From: Candidatus Aminicenantes bacterium RBG_19FT_COMBO_65_30 | GTDB lineage: Bacteria > Acidobacteriota > Aminicenantia > Aminicenantales > Saccharicenantaceae | Length of the DNA: 37,022 nt | Direction of reading: 5' to 3' | Assembly: GCA_001775755.1 (NCBI GenBank) | Contig: MEYF01000071.1 | Span: 22,571-59,592, forward strand | Shown: in pieces, positions 1 through 37,022 of the stretch | How positions within the stretch are numbered: the stretch's first letter is position 1 | How the letters are laid out: the number at the start of each line of letters is the position of its first letter | Translations under genes and position numbers: made by a program | The notes under the pieces: generated by a model | Told to the model about the DNA's origin: nothing | What the model saw: the letters and a program-made list of their open reading frames with translations, nothing else | The model's database searches: none

Positions 1-88
1 AGCTTTGAGGTCCGGCGCGAGACGTCGACGGGGGAGTTCCGGAACTTCCGAGCCGATCTTCTTTCCGACTAGACTACCGTTCCGGCGG

Positions 89-343
89 TCAGCCCTTCTT
101 GAATTTCCGGCGGCATTCCTCGGAACAGAAGTGGTGTTCGGCGCCGTCGCGGATCTCGGTCAGGGCTTCCTCGCGGGGGATGTAGGTGCCGCAGATCTCG
201 TCCTTGACCATCACGCCTTGGACCTGACGGGGCGCCTGCGACCGCGGCCGCCCGCGCTTCAGCCCGAGGAAGATCCGGACGAACAGGAAAGCGACGTAGG
301 CGATGAAAACGAACAGGACGAGACGGAACAACGCAACTACCAT
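89..343 (-). CDS. Small membrane protein with a YHS/TRASH-like metal-binding tail
   Basis: An 84-residue protein. Residues 2-27 form one hydrophobic membrane segment, followed by a basic linker (KRGRPRS) and a small C-terminal domain with the pattern DEICGTYIP, then HHFCSEECRRKF. Two spaced cysteine groups (C-x-Y and C-x-x-x-C) ending in a basic helix match small YHS/TRASH-type domains, which usually bind a metal ion. The ATG lies inside the last codons of the KASIII gene (7-bp overlap, GAATGGTAG), so the two are probably translated together. I infer a membrane-anchored cytoplasmic metal sensor or chaperone; the substrate is unknown. The 88 bases beyond its stop hold only a 12-bp palindrome and no gene. 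Confidence 0.75.
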   Translation of the reverse strand: MVVALFRLVLFVFIAYVAFLFVRIFLGLKRGRPRSQAPRQVQGVMVKDEICGTYIPREEALTEIRDGAEHHFCSEECRRKFKKG

Positions 344-1440
344 TCGACGAGCATCGTAGCCCAGGTCAGGCCGCCGCCGAAGCTCATGAGCATGACCCGG
401 TCGCCCTTTTTGATCCGGCCTTCTTCGACCGCCTCGCGCAAAGCCATGAGAACCGACGCCGAAGAGCAGTTGCCGCGGCGGTCGACGTTAACGTAGAACT
501 TGTCGAGGGGGATGCCCATCTTTTTCGCCGGGAATTCGAAGATCCGGGCGTTGGCCTGGTGGCAGATGAAGAGGGCCACGTCATCGAGCTCGACCCGCCG
601 CGTCCCGCCCAGGACCCCGTTGGCCTTGACGAGGGTCCTCGCGATCAGCTCGGGGATGAGCTTGAGGACCCATTTCTGGATCTCATGCCCCCGGATGGCG
701 ATGTTCGGATGGGCCGGGGTCTCATGATAGCGGCTGTCTTTGCCGACGCCGTATGCCGCATCGGCTCCCCAGGGATCGGACCCCATTTCGGAACAGATAA
801 TGCCCGACGGTCCGTCGGCCCTTTTCAAGACCACGGCGCCCGCGCCGTCTCCCCAGAGGTCCGCGTTGGTGTCGGAAAAATCGAGGATCCGGCTCAGCAC
901 CTCGGCACCGATGGCCAGTCCGTACTCGGCCTCGGTCTCATGAAATAGGAGATGCTTGCGGACGAGGTCGACCGCATAAAGGCTGCTCGTGCAGGCGGCC
1001 AGGAGGTCGAAAGCCGGGATGCGCAGGATGGTTTTTGCGTCCTTCTCCGGCCACTCGCCGCTCCCGATTTTCTTCCGGGTGACCTTGTCCAGGAGCAGGC
1101 AAGCCGTCGAGGGGAAAATGGCCTCGGGCGTCGAACTCCCGATCGCCAGGATGCCGATATCCCGCCAGCCGATCCCGGCTTCGGCCAGGGCCCTTTCGGC
1201 GGCGACGAACGCCAAGTCCGAGGTGTTCTGATCGTTGGAGACCCAGCGGCGTTCCCTGATGCCGACGAGGTCGACGATCTTCTGGGGGGTCAACTCTTCC
1301 GGAAGCCAGGGCCTGTCGGTGCCGGGCTTGAGCGCCCTGTGCGACAGCAGGATCGTGACGATCTCGTCGTTCGTCACGACCCTCCCGGGGACGTCCGTGC
1401 CGGGCAAGCATTTTCCGGTGCCGGCGATCTTCACTCGCAT
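337..1440 (-). CDS. 3-oxoacyl-ACP synthase III family protein (KASIII/FabH-like)
   Basis: A 367-residue thiolase-fold condensing enzyme. The triad is visible: Cys150 in LLAACTSS, His294 in ICHQAN and Asn324 in RGNCSSAS. The C-terminal SFGGGLTW loop is typical of FabH-type enzymes, which join an acyl-CoA or acyl-ACP to malonyl-ACP in the cytoplasm. It is longer than typical FabH (about 320 residues) because of extra sequence around residues 33-50 and 120-137. The start is ATG 1440, with AAAGGAG about 10 bases upstream; the open frame further upstream has no ribosome binding site and overlaps the divergent gene. It overlaps the YHS-like gene. No other fatty-acid synthesis gene lies nearby, so a specialised acyl-transfer or condensing role is as likely as bulk fatty-acid initiation. 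Confidence 0.9.
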   Translation of the reverse strand: MRVKIAGTGKCLPGTDVPGRVVTNDEIVTILLSHRALKPGTDRPWLPEELTPQKIVDLVGIRERRWVSNDQNTSDLAFVAAERALAEAGIGWRDIGILAIGSSTPEAIFPSTACLLLDKVTRKKIGSGEWPEKDAKTILRIPAFDLLAACTSSLYAVDLVRKHLLFHETEAEYGLAIGAEVLSRILDFSDTNADLWGDGAGAVVLKRADGPSGIICSEMGSDPWGADAAYGVGKDSRYHETPAHPNIAIRGHEIQKWVLKLIPELIARTLVKANGVLGGTRRVELDDVALFICHQANARIFEFPAKKMGIPLDKFYVNVDRRGNCSSASVLMALREAVEEGRIKKGDRVMLMSFGGGLTWATMLVEW

Positions 1441-1512
1441 GTCCGCGCCATCTCCTTTGGTGATTGATCTCGATACGAATCGAAAAAAGAGGAACCGTAT
1501 GAGAACCCTGTC

Positions 1513-1541
1513 ATTATTATGGGATATCCGGGGAATGTCAA
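1513..1541 (-). promoter_or_regulatory. Sigma70-type promoter for the KASIII operon
   Basis: On the minus strand TTGACA (1541-1536) is followed by a 17-base spacer and AATAAT (1518-1513). That is a perfect -35 box and a -10 box with one mismatch. The predicted transcript start is about 65 bases before the KASIII ATG at 1440. It lies in the 171-bp divergent gap shared with the CoA-transferase gene. Confidence 0.65.
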
Positions 1542-1611
1542 ATAGCCGGACGGGAGCCTCCGCCGCCCGCGTTTGACCCGGCCCCTTCTTTCTGCTAAAT
1601 AGGGGAAGACC

Positions 1612-2781
1612 ATGAGTGACAAGCCCTTGCGCGGTGTCCGCGTCCTCGACTTGTCCCGGCTGCTGCCCGGTCCCTTCTGTACGCTCCTCTTGGCCGACCT
1701 CGGCGCCGAGGTCATCAAGGTCGAGGACGTCGAGGGCGGCGACTATATCCGGGCCATGGGCCCGACGATCGGCGGCGAGAGCGCCTATTTCCTGGCGTTG
1801 AACCCGGGGAAAAAAAGCGTGGCCCTGAACCTCAAGTCCCCCGCCGGCCGGGGGATCTTCATGAAAATGGCGGCGACGGCGGCGGTCGTCGTCGAGGGCT
1901 TCCGTCCGGGGACGGCGGATCGCTTGGGCATCGGCTACGAAGCCGTGAAGGCGGTCAACCCCCGCATCGTCTATTGCTCCATCTCCGGTTACGGCCAGGA
2001 CGGCCCGAACCGGGATCGGGCCGGCCACGACCTCAACTATATCGCCCGCGCCGGGATCCTCGGGCTCTGTGGACGGCCGCACGGAGCCCCGGCCATCCCT
2101 CCCGTCCAGATCGCGGACCTGAGTTCGGCCATGTACGCCGCGGCCGGGATCCTGGCCCATCTCCGGGAGAGCGAGCGGATGGGCACGGGCCGTTTCCTCG
2201 ACATCGGGATGCTCGACAGCGCCTTGTCCTTGATGGTCATGCCCGTCGCCGAATATTCCGCCGGCGAGCGGGGAGGCCGGGGCCGCCTGCCGCTGACCGG
2301 CAAGCATCCCTGCTACAACGTCTATCAGACGCGTGACGGCCGGGACGTCTGCCTGGCCGCTTTAGAAAAGAAATTCTGGGAGTCCTTCTGCCGGGCGGTG
2401 GGCCGGGACGACCTCCTTTCTCTGCAGTTTTCCGAGAAGCCCGAGGATTTGACCCTCGTCGAAGCCCTTTTCGCCGGCCGCACCCGGGACGAGTGGGCGG
2501 AACTCCTGGCGGGAGCCGATTTCTGCTGCGAGATCGTACCGTCCCTCGGCGAGGCCCTGAACGATCCCCAAGTGAAGCACCGCGGCCTCGTCATCGACGC
2601 CACCGCGGCCGGCCCGGCCGTCATCCGGCTCGGGCATCCTCTCCGGGACGCAAAAGAAAAGGAGCGCCGGGCCTGCCCCGGGCACGGCGAGCACACCGCG
2701 GAGGTGCTGGGAGAGCTCGGCGTCTCCGACCGGGAGATAGCCGACCTCGAGGCGGCCGGCGTCATCCGCCGGACCCGTTGA
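1612..2781 (+). CDS. Family III CoA-transferase / alpha-methylacyl-CoA racemase-like protein
   Basis: A 389-residue CaiB/BaiF-family protein. The N-terminus (LRGVRVLDLSRLLPGP, then DLGAEVIKVED) is the family signature. AGHDLNY places His139-Asp140, PVQIADL places Asp169, and LAALEKKFW places Glu252. These match the His/Asp/Glu positions of alpha-methylacyl-CoA racemases, so racemisation of a 2-methylacyl-CoA is at least as likely as CoA transfer between acids. The ATG follows a GGGGAAG purine run. It opens a plus-strand group with the 95-codon ORF (11-bp gap) and the NIF3-like gene. A TTGACC box at 1573-1578 may be its -35, but the matching -10 (TAAATA) is poor. Confidence 0.88.
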   Translation: MSDKPLRGVRVLDLSRLLPGPFCTLLLADLGAEVIKVEDVEGGDYIRAMGPTIGGESAYFLALNPGKKSVALNLKSPAGRGIFMKMAATAAVVVEGFRPGTADRLGIGYEAVKAVNPRIVYCSISGYGQDGPNRDRAGHDLNYIARAGILGLCGRPHGAPAIPPVQIADLSSAMYAAAGILAHLRESERMGTGRFLDIGMLDSALSLMVMPVAEYSAGERGGRGRLPLTGKHPCYNVYQTRDGRDVCLAALEKKFWESFCRAVGRDDLLSLQFSEKPEDLTLVEALFAGRTRDEWAELLAGADFCCEIVPSLGEALNDPQVKHRGLVIDATAAGPAVIRLGHPLRDAKEKERRACPGHGEHTAEVLGELGVSDREIADLEAAGVIRRTR

Positions 2782-2792
2782 GGCAGGCGCGC

Positions 2793-3080
2793 ATGGACGC
2801 CTTCTGGACGGCCGACGAGACGATCTTCCGCCGGAAAGCGCGCGACTATTTCCGCCTGCAGGACGACCCTCCTCGATCGATGGCGCGAGCGGCACCGGAG
2901 AGGATCTGGCGGGACCTCGAAGGCGCCCGTTGTCCCGACGGCGCGGCGGCGTCCCCGTCCGGCGTCAGCCTGAGCGAGCGCGTTTCGATCGCGGCTCGCT
3001 CATTGCTTGGGGAGCCTTGGGTCAAAGAGAACCTCCCCGTGAAAGATTTCCCATCCGAAAATGAAAGGAAACGACGATGA
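2793..3080 (+). CDS. Uncharacterised 95-residue protein, possibly a deleted acyl-CoA dehydrogenase
   Basis: I do not recognise this product with confidence. The ORF fills the gap between the CoA-transferase and NIF3-like genes, and its stop overlaps the next start as ATGA at 3077-3080. Residues 4-20 (FWTADETIFRRKARDYF) resemble the first helix of acyl-CoA dehydrogenases. Residues 59-73 (SLSERVSIAARSLLG) faintly resemble the last helix, where IARxLLG is common. The whole catalytic middle would be missing. It may be an internally deleted remnant, a small standalone protein or a chance reading frame. The ribosome binding site before ATG 2793 is weak, and the codon use is GC-rich like its neighbours. 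Confidence 0.45.
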   Translation: MDAFWTADETIFRRKARDYFRLQDDPPRSMARAAPERIWRDLEGARCPDGAAASPSGVSLSERVSIAARSLLGEPWVKENLPVKDFPSENERKRR

Positions 3081-4054
3081 AGCTCGAAACGCTCTACCGA
3101 AAGGCCGTCTCCATCGGCATCGCCAACGACCCGAGGGGCCCCGAGGAGCTCCGCAGGATCCTGGACGACGAGCTGGCCAAGTCGAAGAAGCTCAAGGAGG
3201 ACGAGCGCGAAGCCTGGGAGGAGGACCGCCTGTTCAATCCCTACGCCGACACGCGGATCCTCGCCGGGGACCCGGCGACCGAGGTGAAGAAGGTCATCGT
3301 CGGGATCGACATGGACGCGGCCGAGATCCTCCTCGCCCATACCTTGAACAGGGACCGCGCCGAGAGGATCGACCTCGTCATCGCCCATCATCCCCAGGGC
3401 ATCGCCCTGGCCCAGCTCCCCGAGGTCATGCGCCTGCAGTCGGACATGCTGGCCGCCTTCGGCGTCAACATCTCCGTCGCCGAACAGCTCATGGACAAGC
3501 GGATCGGCGAAGTGGAACGGCGCGTCCTGCCGGTGAACCACGACCGGGCGGTGGACGCCGCCCGCCTGCTGGGCCTGCCGATGATGTGCGTCCACACCCC
3601 CGCCGACAACTGCGTAAATACCCACCTCACGGCGCTGCTCGATAAGGAGAAGCCGGCCCGGCTCAAGGACGCGGTCGACGTGCTGAAGAGGATCCCCGAA
3701 TACGGCAAGGCCGTCCGGCGGATGGCCGGGCCGAAGATCGTCAGCGGTTCGGAAAACGCCCGTTGCGGGAAGATCTTCGTGGAGATGACCGGGGGAACCG
3801 AAGGCGCCAAGACGATCTACGAGCAGTGCGCCGTCTCGGGCGTGAGCACGATCGTCGGCATGCACATCAGCGAGGAGGCCCTCGAGAACGCCAAGAAAGC
3901 CCACCTGAACGTCATCATCGCCGGCCACGTCTCGAGCGACACGCTGGGACTCAACCTGCTCTTCGACGAGCTGGAGAAAGATGGACCTCTGAGCTTCGTC
4001 AACGTCTCGGGGTTCGAGAGGATCCGGGCGGCGGAGCGTCAGAGCCCGCGGTAG
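3077..4054 (+). CDS. NIF3-like dinuclear metal centre protein
   Basis: A 325-residue protein of the NIF3/YbgI family. The hallmark His pair lies at residues 104-105 (VIAHHPQG), and the C-terminal metal site is GHVSSD at residues 283-288, in place of the usual GHxxxE. Family members bind two metal ions in a ring-shaped oligomer; their biochemical role is poorly settled, with proposed hydrolase or GTP cyclohydrolase-related functions. AAAGGA seven bases before ATG 3077 is a good ribosome binding site, and the start overlaps the preceding stop. The last 16 bases overlap the 3' end of the convergent flavodoxin gene. The protein is slightly longer than bacterial YbgI (about 250 residues) because of a helical N-terminal extension. 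Confidence 0.85.
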   Translation: MKLETLYRKAVSIGIANDPRGPEELRRILDDELAKSKKLKEDEREAWEEDRLFNPYADTRILAGDPATEVKKVIVGIDMDAAEILLAHTLNRDRAERIDLVIAHHPQGIALAQLPEVMRLQSDMLAAFGVNISVAEQLMDKRIGEVERRVLPVNHDRAVDAARLLGLPMMCVHTPADNCVNTHLTALLDKEKPARLKDAVDVLKRIPEYGKAVRRMAGPKIVSGSENARCGKIFVEMTGGTEGAKTIYEQCAVSGVSTIVGMHISEEALENAKKAHLNVIIAGHVSSDTLGLNLLFDELEKDGPLSFVNVSGFERIRAAERQSPR

Positions 4055-4554
4055 TGCCCCTGGGCGCCGATCGTCATGATCCAGCGGGCGAAGGCCCGGG
4101 CGTCCTCGAAGTCGCTTTCGTCAGGATGGGTCGCCGCGGAGGCGGCCATGTCGGCCCAGGCCTCGTGCTCGGGCGACTGCATCAGGATCTCGAGGGCTTT
4201 CATCGACACCTTCCCCCGGCAGGAGAAGGTCCCGACGAGCTTGGCCTTGGCCACGAGGGTGGAGGCGTGCTCCAGGGCTTCCCGGGAAAGCCGGCTCCCC
4301 GTCACCGAGCCGTGGGTGGAGAAGAGGGCGACCTTCTTCCCCTCGGGGATCGTCTTGAGAAAAACCTCGGCCGGGTAGGGGACGCTGTGCGTCTGGACGG
4401 GGAAACCCGCGATGATGAGCTGGTAAGGCGCGAGGTCGCCTGCTTCGGCCATCGGCTTGAGCGTCTTGTCGCCCGTGAGGGCGCCGAATATGGCTTCGGC
4501 GACGAGCTTCGTGTTCCCCGTCCGGGTGAAGTAGGTGACGAGCGTCTTGGCCAT
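4039..4554 (-). CDS. Flavodoxin-family protein
   Basis: A 171-residue protein beginning LVTYFTRTGNT, the FMN phosphate-binding loop (T10-T15) of flavodoxins. Later strands such as LIIAGFPVQTHSVP and VALFSTHGSVTGS fit the isoalloxazine-contact loops. It should be a cytoplasmic one- or two-electron carrier. I chose ATG 4554: AAAGGA lies eight bases upstream, whereas the alternative ATG at 4563 overlaps that ribosome binding site. It is 64 bases downstream of the giant kinase on the same strand and may share its transcript. Its 3' end overlaps the convergent NIF3-like gene by 16 bases. Confidence 0.88.
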   Translation of the reverse strand: MAKTLVTYFTRTGNTKLVAEAIFGALTGDKTLKPMAEAGDLAPYQLIIAGFPVQTHSVPYPAEVFLKTIPEGKKVALFSTHGSVTGSRLSREALEHASTLVAKAKLVGTFSCRGKVSMKALEILMQSPEHEAWADMAASAATHPDESDFEDARAFARWIMTIGAQGHYRGL

Positions 4555-4618
4555 CGCGGGCATCCTTTCGACGTGCGGCGCTTCCGCTATTCTGCCAGAA
4601 ATCGGCCGAAAACGCCAC

Positions 4619-7600
4619 TCATTCGCAGGCCGGAAGCTCGATCGTGACCGTCGTCCCCCGGCCCGGCTCGCTGGCCACACGGATCGTCCCGCCGTGCTCC
4701 TCGACGATCTTCTTGGTGATCGGCAGGCCGAGCCCGGTGCCGGCGTCCTTGGTCGAGAAATACAGGTCGAAGATCCGTTCGATCGTCTCCCGGCTCATGC
4801 CCGGCCCGCTGTCGCGGACGACGATCGTGTGAACCTGTCCCTTGCGCCCGATCGTCACCGCGACCTCCCCCTGCTGGCTGATGGCCTCGACGGCGTTGGC
4901 GACGATGTTGCGGAGCGCCGTCTTGAGCTTGGCCGCGTCGCCGCGCGCCCGGAAGTCCGTCCCCTCGGCGACGACCTTGAAGCGAATGCGCTCGGCCAGG
5001 AGCCGGCGGTAGGGCTGTAGCGTCTCCTCGAGGATCGCCCGGAGGTCGACCGGCTCCTTGCGGACCGTCGTGTCCCGGGCGATCTCCATGAATTCCTGGG
5101 CGATGTGCCGCAGGTTCTCGACTTCGCCGATGATGTAGGACATGGACTCCTTGAGGGTCTTGTCGAGGTCGCCCCGCTTGTCCTCGTAGACCTTGAGGAC
5201 GTGCTCGGCCGAGAGCTGGATGGGCGTCAGCGGGTTCTTGATCTCGTGGGCGACCTTGCGGGCCATCTCGGTCCAGGCCACCTTCTTGCTCATCTCGGCC
5301 AGCTCCTGCTCGTGGGCCTTGAGGTTCCGGATCATCGCGTTGAAGCCGTCGATGAGGGTCATCATCTCGTCGCGGGAACGGTGCTCGATGATCACCTCGA
5401 GGTTGCCCAGGCCGACCTCCCGCGTCCCGGCCAGGAGCTTGCGCACGGGGACGATGATCATGCTCTTGATGCCCCGGGAGAGGAGGACGACCAGGGCGAC
5501 GAAGAAGGCGGAGAGGAGGACGAGGAATTCGACGATCTCCCGCGTGGCCTTGGTCAGCTGCTCCTTCTCGAAGGGGAAGGGAAGGGAAATGAAGAGCGTC
5601 GTGTTCTTGAATTCGTAGGGGACGGTCAGGGTCTGGAAGGAATAACCGCCGAGGCGCGTCCGTTGGATGAAGAAGGGCTTCCGATCGTAGGCCAGGGCCT
5701 GGTACGCCTCCCCGTCGAGGATCTCGGGGAGAAGGCCGCTGTCGAAGAACTCCCGCCGGCTCGAGGCGAGGAGCACGGCGTCCCCGTAGAGGATGACGTC
5801 GTTCGACAGGGTCGAGCTGATCCAGAGGGCCAGGTCCTCCGAGGGAGCGAGGTAGGGCGAGAACTCGACGCCCTGGATGATGAGGAAGGCCTTCATCAGG
5901 CCCTGGGCGTAGCTCGCGTGGACGGCGGCGTCCTCGACGAACCGCTCCGTGAACAGGCTGTCGAAAAGGTTCCGGGTAAAGACCGTGTAAAGGAGCAGGG
6001 GGACCAGGGCGACGGCCAGGAACGCGGCGTAGACGCGGTTCGAGAACGACCAGAGGGGCTTGCGGATCGAGGCCTTGCCGGAGGCGAGAGTGACGACGAG
6101 CAGGACGGCCATCGCCGCGGCCAGCCCGAGGAAGAAGAACCTCAAGAAATCGACGGCCTTGGTCTTGAAGCTCTTCCTCGGCGCGAACAGGCTGTAACAG
6201 CGTTCCCCCGAGCGGAAGAGATAGGCGTCGTAGACCGTCCCCCGCTCCCGGAACTCCGACCAGAAGGGCGGCGAGGAGTCGCGGAGGCGGCCCAGGTCGC
6301 CGGCCGCGAGCCCGGAGGTCAGTTTGCGGGGGTTGAAAAGCGAGCGGCCCTCGAGGTCGTAGATCTCGCAGCCGAACTCGAGCTGGCTGAGGGAGGGGAG
6401 CGAGTCGGTCCGGAGGACCTCGAAGTAGGGATTGGCGGAATAGAGGAAGGGGAGCATCTCCGGGTCCAGGGAGACGTAGAGGACGACGCGTCCGAGGCGA
6501 ATACCGTCCTCAGCGTAGTCCTTATAGCCGACCAGAAAGTCCTTTTCCTTGCCGATGAACGTCTGCGAATACGGGACGATGGTCCAGTCCTCGGCCGGCT
6601 CGAGGTCGGGCGGACCGCCCAGGACCTTGGGGACGTTGAGCGAGAAGCGGCTGAGGGCGTTGCCCTCGGCGTCGCGGACCTCGAGGCTCGAATACCAGTT
6701 GGATTTCGCGACCGGGCTCTTCTCCCAGAGGGCGTGGGCGAAGTCGGGATCCTGGGGATCCTTGAAGAAGGCGACGATCTGCCGCTCGCTCCGGTCGAGC
6801 CCAGGCAGGGATTCCTCGATGAGGAAGTTCCCCCAGGTTTCCTGGGTCAGGACGGTGTGGGCGACGGTCGTTTCGAGAAGCCGGTGGGTCCGGACCGCGG
6901 TCAGGCCGTCAACGGATCGGGACATCCAGAGGGCCGCCAGGATGAGACCGGCGAACCAGAACTCGCGCCGCCTCGAGACGCCGGGGACGATGGCGACAGC
7001 GAAGAGCCAGGCGGCGAGGGCCGCGCAGACGATGGCCAGAAGCGGCGAGGGACCGGCGCCGAGAAAGATGGCGGCGGCCGCCGCCAGCGAGACCGACAGG
7101 CAGGAGACGAGCTTCGTATGGGAGCCCTGGAAGGCCAGCCGGAAGGCAACGGCCAGGACGAGGAAAACGGCGACGAGAAAGACGAACAAGCTGAGCTGGA
7201 GGACGAACCGCGAGATGTCGAAGTCCCAGCGGAGAAGCGAAAGGTTGGAGTTGAAGACGACCCGACGGACAAGCTCCCGCAGGACGAGGATCGCTCCGGC
7301 GGCGAGCGCCGCGGCCGGGACATGGACCAGGACGTTGAGGTAAGCGGGGAGGCGGGCCCCGTCCCCGCGACGCAAGCCGAGGGTGCAGACGGCCAGGCAC
7401 GCGGCGAGACCCAGGGCCGTGAGTGAGGTCAGGAAGATGTCCGCCGGGGACTGGGTCAAGCCCTTCCACGAGGCGAAGCCGGCCACGGCCGGCTTGAACG
7501 GGCCGAGGGATTGGATCCTTTCCAGCTGACCCAGGGGAAGAGCGACGAGCCTCAGACCGACGAGGAGGGCCGCTCCGATGACGCCGGAGAGGATGTCCCG

Positions 7601-8479
7601 GCCCCGGCCGAAATCGGGGGACGACCAGAAAAAGGCGAGGGCTGCGAGCCCGGCGGCGAAGAGCGCGAGAAGCAGGACGAGACGGAGGTCCTCGCGCGTC
7701 GCGCTGAGCCGGGACGTCAGGGAAGGCGAGGCCAGGGTCACGGTGGCCATGATGCGTCCCTTCTCGTTCCGGAGCGGGAAAAAGAGGGTCTGGATCTCGT
7801 TCTTCTGCCGCGGCTGGCCGGTGAATTCGTCCTTGTGCCGGGCGAAGAACTTCTCGAAGCCCTCGACCTCCTCGCGGAAATCCCAGTAGTCGATGTCGAA
7901 CTCCGACCGGAAGGCCGGCCGCAAGACGTGGAACTCGCGGATGTGCGAGGACTGGACCTGGGGGATGAAGGCCAGACGGGAGAAATGGGCCAGCATGCGG
8001 CCGCCGTTTCCCAGGGGCTGAAGGGCGATGAGGTAGACCGAGGCCTTGCTCCTGATCAGGAACGACCCGCCGGCCCCTTTCAAACCCTCGAGGTCCTCCC
8101 GTTCGAGCTGGTCGGCGAGGCTCAAGACGTTTCCATACCACACTTCTATGAGGCCGTCGCCGTTGCTGAGGGCGACGCCCTCGTTCTCGGGGTCGAGGCC
8201 GGCCTCACGGAACAGGGGGAAGAAATCTGCGGCCTCTGCGGGCAGGTCCGGGCGGGCGAACCGGGCCTTCCGGTACTCCATGGAGGCCAGCAGGGACGAG
8301 AAACCCCGCCGCGTCCCGACGGCCTGCTTCCGGAGCGACGCGAGGCTTTTCGCGTCGTAGTCCCGCGAGAGGAAACCGGGAAGCGTGAGGGAAAGCGCGG
8401 CGACGACGAGGGCGAGGGCCACCCCCACGCCGCTCCCGGCGAGAAGGGTGTTGCGGGTCCAGATACGGCGCCGGGCCAT
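4619..8479 (-). CDS. Very large NtrY-like membrane sensor histidine kinase
   Basis: A 1286-residue kinase. It has an N-terminal membrane anchor, a periplasmic stretch of about 220 residues, a block of roughly eight hydrophobic segments (about residues 270-515), a second periplasmic domain, two further membrane segments near 770-830, a third extracytoplasmic stretch, a last membrane segment near 985-1010, then HAMP and the kinase core. The phospho-acceptor is about His1078 in VAHEIKNPLTPIQLSAEH; NIVANAVEAI (N box), DSGPGM (G1) and GTGLGL (G2) follow. HEIKNPLTPIQ is the NtrY signature. The ATG overlaps the preceding stop as TGATG, with GGAG eight bases upstream; a GTG three bases earlier is possible. 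No response regulator lies nearby, so the partner must be encoded elsewhere. Confidence 0.9.
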   Translation of the reverse strand: MARRRIWTRNTLLAGSGVGVALALVVAALSLTLPGFLSRDYDAKSLASLRKQAVGTRRGFSSLLASMEYRKARFARPDLPAEAADFFPLFREAGLDPENEGVALSNGDGLIEVWYGNVLSLADQLEREDLEGLKGAGGSFLIRSKASVYLIALQPLGNGGRMLAHFSRLAFIPQVQSSHIREFHVLRPAFRSEFDIDYWDFREEVEGFEKFFARHKDEFTGQPRQKNEIQTLFFPLRNEKGRIMATVTLASPSLTSRLSATREDLRLVLLLALFAAGLAALAFFWSSPDFGRGRDILSGVIGAALLVGLRLVALPLGQLERIQSLGPFKPAVAGFASWKGLTQSPADIFLTSLTALGLAACLAVCTLGLRRGDGARLPAYLNVLVHVPAAALAAGAILVLRELVRRVVFNSNLSLLRWDFDISRFVLQLSLFVFLVAVFLVLAVAFRLAFQGSHTKLVSCLSVSLAAAAAIFLGAGPSPLLAIVCAALAAWLFAVAIVPGVSRRREFWFAGLILAALWMSRSVDGLTAVRTHRLLETTVAHTVLTQETWGNFLIEESLPGLDRSERQIVAFFKDPQDPDFAHALWEKSPVAKSNWYSSLEVRDAEGNALSRFSLNVPKVLGGPPDLEPAEDWTIVPYSQTFIGKEKDFLVGYKDYAEDGIRLGRVVLYVSLDPEMLPFLYSANPYFEVLRTDSLPSLSQLEFGCEIYDLEGRSLFNPRKLTSGLAAGDLGRLRDSSPPFWSEFRERGTVYDAYLFRSGERCYSLFAPRKSFKTKAVDFLRFFFLGLAAAMAVLLVVTLASGKASIRKPLWSFSNRVYAAFLAVALVPLLLYTVFTRNLFDSLFTERFVEDAAVHASYAQGLMKAFLIIQGVEFSPYLAPSEDLALWISSTLSNDVILYGDAVLLASSRREFFDSGLLPEILDGEAYQALAYDRKPFFIQRTRLGGYSFQTLTVPYEFKNTTLFISLPFPFEKEQLTKATREIVEFLVLLSAFFVALVVLLSRGIKSMIIVPVRKLLAGTREVGLGNLEVIIEHRSRDEMMTLIDGFNAMIRNLKAHEQELAEMSKKVAWTEMARKVAHEIKNPLTPIQLSAEHVLKVYEDKRGDLDKTLKESMSYIIGEVENLRHIAQEFMEIARDTTVRKEPVDLRAILEETLQPYRRLLAERIRFKVVAEGTDFRARGDAAKLKTALRNIVANAVEAISQQGEVAVTIGRKGQVHTIVVRDSGPGMSRETIERIFDLYFSTKDAGTGLGLPITKKIVEEHGGTIRVASEPGRGTTVTIELPACE

Positions 8480-8925
8480 CACAGCCTCTCCGCCCGGATC
8501 TCGACGATCTTGAAGGCGATGCGGGGTCCGCGGGCGCCGGCGGAATGGGGCAGGCGCAGGGGGACGATGAAGAAGTACACGCGGAAAGGATATTGGTTCC
8601 CTGTCCGTTCGTTCCGGAACGACCAGCGGGCTTTCAGGATCCCGCCCGGCAACCCGGGCAAGGCGGAGAGCTGAGGATCGGTGATGAACTCGGTCGTCTT
8701 GAAAACCGAGAAGATCCGGCCGAAGACGAGGAAGGCCTGGTCGGGCGAGAGTTGGTCGGCGAAGGACAGGGGCTCGGGAAAGGAGACGGGGATCGTTCCC
8801 TGGGTCGGCAGGAGCTCGCGGAGGATCGCCGGCGAGTTCTGGAGGAACGCCGCCTCGACCCGCGAGGCTATGGGGAGGGGGAGCGAGAGGAACAGGGTCA
8901 GCGAGAACAGATGAAAAGTGACCAC
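8479..8925 (-). CDS. Uncharacterised secreted protein coupled to the sensor kinase
   Basis: A 148-residue protein with a signal-peptide-like start (FHLFSLTLFLSLPLPIASRVEA). The mature part is unrecognised and predicted mostly beta-strand, with aromatic strands such as YPFRVYFFIVPLRL. Its stop overlaps the start of the giant kinase (TGATG), so the two are co-translated. An exported partner or ligand-binding accessory for the kinase is a reasonable inference from that arrangement. The GTG start at 8925 has no clear ribosome binding site; a stop codon lies just upstream in frame, which limits alternatives. Confidence 0.65.
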   Translation of the reverse strand: MVTFHLFSLTLFLSLPLPIASRVEAAFLQNSPAILRELLPTQGTIPVSFPEPLSFADQLSPDQAFLVFGRIFSVFKTTEFITDPQLSALPGLPGGILKARWSFRNERTGNQYPFRVYFFIVPLRLPHSAGARGPRIAFKIVEIRAERL

Positions 8926-9027
8926 GTTGGCGTCACCATCTTAGCACAGCCCTTTCCGGACAGGCAAGGGATGACGCCTCTCAGGGGCTGATGGACGACG
9001 GCCCGGCGGCCGGACGGGAGAATGGTC

Positions 9028-9261
9028 CTATTCGGCCTTCTTGGGCTCGGTTTCCTGCTCGAGCTTCTTGGTCCTCTTGGCGTCCTTGATGCTGCTGATG
9101 CCGGCGATGAGGCCGATGAATCCCCCGAAGAACAGGATCGGCGGGATGAATCCCAGGATCAGGTGGTAAAGGGCGGACCGGAAGAGGGGAGAGAATATCA
9201 CCAGTGCCAGGCCGCCGGCCATGGCCACGATCCCGCCGAAAACAGCGATGAATTTACCCAT
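9028..9261 (-). CDS. Small two-helix membrane protein
   Basis: A 77-residue protein with two hydrophobic segments (about residues 3-26 and 33-57) and a charged, lysine- and glutamate-rich tail. I do not recognise a family. ATG 9261 has GGGAGG nine bases upstream. A TTGACC/TATAAT promoter lies just before it at 9296-9325. It lies 102 bases upstream of the secreted kinase-partner gene on the same strand, but that gap makes shared translation unlikely. Confidence 0.7.
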   Translation of the reverse strand: MGKFIAVFGGIVAMAGGLALVIFSPLFRSALYHLILGFIPPILFFGGFIGLIAGISSIKDAKRTKKLEQETEPKKAE

Positions 9262-9295
9262 TGGTGGACCTCCCTGAGAGTTTGTTCCGGCGCGG

Positions 9296-9325
9296 ATTAT
9301 AACAAAGGACGCCCGCCGCGGTCAA
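9296..9325 (-). promoter_or_regulatory. Promoter for the small membrane protein gene
   Basis: Minus-strand TTGACC (9325-9320), an 18-base spacer and TATAAT (9301-9296). The -10 box is perfect and the -35 box has one mismatch. The predicted leader of about 30 bases contains the GGGAGG ribosome binding site. Confidence 0.65.
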
Positions 9326-9355
9326 TGATCAAGAAACGTGACGCCACCCGGTTTA

Positions 9356-9475
9356 GCTGTGACGGGAACCACCCATCTCCCCCGGCCCCCCCCGGGACCT
9401 GTCCCGACGGTCCCCCCATCGCAAGCGATGGGTCCCCCTCCGCTACGGGGGATCTGGATGGTTACCCGTCACAGC
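9356..9475. repeat. Nested inverted-repeat element (MITE/REP-like)
   Basis: The outer arms GCTGTGACGGG (9356-9366) and CCCGTCACAGC (9465-9475) pair perfectly over 11 bases. The pairing continues imperfectly through AACCA and CCA after a one-base bulge. Inside are a GGGAC-CT-GTCCC hairpin (9394-9405) and CCCATCG-CAAG-CGATGGG near 9415-9432, plus C- and G-rich runs. It has no coding potential. It fills much of the 325-base gap between the divergent membrane-protein and AstE-like genes; the rest of that gap holds the minus-strand promoter and a possible TAGAAT -10 at 9548-9553 for the plus-strand gene. Confidence 0.6.
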
Positions 9476-9586
9476 ACGGATGGCGTCAAGATTCCCCCAC
9501 GCTCCCCACGCAATCCATCCATTGTGGATATTGGCGGGCCGTTCCATTAGAATAGCGGCGAAATCCCCCGCGCAGGAGGTCCCCCA

Positions 9587-10654
9587 ATGTCCTTGAGCAT
9601 GATAAGAAAAGCGATCGGAGCCGTCGTTTTGGCCGCACTCGTTTTGGCCCTCCCGGCCTGGGCCGGCGGCGATGATTTCGTCATCGGCGGCGCCCGCGTC
9701 AAGAGCGGCAGCAGCTTCTCGGGCTACCTGGCCGTTCCGGAGAAGGGCGGCGTCGGGACCGAGATCCCCTACACGGTGATCCATGGAGCGAGGCGAGGCC
9801 AAGTCCTAGCCCTCGTCGCCGGCGTCCACGCCTACGAATATCCACCGATCCTCTCGCTCTACCGGCTGAAGGACATGATCGACGCGAAGACCCTGCGCGG
9901 GACGGTCCTGATGGTCCACATCGCCAATCTGCCGAGCTTCAAGAAACGGACGATCTACTACGGCCCCGACGATTGGAAGAACCTCAATCGCGTTTTTCCC
10001 GGCGACCTCGGGGGAACGATGAGCCAGAGGATCGCCGCCGTGCTCAACGACGAGGTCGTCAAGCGCGCCGACGTCCTCATCGACATGCACTGCGGGGACG
10101 GCAATGAGGCCCTCATCCCGTACACCTACTGGATGATCAGCGGCGACAGAAAATTCGACGCGAAAACCCGGGACCTGGCCCTCGCCTTCGGCCTGCCCCA
10201 CATCATCATCGACGAGTCGCGGACTAAAGTCCTGACCGAATCGAAGTACCTGGGCAACACGGCCATCCTCCAGGGGAAACCGGCCATCACGACCGAGGCG
10301 GGCTACCTCGGCCGCACGGACGAGGAATCCATCGCCCGGAACGTCCGGGGCGTGCTGAGCGTCATGCGCCATCTCGACATGGTCGCCGGCGGCCCCGAGC
10401 CGGCCTCCGATCCCGTCTGGATCGACAAGTACGAGGTCGTCTATTCGAAAGAGAACGGCCTCTTCGCCCCCCGCGTCGATATGGGCTATTACGTCAAGCA
10501 GGGACAGATCGTCGGGACCATTACCGATTATCTCGGGACGTGGAAGGAGGACGTCAAGGCCCCGTTCACCGGCATCCTCCTGTACGTCATCGGCACCCCA
10601 CCCTGCAACGAGGGCGAGCCCCTCTTCGAAGTCGGGCGGGTCAAGGAGAAGTGA
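9587..10654 (+). CDS. Exported succinylglutamate desuccinylase/aspartoacylase-like zinc hydrolase
   Basis: A 355-residue protein of the AstE/AspA branch of the M14 metallopeptidase clan. A signal peptide spans about residues 1-26 (cleavage after LPAWA). Zinc ligands are visible as His81 and Glu84 (GVHAYEYPP) and His168 (LIDMHCGD); NLNRVFPG at 132-139 is the typical substrate-binding motif. The C-terminal region (about 270-355) is a beta-barrel with a hairpin like biotinyl/lipoyl folds (FAPRVDMGYYVKQGQIVG). It should cleave an N-acyl or amide bond outside the cytoplasm; the substrate is unknown. CAGGAGG seven bases before ATG 9587 is an excellent ribosome binding site. The HAD gene starts eight bases after its stop. 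Confidence 0.88.
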   Translation: MSLSMIRKAIGAVVLAALVLALPAWAGGDDFVIGGARVKSGSSFSGYLAVPEKGGVGTEIPYTVIHGARRGQVLALVAGVHAYEYPPILSLYRLKDMIDAKTLRGTVLMVHIANLPSFKKRTIYYGPDDWKNLNRVFPGDLGGTMSQRIAAVLNDEVVKRADVLIDMHCGDGNEALIPYTYWMISGDRKFDAKTRDLALAFGLPHIIIDESRTKVLTESKYLGNTAILQGKPAITTEAGYLGRTDEESIARNVRGVLSVMRHLDMVAGGPEPASDPVWIDKYEVVYSKENGLFAPRVDMGYYVKQGQIVGTITDYLGTWKEDVKAPFTGILLYVIGTPPCNEGEPLFEVGRVKEK

Positions 10655-10662
10655 TCCCGCGC

Positions 10663-11247
10663 ATGAGGATCAGGGGCGTCATCTTCGACCTCGACGGGAC
10701 GGTCGTCCAAAACGACTACGACTGGACCCGGATCAGGGAAGAGATCGGGACCGGGGCGACGTCCATCCTGGGCTACCTCGATTCTCTCGAAGAGCCCGAG
10801 CGGTCCACGAAATGGACCATCCTCGAAACGCACGAGGCCGAGCAGACCGAGGCCTCGGTCCTGCGCCGGGGCGTCCGGGAACTGCTGGGGCTGCTCCATA
10901 CCCGCGGCATCGCCGCCGCGCTCGTGACCAACAATTCCCGGAAAAATGCCGAATTCCTCCTCGAGAAGTTCGATCTGGCCTTTGATTGCGTCATCACCCG
11001 GGAGAGCGGCCTGTGGAAGCCGTCCGGAGCGCCCTTCCTCGAGGTCCTGAAGACCCTGGGCCTCGAACCCGAGGCCTGCGGGGTCATTGGGGACACCCAT
11101 TTCGACGTCATGGCCGCTCTCGACGCCGGGATCGGCGCCATTTTCCTCCTGTCGGACGAGCCCGAGCGGTTCGCCGGCTTCCCCGTCGAGGTCTTCCCGG
11201 ACATGGATTTCCTCAGGGAACACCTTGAATCCCTCCTGGCCGCCTGA
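10663..11247 (+). CDS. HAD-superfamily hydrolase (phosphoglycolate phosphatase-like)
   Basis: A 194-residue haloacid dehalogenase-type phosphatase with all four motifs: FDLDGT (nucleophile Asp9, acid Asp11), VTNNS (Thr89), Lys119 in WKPSG, and GDTHFD (Asp144, Asp148). A short helical cap lies between motifs I and II. Likely a cytoplasmic small-molecule phosphatase. ATG 10663 is preferred; GTG 10651 is in frame, but its AAGGAG is too close. The gene directly follows the AstE-like gene and is probably in its operon. A GC-rich hairpin (CCATCCCC-GCC-GGGGATGG) begins right after its stop. Confidence 0.88.
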   Translation: MRIRGVIFDLDGTVVQNDYDWTRIREEIGTGATSILGYLDSLEEPERSTKWTILETHEAEQTEASVLRRGVRELLGLLHTRGIAAALVTNNSRKNAEFLLEKFDLAFDCVITRESGLWKPSGAPFLEVLKTLGLEPEACGVIGDTHFDVMAALDAGIGAIFLLSDEPERFAGFPVEVFPDMDFLREHLESLLAA

Positions 11248-11266
11248 CCATCCCCGCCGGGGATGG
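11248..11266 (+). terminator. Short GC-rich hairpin after the HAD gene
   Basis: CCATCCCC (11248-11255), loop GCC and GGGGATGG (11259-11266) form an 8-bp perfect stem immediately after the stop codon. No T-tract follows, so it may only stabilise the 3' end or act weakly as a terminator. Confidence 0.35.
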
Positions 11267-11330
11267 AACAAACGGCCGGCTTCCGTTGTATTAGGAGATG
11301 TCGAACACGAACGCATTCAAGGAGGAGACC

Positions 11331-13442
11331 ATGAAGAGCCAAGGACGATACCTGATAATCCTCGCCGCCCTCGCCGGGCTGGCGATGCTGACGGCCGCCG
11401 CGCCGGCGCTCCGGGCCGATGGACTTATCATCCCCGATCGCCGCCCCGGCGAACGCGTGCCGCCGCTCAGCGTCAAGTACCACCACGTCAAGGTGGAGAT
11501 CGTCAACCAGGTGGCCCGAACGTCGGTCGACCAGGTCTTCATCAACCACTTCGGCCGGGACATCGAGGGGACCTACATCTTCCCCGTCCCGGAAGGCGCC
11601 TCGGTCTCCGAGTTCGCCATGTACGTCGGGAACGAGAGGGTCAAAGGCGAGATCCTCGACAGCCGCGAGGCCCGAAGGATCTACGAGGACATCGTCCGCC
11701 GGATGCGGGACCCCGGGCTCCTCGAATACATCGGCCGCGATCTTTTCCGGGCCAGGGTCTTTCCCATCCCGGCCAACGGCGAAAAAAGGGTCCAGATCTC
11801 CTACACCGAGGTCCTCAAGTCCGAGAACGGCCTGGTCAAGTACCTCTATCCACTGAATACGGAGAAGTTCTCGCGCGACCCGCTCGAGGACGTCAGCATC
11901 TCCATCCGGATCGAAAGCCAGGTCCCCATCGTCAACGTCTATTCCCCCTCCCACAAAGTCTCCGTGCGCAAGGACGGCGAGGGCCGCGCCCGCGTCGGCT
12001 ACGAAGACGGGCATGTCCGGCCGGACAAGGACTTCCTTGTCTATTACTCCCTGTCCAAGGACGACGTCGGCCTGTCCTTCATGAACTGGAGCGGACCGGA
12101 CGGCGGCTATTTCATGCTCCTGGCCTCGCCGCGCTTCGCCGCCCCGGGGGACAAGATCATCAATAAGAATATCGTCCTCGTCCTCGACAGCTCGGGCAGC
12201 ATGAGCGGGGCCAAGATCCGCCAGGCCAAGGAAGCGGCCCGGTTCGTCCTCAACCACCTCGACCGGCGCGACGAATTCACGCTCGTTGATTTCGACGACG
12301 GCGTCGCGGCCTTTTCGGAGGGTCTCGTCCCGGCCACGGGCGACAACGTCGGCCGGGCCCTCAAGTTCGTCGACGCCATCGAGGATTCGGGCGGCACGAA
12401 CATCAACGACGCCCTCATCGGGGCCCTCTCCCGGATGCGGGATGGGGACCGCCCGAACTACATCCTCTTCCTGACGGACGGGCTGCCGACCGTCGGGACG
12501 ACGGAGACGGCGGACATCCTGAGGAACATCCGGAAGGCGAACGGGCTGCGCTCCCGGGTCTTCGTCTTCGGCGTCGGCAACGACGTCAACACCGAACTCC
12601 TCGATCGGATCGCCTCGGACCATCGCGGCACGTCCGTCTATATCGCGGAAACCGAGGACCTCGAGGTGGCCCTGTCGAGCTTCTACGAGAAGATCTCCTC
12701 GCCCCTTCTCGCCGACCTGTCCGTTGACTTCAAGGGGATCGAAACGAACCAGGTCTATCCCCGCGACCTGCCGGACCTCTTCAAGGGTTCCCAGCTCGTC
12801 CTCGTCGGCACGTACCGGGGGAGAGGTCCGGTGAGCGTCGTCCTGACCGGAAAGAGCGGCCGGGAGGAGAAACGCTTCGTCCTCGAGAGCCGCGCCCTGG
12901 CCGGGGGCAGCCAATTCAACTTCCTGCCCCGGCTCTGGGCGACGCGGCGCATCGGCTATCTGCTCGAGGAGATCCGTCTCCAGGGTTCGAATCAGGAGCT
13001 CGTCGACGAGATCAGGCGCCTCGGACTCAAATATGGCATCGTCACGCCTTTCACTTCGTTCCTGGTCACCGAAAAGGAGCAACTCACGCTCGCGCTCGAC
13101 GCCGCGGCCCCCGCGGCCCAGGAAGCCATCGCCGCGCGGCAAACGTTCGGAGTTGGCGCGGTCAAGGCGGCCAAGGCCACCCAGGCCTTCAAGCTCGAAG
13201 ACAGGGCCGCCCAGGTCGCTTCCGAGCGTATCCTCTATAAAGACGACAAAACGTTCTATCTGAAGGACGGCGTCTGGACGGACAGCGAATACAAGGACGG
13301 CGCGCCGACGACCGAGGTCAAGTTCAACTCCGACGAATTCTTCCGCCTGATCAGAGAAAAGCCCGGCCTGGCCAAGTACCTCTCGGCCGGGGACAACCTG
13401 ATCGTCGTCTTCGAAGGCGTGAATTATCGCATCGTCGAATAA
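11331..13442 (+). CDS. Exported VIT and VWA domain protein
   Basis: A 703-residue protein. A signal peptide covers about residues 1-29. The VIT domain (about 40-170) carries the usual DQVFINHFGRDIEGTYIFPVP pattern in short form (for example EGTYIFPVPEGA). The VWA domain (about 279-450) has a complete MIDAS metal site: Asp286-x-Ser288-x-Ser290, a later Thr in GGTN and an Asp in LTDG. Such proteins resemble inter-alpha-trypsin inhibitor heavy chains and usually mediate metal-dependent protein contacts outside the cell. The C-terminal 150 residues look helical and are not assigned. ATG 11331 is chosen because GGAGGAG precedes it; the earlier ATG 11298 lacks spacing. A strong hairpin follows the stop. 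Confidence 0.9.
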   Translation: MKSQGRYLIILAALAGLAMLTAAAPALRADGLIIPDRRPGERVPPLSVKYHHVKVEIVNQVARTSVDQVFINHFGRDIEGTYIFPVPEGASVSEFAMYVGNERVKGEILDSREARRIYEDIVRRMRDPGLLEYIGRDLFRARVFPIPANGEKRVQISYTEVLKSENGLVKYLYPLNTEKFSRDPLEDVSISIRIESQVPIVNVYSPSHKVSVRKDGEGRARVGYEDGHVRPDKDFLVYYSLSKDDVGLSFMNWSGPDGGYFMLLASPRFAAPGDKIINKNIVLVLDSSGSMSGAKIRQAKEAARFVLNHLDRRDEFTLVDFDDGVAAFSEGLVPATGDNVGRALKFVDAIEDSGGTNINDALIGALSRMRDGDRPNYILFLTDGLPTVGTTETADILRNIRKANGLRSRVFVFGVGNDVNTELLDRIASDHRGTSVYIAETEDLEVALSSFYEKISSPLLADLSVDFKGIETNQVYPRDLPDLFKGSQLVLVGTYRGRGPVSVVLTGKSGREEKRFVLESRALAGGSQFNFLPRLWATRRIGYLLEEIRLQGSNQELVDEIRRLGLKYGIVTPFTSFLVTEKEQLTLALDAAAPAAQEAIAARQTFGVGAVKAAKATQAFKLEDRAAQVASERILYKDDKTFYLKDGVWTDSEYKDGAPTTEVKFNSDEFFRLIREKPGLAKYLSAGDNLIVVFEGVNYRIVE

Positions 13443-13447
13443 AAAAG

Positions 13448-13481
13448 AAGAGGGACTGTCCCGAGCGGGACAGTCCCTCTT
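13448..13481 (+). terminator. 15-bp perfect hairpin after the VIT-VWA gene
   Basis: AAGAGGGACTGTCCC (13448-13462), loop GAGC and the exact complement (13467-13481) form a 15-bp stem five bases after the stop. A run of A precedes it and TTGATTT follows, so it may act as an intrinsic terminator, although the U-tract is broken. The core GGGACTGTCCC also resembles REP-type repeats. Confidence 0.65.
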
Positions 13482-13537
13482 GATTTCGGGCGGGGGATTG
13501 GTCACAATGGACGCGCATTTCGCGAGCGAGGAACACG

Positions 13538-14683
13538 ATGGCCCAAGAAAAACTGCTCCTGATCCCCGGCCCGAGCCCCGTCGTCCCGCGGATCCTCGAC
13601 GCCCTGGCCCTGCCGACCGTCTCCCACGTCGGGCCCGATATGGTCCGCGACCTCAAGGAGGCCTGCGAGAACCTCAAGAAGATCGTCTTTTGCGAGAACG
13701 GCGAGCCGTTCATCGTCGCCGGAGCCGGGACCCTGTCGATGGAGATGGCCATCCTCAACACGGCCGGCCCGGGCGACCGTGTCCTCGTCCTGTCCCAGGG
13801 ATATTTCGGCCAACGGATGTCCGATATCTGCAAGGTCTTCGGCATCGATCACGACGTCCTCGAGAGCGAATGGGGCCGGGCCGTCACGTCGCTCGAGCTT
13901 GACCGGAGGCTGAGAACTCAGAACTACAACATCGTCGTCTGCACCCACGTCGACACCGCGACGGGCGCCTGCGCCCCGCTGGAGGAGTACAGCCAGGCCC
14001 TCGATAAAACGGGATCGCTCTTCATCGTCGACGGCGTCTGCGCCACGGGCGGCATCCCCGAGCGGATGGACGCCTGGGGCATCGACGTCGTGCTGACCGC
14101 GGCCCAGAAGTGCCTGGGCGCGCCGCCGGGTCTGGCCATCCTCGTCCTCTCCGAGCTGGCTATGGAGAAGCGGCGGAGCATGGCCTCGGTCCCGGCCTAC
14201 TATTCCGACCTTCTCCGCTGGCTGGCCATCATGCACGACCCCTCCAAATACTTCTCGACGCCCTGCGTCAACGAGGTCCGCGCCTTCGCCGAGGCGACGC
14301 GCATCATCCTCGGAGAGGGGATGGAGGAGCGCTTCGAACGCCACGACCTCTACGCCGAGGCTATCCGGGCCGGCCTGGCCGCCCTGGGCTTCACCTTTTT
14401 CACCGACCCGAGCTTCCCGGCTTCGACGCTCTCGGTCGTCCGCTACCCGGACGGCGTCGACGACAAATCCTTCCGCGCCGGGCTTTACGACAACGGCGTC
14501 GTCGTCGCCGGCGGCCTGGGTCCGACCTTGGGCCGGGTCTTCCGCGTGGGCCACATGGGCAACCTGACCTCGGCCCAGGTCAGGTTCGCGGTCGAGGCCG
14601 CGGAGAAGACGCTCGCCGGACTGGGCCAAAGCATCGAGCCGGGGACGGGACGGGAAGCCGTCGACGGCGTGCTCAAAGCCTGA
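13538..14683 (+). CDS. Class V aminotransferase (alanine-glyoxylate aminotransferase-like)
   Basis: A 381-residue PLP enzyme of the serine-pyruvate/alanine-glyoxylate group. LLLIPGPSPV at residues 6-15 is the family N-terminus. AGAGTLSMEM (61-70) is the cofactor-phosphate region, Asp165 in IVDGVCATGG contacts the pyridine ring, and Lys191 in TAAQKCLGAPPG should form the Schiff base. It should transfer an amino group from alanine or serine to a keto acid in the cytoplasm; 2-aminoethylphosphonate transaminases are similar, and I see no phosphonate genes. GCGAGGA before ATG 13538 is the ribosome binding site. The DUF362 gene follows after 18 bases, probably in the same transcript. Confidence 0.88.
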   Translation: MAQEKLLLIPGPSPVVPRILDALALPTVSHVGPDMVRDLKEACENLKKIVFCENGEPFIVAGAGTLSMEMAILNTAGPGDRVLVLSQGYFGQRMSDICKVFGIDHDVLESEWGRAVTSLELDRRLRTQNYNIVVCTHVDTATGACAPLEEYSQALDKTGSLFIVDGVCATGGIPERMDAWGIDVVLTAAQKCLGAPPGLAILVLSELAMEKRRSMASVPAYYSDLLRWLAIMHDPSKYFSTPCVNEVRAFAEATRIILGEGMEERFERHDLYAEAIRAGLAALGFTFFTDPSFPASTLSVVRYPDGVDDKSFRAGLYDNGVVVAGGLGPTLGRVFRVGHMGNLTSAQVRFAVEAAEKTLAGLGQSIEPGTGREAVDGVLKA

Positions 14684-14701
14684 AGAAAAGATCCGACGCC
14701 C

Positions 14702-15775
14702 ATGAAGAGTAAGGTCTATTTCGTCCCCGCCGACGGCAAGGAAACCGCCGAGAGCCTGGCCGAAAAGGCCAAGAAAGCCTACCTGGCCACCGGGCTCAAC
14801 GACAGGATCGCGGAAGACGAGTTCGCCGCGCTCAAGATCCATTTCGGCGAAGTCGGCAACACCGGCTACATCAAGCCCCAATGGCTCACGGGTCTCATTT
14901 GGGAGGTCCGGTCGAAGACCAAGCACGCCTTCCTGACCGACAGCAACACCCTCTACGTCGGCAACCGTTCGAACTCGATCGACCACCTCCGCCTGGCCTG
15001 GTCGCACGGTTTCACGCCCCAGACGACGGGCGTCCCGGTCATCATCGCCGACGGCCTCATCGGCCACGACAAGCAGGAACCGCGGGGCGCCCAGTCCCGG
15101 ACCGCCTCGTCCAAAATCGCCAGCGGCATCCTCGACTCCGACGTCCTTGTCTGCCTGACCCACGTCACCGGGCACGTCCAAACCGGCCTCGGCGCGGCCA
15201 TCAAGAACCTGGGCATGGGCTGCGCCTCGCGGGCCGGCAAGCTCGATCAGCACTCCGTCACGCACCCGCGCGTCAACGCCAAGCAGTGCCGGAACTGCGG
15301 CGTCTGCATGGCCTTCTGCCCGGAGGCCGCCATCGTCCAGGCCGAGGGCCACGTCGTCATCGACCCGGCCAAATGCATCGGCTGCGGCGAATGTCTCGTC
15401 GTTTGCAAGTTCGGCGCCATCAAGATGAAATGGGACGAGGACTCGATTCGCCTCCAGGAAAAGCTGGCCGAATACGCCTGGCGGGTTTTCACGCACTTCA
15501 AGGGCAAGGCCGGCTTCATCAATTTCCTCATCCAGGTCACCAAGGACTGCGACTGCATGGCCAAGAATCAGAAGCGCATCGTCGACGACATCGGCATCTT
15601 GGCCTCCCTCGACCCCGTCGCGATCGACAAGGCCACGGCGGACCTCCTCGTCGAGAGGGGCGGCGGTAAAGACCTTCTTCGCGCCGGCTACGACATCGAC
15701 TGGGCGGCCCAACTCGCCCATGGCGAGAGGATCGGCCTTGGGACGACGAAATACACTCTGGTCGAGCTCGCCTGA
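14702..15775 (+). CDS. DUF362 protein with two 4Fe-4S clusters
   Basis: A 357-residue protein. Residues 40-180 match the DUF362 fold (KIHFGEVGNTGYIKP, then NSIDHLRLAWSHGF). A ferredoxin insert follows, with two complete 4Fe-4S motifs: Cys196/199/202/206 (CRNCGVCMAFCPEA) and Cys225/228/231/235 (CIGCGECLVVCKFG). The C-terminal part resumes the DUF362 domain. It is probably a cytoplasmic redox protein of unknown substrate. The gene follows the aminotransferase by 18 bases with only a weak purine stretch as ribosome binding site, and converges on the MFS gene 22 bases away. Confidence 0.88.
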   Translation: MKSKVYFVPADGKETAESLAEKAKKAYLATGLNDRIAEDEFAALKIHFGEVGNTGYIKPQWLTGLIWEVRSKTKHAFLTDSNTLYVGNRSNSIDHLRLAWSHGFTPQTTGVPVIIADGLIGHDKQEPRGAQSRTASSKIASGILDSDVLVCLTHVTGHVQTGLGAAIKNLGMGCASRAGKLDQHSVTHPRVNAKQCRNCGVCMAFCPEAAIVQAEGHVVIDPAKCIGCGECLVVCKFGAIKMKWDEDSIRLQEKLAEYAWRVFTHFKGKAGFINFLIQVTKDCDCMAKNQKRIVDDIGILASLDPVAIDKATADLLVERGGGKDLLRAGYDIDWAAQLAHGERIGLGTTKYTLVELA

Positions 15776-15797
15776 ACCCGCGCCCGAGTCAATCCTC

Positions 15798-17012
15798 TCA
15801 TGCCTGACGGCGGAGGCGCGGCATGAAGACGGCGATGGCCGTTGCGGCCAGGAGAGTGATCCCCGACCCGATGAGGACGGCCGCGGGCTGGCCGAAACGC
15901 TCGGCCGTCAATCCAACGCCCAGCGATCCGATGGGCATGAGCCCGAAGAAGGTCAAGGCGTAGATGCTCATGATCCTCCCCCTGAGCTCGTTCGGCGCGA
16001 AAGTCTGAACGAGGGCGTTCGATAGGTTGAAGATGAGGATGAGCGAGAGACCCGATCCGAAAAGGAGGACCAGGGAGAGGGGCGTCCAGCGGGTCAAAGC
16101 GAACAGCGCGGTCACGATAGGAAAGGCGAACGATCCGAAGGTCAGCAGCCGGCCCCGGAAGCGGAAGCGTCCGAGCGAGGCGATGAGGAGGGCCGCGGCG
16201 AGGGCCCCGGCGCCGCGCGCCGACTGGAGGAAGCCGTTCGTCCTGGCGTCGCCGTGGAGGATGTTGACCGACCAGGCGGGGATAAGGGTGACGAAAGCCA
16301 TGCCGAAAAGGCTGACGACGGCGATCAGGCCGACGATCGTCCGGATCTTCGGATGGGCGGCCACGTATTTCAATCCTTCCTTGAGCTCGGCCCGGGCGGA
16401 GGCGCGTCCGGGCTTGGGTACGAACGGCTTGAGCCGCATCAGCCGCAATGCGGCGATGACGGCGATGAAAGAGATACCGTTGATGGTGAAGCACCAGGCC
16501 GGGCCGAAGAAGGCGTAGGTCAGGCCGGCCGCGGCCGGGCCCAGGGCCGTGGCCGTGTTGAACATGGCCGAATTCAGGGCGATGGCGTTGGTCATGTCCT
16601 CCGCTTCGACCATTTCCAGGACGAAGGCCTGGCGGGCGGGCGCCTCGAAGGCGTTGGCCGTCCCGAGCAGGAGGGCGATGACCAGGATGTGCCACGGCTG
16701 GATGAGGTGGAGGAAGGTCAAGGCGGCCAGGGCGAAGGCCAGGACCATCATGGCCGTCTGGGTGATCATAAGGAGGGTGCGGCGGGGCACCCTGTCGGCG
16801 ATGACCCCGGCGTAGAGCATGAACAGCCAGGTGGGCACTCCCATGGCGAAGCCGACGAGTCCGAGGTAGGCGGGAGATTTGGTCAGGTCGAAAACGAAGA
16901 AGCCGAGGGCCGTCGACTGCATCCAGGTCCCGAAGAGCGAGACGATCTGACCCCAGAACCAGAGACGATAGTTGGGGTATTTGAGGGCCGTCACGGCCTG
17001 CTTCCAGCTCAA
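15798..17012 (-). CDS. Major facilitator superfamily transporter (MFS_3/EntS-like)
   Basis: At least 404 residues with about twelve membrane segments. After the first helix, GVIADRVPRRTLL (near residue 70) is the A-type loop between helices 2 and 3. The sequence resembles the EntS/MFS_3 branch, whose members export siderophores or small metabolites; the substrate here is unknown. The TTG at 17012 has no ribosome binding site. The frame stays open upstream to CTG 17081, which overlaps the cupin stop as CTGA and has AAGGAG eight bases before it; that would give 427 residues starting MKYQGPPEPG. I give the conventional start as the coordinate but think the CTG start is more likely. Confidence 0.85.
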   Translation of the reverse strand: MSWKQAVTALKYPNYRLWFWGQIVSLFGTWMQSTALGFFVFDLTKSPAYLGLVGFAMGVPTWLFMLYAGVIADRVPRRTLLMITQTAMMVLAFALAALTFLHLIQPWHILVIALLLGTANAFEAPARQAFVLEMVEAEDMTNAIALNSAMFNTATALGPAAAGLTYAFFGPAWCFTINGISFIAVIAALRLMRLKPFVPKPGRASARAELKEGLKYVAAHPKIRTIVGLIAVVSLFGMAFVTLIPAWSVNILHGDARTNGFLQSARGAGALAAALLIASLGRFRFRGRLLTFGSFAFPIVTALFALTRWTPLSLVLLFGSGLSLILIFNLSNALVQTFAPNELRGRIMSIYALTFFGLMPIGSLGVGLTAERFGQPAAVLIGSGITLLAATAIAVFMPRLRRQA

Positions 17013-17077
17013 CTGCTTGCGCAGGCCGAAGAGACGGTGGATGAACGGCGGGCCGGGCTCGGGCGGGCCTTGATACT

Positions 17078-17452
17078 TCAGGAAGCCGGCTCCTTCAGCA
17101 TTTCTTCGTCGGCGGCCCGCCAGGCCGGATCGACGATGCAGAGAAAGGCGAGGTCGCCCGCGCCGGTGTTCTCGATGAACTGGACTTCGCCGGGCGGGAT
17201 GTAGACGGCCTGGCCCGCCTCGACCTCCGCCCGCTCGCTTCCGACGTGCACCAGGCCCCGGCCTTCAAGGACGTAGTAGACTTCGGCGCTTCTCAGACGG
17301 TGGGGCAAGGTTTTCCCGCCGGGCTTGACCACGGCATGAGCCAGGCTGTACCCGATGGCCAGAAGCTCCTTGTCCGGGTGGAGGAGCTCCCTGAGGAAAG
17401 ACGCGTCGCCGGCCTTGAATCCCGCCGCGCTCTTGAGTGACTTGATGATCAT
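17078..17452 (-). CDS. Single-domain cupin protein
   Basis: A 124-residue cupin. The first motif (PGGKTLPHRLRSAEVYYVLEGRG, described here by its key residues His51 and Glu57) keeps one His and the Glu, with Arg where the second His usually lies. The second motif, VYIPPGEVQFIENTG, has Gln where the metal-binding His is normal, so metal binding may be altered. Such proteins often bind small metabolites or act as isomerases or dioxygenases. It lies just downstream of tRNA-Pro, with its ATG 19 bases past the tRNA 3' end and no clear ribosome binding site. It probably shares a transcript with the MFS gene. Confidence 0.85.
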   Translation of the reverse strand: MIIKSLKSAAGFKAGDASFLRELLHPDKELLAIGYSLAHAVVKPGGKTLPHRLRSAEVYYVLEGRGLVHVGSERAEVEAGQAVYIPPGEVQFIENTGAGDLAFLCIVDPAWRAADEEMLKEPAS

Positions 17453-17471
17453 GGGCCGAGAGGCAAAAAAA

Positions 17472-17546
17472 TCGGGGAGGTGGGATTTGAACCCACGACC
17501 CCAGCGTCCCGAACGCTGTGCGCTAGCCAGGCTGCGCTACTCCCCG
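17472..17546 (-). tRNA. tRNA-Pro (anticodon CGG)
   Basis: A complete 75-nucleotide cloverleaf on the minus strand. The acceptor stem is CGGGGAG/CTCCCCG with discriminator A; the D stem is GCGC/GCGC; the anticodon stem CAGCG/CGCTG encloses TTCGGGA (anticodon CGG); the T stem GTGGG/CCCAC encloses TTCAAAT. CCA is not encoded; a run of seven T follows directly (17471-17465) and may end or weaken the transcript. Reads CCG proline codons, common in this GC-rich genome. Confidence 0.95.
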
Positions 17547-17559
17547 ACTTGAGCGGCTT

Positions 17560-17565
17560 ATTATA
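17560..17565 (-). promoter_or_regulatory. -10 box of the tRNA-Pro promoter
   Basis: A perfect TATAAT on the minus strand, 13 bases upstream of the mature tRNA 5' end. No convincing -35 hexamer is at the usual distance. Confidence 0.5.
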
Positions 17566-17714
17566 CACAGTTCCCGTCCGGAAGGGAAGTGGCCGGCCGC
17601 ATGCCCGTTCCCGGCGAAGCCTGACGCCCCTGTCACGTCCGGGCTTTCGGCCTTTACGGGAGCCCGGCTCTGTACTATCATAGGACGCTCGGGATCCCAT
17701 CGAAGGAGCACATC

Positions 17715-18107
17715 ATGAACTCAAAGAAAACGGCGATCGGTTGCCTCTCGTTCGTATTCCTGGCGGTCCTGGCGCTCTCGGCCCAGGACGTCCCGGTGAA
17801 GCCCGCCGCGATCGGCGGCGTCTGGGAGATGACGACGCAGACGCCCCAGGGCGACATGACCGCCGACGCGACGATCGTCCAGGAGAACGACAAGTTCAAG
17901 TTCTCGATGGTCGGCCTGCAGGGGATGGAAATGAACGGCGAGGGAACGGTCAAGGGCCAGGACGTCGAGTGGACCGTGACCATCAGCGCTCCCATGGGCG
18001 AGTTCATGCTCGTCTACAAAGGCAAGGTCGACGGCGAGACGATGTCCGGAGAGGTCCAGGCCGGCGATTTCGGGGCTTTCCCCTTCACGGCCAAGAAGAA
18101 GAAATAG
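17715..18107 (+). CDS. Small secreted protein, predicted beta-barrel
   Basis: A 130-residue protein with a clear signal peptide (residues 1-23, ending in LALSAQD). The mature part alternates strands around VWEMTTQTPQGDM, FKFSMVGLQGMEMNG and FMLVYKGKVDGETMSGEVQ. This regular pattern of strand pairs resembles small beta-barrel proteins in which each strand is a short repeat; lipocalin-like folding is inferred. No family name is offered. The tail is AKKKK. GAAGGAG seven bases before ATG 17715 is a good ribosome binding site. It is followed by the Ca2+-ATPase gene, which has its own promoter. Confidence 0.8.
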   Translation: MNSKKTAIGCLSFVFLAVLALSAQDVPVKPAAIGGVWEMTTQTPQGDMTADATIVQENDKFKFSMVGLQGMEMNGEGTVKGQDVEWTVTISAPMGEFMLVYKGKVDGETMSGEVQAGDFGAFPFTAKKKK

Positions 18108-18145
18108 GCCGCTTCTCTCCCGCATCGTCGCCGCGCCCGGCCCGG

Positions 18146-18175
18146 TTGTCCCGCTCCGGCCGGAGAGTATATAAT
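18146..18175 (+). promoter_or_regulatory. Promoter of the Ca2+-ATPase gene with an internal palindrome
   Basis: TTGTCC (18146-18151), an 18-base spacer and a perfect TATAAT (18170-18175). The spacer contains CTCCGGCCGGAG (18154-18165), a perfect 12-bp palindrome in the position of a repressor or MerR-type operator. The predicted leader is about 35 bases and carries the AGGAGGAG ribosome binding site. Confidence 0.6.
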
Positions 18176-18216
18176 GCCGCTTCAGACCCGGCCATGATCC
18201 CAGGAGGAGTCGTACG

Positions 18217-20919
<2,703 letters not shown>

Positions 20920-20940
20920 TCGTTCCGGTCAGGAGGGATC

Positions 20941-20976
20941 ATGAAGAACAGCATCAAGGAGATGGGGCTCGTATAG
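20941..20976 (+). CDS. Possible 11-codon upstream ORF before the sulfatase-fold gene
   Basis: ATG 20941 opens the peptide MKNSIKEMGLV and stops at 20974-20976. Its AGGAGGG ribosome binding site is far better than that of the sulfatase-fold gene, whose ATG lies 10 bases beyond this stop. It could be a translated leader that couples ribosomes onto the next gene, or the remnant of a longer reading frame. Confidence 0.35.
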   Translation: MKNSIKEMGLV

Positions 20977-20986
20977 ACCAGCGAAA

Positions 20987-23137
20987 ATGCGCTTCCCGAC
21001 CCGGCCGCGGCTTCCCGGCCTCCTGATCCTGGGGCTCATCCCGCTCTGCGGCTGCGGCCATCCGGCGCGCCCGGCCTCCCGGCCGAATCTTCTTCTCGTG
21101 ACGGTCGACACGCTCCGGGCCGACCGGGTCGGCTTTTATTCCGACCGGCACGTCCGGACGCCGAACATGGACGGACTGGCCGGCCGGGGCGTCGTCTTCA
21201 CCCGGGCGTTTTCCCACTGTACGACGACCCTGCCGGCCCACACGGATATCCTCCTCGGGGCGACGCCCCTCTATCACGGCGTCCACGACAACGCCAATTT
21301 CGTCGTCGGTCAGGAGTTCCTGACGCTGGCCGAGCACCTCAAGGGTTCGGGGTACTCGACGGGGGCCTTCATCGGCGGGTTCCCCCTCGAATCCCGCTTC
21401 GGGCTCGACCAGGGTTTCGACATCTACGACGACCGTCTCGACCGGACGGGCCCGACGCCGGGCGACAGCTGGACCCGGCCGGCGGAGGCCGTGATCGCGA
21501 GCGCGCTCGCCTGGCTCGAAGGCCGGCCGTCCCCCTGGTTCCTGTGGGTCCATCTGTGGGACCCGCACGAGCCCTACTCGCCGCCGGAGCCGTATAAAAC
21601 CCGGTTCGCGGACAGCCCTTATGACGGGGAAGTGGCCTACGTCGACGCCGCGCTCGGGCGGCTCTTCGGGTATCTCGATCGGACCGGCCTCGACCGTTCG
21701 TCGCTCGTCCTCCTGACCGGAGACCACGGCGAATCGCTGGGCGAGCACGGCGAGACGACGCACGGTTTCCTCGCTTACAACGCGACGCTCTGGATACCCC
21801 TTATCATCGCCGATCCCGGCTTGGGGCACCGGGTCGTCGGCGCCCCCGTCTCGCACGTTGACATCTTCCCCACGGTCTGCGAGCTCCTGGGTGTCGATAT
21901 TCCCGGCCAGATCCAGGGGACATCCCTCGTGAGGGCCATGAAGGGAGGGCCGGAGGTGCTGCGGCCCATCTATTTCGAATCCCTGACCCCCTTTTACAGC
22001 ATGGACTGGGCCCCCGTCTCGGGGTTCATCGACCAGGACGAAAAATTCATCGACTCACCCGTCCCGGAAATCTACGACCTGGGAAAGGACTTCTCCGAGG
22101 CCGTGAACCTCGCCGGAGCGGCCGCGGTGGAGGCGAAAAGGGAGTCGCTCGGCGAGCTCGTCCGTTCCCTTTCCTCGGGGACGGCGGGCAAGGCCGCCCA
22201 AGCTTCAGACAGGGAGACGCTCGAAAGACTCCGGAGCCTCGGCTACGCCGCGGCGTCCCCCGGCGGCGGGAGATCGGGCCGGACGAAGTTCGGCCGGGAA
22301 GACGATGTCAAGGCCCTCCTTCCGTTCTACAACAGGGCCATGGCCGCCCTGAGCCTCTATGAGGCGGGCAAGGCGGGGGCGGCCATCGAGGAGACCAAGG
22401 CGGTCATCGCCGCCAGGAAAAACATCAGCACGGCCTACCTCAACCTGGCCCACTTCTTCAAGGAGGAGGGCCGCCTGGACGATGCCGCCGCCGTCCTCAA
22501 GGAGGGATTCGACGCCCTTCCGGGGAACTACTATATCTACCTCGAATACGTCACCTGCCTGTACGAAGCCGGCGACTTCGACGCGGCGATCGCCGCGCTC
22601 GAAGGACGGCGGCTTCCTCAGGTCGAATTCGACCCGCTCGTCTGGAATTATGCCGGACTCGCATGGCTGAAAAAAGGGGACGAAACGAAGGCCCGGAGAT
22701 GTTTCGAGAAGGCCCTGAGCATCGACGCCGAGTCGTCCATCACGTGGTACAACCTGGGCAATCTCGACTATTCCCTCTTTCAATCGACGGGGGACAGGGC
22801 GCGCCTCGAAGCCGCGGCCGGGAGCCTTAGGAAAGCGGCGGCTATAGATCCGACGAACGGACCGGCCCATTACGTCCTGGGCGTGACGCTCTATCATTTG
22901 GAGGACTTTCCGGCCGCGGTCGCGCAACTGGAAAGCGCCCTGGCCGGCGACCCCGAAATTCCCGAAGTCCTCTATTATCTGGGCCTGGCCCATTTGCGAG
23001 CCGGGGATACATCAAAGGCCTGCGTCCGACTCAGAGAATACCGGGGGACGGCGCACTTCGGCCTGCTGTCCGCCGAGGAGCAGGAGGCCGTCGACGGCCT
23101 TATCGCCCGATTCTGCGGGCGGGACGGGCCGTCGTAA
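20987..23137 (+). CDS. Sulfatase-fold lipoprotein fused to TPR repeats
   Basis: A 716-residue protein. The signal sequence ends in LCGC, so Cys23 (or Cys21) may be lipidated. An alkaline phosphatase/sulfatase-superfamily domain spans about residues 33-420: metal-site Asp41 (LLLVTVDTLRADRVGF) and GDHGESLGEHGETTHG near 245-260. At the nucleophile position, HCTTTLPAH puts Thr81 where sulfatases have Cys or Ser, so formylglycine cannot form there; a phosphohydrolase or phosphotransferase role is as likely as sulfatase. About residues 440-716 form several TPR repeats (YNLGNLDYS, YYLGLAHLRAGD). The ATG has no clear ribosome binding site. It converges on the GWxTD gene nine bases away. Confidence 0.85.
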   Translation: MRFPTRPRLPGLLILGLIPLCGCGHPARPASRPNLLLVTVDTLRADRVGFYSDRHVRTPNMDGLAGRGVVFTRAFSHCTTTLPAHTDILLGATPLYHGVHDNANFVVGQEFLTLAEHLKGSGYSTGAFIGGFPLESRFGLDQGFDIYDDRLDRTGPTPGDSWTRPAEAVIASALAWLEGRPSPWFLWVHLWDPHEPYSPPEPYKTRFADSPYDGEVAYVDAALGRLFGYLDRTGLDRSSLVLLTGDHGESLGEHGETTHGFLAYNATLWIPLIIADPGLGHRVVGAPVSHVDIFPTVCELLGVDIPGQIQGTSLVRAMKGGPEVLRPIYFESLTPFYSMDWAPVSGFIDQDEKFIDSPVPEIYDLGKDFSEAVNLAGAAAVEAKRESLGELVRSLSSGTAGKAAQASDRETLERLRSLGYAAASPGGGRSGRTKFGREDDVKALLPFYNRAMAALSLYEAGKAGAAIEETKAVIAARKNISTAYLNLAHFFKEEGRLDDAAAVLKEGFDALPGNYYIYLEYVTCLYEAGDFDAAIAALEGRRLPQVEFDPLVWNYAGLAWLKKGDETKARRCFEKALSIDAESSITWYNLGNLDYSLFQSTGDRARLEAAAGSLRKAAAIDPTNGPAHYVLGVTLYHLEDFPAAVAQLESALAGDPEIPEVLYYLGLAHLRAGDTSKACVRLREYRGTAHFGLLSAEEQEAVDGLIARFCGRDGPS

Positions 23138-23146
23138 GATCCGGGG

Positions 23147-25189
23147 CTATTTCCCCAAGCTTTCGAAAAGGGCCTTGACAAGAGGCTGGTCGGCCTTGAT
23201 GAGAAGGGAGCGGGAGAGCGTCTCGCGGGCCTTGTCCTTCTTGCCCATTTCGAGATAGACGCTGCCCAGGAAGTTGAGGACCTCGACCGACTCGACGGTG
23301 AGCTCGGCGGCCCTCTCGAGATATCGGGCCGTCCGCTCCAGGTCCTTCCGCCCGTAATAAATGCTCCCGAGAACGGTGAAAACCTCGCCGTCGTTCACGC
23401 CCTCTTCCGCGAGGGGCAGAAGGAGGTCGAGGGCCGGGCCGTCGTTCCCCTCGATGGCGTGGCACCTGGCCAGGAGGACCTTGGCCGGTACGTAGCCGGG
23501 AGCCGTGCTCAGGGCGATCCCGAAGAACCGGCGGGCCCCGGCGAAGTCCCGGCGGAAGAACGACTGACGGCCGAGCTCCGTGTAGCGGGACTCCGGCGAA
23601 GGGCGGTAAGCCTGCTCGAAGGAAAATGTGCCCGGCGGCCTGGGGGCCGATGAGACGGTGAAGGGGGCGGAACTTTCGAGGACTGCCGTCCCGGCGAGCG
23701 CGTCCTCGACGCGGACAGACAGGGAATGAACGCCATCCGCGAGTCCCTTCGGCGAAAAGACCTTATGGACCGGAAGGGACCGTTCGCCGGCCGGAAGGGA
23801 AAGGGTTTCTCCGTCCGACCTGACCCGGGCCTGGCGCGCGTCGAGGATGGCGTACTCGACGCGATAGTCGCCGGAATCAGCGGTCTGACGGTAGATTTCG
23901 AAATACAGGTAGATGTTCTCCTCGGGACCGAAGACGCCGTCCGTCCTCGGGGTCACTTTGCTTTTTCCGAAGGTGAAAGGCAGCCTCGCGGCGTCGGCCT
24001 TCCCGGTTGCGGCCGCGGCCTCAAGGGAAAGCGGAACGATCCGTCCGGCCAGGAGCAGCGGCGTCGAGCGGCCGGTCGCCGGCAGAGAGACGTGGAGGTC
24101 CTTTTCCCCGACCCGGCTGCCGACGTAATCCCGGAGGAGGATGTTGACGGTGTATTCCCCGGGGATGAGAAGCTGGGAGAAGGCGTAGCCGAGGCCATAG
24201 CCCTTCTTGGCCTCCATTTCGGCCTCGGTGAGCTCGAGGCTGAGCTGGTCGTTGAACTGGGCGACGACATTCCGTCCACGGTCGCGGACGGTCACGAAGA
24301 CGTCGGCGCGGCCATAGAGCTTCTCTCCGGACCTCTCGAAGGTCAAGTCCGCCGGGGAAACGCTGAGAGCGGCGTCGTAGTAGAAGTTGCCCCGCCCGTC
24401 CTCGGAGTAGAACCCGTCGGCGTCAAAGGGCAGCTTCTCCAGTGAGACGGTGGTCGTCACCCGGGGCTTGTCGGAGGGACGCAGGGCCTCGAAGGCCGCC
24501 GGGTCCCTGAGGGTGGCCAAAATCCGCTCGGATTCAAGCTGGTCGGTGCCGGCCGTGACGCTCTGGGTGGCCATGAGGAAATCGATGCCCATGTAGCTGC
24601 GGATGAGATTCCGGATCTCGGCATCGTCGCCCGGGCCGAAGTCGTAGTGACGCTGGGGGACGAGGTACTCGAGGCCGTCGAAGAGCGGGCTGTAGAGCTT
24701 GAACTGCCCGACGCCCCACTGCTTGAAGAACAGCAATCTCAGCGAGTTCGGCAACCCGGGAAGGCTCAGGTTGGTGTAGTTCCAGACCTCGCAGGGGAAG
24801 ACGATCTTGCCCGAGGTCTCGTTGTCGATCGTGTTCGGGGGGCCGAGGAGGATGAAGATCCGGCCGCGGTCGGTATGGATACCGTACTTGCTCTTCGCCT
24901 CGTCCAGGCGGCGGTAGTGTTCCTCCTTGAACTCGTTGGCCGCGGTCACGGGGAGAGGGTCGCGCCGGGCCCAAAAGGCGCTGATGAACGCGTTCCGCTC
25001 GCCGTCGGTCTCCAAGGAGAGGAAGAGCTTTTTTTCCTCCCCGGTGATGAGATAATTGACCTCGTCCTTGAGCCAGGTCTCGAACGTCTTGTCGAGCTTG
25101 AGGGCTTTTTGAGAGTCCGCCGGCAGGTCCGTTGTTGCCAGGCCCAGCAGGGCCAGCAGGAAGACGGCGCAGAGACGGAGCTTTCTCAT
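23147..25189 (-). CDS. GWxTD domain protein with C-terminal TPR repeats
   Basis: A 680-residue exported protein, signal peptide about residues 1-20. The GWxTD domain spans about 35-200: FWARRDPLP, then EEHYRRLDEA, and the name motif as GIHTDRGRIFILLGPP at 103-118, with Ile in place of the usual Trp. A beta-rich middle (about 230-530) is not assigned. The last 150 residues contain TPR-like pairs (SRYTELGRQSFFRRDFAGA; later VLNFLGSVYLEMGKKDKA). GWxTD proteins are common in Acidobacteriota and relatives; their function is unknown. ATG 25189 is preferred because an upstream TTG at 25228 falls inside the terminator hairpin; the ribosome binding site is weak (GGAA). Confidence 0.85.
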   Translation of the reverse strand: MRKLRLCAVFLLALLGLATTDLPADSQKALKLDKTFETWLKDEVNYLITGEEKKLFLSLETDGERNAFISAFWARRDPLPVTAANEFKEEHYRRLDEAKSKYGIHTDRGRIFILLGPPNTIDNETSGKIVFPCEVWNYTNLSLPGLPNSLRLLFFKQWGVGQFKLYSPLFDGLEYLVPQRHYDFGPGDDAEIRNLIRSYMGIDFLMATQSVTAGTDQLESERILATLRDPAAFEALRPSDKPRVTTTVSLEKLPFDADGFYSEDGRGNFYYDAALSVSPADLTFERSGEKLYGRADVFVTVRDRGRNVVAQFNDQLSLELTEAEMEAKKGYGLGYAFSQLLIPGEYTVNILLRDYVGSRVGEKDLHVSLPATGRSTPLLLAGRIVPLSLEAAAATGKADAARLPFTFGKSKVTPRTDGVFGPEENIYLYFEIYRQTADSGDYRVEYAILDARQARVRSDGETLSLPAGERSLPVHKVFSPKGLADGVHSLSVRVEDALAGTAVLESSAPFTVSSAPRPPGTFSFEQAYRPSPESRYTELGRQSFFRRDFAGARRFFGIALSTAPGYVPAKVLLARCHAIEGNDGPALDLLLPLAEEGVNDGEVFTVLGSIYYGRKDLERTARYLERAAELTVESVEVLNFLGSVYLEMGKKDKARETLSRSLLIKADQPLVKALFESLGK

Positions 25190-25224
25190 CGGGAATTCCA
25201 GGCTATTCTCAATTAAAGAAAAAC

Positions 25225-25256
25225 TCAAGGGGGGATCCCGGAGGATCCCCCCTTGA
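25225..25256 (-). terminator. Intrinsic terminator of the TonB receptor gene
   Basis: CAAGGGGGGATCC (25226-25238), loop CGGA and its exact complement (25243-25255) form a 13-bp stem, 14 with the flanking A-T pair. On the minus strand it follows the receptor stop by 11 bases and is followed by TTGAGTTTTTCTTTAA, a T-rich tail. This is a convincing rho-independent terminator. Confidence 0.85.
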
Positions 25257-25267
25257 ACAGCTTCGAC

Positions 25268-28111
25268 TTAGAATCTGAAGCGGAGGCCGAACTGGGCTTC
25301 GAGGGGCATGGTCGTATACGTGGGCAGTCCATAGGTCTCGGGGGTGTCCACGTCCCCTTGGTAGCCGCGGAGGTTGACCGTATTGAAGGCGTTGAAGACC
25401 TCGCCGATGAGCTCGATCTCCATGCGGTCCGAGATCCGGAAGAACTTGGACAGGCGGAAGTCGAGCTGGGTGAAGTTGTCCTCCTCGCGTCCGTACATCC
25501 GGTGCGGGATGCCCGCCGGCAGGTCGCTGTAGCCGTCGTCGTCCGGATCGGAGCTGTCGTAGATGTTGTACGGCCTGGGCGTGTTGAACCGGAACATGGC
25601 CGCGAACTGGACGCCGAAGGGCAGCTCGAAAATGCCGCTGGCGAACAGCCGGTGCCGCTCGTCCGTGTCGATCGGCCCCCATTCCCGGGGGGCGTTGGGC
25701 TCGTTCTCGACATAGCAGGTGACGCCCCAGCCGTCGGTGCCCCGATAGTTGACCGTGCTCTGGCCGCCGGAGAAGGAGTAGTTGACCCTCAGCTCGAACT
25801 TACGGCTGAACCTCTTCCTGGCCGAGACGTACAGCCCGTCGAAATGGCCTTTGCCGACGAACCGCGGCGCCCAGATCGACTGCGAATAATCACCGGAATC
25901 GCCGGAGAGCGTGTAGGTGTCCGTCTCCGAATGGTAGCGGTTATACTCGTCGCCCTTTCCCAGTCCCCTCGTTTCCGTATGGACGTAGTTGACATCGACG
26001 GCGAAATCGGGCGTGATCTGCTGGGAGAAACCGAGGTTGAAATGGTGGGTGTACGGATACTGGAATTCCGGACCGATGGCATCGGTGGGGAGGCCGGGCG
26101 TGATCTGGTTTGTCGGCAAGTTGGTCGGATTGGTGTAGCTGTTGGGATACCAGAATTCCCCGGGGTCAAGAGGATCCAGGATGCCGGCCGTCCGGCGGTG
26201 GTAGAATTCCTGAGTCCAGGGGTTGTCTACCAGATAGGCGGACGCGTACATGAAGGTCTCGGCGTAGAGCTGGTCATAGAAGATGCCGTAGCCGCCGCGG
26301 ATGACGGTCTTGCCGTTCCCGAATAAATCATAGGCGAATCCGAGCCGCGGGGCGATGTTGTTTTTATCATGCCGGAGCCCCGGGTTCTCGAAGCCGGGGA
26401 TGTAATCGGCCAGGAACTGGACCGACGCCAGGCCGCTCTGGTCGAACTCGAGGCCGGTGTTGTAGTCATAGCGGAGGCCGAGGTTCAAGGTCAGCCGGTC
26501 GGTGATCCGCCAGTCGTCCTGGACGAACAGGCCCATCGAGTGATACCTGTTGTCCGAGAATCGCCACGGGTCGCCCGAGTAGTGTTCGACCTGGCGGATC
26601 GGCGAGTCCATCGTGTAGTAGCCGCTGACGTGCCGGTAGTACCAGCTTTCGCCATAGGTGTAAAGCAGGTCCAGCCGCGGCATGTAGTAGTAGTCGATGC
26701 CCGCCTTGAAGTCGTGGGTTCCGCCCCAGTCCTCGACGTGCCACGACAGGTCGTCGCGGAACTGGTACTTGGTCTGTCGCGTCTCCTGGGGCATGTTTCT
26801 CGCCTGGCCGAAGCCGCCGATGCTGAAATAGTGTGTCGGCTCGGTCGAATTCGGGTCCGACCGGTTGTCGAAATACTGATAAACGGCCCGGGCCTCGTTG
26901 AGGAGGTTCGGCTTGACGATCCAGGTGTGGGCCAGCATCAGGTTGTGGTTGATGTTCCTCGACGCATAGCCGTTCGAAACGGCGTACTCGCCGCCGACGC
27001 CGAGGTTCTCGGTCTTGTCGTACTGGTATCCGTAGCGGAGCTTCAGGCTGTGGCGGGCGTTGATCTGATGCGTCAGGTTGAGGGTCAGAAGGTTCTGGTT
27101 GAACGGCTGGGCGAACAATCCCTTCTCGTCATTCCAGACATCCGCCCCGAGCATGTCCACCCGGGTATAGTTCTTTTCCTGGACCCGTTCGAAAGCCAGG
27201 AAAAAATGTGTCCGGTCCTTGACGATGGGGCCGCCGATGGACGCGCCGACGTTGTATCGCTTGAACGTCGGCTTCTCGTACGCGTCCCCGAGCTCGTCCC
27301 TGAGCAGTTTGTCGTAATAGCTCAAGCTGCGGAGGCTGTCGTCCCGCAGGAAGCCGAAGACGCTGCCGTGGAGCTCGTTGGTGCCCGCCTTTGTCAGGAC
27401 GGTGATGATCGTTCCCTGCGATTTTCCGTATTCGGCCTTGAACTGGTTGGTGGCCACCGAGAACTCCTCGATGCCTTCGGTGGTGAAGATCTGGACCGGG
27501 CCGCCGACCATGTTGTCCTTGCTGTCGGCGCCGTCGATCGAGTAATAGACCGCCCGGCCGCGGAATCCGCCGACGCTGAAGTGCGACATGGCGTTCTTGG
27601 TCGGGTCGTAGGACCCCATCTCCGTCGTGCCCGGCGCGAGAAGGGCCAGGTTGGCGAACTGACGCGTCAGGAGCGGCAGGCTGTCCACCTCCCTGGTCGT
27701 GACGACCGTCGAGACCTCGGCCTTGGTGGCCTCGATGAGCGGCAGTTCGGCGACGACGGTGATCTCCTCCTCGACCGCGGCCTGCTCCATGTCCGTGTTC
27801 AGGACCTTGGTTTCATTGACGAATAATTCCAGTCCCGTCACGATCTTGGTCTTGAACCCGGAGAGCTTGAATGTGACGTCGTAGAGGGACGGCGCCAGGG
27901 CCGAGATGCGATACCGGCCGAGAGGGCCCGCGACGGCCGCCCGAGTGATACCGGTCCTGGTGTCCTTGGCCGCGACCTCGACGCCCGGGAGCGCGTTCCC
28001 CTGGCCGTCCTTGATGACGCCCTCGAGGTTGGCGCTGGCCTGCTGGGCCCGGGCGATGGTGAAGACACCGACGACGAGAACCGCAAGACAAATGGCTGTG
28101 ACTTTCCTCAA
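25268..28111 (-). CDS. TonB-dependent receptor, Oar-like, with carboxypeptidase-regulatory N-terminus
   Basis: A 947-residue outer-membrane protein. Residues 1-23 form a signal peptide. About 27-105 is a CarboxypepD_reg-like beta-sandwich (LEGVIKDGQGNALPGVEV, then GRYRISALAPSLYDVTF). The plug domain follows (about 115-235, including GGFRGRAVYYSIDGADSKDN), and the remainder is a beta-barrel ending in the terminal phenylalanine of GLRFRF, as outer-membrane proteins usually do. Such receptors import or secrete large substrates using TonB energy; the substrate is unknown. I chose TTG 28111: GGGAGG precedes it by five bases, and the signal peptide then starts correctly. A strong terminator follows. 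The TPR gene directly upstream on the same strand probably shares its transcript. Confidence 0.9.
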   Translation of the reverse strand: MRKVTAICLAVLVVGVFTIARAQQASANLEGVIKDGQGNALPGVEVAAKDTRTGITRAAVAGPLGRYRISALAPSLYDVTFKLSGFKTKIVTGLELFVNETKVLNTDMEQAAVEEEITVVAELPLIEATKAEVSTVVTTREVDSLPLLTRQFANLALLAPGTTEMGSYDPTKNAMSHFSVGGFRGRAVYYSIDGADSKDNMVGGPVQIFTTEGIEEFSVATNQFKAEYGKSQGTIITVLTKAGTNELHGSVFGFLRDDSLRSLSYYDKLLRDELGDAYEKPTFKRYNVGASIGGPIVKDRTHFFLAFERVQEKNYTRVDMLGADVWNDEKGLFAQPFNQNLLTLNLTHQINARHSLKLRYGYQYDKTENLGVGGEYAVSNGYASRNINHNLMLAHTWIVKPNLLNEARAVYQYFDNRSDPNSTEPTHYFSIGGFGQARNMPQETRQTKYQFRDDLSWHVEDWGGTHDFKAGIDYYYMPRLDLLYTYGESWYYRHVSGYYTMDSPIRQVEHYSGDPWRFSDNRYHSMGLFVQDDWRITDRLTLNLGLRYDYNTGLEFDQSGLASVQFLADYIPGFENPGLRHDKNNIAPRLGFAYDLFGNGKTVIRGGYGIFYDQLYAETFMYASAYLVDNPWTQEFYHRRTAGILDPLDPGEFWYPNSYTNPTNLPTNQITPGLPTDAIGPEFQYPYTHHFNLGFSQQITPDFAVDVNYVHTETRGLGKGDEYNRYHSETDTYTLSGDSGDYSQSIWAPRFVGKGHFDGLYVSARKRFSRKFELRVNYSFSGGQSTVNYRGTDGWGVTCYVENEPNAPREWGPIDTDERHRLFASGIFELPFGVQFAAMFRFNTPRPYNIYDSSDPDDDGYSDLPAGIPHRMYGREEDNFTQLDFRLSKFFRISDRMEIELIGEVFNAFNTVNLRGYQGDVDTPETYGLPTYTTMPLEAQFGLRFRF

Positions 28112-28209
28112 CTTTTCCTCCCTGATTGAGCTAACCAACAAAAGATCAGCGAACGGATCCCTCTGTCCAAGTTCCGACACGGCGCGTCATCTCTCACCTC
28201 CCTCCGTTG

Positions 28210-29145
28210 TTATTTCTTTTCCAGGGCCTTCAGCTGTTCGATGAGGCCCTGGACTCTCTCGATCTCCCTGGCGTCCTGGATAAGCGCGATGTACTTTTCA
28301 TAGGCGGCCACGGCCTTGGCATAAGCGGCGGTCTGGGTGTGAGCGATCCCGAGCGAGTAGAAGGTGAAGGGCTGGGCGGGGTCGAGCACGGACGCCTTCT
28401 CCAGACTCTCGACGGCCTTGGCCCCCTCGCCGGCGTTGAGGTAGAGCAGGCCGAGGGCCGAGAACAGGCGGGCGTTTTCCGGGTGGACGCGGATCGCCTC
28501 TTCGAAGATAGGAATGGCCTCGCCGGTTTTTTTCAGCTTGCCATAGGCGTTGGCCAGGTTGGTGTAGGCTTCGAAGAAATCCGGCTTGAGCCGGACGGCC
28601 TCCTTGAAGGATGCAACAGCCTCCTCGTAGCGCTGGAGGTTGTAGGCGCAGTTGCCGAGGTTGAAGTGGATGGCGGCCAGGTTCGAGTTGGCGGCCAAGA
28701 TGTCCTTGTAGGCCGCCGCCGCCTCTTCGAAGCGTCCTTCCTTGAAGAGCGCGTTGGCCCGGATGTTGGCGTCCTCCCATTCCGGCTTGACCGCCTGCTT
28801 GACCTCGGGGGCGAGCACGGCGTCGAAGACGCTGTTCTGGCCGGGCGCGATCGAGACCCGGCCCTCGAGCGGCTGGAAGCCGGGCTTTTCCAACTTCAGC
28901 CTATACTCGGCCGGGGAGATGCCCATCAGGAAGTAATTCCCCTTGCGGTTGGTCTTCATGACATAGGTTTGGCCGCGGGCCGGGTCGACGAGCGTGATCT
29001 TGACGTCCGCGAGCGATTTCCCGTCGGGGTCGGCGACCTTGCCCTTGATCGTTCCGGTGACGGCCAGCAGCAGCGGCGGGACGGCCGAGGCGGCGAGGAA
29101 CAGCAACAGGATAATGAAGGTGACGGGAAACCGGCGTCTCTTCAA
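28210..29145 (-). CDS. Exported CarboxypepD_reg and TPR protein
   Basis: A 311-residue protein. A signal or anchor segment lies at about residues 8-28. A carboxypeptidase-regulatory-like beta-sandwich covers about 30-112 (TGTIKGKVADPDGKSLADV, then GNYFLMGISPAEYRLKLEKPGF), the same domain type as at the N-terminus of the adjacent TonB receptor. About residues 120-305 form five or six TPR repeats (IHFNLGNCAYNLQRYEEAV, AYTNLANAYGKLKKTGEA). It is probably periplasmic and may scaffold proteins at the envelope. The start is TTG 29145, with GGAGGAA nine bases upstream. It precedes the receptor gene by 98 bases on the same strand. Confidence 0.85.
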   Translation of the reverse strand: MKRRRFPVTFIILLLFLAASAVPPLLLAVTGTIKGKVADPDGKSLADVKITLVDPARGQTYVMKTNRKGNYFLMGISPAEYRLKLEKPGFQPLEGRVSIAPGQNSVFDAVLAPEVKQAVKPEWEDANIRANALFKEGRFEEAAAAYKDILAANSNLAAIHFNLGNCAYNLQRYEEAVASFKEAVRLKPDFFEAYTNLANAYGKLKKTGEAIPIFEEAIRVHPENARLFSALGLLYLNAGEGAKAVESLEKASVLDPAQPFTFYSLGIAHTQTAAYAKAVAAYEKYIALIQDAREIERVQGLIEQLKALEKK

Positions 29146-29172
29146 GTTCGATTCCTCCGAAGATAAACTTAA

Positions 29173-29195
29173 CTCCGCCCGTTGTCGGTTGTCAA
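29173..29195 (-). promoter_or_regulatory. Possible promoter of the TPR-TonB receptor unit
   Basis: Minus-strand TTGACA (29195-29190) is a perfect -35 box. The -10 region about 17 bases on (TTAAGT or TAAGTT) matches poorly, so the call is tentative. Confidence 0.35.
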
Positions 29196-29265
29196 GGGGC
29201 GCGCGGGCCTACCGACGGGCGCCCGATCCCGCGGCCCTTTCTTCGTCAGGTGTTTTCTCCGGGAG

Positions 29266-30129
29266 TTAGCCGGGAGGCTTCTGGCCTTTCCGGCGCGAGG
29301 CGGGTCGCGGCGGAGTGATCGGGCCGTCGGCGACGATCCTGATCGGCGTTCCGTCGGGAACAAGTTCGTAGAGCTCGCGGATATCCGGATTGAAAAGGGC
29401 GATGCACCCTTCCGTCCAGTCCTGGAACTCCTTGATGGTCGCGGGGTCGGTGTCGCCGACTTGGAGCCCGCTCCGGAGCGGGCCGGGGTCCGCCCTGTGA
29501 GACGCGGCGAGCTCCGCCGCGTACTCCCGGGGCTGACCGTGGACGAGAAGGTCGCCCCCCAGCCTCGTGCGCTGGGGCGGGCAGCGGCCCTCCTTGAGGG
29601 CTCCCGCCACCTCTTCGAATTCCCGGGGAGTGATCAATCCTTCCGTGAGACCTCGGCGCGCGTCCGCCAGGTTCGGATAGGAGATCCAGAGGGCCAGGTA
29701 GTACGTGCTTTCCTTATGGGCGCAGATGAAGTAGTCCCCCTCCGGGGTCATCCGGTCTCCCTGACGCATCTTGGCGCCGTACGGCACGATGCCCAGCTGG
29801 ACCCTGTAGGCCTTCACCATACGCCGCCCGACCCAGAGTTCGAGGCGCCTTTGGGCCTTGATGGCCAACAGCCGGGCCTTCTTGAGCTTCCCGTCCTCCA
29901 GGTGGAGGCGGTATTCCCCGACGAGATCCGCGAGCGAACGTTCAGGCCCATAGAGGGCCGGTTCATAGAGGGCGATGGTGATGTCCCAGGGCCCGACGCG
30001 CTCCGAGGCCGTGGCCGGCGTGGGCAGTGTCCGCGGCCTGCCCGGGCCCGCGGCGCAGGCGGCCCAGAAGATCGCCAGCGCCGCTATGACGGCGAGTTTG
30101 TAGCCCGGGAACTTCCCCCTGCTCTCCAT
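29266..30129 (-). CDS. L,D-transpeptidase (YkuD) lipoprotein
   Basis: A 287-residue protein. The N-terminal hydrophobic segment ends at AAC25, a likely lipidation site (the residue three before it is Trp, which is unusual). The YkuD catalytic domain covers about residues 95-267. DRMTPEGDYFI, His197 in LLVHGQP and Cys242 in TEGCIAL are the typical strands and active site; the usual S-H-G-C is T-E-G-C here. These enzymes cross-link peptidoglycan or attach proteins to it. The ATG lies only nine bases after a TATAAT box, so the mRNA may be almost leaderless. The divergent Tat-exported aminotransferase gene lies 195 bases away. Confidence 0.88.
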   Translation of the reverse strand: MESRGKFPGYKLAVIAALAIFWAACAAGPGRPRTLPTPATASERVGPWDITIALYEPALYGPERSLADLVGEYRLHLEDGKLKKARLLAIKAQRRLELWVGRRMVKAYRVQLGIVPYGAKMRQGDRMTPEGDYFICAHKESTYYLALWISYPNLADARRGLTEGLITPREFEEVAGALKEGRCPPQRTRLGGDLLVHGQPREYAAELAASHRADPGPLRSGLQVGDTDPATIKEFQDWTEGCIALFNPDIRELYELVPDGTPIRIVADGPITPPRPASRRKGQKPPG

Positions 30130-30138
30130 CCTGACTCG

Positions 30139-30167
30139 ATTATAGCGGATGCCCGGGGAACCGGCAA
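30139..30167 (-). promoter_or_regulatory. Promoter of the L,D-transpeptidase gene, near-leaderless
   Basis: Minus-strand TTGCCG (30167-30162), a 17-base spacer and a perfect TATAAT (30144-30139). The ATG at 30129 follows the -10 box by nine bases, leaving at most about three transcribed leader bases. Confidence 0.6.
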
Positions 30168-30241
30168 GGCCGAACCCCGGAGAACATCGACGCCGGGGTC
30201 AATGGGGACTTTTCGGCCATCAACCCGCTCCAACGCCATCC

Positions 30242-30271
30242 TTGACGGCATCTCAAGTCCTGAATTACAAT
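30242..30271 (+). promoter_or_regulatory. Promoter of the Tat-exported aminotransferase gene
   Basis: TTGACG (30242-30247), an 18-base spacer and TACAAT (30266-30271), each one mismatch from consensus. The predicted leader of about 47 bases holds the GGAGGAG ribosome binding site. Confidence 0.65.
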
Positions 30272-30324
30272 CCTCGACGATGTCCGCGTCGGAAGACGCG
30301 AGCCTGGACCCGAGGAGGAGTGAC

Positions 30325-31689
30325 ATGCCGTCGAATCCGTGGAGTCGAAGATCGTTCCTGCGCACCGCCGGAGTTTTCGGGACGGCCGCTCTGGCGCTCG
30401 ATCCCAGGCGCACGGCCCGGGTCGAGGCCGCGAGCCAGTCGGTCGCCCACATGACCCCCGAGGCCGTCGCCGCGGAAGAGTTCTATTGGCGGGAAGTCCA
30501 GCTGGCCTTCAACCTGGACCGCTCACTCATCAACCTCAACAACGGCTTCACCTGCCCCATGCCCCGGGTCGCGCTGGAATCGGTCTTCCGCTATATGGAC
30601 ATGATCAACATGCTCCCCGTCCATTACCAGGGCATGGTCGCCTCGAACGCCCAGACGATCCGCCGGCGCATGGCCAACGAGTTCGGCTGCGATCCCGAGG
30701 AGATGGCCCTGACCCGCGGCGCCAGCGAGGCCCTGCAGATCGTCCAGAACGGCATCGACCTCAAGGCCGGCGACGAGGTCATCACGACCGAGCAGGACTA
30801 CCCGCGCATGTTGACGACCTGGGACCAGCGGATGCGGCGCGAGGGCATCAAGGTCACGCGCCTGCAGTTCCCGGTCCCGGCGACCCAAGATTTCCTCTAC
30901 AACATGTTCGAGAAGGCCATCACGCCGAAGACCAAGGTCTTCCACTTCACCCACATCACGAACCTCACGGCCCAGCTCTTCCCGGTCAAGCGGCTCTCCC
31001 GCCTGGCCCGCTCGAAGGGCATCGTCACCATCGTCGACGGCGCCCACGCCCTGGGGCACTTCCCCTTCAAGCTGCGCGACCTCGAGTGCGACGCCTACGG
31101 GGTCAGTCTGCACAAGTGGCTGCTGGCCCCTCTCGGCAACGGCTGTCTCTACGTCCGCAAGGAGATGATCCCGAGGTTCTGGCCCCTCCAGGCGGCGCCC
31201 GAACAGCAGGATAACGACATCCGCAAATTCGAGTCCATCGGGACGCATCCCTGGGCCATCCGGGCGGCCCTCGGCGAATCCTTGGCCTTCCATCAGGCCA
31301 TCGGGGCCGAGCGGAAGGCGGCCCGGCTGCGCTATCTGACCCTGCGCTGGGCCAACGCCCTGAAGAACGTTCCGGGCATCAAGATCCTGTCCGACCTCAG
31401 CGAGCCGGCGCAGGCCTGGGGCGTCGCCGCCGTCACCATCGAGGGCGCAGATGTCCGAGCCCTGGCCCGGTTCCTGATGAGCGCGTACCGGATCGTGGCC
31501 GTCCCGCTCGTCGGGGGGGCGCCGCCGAACTCGGTCTTCGACTACCAGGCGCTCCGGATCTCCCCCAACGTCTACACGACGCTCGAGGAGATCGACACCT
31601 TCGTCGAGGCCATGACCGTGGCCGCGAAGGAAGGCGTGCCCGAGACGCCGGAACCGATCCCGGCCTACCCGGCCGACGTCACCGTGTAA
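30325..31689 (+). CDS. Tat-exported class V aminotransferase (CefD/isopenicillin-N-epimerase-like)
   Basis: A 454-residue PLP enzyme with a twin-arginine signal at residues 7-13 (SRRSFLR), followed by a moderately hydrophobic stretch ending near residue 36. The catalytic domain has TRGASEALQIV (cofactor binding), Asp238 in IVDGAHALG, and Schiff-base Lys264 in GVSLHKWLLAPLG. NLNNGFTCPMP at the domain start is typical of isopenicillin-N-epimerase-like members. Tat export suggests the cofactor is loaded before secretion. The substrate is unknown. I chose ATG 30325 because of GGAGGAG just upstream; ATG 30280 lacks that. It is followed after 15 bases by the small secreted protein gene. Confidence 0.88.
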   Translation: MPSNPWSRRSFLRTAGVFGTAALALDPRRTARVEAASQSVAHMTPEAVAAEEFYWREVQLAFNLDRSLINLNNGFTCPMPRVALESVFRYMDMINMLPVHYQGMVASNAQTIRRRMANEFGCDPEEMALTRGASEALQIVQNGIDLKAGDEVITTEQDYPRMLTTWDQRMRREGIKVTRLQFPVPATQDFLYNMFEKAITPKTKVFHFTHITNLTAQLFPVKRLSRLARSKGIVTIVDGAHALGHFPFKLRDLECDAYGVSLHKWLLAPLGNGCLYVRKEMIPRFWPLQAAPEQQDNDIRKFESIGTHPWAIRAALGESLAFHQAIGAERKAARLRYLTLRWANALKNVPGIKILSDLSEPAQAWGVAAVTIEGADVRALARFLMSAYRIVAVPLVGGAPPNSVFDYQALRISPNVYTTLEEIDTFVEAMTVAAKEGVPETPEPIPAYPADVTV

Positions 31690-31704
31690 GTAAGGAGGTG
31701 CGAG

Positions 31705-32127
31705 ATGGAACGCTCAGTCAGGCCGACGATCGGGGCCTTGGCTCTTTTCCTCGTCGCGGGCCTCGCTTCGGCCTTCGCGCAGGCGGAGTTCAAGGTGCCT
31801 TTCCCGCTCCAGGCGGGCGGCAAGAAGCTCGCCGCGGGCGATTACACGGTGGTCCAGGCGGCCGAGGGCGGGCTCGTCCTTCGGCAAGGATCGACCGGCA
31901 GGGAGATCCCGCTCACGGTCCTGGAGCGGATCGCCAAGCCCGAGCCGCCGGTCGCGGAACCGCGGCTCGTCTTCGACGAGGTCGGGGACTTCGCGCCCTC
32001 CTACACGGAGTACATCACCGTCTACGTCCTCTCCGAGGTCTGGCTCCCCGGCGAGGACGGCTACCGTGTCCACGTGACGAAGGGGGCGCATCGGACCAAG
32101 ACCGTGAAAGGCGAAGCGGCGAAGTAG
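31705..32127 (+). CDS. Small secreted protein of unknown function
   Basis: A 140-residue protein with a signal peptide (about residues 1-26, SAFAQA). The mature start, FKVPFPLQAGGKKLAAGDYTV, resembles small secreted proteins of Acidobacteriota with the pattern VPFPF-x-x-G-x-x-LPAGxYTV; function unknown. It contains strands such as GGLVLRQGSTGREIPLTVL and YITVYVLSEVW. The start has an excellent AAGGAGGTG, and the gene is 15 bases from the aminotransferase stop, so they share a transcript. I suspect a beta-sandwich but cannot name a family. Confidence 0.8.
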   Translation: MERSVRPTIGALALFLVAGLASAFAQAEFKVPFPLQAGGKKLAAGDYTVVQAAEGGLVLRQGSTGREIPLTVLERIAKPEPPVAEPRLVFDEVGDFAPSYTEYITVYVLSEVWLPGEDGYRVHVTKGAHRTKTVKGEAAK

Positions 32128-32145
32128 CCGGCGGGACCGGTCCGC

Positions 32146-32151
32146 TATAAT
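32146..32151 (+). promoter_or_regulatory. Possible -10 box before the ABC-F gene
   Basis: A perfect TATAAT 30 bases before ATG 32182. No good -35 hexamer lies at the usual distance, so activator-dependent use or chance is possible. Confidence 0.4.
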
Positions 32152-32181
32152 GGTCGTTCTTAGATAGGCAGGGATTTCCCT

Positions 32182-34062
32182 ATGATCGTCGTCGACAATC
32201 TCTCGAAGAGCTACGGCAAGCAGGGGCTCTTCGATTCGATCAGCTTCAAGGTCAACCGTCGCGAGCGCGTCGGCGTCGTCGGCCGCAACGGCCACGGCAA
32301 GACGACCCTGTTCCGGATGATCACCGGCGAAGATGAGCCCGACGCGGGGACGATCACGAAGCCGAGGAAATACCGCATAGGCTACCTCGAGCAACGGCTG
32401 ATGTTCACGGAGCCCACCGTCCTGGCCGAAGGGGCCAAGGCCCTGCCCCATGACGCCCATAACGAGATCTGGCGGGTCGAAAAGGTCCTGTCCGGCCTGG
32501 GCTTCGAGGCGGCCGACCTGGAGAAGCGCCCGTCCGAGCTCTCGGGCGGCTACCAGGTCCGGCTAAATATGGCCAAGGTCCTCGTCGGCGATTATCAGAT
32601 GCTCCTCCTCGACGAGCCGAGCAACTACCTCGACATCACCTCCATCCGCTGGCTGGAGCGCTTCCTCGCGGCCTGGCCCGGCGAGCTCCTGCTCATCACC
32701 CACGACCGCAGCTTCATGGATAACGTCGTCACTCATGTCCTGGGCATCCACCGGCGGAAGGTCCGGAAGATCGAGGGGAACACGGGCAAGTATTATGAGC
32801 AGATCGCGGCCGAAGAGGAGATCTACGAGAAGACGCGCGTCAATGACGAACGGAAAATGAAGGAGATGGACCTGTTCATCACCCGCTTCCGGGCCAAGGC
32901 CCGGCTGGGCGGCCTCGTCCAGTCCCGCGTCAAGTCCCTGGAGAAGATGGAGAAGCGGGAGAAGCTCGAGGCCATCAAGACGCTCGAGTTCGTCTTCGCC
33001 GAGAAGCCGGGCTTCCACAAGTACGCCCTGGACGTCCGCGACGTCTCCTTCGCCTACGCGTCCGACCGGCCCCTCATCCGGAGGTTTTCGATCAGCGTCG
33101 GGGCCAAGGACCGGGTTTTCGTCATCGGCCGGAACGGCCGGGGCAAGACGACCCTGCTCCGGCTCCTCGCTGGGGACCTGGCGCCGCAGTCCGGGGAGAT
33201 CGACTCGCCCCAGTCGGTCGCCCCCGGGTACTTCGAGCAGACCCACGTCTCGACGCTGGCGGAATCGAACACGGTTCTCGAGGAGATCGGCTCGGCCGAT
33301 CCCGATGGCGATCCCAAGCGGGTCCGTTTCATCGCCGGCGGCATGATGTTCGAGGGCGACGACGCCCTGAAGAAGATCCGCATCCTGTCGGGCGGGGAGA
33401 AGAGCCGCGTCCTCCTGGGCCGGCTCATCGCGACGCCCCTCAACCTCCTTCTCCTCGACGAGCCCACCAACCACCTCGACATCGAGTCGAACGACGCCCT
33501 GCTCGAGGCCATCGACGCCTTCGACGGCGCTGTGGTCATGGTCACGCACAACGAGATGTTCCTCCACGCCCTGGCCGACCGCTTGGTCGTCTTCGACAAC
33601 GACGACATCGTCGTCTACGAGGGCGGCTACCAAAGATTCTTGGACAAGGTCGGCTGGCGGGACGAGGTCATGCAGGGATCGATCGCCGCGGTGCCGCAGC
33701 CCGCGACGGGAGGGGAGGAGCGTCCGAAGTGGACGCCCAAGGAACTCCGGCGCCTGCGCTCGGAGGTCATCGCCGAGCGCTCCCGGGCGCTGCGCCCGCT
33801 CGAAGCGCGGATCGCGGCCCTCGAAAAGAGCGTGGAAAGCCACGACGCGTCCCTCCGCGAGCTCAACGGCGAGCTGGTCAAGGCCTCCCAGGGCCGTCAC
33901 GGGAGCAAGGTCGTCGAGATATCGAAGTCCATGCACGAGGCGAAGAAGACGATCGACGGCCTGCTCGAGGAGCTCGAAAAGGTCACCGTGGATTACGAGG
34001 CGAAACGGGCCGGATTCGACGCGAAGATGAGAGACCTCGACGATACCGGTAACGCCAGCTAA
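32182..34062 (+). CDS. ABC-F family ATPase (Uup/YheS-like ribosome-associated)
   Basis: A 626-residue protein with two complete ATPase cassettes and no membrane segments. Cassette 1: Walker A GRNGHGKTT (34-42), signature LSGGYQVRL (120-128), Walker B LLLDEPSNYLD (141-151). Cassette 2: Walker A GRNGRGKTT (316-324), signature LSGGEKSRV (402-410), Walker B LLLDEPTNHLD (423-433). The linker between them (about 215-270) is the charged P-site tRNA interaction region of ABC-F proteins, and the C-terminal 100 residues are a coiled coil as in Uup. These proteins act on stalled or empty ribosomes; some give antibiotic resistance. AGGGA before ATG 32182 is the ribosome binding site. A large hairpin follows the stop. 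Confidence 0.92.
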   Translation: MIVVDNLSKSYGKQGLFDSISFKVNRRERVGVVGRNGHGKTTLFRMITGEDEPDAGTITKPRKYRIGYLEQRLMFTEPTVLAEGAKALPHDAHNEIWRVEKVLSGLGFEAADLEKRPSELSGGYQVRLNMAKVLVGDYQMLLLDEPSNYLDITSIRWLERFLAAWPGELLLITHDRSFMDNVVTHVLGIHRRKVRKIEGNTGKYYEQIAAEEEIYEKTRVNDERKMKEMDLFITRFRAKARLGGLVQSRVKSLEKMEKREKLEAIKTLEFVFAEKPGFHKYALDVRDVSFAYASDRPLIRRFSISVGAKDRVFVIGRNGRGKTTLLRLLAGDLAPQSGEIDSPQSVAPGYFEQTHVSTLAESNTVLEEIGSADPDGDPKRVRFIAGGMMFEGDDALKKIRILSGGEKSRVLLGRLIATPLNLLLLDEPTNHLDIESNDALLEAIDAFDGAVVMVTHNEMFLHALADRLVVFDNDDIVVYEGGYQRFLDKVGWRDEVMQGSIAAVPQPATGGEERPKWTPKELRRLRSEVIAERSRALRPLEARIAALEKSVESHDASLRELNGELVKASQGRHGSKVVEISKSMHEAKKTIDGLLEELEKVTVDYEAKRAGFDAKMRDLDDTGNAS

Positions 34063-34076
34063 GAAAAGAAGCCCCA

Positions 34077-34175
34077 GAGGGGGTCAAACCTTAATTCTTA
34101 TACTTTTTTTGCCTTGGTTTGCGTTTCACGGGTCCGAGGGCCGGAAAAGTATAAGAATTAAGGTTTGACCCCTTC
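34077..34175. repeat. Large inverted repeat with 28-bp perfect arms
   Basis: The left arm (34080-34107) begins GGGGTCAAACC and is the exact reverse complement of the right arm (34145-34172), which ends GGTTTGACCCC. Three flanking pairs with one G-T wobble extend the stem to 34077 and 34175. The loop is 37 bases and GC-rich. The arms are AT-rich, unlike the surrounding genome. It fills the gap between the ABC-F and pstS genes. A T-rich run (TTCTTTCTTT) follows the right arm, so it may end ABC-F transcription. It looks like a small non-autonomous mobile or REP-type element. Confidence 0.8.
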
Positions 34176-34192
34176 TTTCTTTGCTATATAAT
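34165..34192 (+). promoter_or_regulatory. Promoter of the pst operon, overlapping the inverted repeat
   Basis: TTGACC (34165-34170) lies in the right arm of the inverted repeat; a 16-base spacer and a perfect TATAAT (34187-34192) follow. The predicted leader to pstS (34222) is about 23 bases. No PhoB-type box (CTGTCAT repeats) is visible upstream. Confidence 0.7.
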
Positions 34193-34221
34193 TTGCCCCT
34201 AATGCCTCATTCCGAAATGAC

Positions 34222-35022
34222 ATGATGCGCCATCGGTTAGCCCTTGTCCTCCTGGCCCTCAGCGTCGCCTTTTCCCCCTCTTGCCGCGGCGGCCGGTCGC
34301 AGACCGATATGACCCTGGCCGGCTCGACGAGCATCCAGCCCTTCGCCGACAAGTGGGCCGAGGTCTTCATGGAGAAACGCCCCGGGCTGGGCGTCAACGT
34401 CCAAGGTGGCGGGTCGAGCGCAGGCATCCAGGCCTGCAAGAGCGGCGTCTGCCAGATCGGCATGTCCTCGCGGGAGCTCAAGGGCGACGAAAAAGACCTC
34501 ACCGAGATCGTCGTCGCCCGGGACGGCCTGGCCGTCATCGTCCATCCCTCGAACCCCGTCCGGGGAGTGAAGCTGGCCGAGGTCAAGCAGATCTTCTCGG
34601 GCGATCTGACGAACTGGAAGCCCCTCGGCGGGGCTGACCGGCAGATCACCGTGGTCACCCGGGAGGAAGGCTCCGGGACGCGGGGCGCCTTCCAAGAGCT
34701 GGTCATGGGCAAAACCCGCATCTTCCGTGGCGCCATCACCGAGGATTCCAACGGGACGGTCCGGGAGATCATCGCCCACGACCCTCACGCGATCGGCTTC
34801 ATCTCCCTTGGCCTGGTCAACGAGCAGGTCCGGGCTCTCGAGCTCGACGGGGCCGGGGCCAACGAGGCCAACATCAGGAACGGGCGCTACAAGCTCGTCC
34901 GGCCTTTCCTGTTCGTCAGCCGGGGGGAGCCGACGGGCCTGGCGAAGGAGTTCGTGGATTTCGTCCTTTCGGAGGAAGGCCAGACATTGATCAAGAAGGA
35001 GGGGCTCCTCCCGGTCAAGTGA
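34222..35022 (+). CDS. pstS: Phosphate ABC transporter substrate-binding lipoprotein PstS
   Basis: A 266-residue periplasmic binding protein. The signal sequence ends at about residue 20 (AFSPSC21), a likely lipidation site. Phosphate-binding loops are visible: AGSTSIQPF (33-41), GGGSSAGIQA, and TREEGSGTRGAF, which hold the Ser/Thr, Arg and Gly contacts of PstS. It captures phosphate and delivers it to PstC-PstA. Two ATG codons (34222, 34225) are adjacent, and no Shine-Dalgarno is clear. The gene starts the pst operon directly after the inverted-repeat element; pstC begins 16 bases after its stop. Confidence 0.92.
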   Translation: MMRHRLALVLLALSVAFSPSCRGGRSQTDMTLAGSTSIQPFADKWAEVFMEKRPGLGVNVQGGGSSAGIQACKSGVCQIGMSSRELKGDEKDLTEIVVARDGLAVIVHPSNPVRGVKLAEVKQIFSGDLTNWKPLGGADRQITVVTREEGSGTRGAFQELVMGKTRIFRGAITEDSNGTVREIIAHDPHAIGFISLGLVNEQVRALELDGAGANEANIRNGRYKLVRPFLFVSRGEPTGLAKEFVDFVLSEEGQTLIKKEGLLPVK

Positions 35023-35038
35023 CCGGAAGAGGCGAGCG

Positions 35039-35929
35039 ATGGACACGACGTCGAAAGGGCGCGGTAAGAACAAGCTGGAGAGGAACGACCGCCTCGTCCG
35101 TTTGGCGCTCCTCGTCGTCGCCTTCTCGGCGGTCTCCATCCTCCTCGTCATCACCGTCTTCATCGTCGGACAGGGGACGCCGATCATGTTCAAGTACGGG
35201 TTGAAGAGTTTCCTGGCCGGGGCCAACTGGTACCCCTCGGAGCAGCTCTTCGGCCTGTGGCCGATGATCGTCGGCTCCCTGTTCGTCACCGCTGGCGCTC
35301 TGGTCATCGGCATCCCCTTCGGCCTGGCCTGCGCCATCGTTCTGACGGAGTTCTCATCGAAAAGGGTCCGGCGTTTCATCAAGCCGGTCATCGAGCTCCT
35401 GGCGGGCATCCCGTCGGTCGTCTACGGCTTCATGGGTGTCATCATCCTCGTCCCGTTCATCCGGGAGACCTTCGGCGGGCCGGGCCTGTCGGTCCTGGCC
35501 GTCTCGATCATCCTGGGCGTCATGATCCTGCCGACCATCATCTCCATCTCCGTCGATTCGCTCCAGGCCGTGCCCCCGTCCTACCGGGAAGGCTCGATCG
35601 CCCTGGGCGCGACGCGTTGGCAGACGGTCAAGATGGTCCTATTCCCGGCGGCCCGCTCCGGCATCATCGCCAGCATCATCCTGGGCATGGGCCGGGCCAT
35701 CGGCGAGACCATGGCCACCATCATGGTCGCCGGCAACGCCGCCGAGATCCCCCGCTCGCTCCTCGCGCCGGTCCGGACCCTGACCTCGAACATCGCCCTG
35801 GAGATGAGCTACGCGACGGGCGAGCACCGGGAGGCGCTCTTCGCGACGGGCGTCGTCCTTTTCGTCATCATCATGGTCCTCAACACGATCGCCAACGCCA
35901 CATCGGCCAAGCGGAGGAAGCAGCCGTGA
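35039..35929 (+). CDS. pstC: Phosphate ABC transporter permease PstC
   Basis: A 296-residue membrane protein with about six hydrophobic segments. GIPSVVYGFMG and the permease-ATPase contact loop (VPPSYREGSIALGATRWQTV, residues about 180-199) are characteristic of PstC. It forms the inner-membrane channel with PstA. The start ATG 35039 has GGAAGAGG upstream. The stop overlaps the pstA GTG as GTGA, which fixes the two proteins in translational coupling. Confidence 0.92.
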   Translation: MDTTSKGRGKNKLERNDRLVRLALLVVAFSAVSILLVITVFIVGQGTPIMFKYGLKSFLAGANWYPSEQLFGLWPMIVGSLFVTAGALVIGIPFGLACAIVLTEFSSKRVRRFIKPVIELLAGIPSVVYGFMGVIILVPFIRETFGGPGLSVLAVSIILGVMILPTIISISVDSLQAVPPSYREGSIALGATRWQTVKMVLFPAARSGIIASIILGMGRAIGETMATIMVAGNAAEIPRSLLAPVRTLTSNIALEMSYATGEHREALFATGVVLFVIIMVLNTIANATSAKRRKQP

Positions 35930-36765
35930 AACGCCTCGGCCCCCGCGTCGAAGAGAAGGTCGCCCGCGTCGGGCTGTGGGCCCTGACCCTCATCACGGTG
36001 GGCGTGCTCTTCTTCATCATCTTCTTCATCCTGCGCCGAGGCCTGCCCGTCCTGAGCCTGGAGTTCCTGACGGCCAATCCCGCGGACATGGGCAAGTCGG
36101 GGGGCATCTTCTCGACCATTGTCGGGACGGCCGCCCTGACCGTCCTGGCCCTCCTCATCGCCGCCCCGCTCGGCGTGGGGACGGCGATCTTCCTCACGGA
36201 GTACACCTGGGGCGGCCCCGTGACCCGGATCATCCGCTTCGGGGCCGAGTGCCTGGCCGGCATCCCCTCGATCATCTTCGGCCTCTTCGGCTTCATCCTC
36301 TTCGTCACCAAGCTCAAGCTCGGCTGGTCGATCCTGAGCGGCGGGCTGACCCTGGCCTTCATGCTCCTGCCGACCATCATCCGAACGTCGGAGGAGGCCA
36401 TCAAGGGCGTCCCCCCGGCCTACCGGCAAGTCAGCTTCTCCCTGGGCAGCACGAAGTGGCAGACCGTCACCCGGGTCGTCCTGCCTTCGGCCATGCCGGG
36501 CATCGTCACCGGCATCGTCCTGAGCATCGGCCGCAGCATCGGCGAGACGGCCGCGACCATCTTTACCGCCGGCAGCGCCCTCCGGTTTCCGACCTCGATC
36601 TTCTCCTCGACCCGGACGATGTCCGTCCACTTCTACATCCTGGCCCGGGAGGGCATCTCCATGTCGAAGGCCTACGGCACGGCCGCCATCCTGATCATCG
36701 CCATCCTAGGCATAAACGTCCTGACCTATTACTTGATGAACCGGTTTATCAAGAAATATTCCTAA
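35926..36765 (+). CDS. pstA: Phosphate ABC transporter permease PstA
   Basis: A 279-residue permease with six membrane segments. GIPSIIFGLFGF and the loop VPPAYRQVSFSLGSTKWQTV parallel those in PstC, as expected for paired subunits. It is the second half of the phosphate channel. The start is GTG 35926, overlapping the pstC stop (GTGA), with GGAGG ten bases upstream; the frame is open further upstream inside pstC but that part is not coding. pstB follows 19 bases after the stop. Confidence 0.92.
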   Translation: MKRLGPRVEEKVARVGLWALTLITVGVLFFIIFFILRRGLPVLSLEFLTANPADMGKSGGIFSTIVGTAALTVLALLIAAPLGVGTAIFLTEYTWGGPVTRIIRFGAECLAGIPSIIFGLFGFILFVTKLKLGWSILSGGLTLAFMLLPTIIRTSEEAIKGVPPAYRQVSFSLGSTKWQTVTRVVLPSAMPGIVTGIVLSIGRSIGETAATIFTAGSALRFPTSIFSSTRTMSVHFYILAREGISMSKAYGTAAILIIAILGINVLTYYLMNRFIKKYS

Positions 36766-36784
36766 GGAGAGAAAAGCGGCGGAT

Positions 36785-37022
36785 ATGAGCGACATCGCCA
36801 TCCGGGTCCAGGGCTTCAGCCAGTTCTTCGGCGACGTCCGCAAGCTCAACGCCCTCGACCTGGACGTCCGCCGGAACGAGATCCTGGGCATCATCGGGCC
36901 CGCCCGGAGCGGCAAGTCGACCTTCCTCTGCGCCCTCAACCGGCTCAACGACCTCGTCCGCGGCTCGCGTCACGAGGGGACCATCACGATCGACGGCCGC
37001 GACATCTACGCGACCGATGTGG
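36785..37022 (+). CDS. pstB: Phosphate ABC transporter ATP-binding protein PstB, 5' part
   Basis: The first 79 codons of the gene, cut by the window edge. SQFFGDVRKLNALDLDV is the usual PstB opening. The Walker A loop reads GPARSGKST, where most PstB proteins have GPSGCGKST; the G-x4-GKST framework is intact. FLCALNRLNDL follows as in PstB. It should power phosphate import with PstC-PstA. GGAG lies 15 bases before ATG 36785, which is long; a GCGG run is closer. Confidence 0.88.
   Translation, partial: MSDIAIRVQGFSQFFGDVRKLNALDLDVRRNEILGIIGPARSGKSTFLCALNRLNDLVRGSRHEGTITIDGRDIYATDV

Follow-up and report, generated by a model that had tools for sequence, protein, structure and literature searches.

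Bacterial REPINs, which are linked to RAYT genes, consist of two inverted repeat copies with a less conserved spacer between them, form hairpins, and are extragenic and species-specific (PMC3116915, 2011). TIR repeats and TIRtrons, with their TIRYT transposases, have been described, among others in Acidobacteria such as Koribacter versatilis (PMC3733652, 2013). In a TIRtron, a RAYT-like Y1 gene sits between long inverted repeats, which in some cases are self-complementary; some TIRs start with a GGGG motif, and GGGGWSAS is found in part of the published TIRs (PMC3733652). Dispersed families of TIR repeats, frequently in dimeric form, occur as well (PMC3733652), in an organization like that of REPINs (PMC3116915). 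How a host would benefit from REPIN-like palindromes is still debated; their use as promoters has been speculated upon but not shown (PMC8049555, PMC3733652). Insertion sequences that carry an outward-facing −35 sequence in the terminal inverted repeat are known to generate fusion or hybrid promoters (PMC9330008).

The 37,022-nucleotide stretch of DNA analyzed here (the window) belongs to an uncultivated Candidatus Aminicenantes bacterium (Acidobacteriota; genome G000), represented by a 2.45-Mb assembly of 136 contigs with 85.7% completeness; the nearest named relatives of its PstS come from metagenome-assembled Candidatus Aminicenantes or Acidobacteria genomes. Upstream of pstS it contains a palindrome that is best filed as a REPIN-like doublet akin to the TIR repeats and TIRtrons (PMC3733652, 2013). 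At this locus and two others, one end of such an element coincides with a predicted −35 box, and relatives in which the element is absent still have the box. The three loci provide a specific example, open to testing, of how a mobile palindrome may become regulatory DNA, and the occurrence of palindromes at shared positions with changing arm sequences bears on the turnover of such repeat families.

A dispersed palindrome family and RAYT-type genes

The original prediction described an inverted repeat with exact 28-bp arms and a 37-base loop, and both its sequence and its coordinates were confirmed (Table 1). With one mismatch allowed, the arms reach 34076–34107 and 34145–34176 (32 nt, 97%). 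The arm was absent from all shuffled windows, even with up to 3 mismatches, which excludes chance, and the single-strand fold of the palindrome was calculated at −65 kcal/mol, compared with −30.7 ± 3.5 for shuffles (z = −9.9).

Table 1. Features of the region between the ABC-F ATPase gene and pstC (window coordinates)
Feature	Position	Strand	Basis
ABC-F ATPase gene, upstream of the element	32182–34062	+	ORF; NCBIfam ABC-F models
Whole palindrome, putatively mobile, including outer AGAG / TTCTT ends	34076–34177	.	Comparison of 26 copies; inverted repeat
Left arm, GGGGTCAAACCTTAATTCTTATACTTTT	34080–34107	+	Inverted repeat, shuffles; recurs genome-wide
Loop, 37 nt, with no relation to other copies' loops	34108–34144	.	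Loop comparison
Right arm, exact inverse repeat of the left one	34145–34172	-	Inverted repeat, shuffles
TTGACC, predicted −35 hexamer within the right arm	34165–34170	+	Promoter scan; same spacing in five palindrome-free congeners
TATAAT, predicted −10 hexamer outside the element	34187–34192	+	Promoter scan; conserved in all 11 congeneric sequences
pstS, phosphate-binding protein	34222–35022	+	NCBIfam TIGR02136 above cut-off
pstC, phosphate permease	35039–35929	+	NCBIfam TIGR02138 above cut-off

A search of the genome and its relatives for the arm sequence found 52 arms in G000, every one in an inward-facing pair, giving 26 elements of 82–114 bp, and revealed related families in congeners. The 28-bp arms are near-identical among the 26 copies and have a G+C content of 31%. 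In contrast, the loops (26–58 nt, 58% G+C) are unrelated to one another except in L061, L062 and L066, the second of which lies in the opposite orientation; because these three alone share loop sequence, they represent the visible recent copies. Comparison of the family ends extends the arm to AAGAN-GGGGTCAAACCTTAA...TTAAGGTTTGACCCC-NTCTT, and the outer TTCTT, or a close variant of it, is a conserved element end in nearly all 26 copies. The two arms of an element agree at arm position 16 in 25 of 26 cases (13.5 expected) and at position 24 in 20 of 26 (11.9 expected), both being positions at which the family varies; a few elements are mixed. According to the crude calls of a simple codon-based gene caller, 25 copies are intergenic and the remaining one is intragenic. 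The exact arm was not found in viral contigs, and nothing relevant was found in the literature on Aminicenantes repeats.

Related elements occur in most congeners, each host having its own arm sequence; G005 contains dozens of related copies, most of them just 43 bp long. Y1/RAYT-like genes were detected in 9 of 12 congeners. In G007 and G012, an intact IS200-like, RAYT-type transposase gene is located between two arms of the host's own type, while in G009 one such gene lies between host-type arms and another between two complete palindromes. The linked enzymes match Pfam Y1_Tnp over its cut-off, and three of them score 65.9, 66.4 and 76.6 bits against NCBIfam REP_Tyr_transpos (NF047646), below its curated cut-off of 80 bits. 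The sequence NHYH, a candidate HUH motif, is visible in translations of RAYT-like genes; a search by sequence found no solved structural relative of the enzyme. G000 has three RAYT-like genes, all of other types and two of them with other flanking repeats. No RAYT gene flanked by the window's repeat was found in this incomplete (86%) assembly, the missing part of which may hold the matching gene. The copy number and structure of the element, together with the RAYT-type genes located between arms of the same kind in congeners, agree with the original proposal of a mobile or REP-type repeat, and suggest a non-autonomous REPIN-like palindrome of the TIR-repeat/TIRtron kind that would be spread by a RAYT-type Y1 (HUH) transposase.

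The likeness to TIRtrons consists in the Y1 gene between long inverted repeats in G007, G012 and G009, and is judged against the published description. The motif found here, GGGGTCAA, differs in that it fits 7 of the 8 positions of GGGGWSAS and misses the last one, and the present elements are doublets with unrelated loops, the ends of which coincide with −35 boxes. With REPINs, the family shares two inverted units with a spacer and a predicted hairpin (26 of 26 copies), a multi-copy (26) and mainly extragenic distribution (25 between genes), and arm sequences specific to the species. A RAYT-type gene between arms of the host's own type was found in G007, G009 and G012 but not in the 86%-complete G000. 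Unlike a REP sequence, one arm by itself gains no folding stability over shuffled controls (z = −0.08 and +1.54); unlike GTAG-tagged REPs, the arms of the 26 elements contain no GTAG; and the linked enzyme falls below the NCBIfam RAYT cut-off, a difference from REPIN/RAYT systems. As in the hybrid promoters of insertion sequences, the element end supplies a predicted −35 sequence to a −10 sequence in flanking DNA. The present element differs in being tiny, non-autonomous and palindromic, and its arrangement, which several species share, gives the impression of age and not of a recent activation.

The predicted pstS promoter and two further loci

The TTGACC and TATAAT hexamers, 16 bp apart and with 11 of 12 matches, constitute the only promoter-like site between 33900 and 34400. 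All 11 sequences compared within the genus, that of G000 among them, conserve TATAAT upstream of pstS, and TTTGACCC is found exactly 16 bp from it in G000 and in five congeners (G001, G002, G004, G006 and G009) that have neither the left arm nor any palindrome at this site. Because these five palindrome-free congeners keep the box at the same distance, it is older than the palindrome now present at the window's pstS. It had been proposed that a repeat landed here and donated a promoter to phosphate uptake, perhaps in place of PhoB control; the coincidence of the element end with the predicted −35 hexamer bears out part of this idea, but the comparison with sister genomes does not support a recent landing in this genome alone. 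Placed as they are, the element end and TATAAT would be expected to function together as a promoter.

The box is not universal in the genus. It is missing upstream of pstS in G003, G005, G010 and G011, and in G012 there is a full palindrome with different arms, but its distance from the −10 sequence is too great by about 21 bp. In the pstS tree, G004 pairs with G005 and G002 with G003, and as the state of the box differs within both pairs, it has been lost or gained within the genus. The outgroup G014 has TTTGACT-17-TATAAG at the same promoter, without repeat-like flanks. The 16-bp spacing is itself unusual, most TTGAC promoters found in the genus having 17 or 18 bp. In G005 and G011 (L186 and L211), the ABC-F reading frame apparently ends at a TAA inside the pstS TATAAT, which indicates a deletion and an overlap of gene end and promoter.

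A −10-like hexamer is located at 15–19 bp from 4 of the 52 element ends in G000, compared with about 0.6% of flanking positions, an enrichment to be read as indicative because the control positions include coding DNA. The four ends lie upstream of pstS, of hutH (L054) and of a gene for the guaA C-terminal domain (L066), and at L057, where the hexamer overlaps the start of the next gene and is unlikely to be a real promoter. For hutH and guaA, several congeners keep TTTGACC 17–18 bp from a conserved −10 sequence without a palindrome, while in others the box coincides with one end of a palindrome whose arms are of another type; at guaA, the palindromes of G000, G005 and G009 are of different arm types, each with one end on the box. 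In G001 (hutH) and G008 (guaA), a palindrome of another type is found just upstream of a separate TTGACC box.

Repeat end or native −35 box

Half-sites were scored at six positions that are dispensable for a promoter (GG before the box and TCTT after it) for their matches to the repeat end. The 13 palindrome-free half-sites, which were picked by eye and are related by descent, average 4.6 of 6 matches, and 7 of them score 5 or 6; the mean for 55 other TTGAC promoters, taken from G000 and G010, is 1.4 of 6, with none reaching 5. In G010, which lacks this repeat family, boxes are present at 2 of 3 promoter loci versus 0 of 11 others (p = 0.033), and the empty sites of non-promoter copies contain no TTTGACCCC. 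A role of TTTGACCCC as a required target site was accordingly rejected for the non-promoter copies. The half-site scores, the empty sites and the G010 counts together favor repeat ends that became −35 boxes. The outermost bases of the element, read outward, are GGTTTGACCCCNTCTT, which includes a −35 hexamer. Such an end would have come to lie 16 bp before a pre-existing TATAAT upstream of pstS and would have acted as its −35 sequence. Comparison of the congeners suggests that selection may have retained this end in much of the genus while the remaining palindrome was lost, and that the window's species may have kept, or renewed, a full palindrome with its own arm sequence. The pstS box is probably an old repeat end that was recruited as a −35 sequence and kept, in an order of events reconstructed from few genomes, the genomes used being mostly draft assemblies. 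We go no further than "probably" because G014 provides a counter-case and because the half-sites are kin-related and chosen by eye.

These same considerations leave some room for the opposite order, in which TTTGAC(C) was the ancestral −35 sequence of pstS and palindromes were later inserted beside it or exactly onto it, where the resemblance of the element end to the box would favor insertion and the promoter would still work afterwards. The outgroup promoter, in which TTTGACT stands at 17 bp and the flanks do not resemble the repeat, means that a native TTGAC box may have existed; native TTTGACCC promoters occur elsewhere in G000 and G010, and the guaA palindromes of different arm types, as well as the separate TTGACC boxes just downstream of other-type palindromes in G001 and G008, are likewise consistent with boxes that preceded the elements. 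Nevertheless, the palindrome-free half-sites resemble the repeat end beyond the needs of a promoter, and the TTTGACCCC-free empty sites of non-promoter copies argue against a required target, so that we consider a native origin somewhat unlikely.

It is improbable that the −35 match is accidental and unused, with pstS being read from another start or by readthrough from the ABC-F gene. A −10-like hexamer is within reach of no more than 4 of the 52 ends, and some congeners lack the box, as an accident would predict, but the exact spacing is kept in six species, the −10 sequence is conserved in all, and the same pattern recurs at two further genes. The suggestion that the ABC-F transcript ends at this hairpin by intrinsic termination fared poorly. 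A very stable fold 17 nt past the ABC-F stop codon, followed by T-rich bases, would suit this function, but a scan of 33900–34400 found no terminator-like site; the stem is mostly A-T, the loop long and the tail interrupted, in place of a compact G+C-rich stem with an immediate T run; and palindrome-free congeners have no hairpin. The T-rich run, which had been read as a terminator tail, is the element's own conserved outer end (TTCTT) and belongs to every copy of the element. Termination here is very unlikely. A conserved riboregulator in the pst leader, which the strong fold and the in-step variation of the arms within elements (25 of 26 agreeing at position 16, 13.5 expected) might have suggested and which the original prediction had raised in the form of a single-copy conserved element, was rejected as next to impossible because 26 copies lie beside unrelated genes and no Rfam family comes near its gathering score, and because the element precedes the predicted start and would not be part of the pstS transcript. 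As first observed, a search allowing up to 3 mismatches found no Pho-box-like site near pstS, and inspection by eye of the pstS upstream regions of congeners, both those that have the box and those that lack it, showed none either.

Shared positions with changing arms

Many of the 26 loci are also occupied in congeners by a palindrome that has the arm sequence of its own host, including G007 at seven loci (both flanks aligned), G012 at L068 and G002 at L070, and the arm types at shared orthologous positions can even be of unrelated families. Because the G007 loci were fetched as palindrome-bearing, the G010 count alone is less biased: this genome has its own, different family, with 19 doublets in 1.19 Mb by motif scan, the palindromes of which are imperfect, and this family occupies 5 of 13 aligned loci versus 0.5–0.8 expected (P = 1e-4 to 8e-4). 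The shared positions could reflect hot spots, tolerated sites or overwriting in place. We tentatively propose, as an account that may be correct in full but somewhat more probably is not, a RAYT-linked palindrome with an outward −35 sequence at both ends, whose ends would have been domesticated as promoter halves of the housekeeping genes pstS, hutH and guaA and kept after decay of the rest, and whose positions would be re-occupied or overwritten in each species with its own arms.

Another family of palindromes, whose arms read GGGGACA...TACC, is abundant in G010 and lies near RAYT-like genes in both G000 and G010; its sites include L078:2814–3425, the flanks of L057 to L078, and the G010 stretches L308, L314 and L324.

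Some copies of the window's family touch coding sequence. At L060:2987–3072 (G000:C46), a copy lies in frame within an HrpA-like helicase gene (DEAD, OB_NTP_bind, DUF3418) and contributes about 29 residues to the protein (GQTLNHILSGSRSDRESQKKVYDLRFDP); the arm variant of this copy, TATATGATTTAAGG, avoids the TAA stop of the common arm. At the same site of the helicase gene (sisters L279, L284 and L286), other in-frame palindromes are seemingly present in G003, G005 and G008. On the minus strand of the window (34158–34175), the element end provides a stop, GAA GGG GTC AAA CCT TAA (EGVKP-stop), which ends an antisense ORF, and the same codons from an element end form the C-terminus of an MFS transporter at L058:2117–2201.
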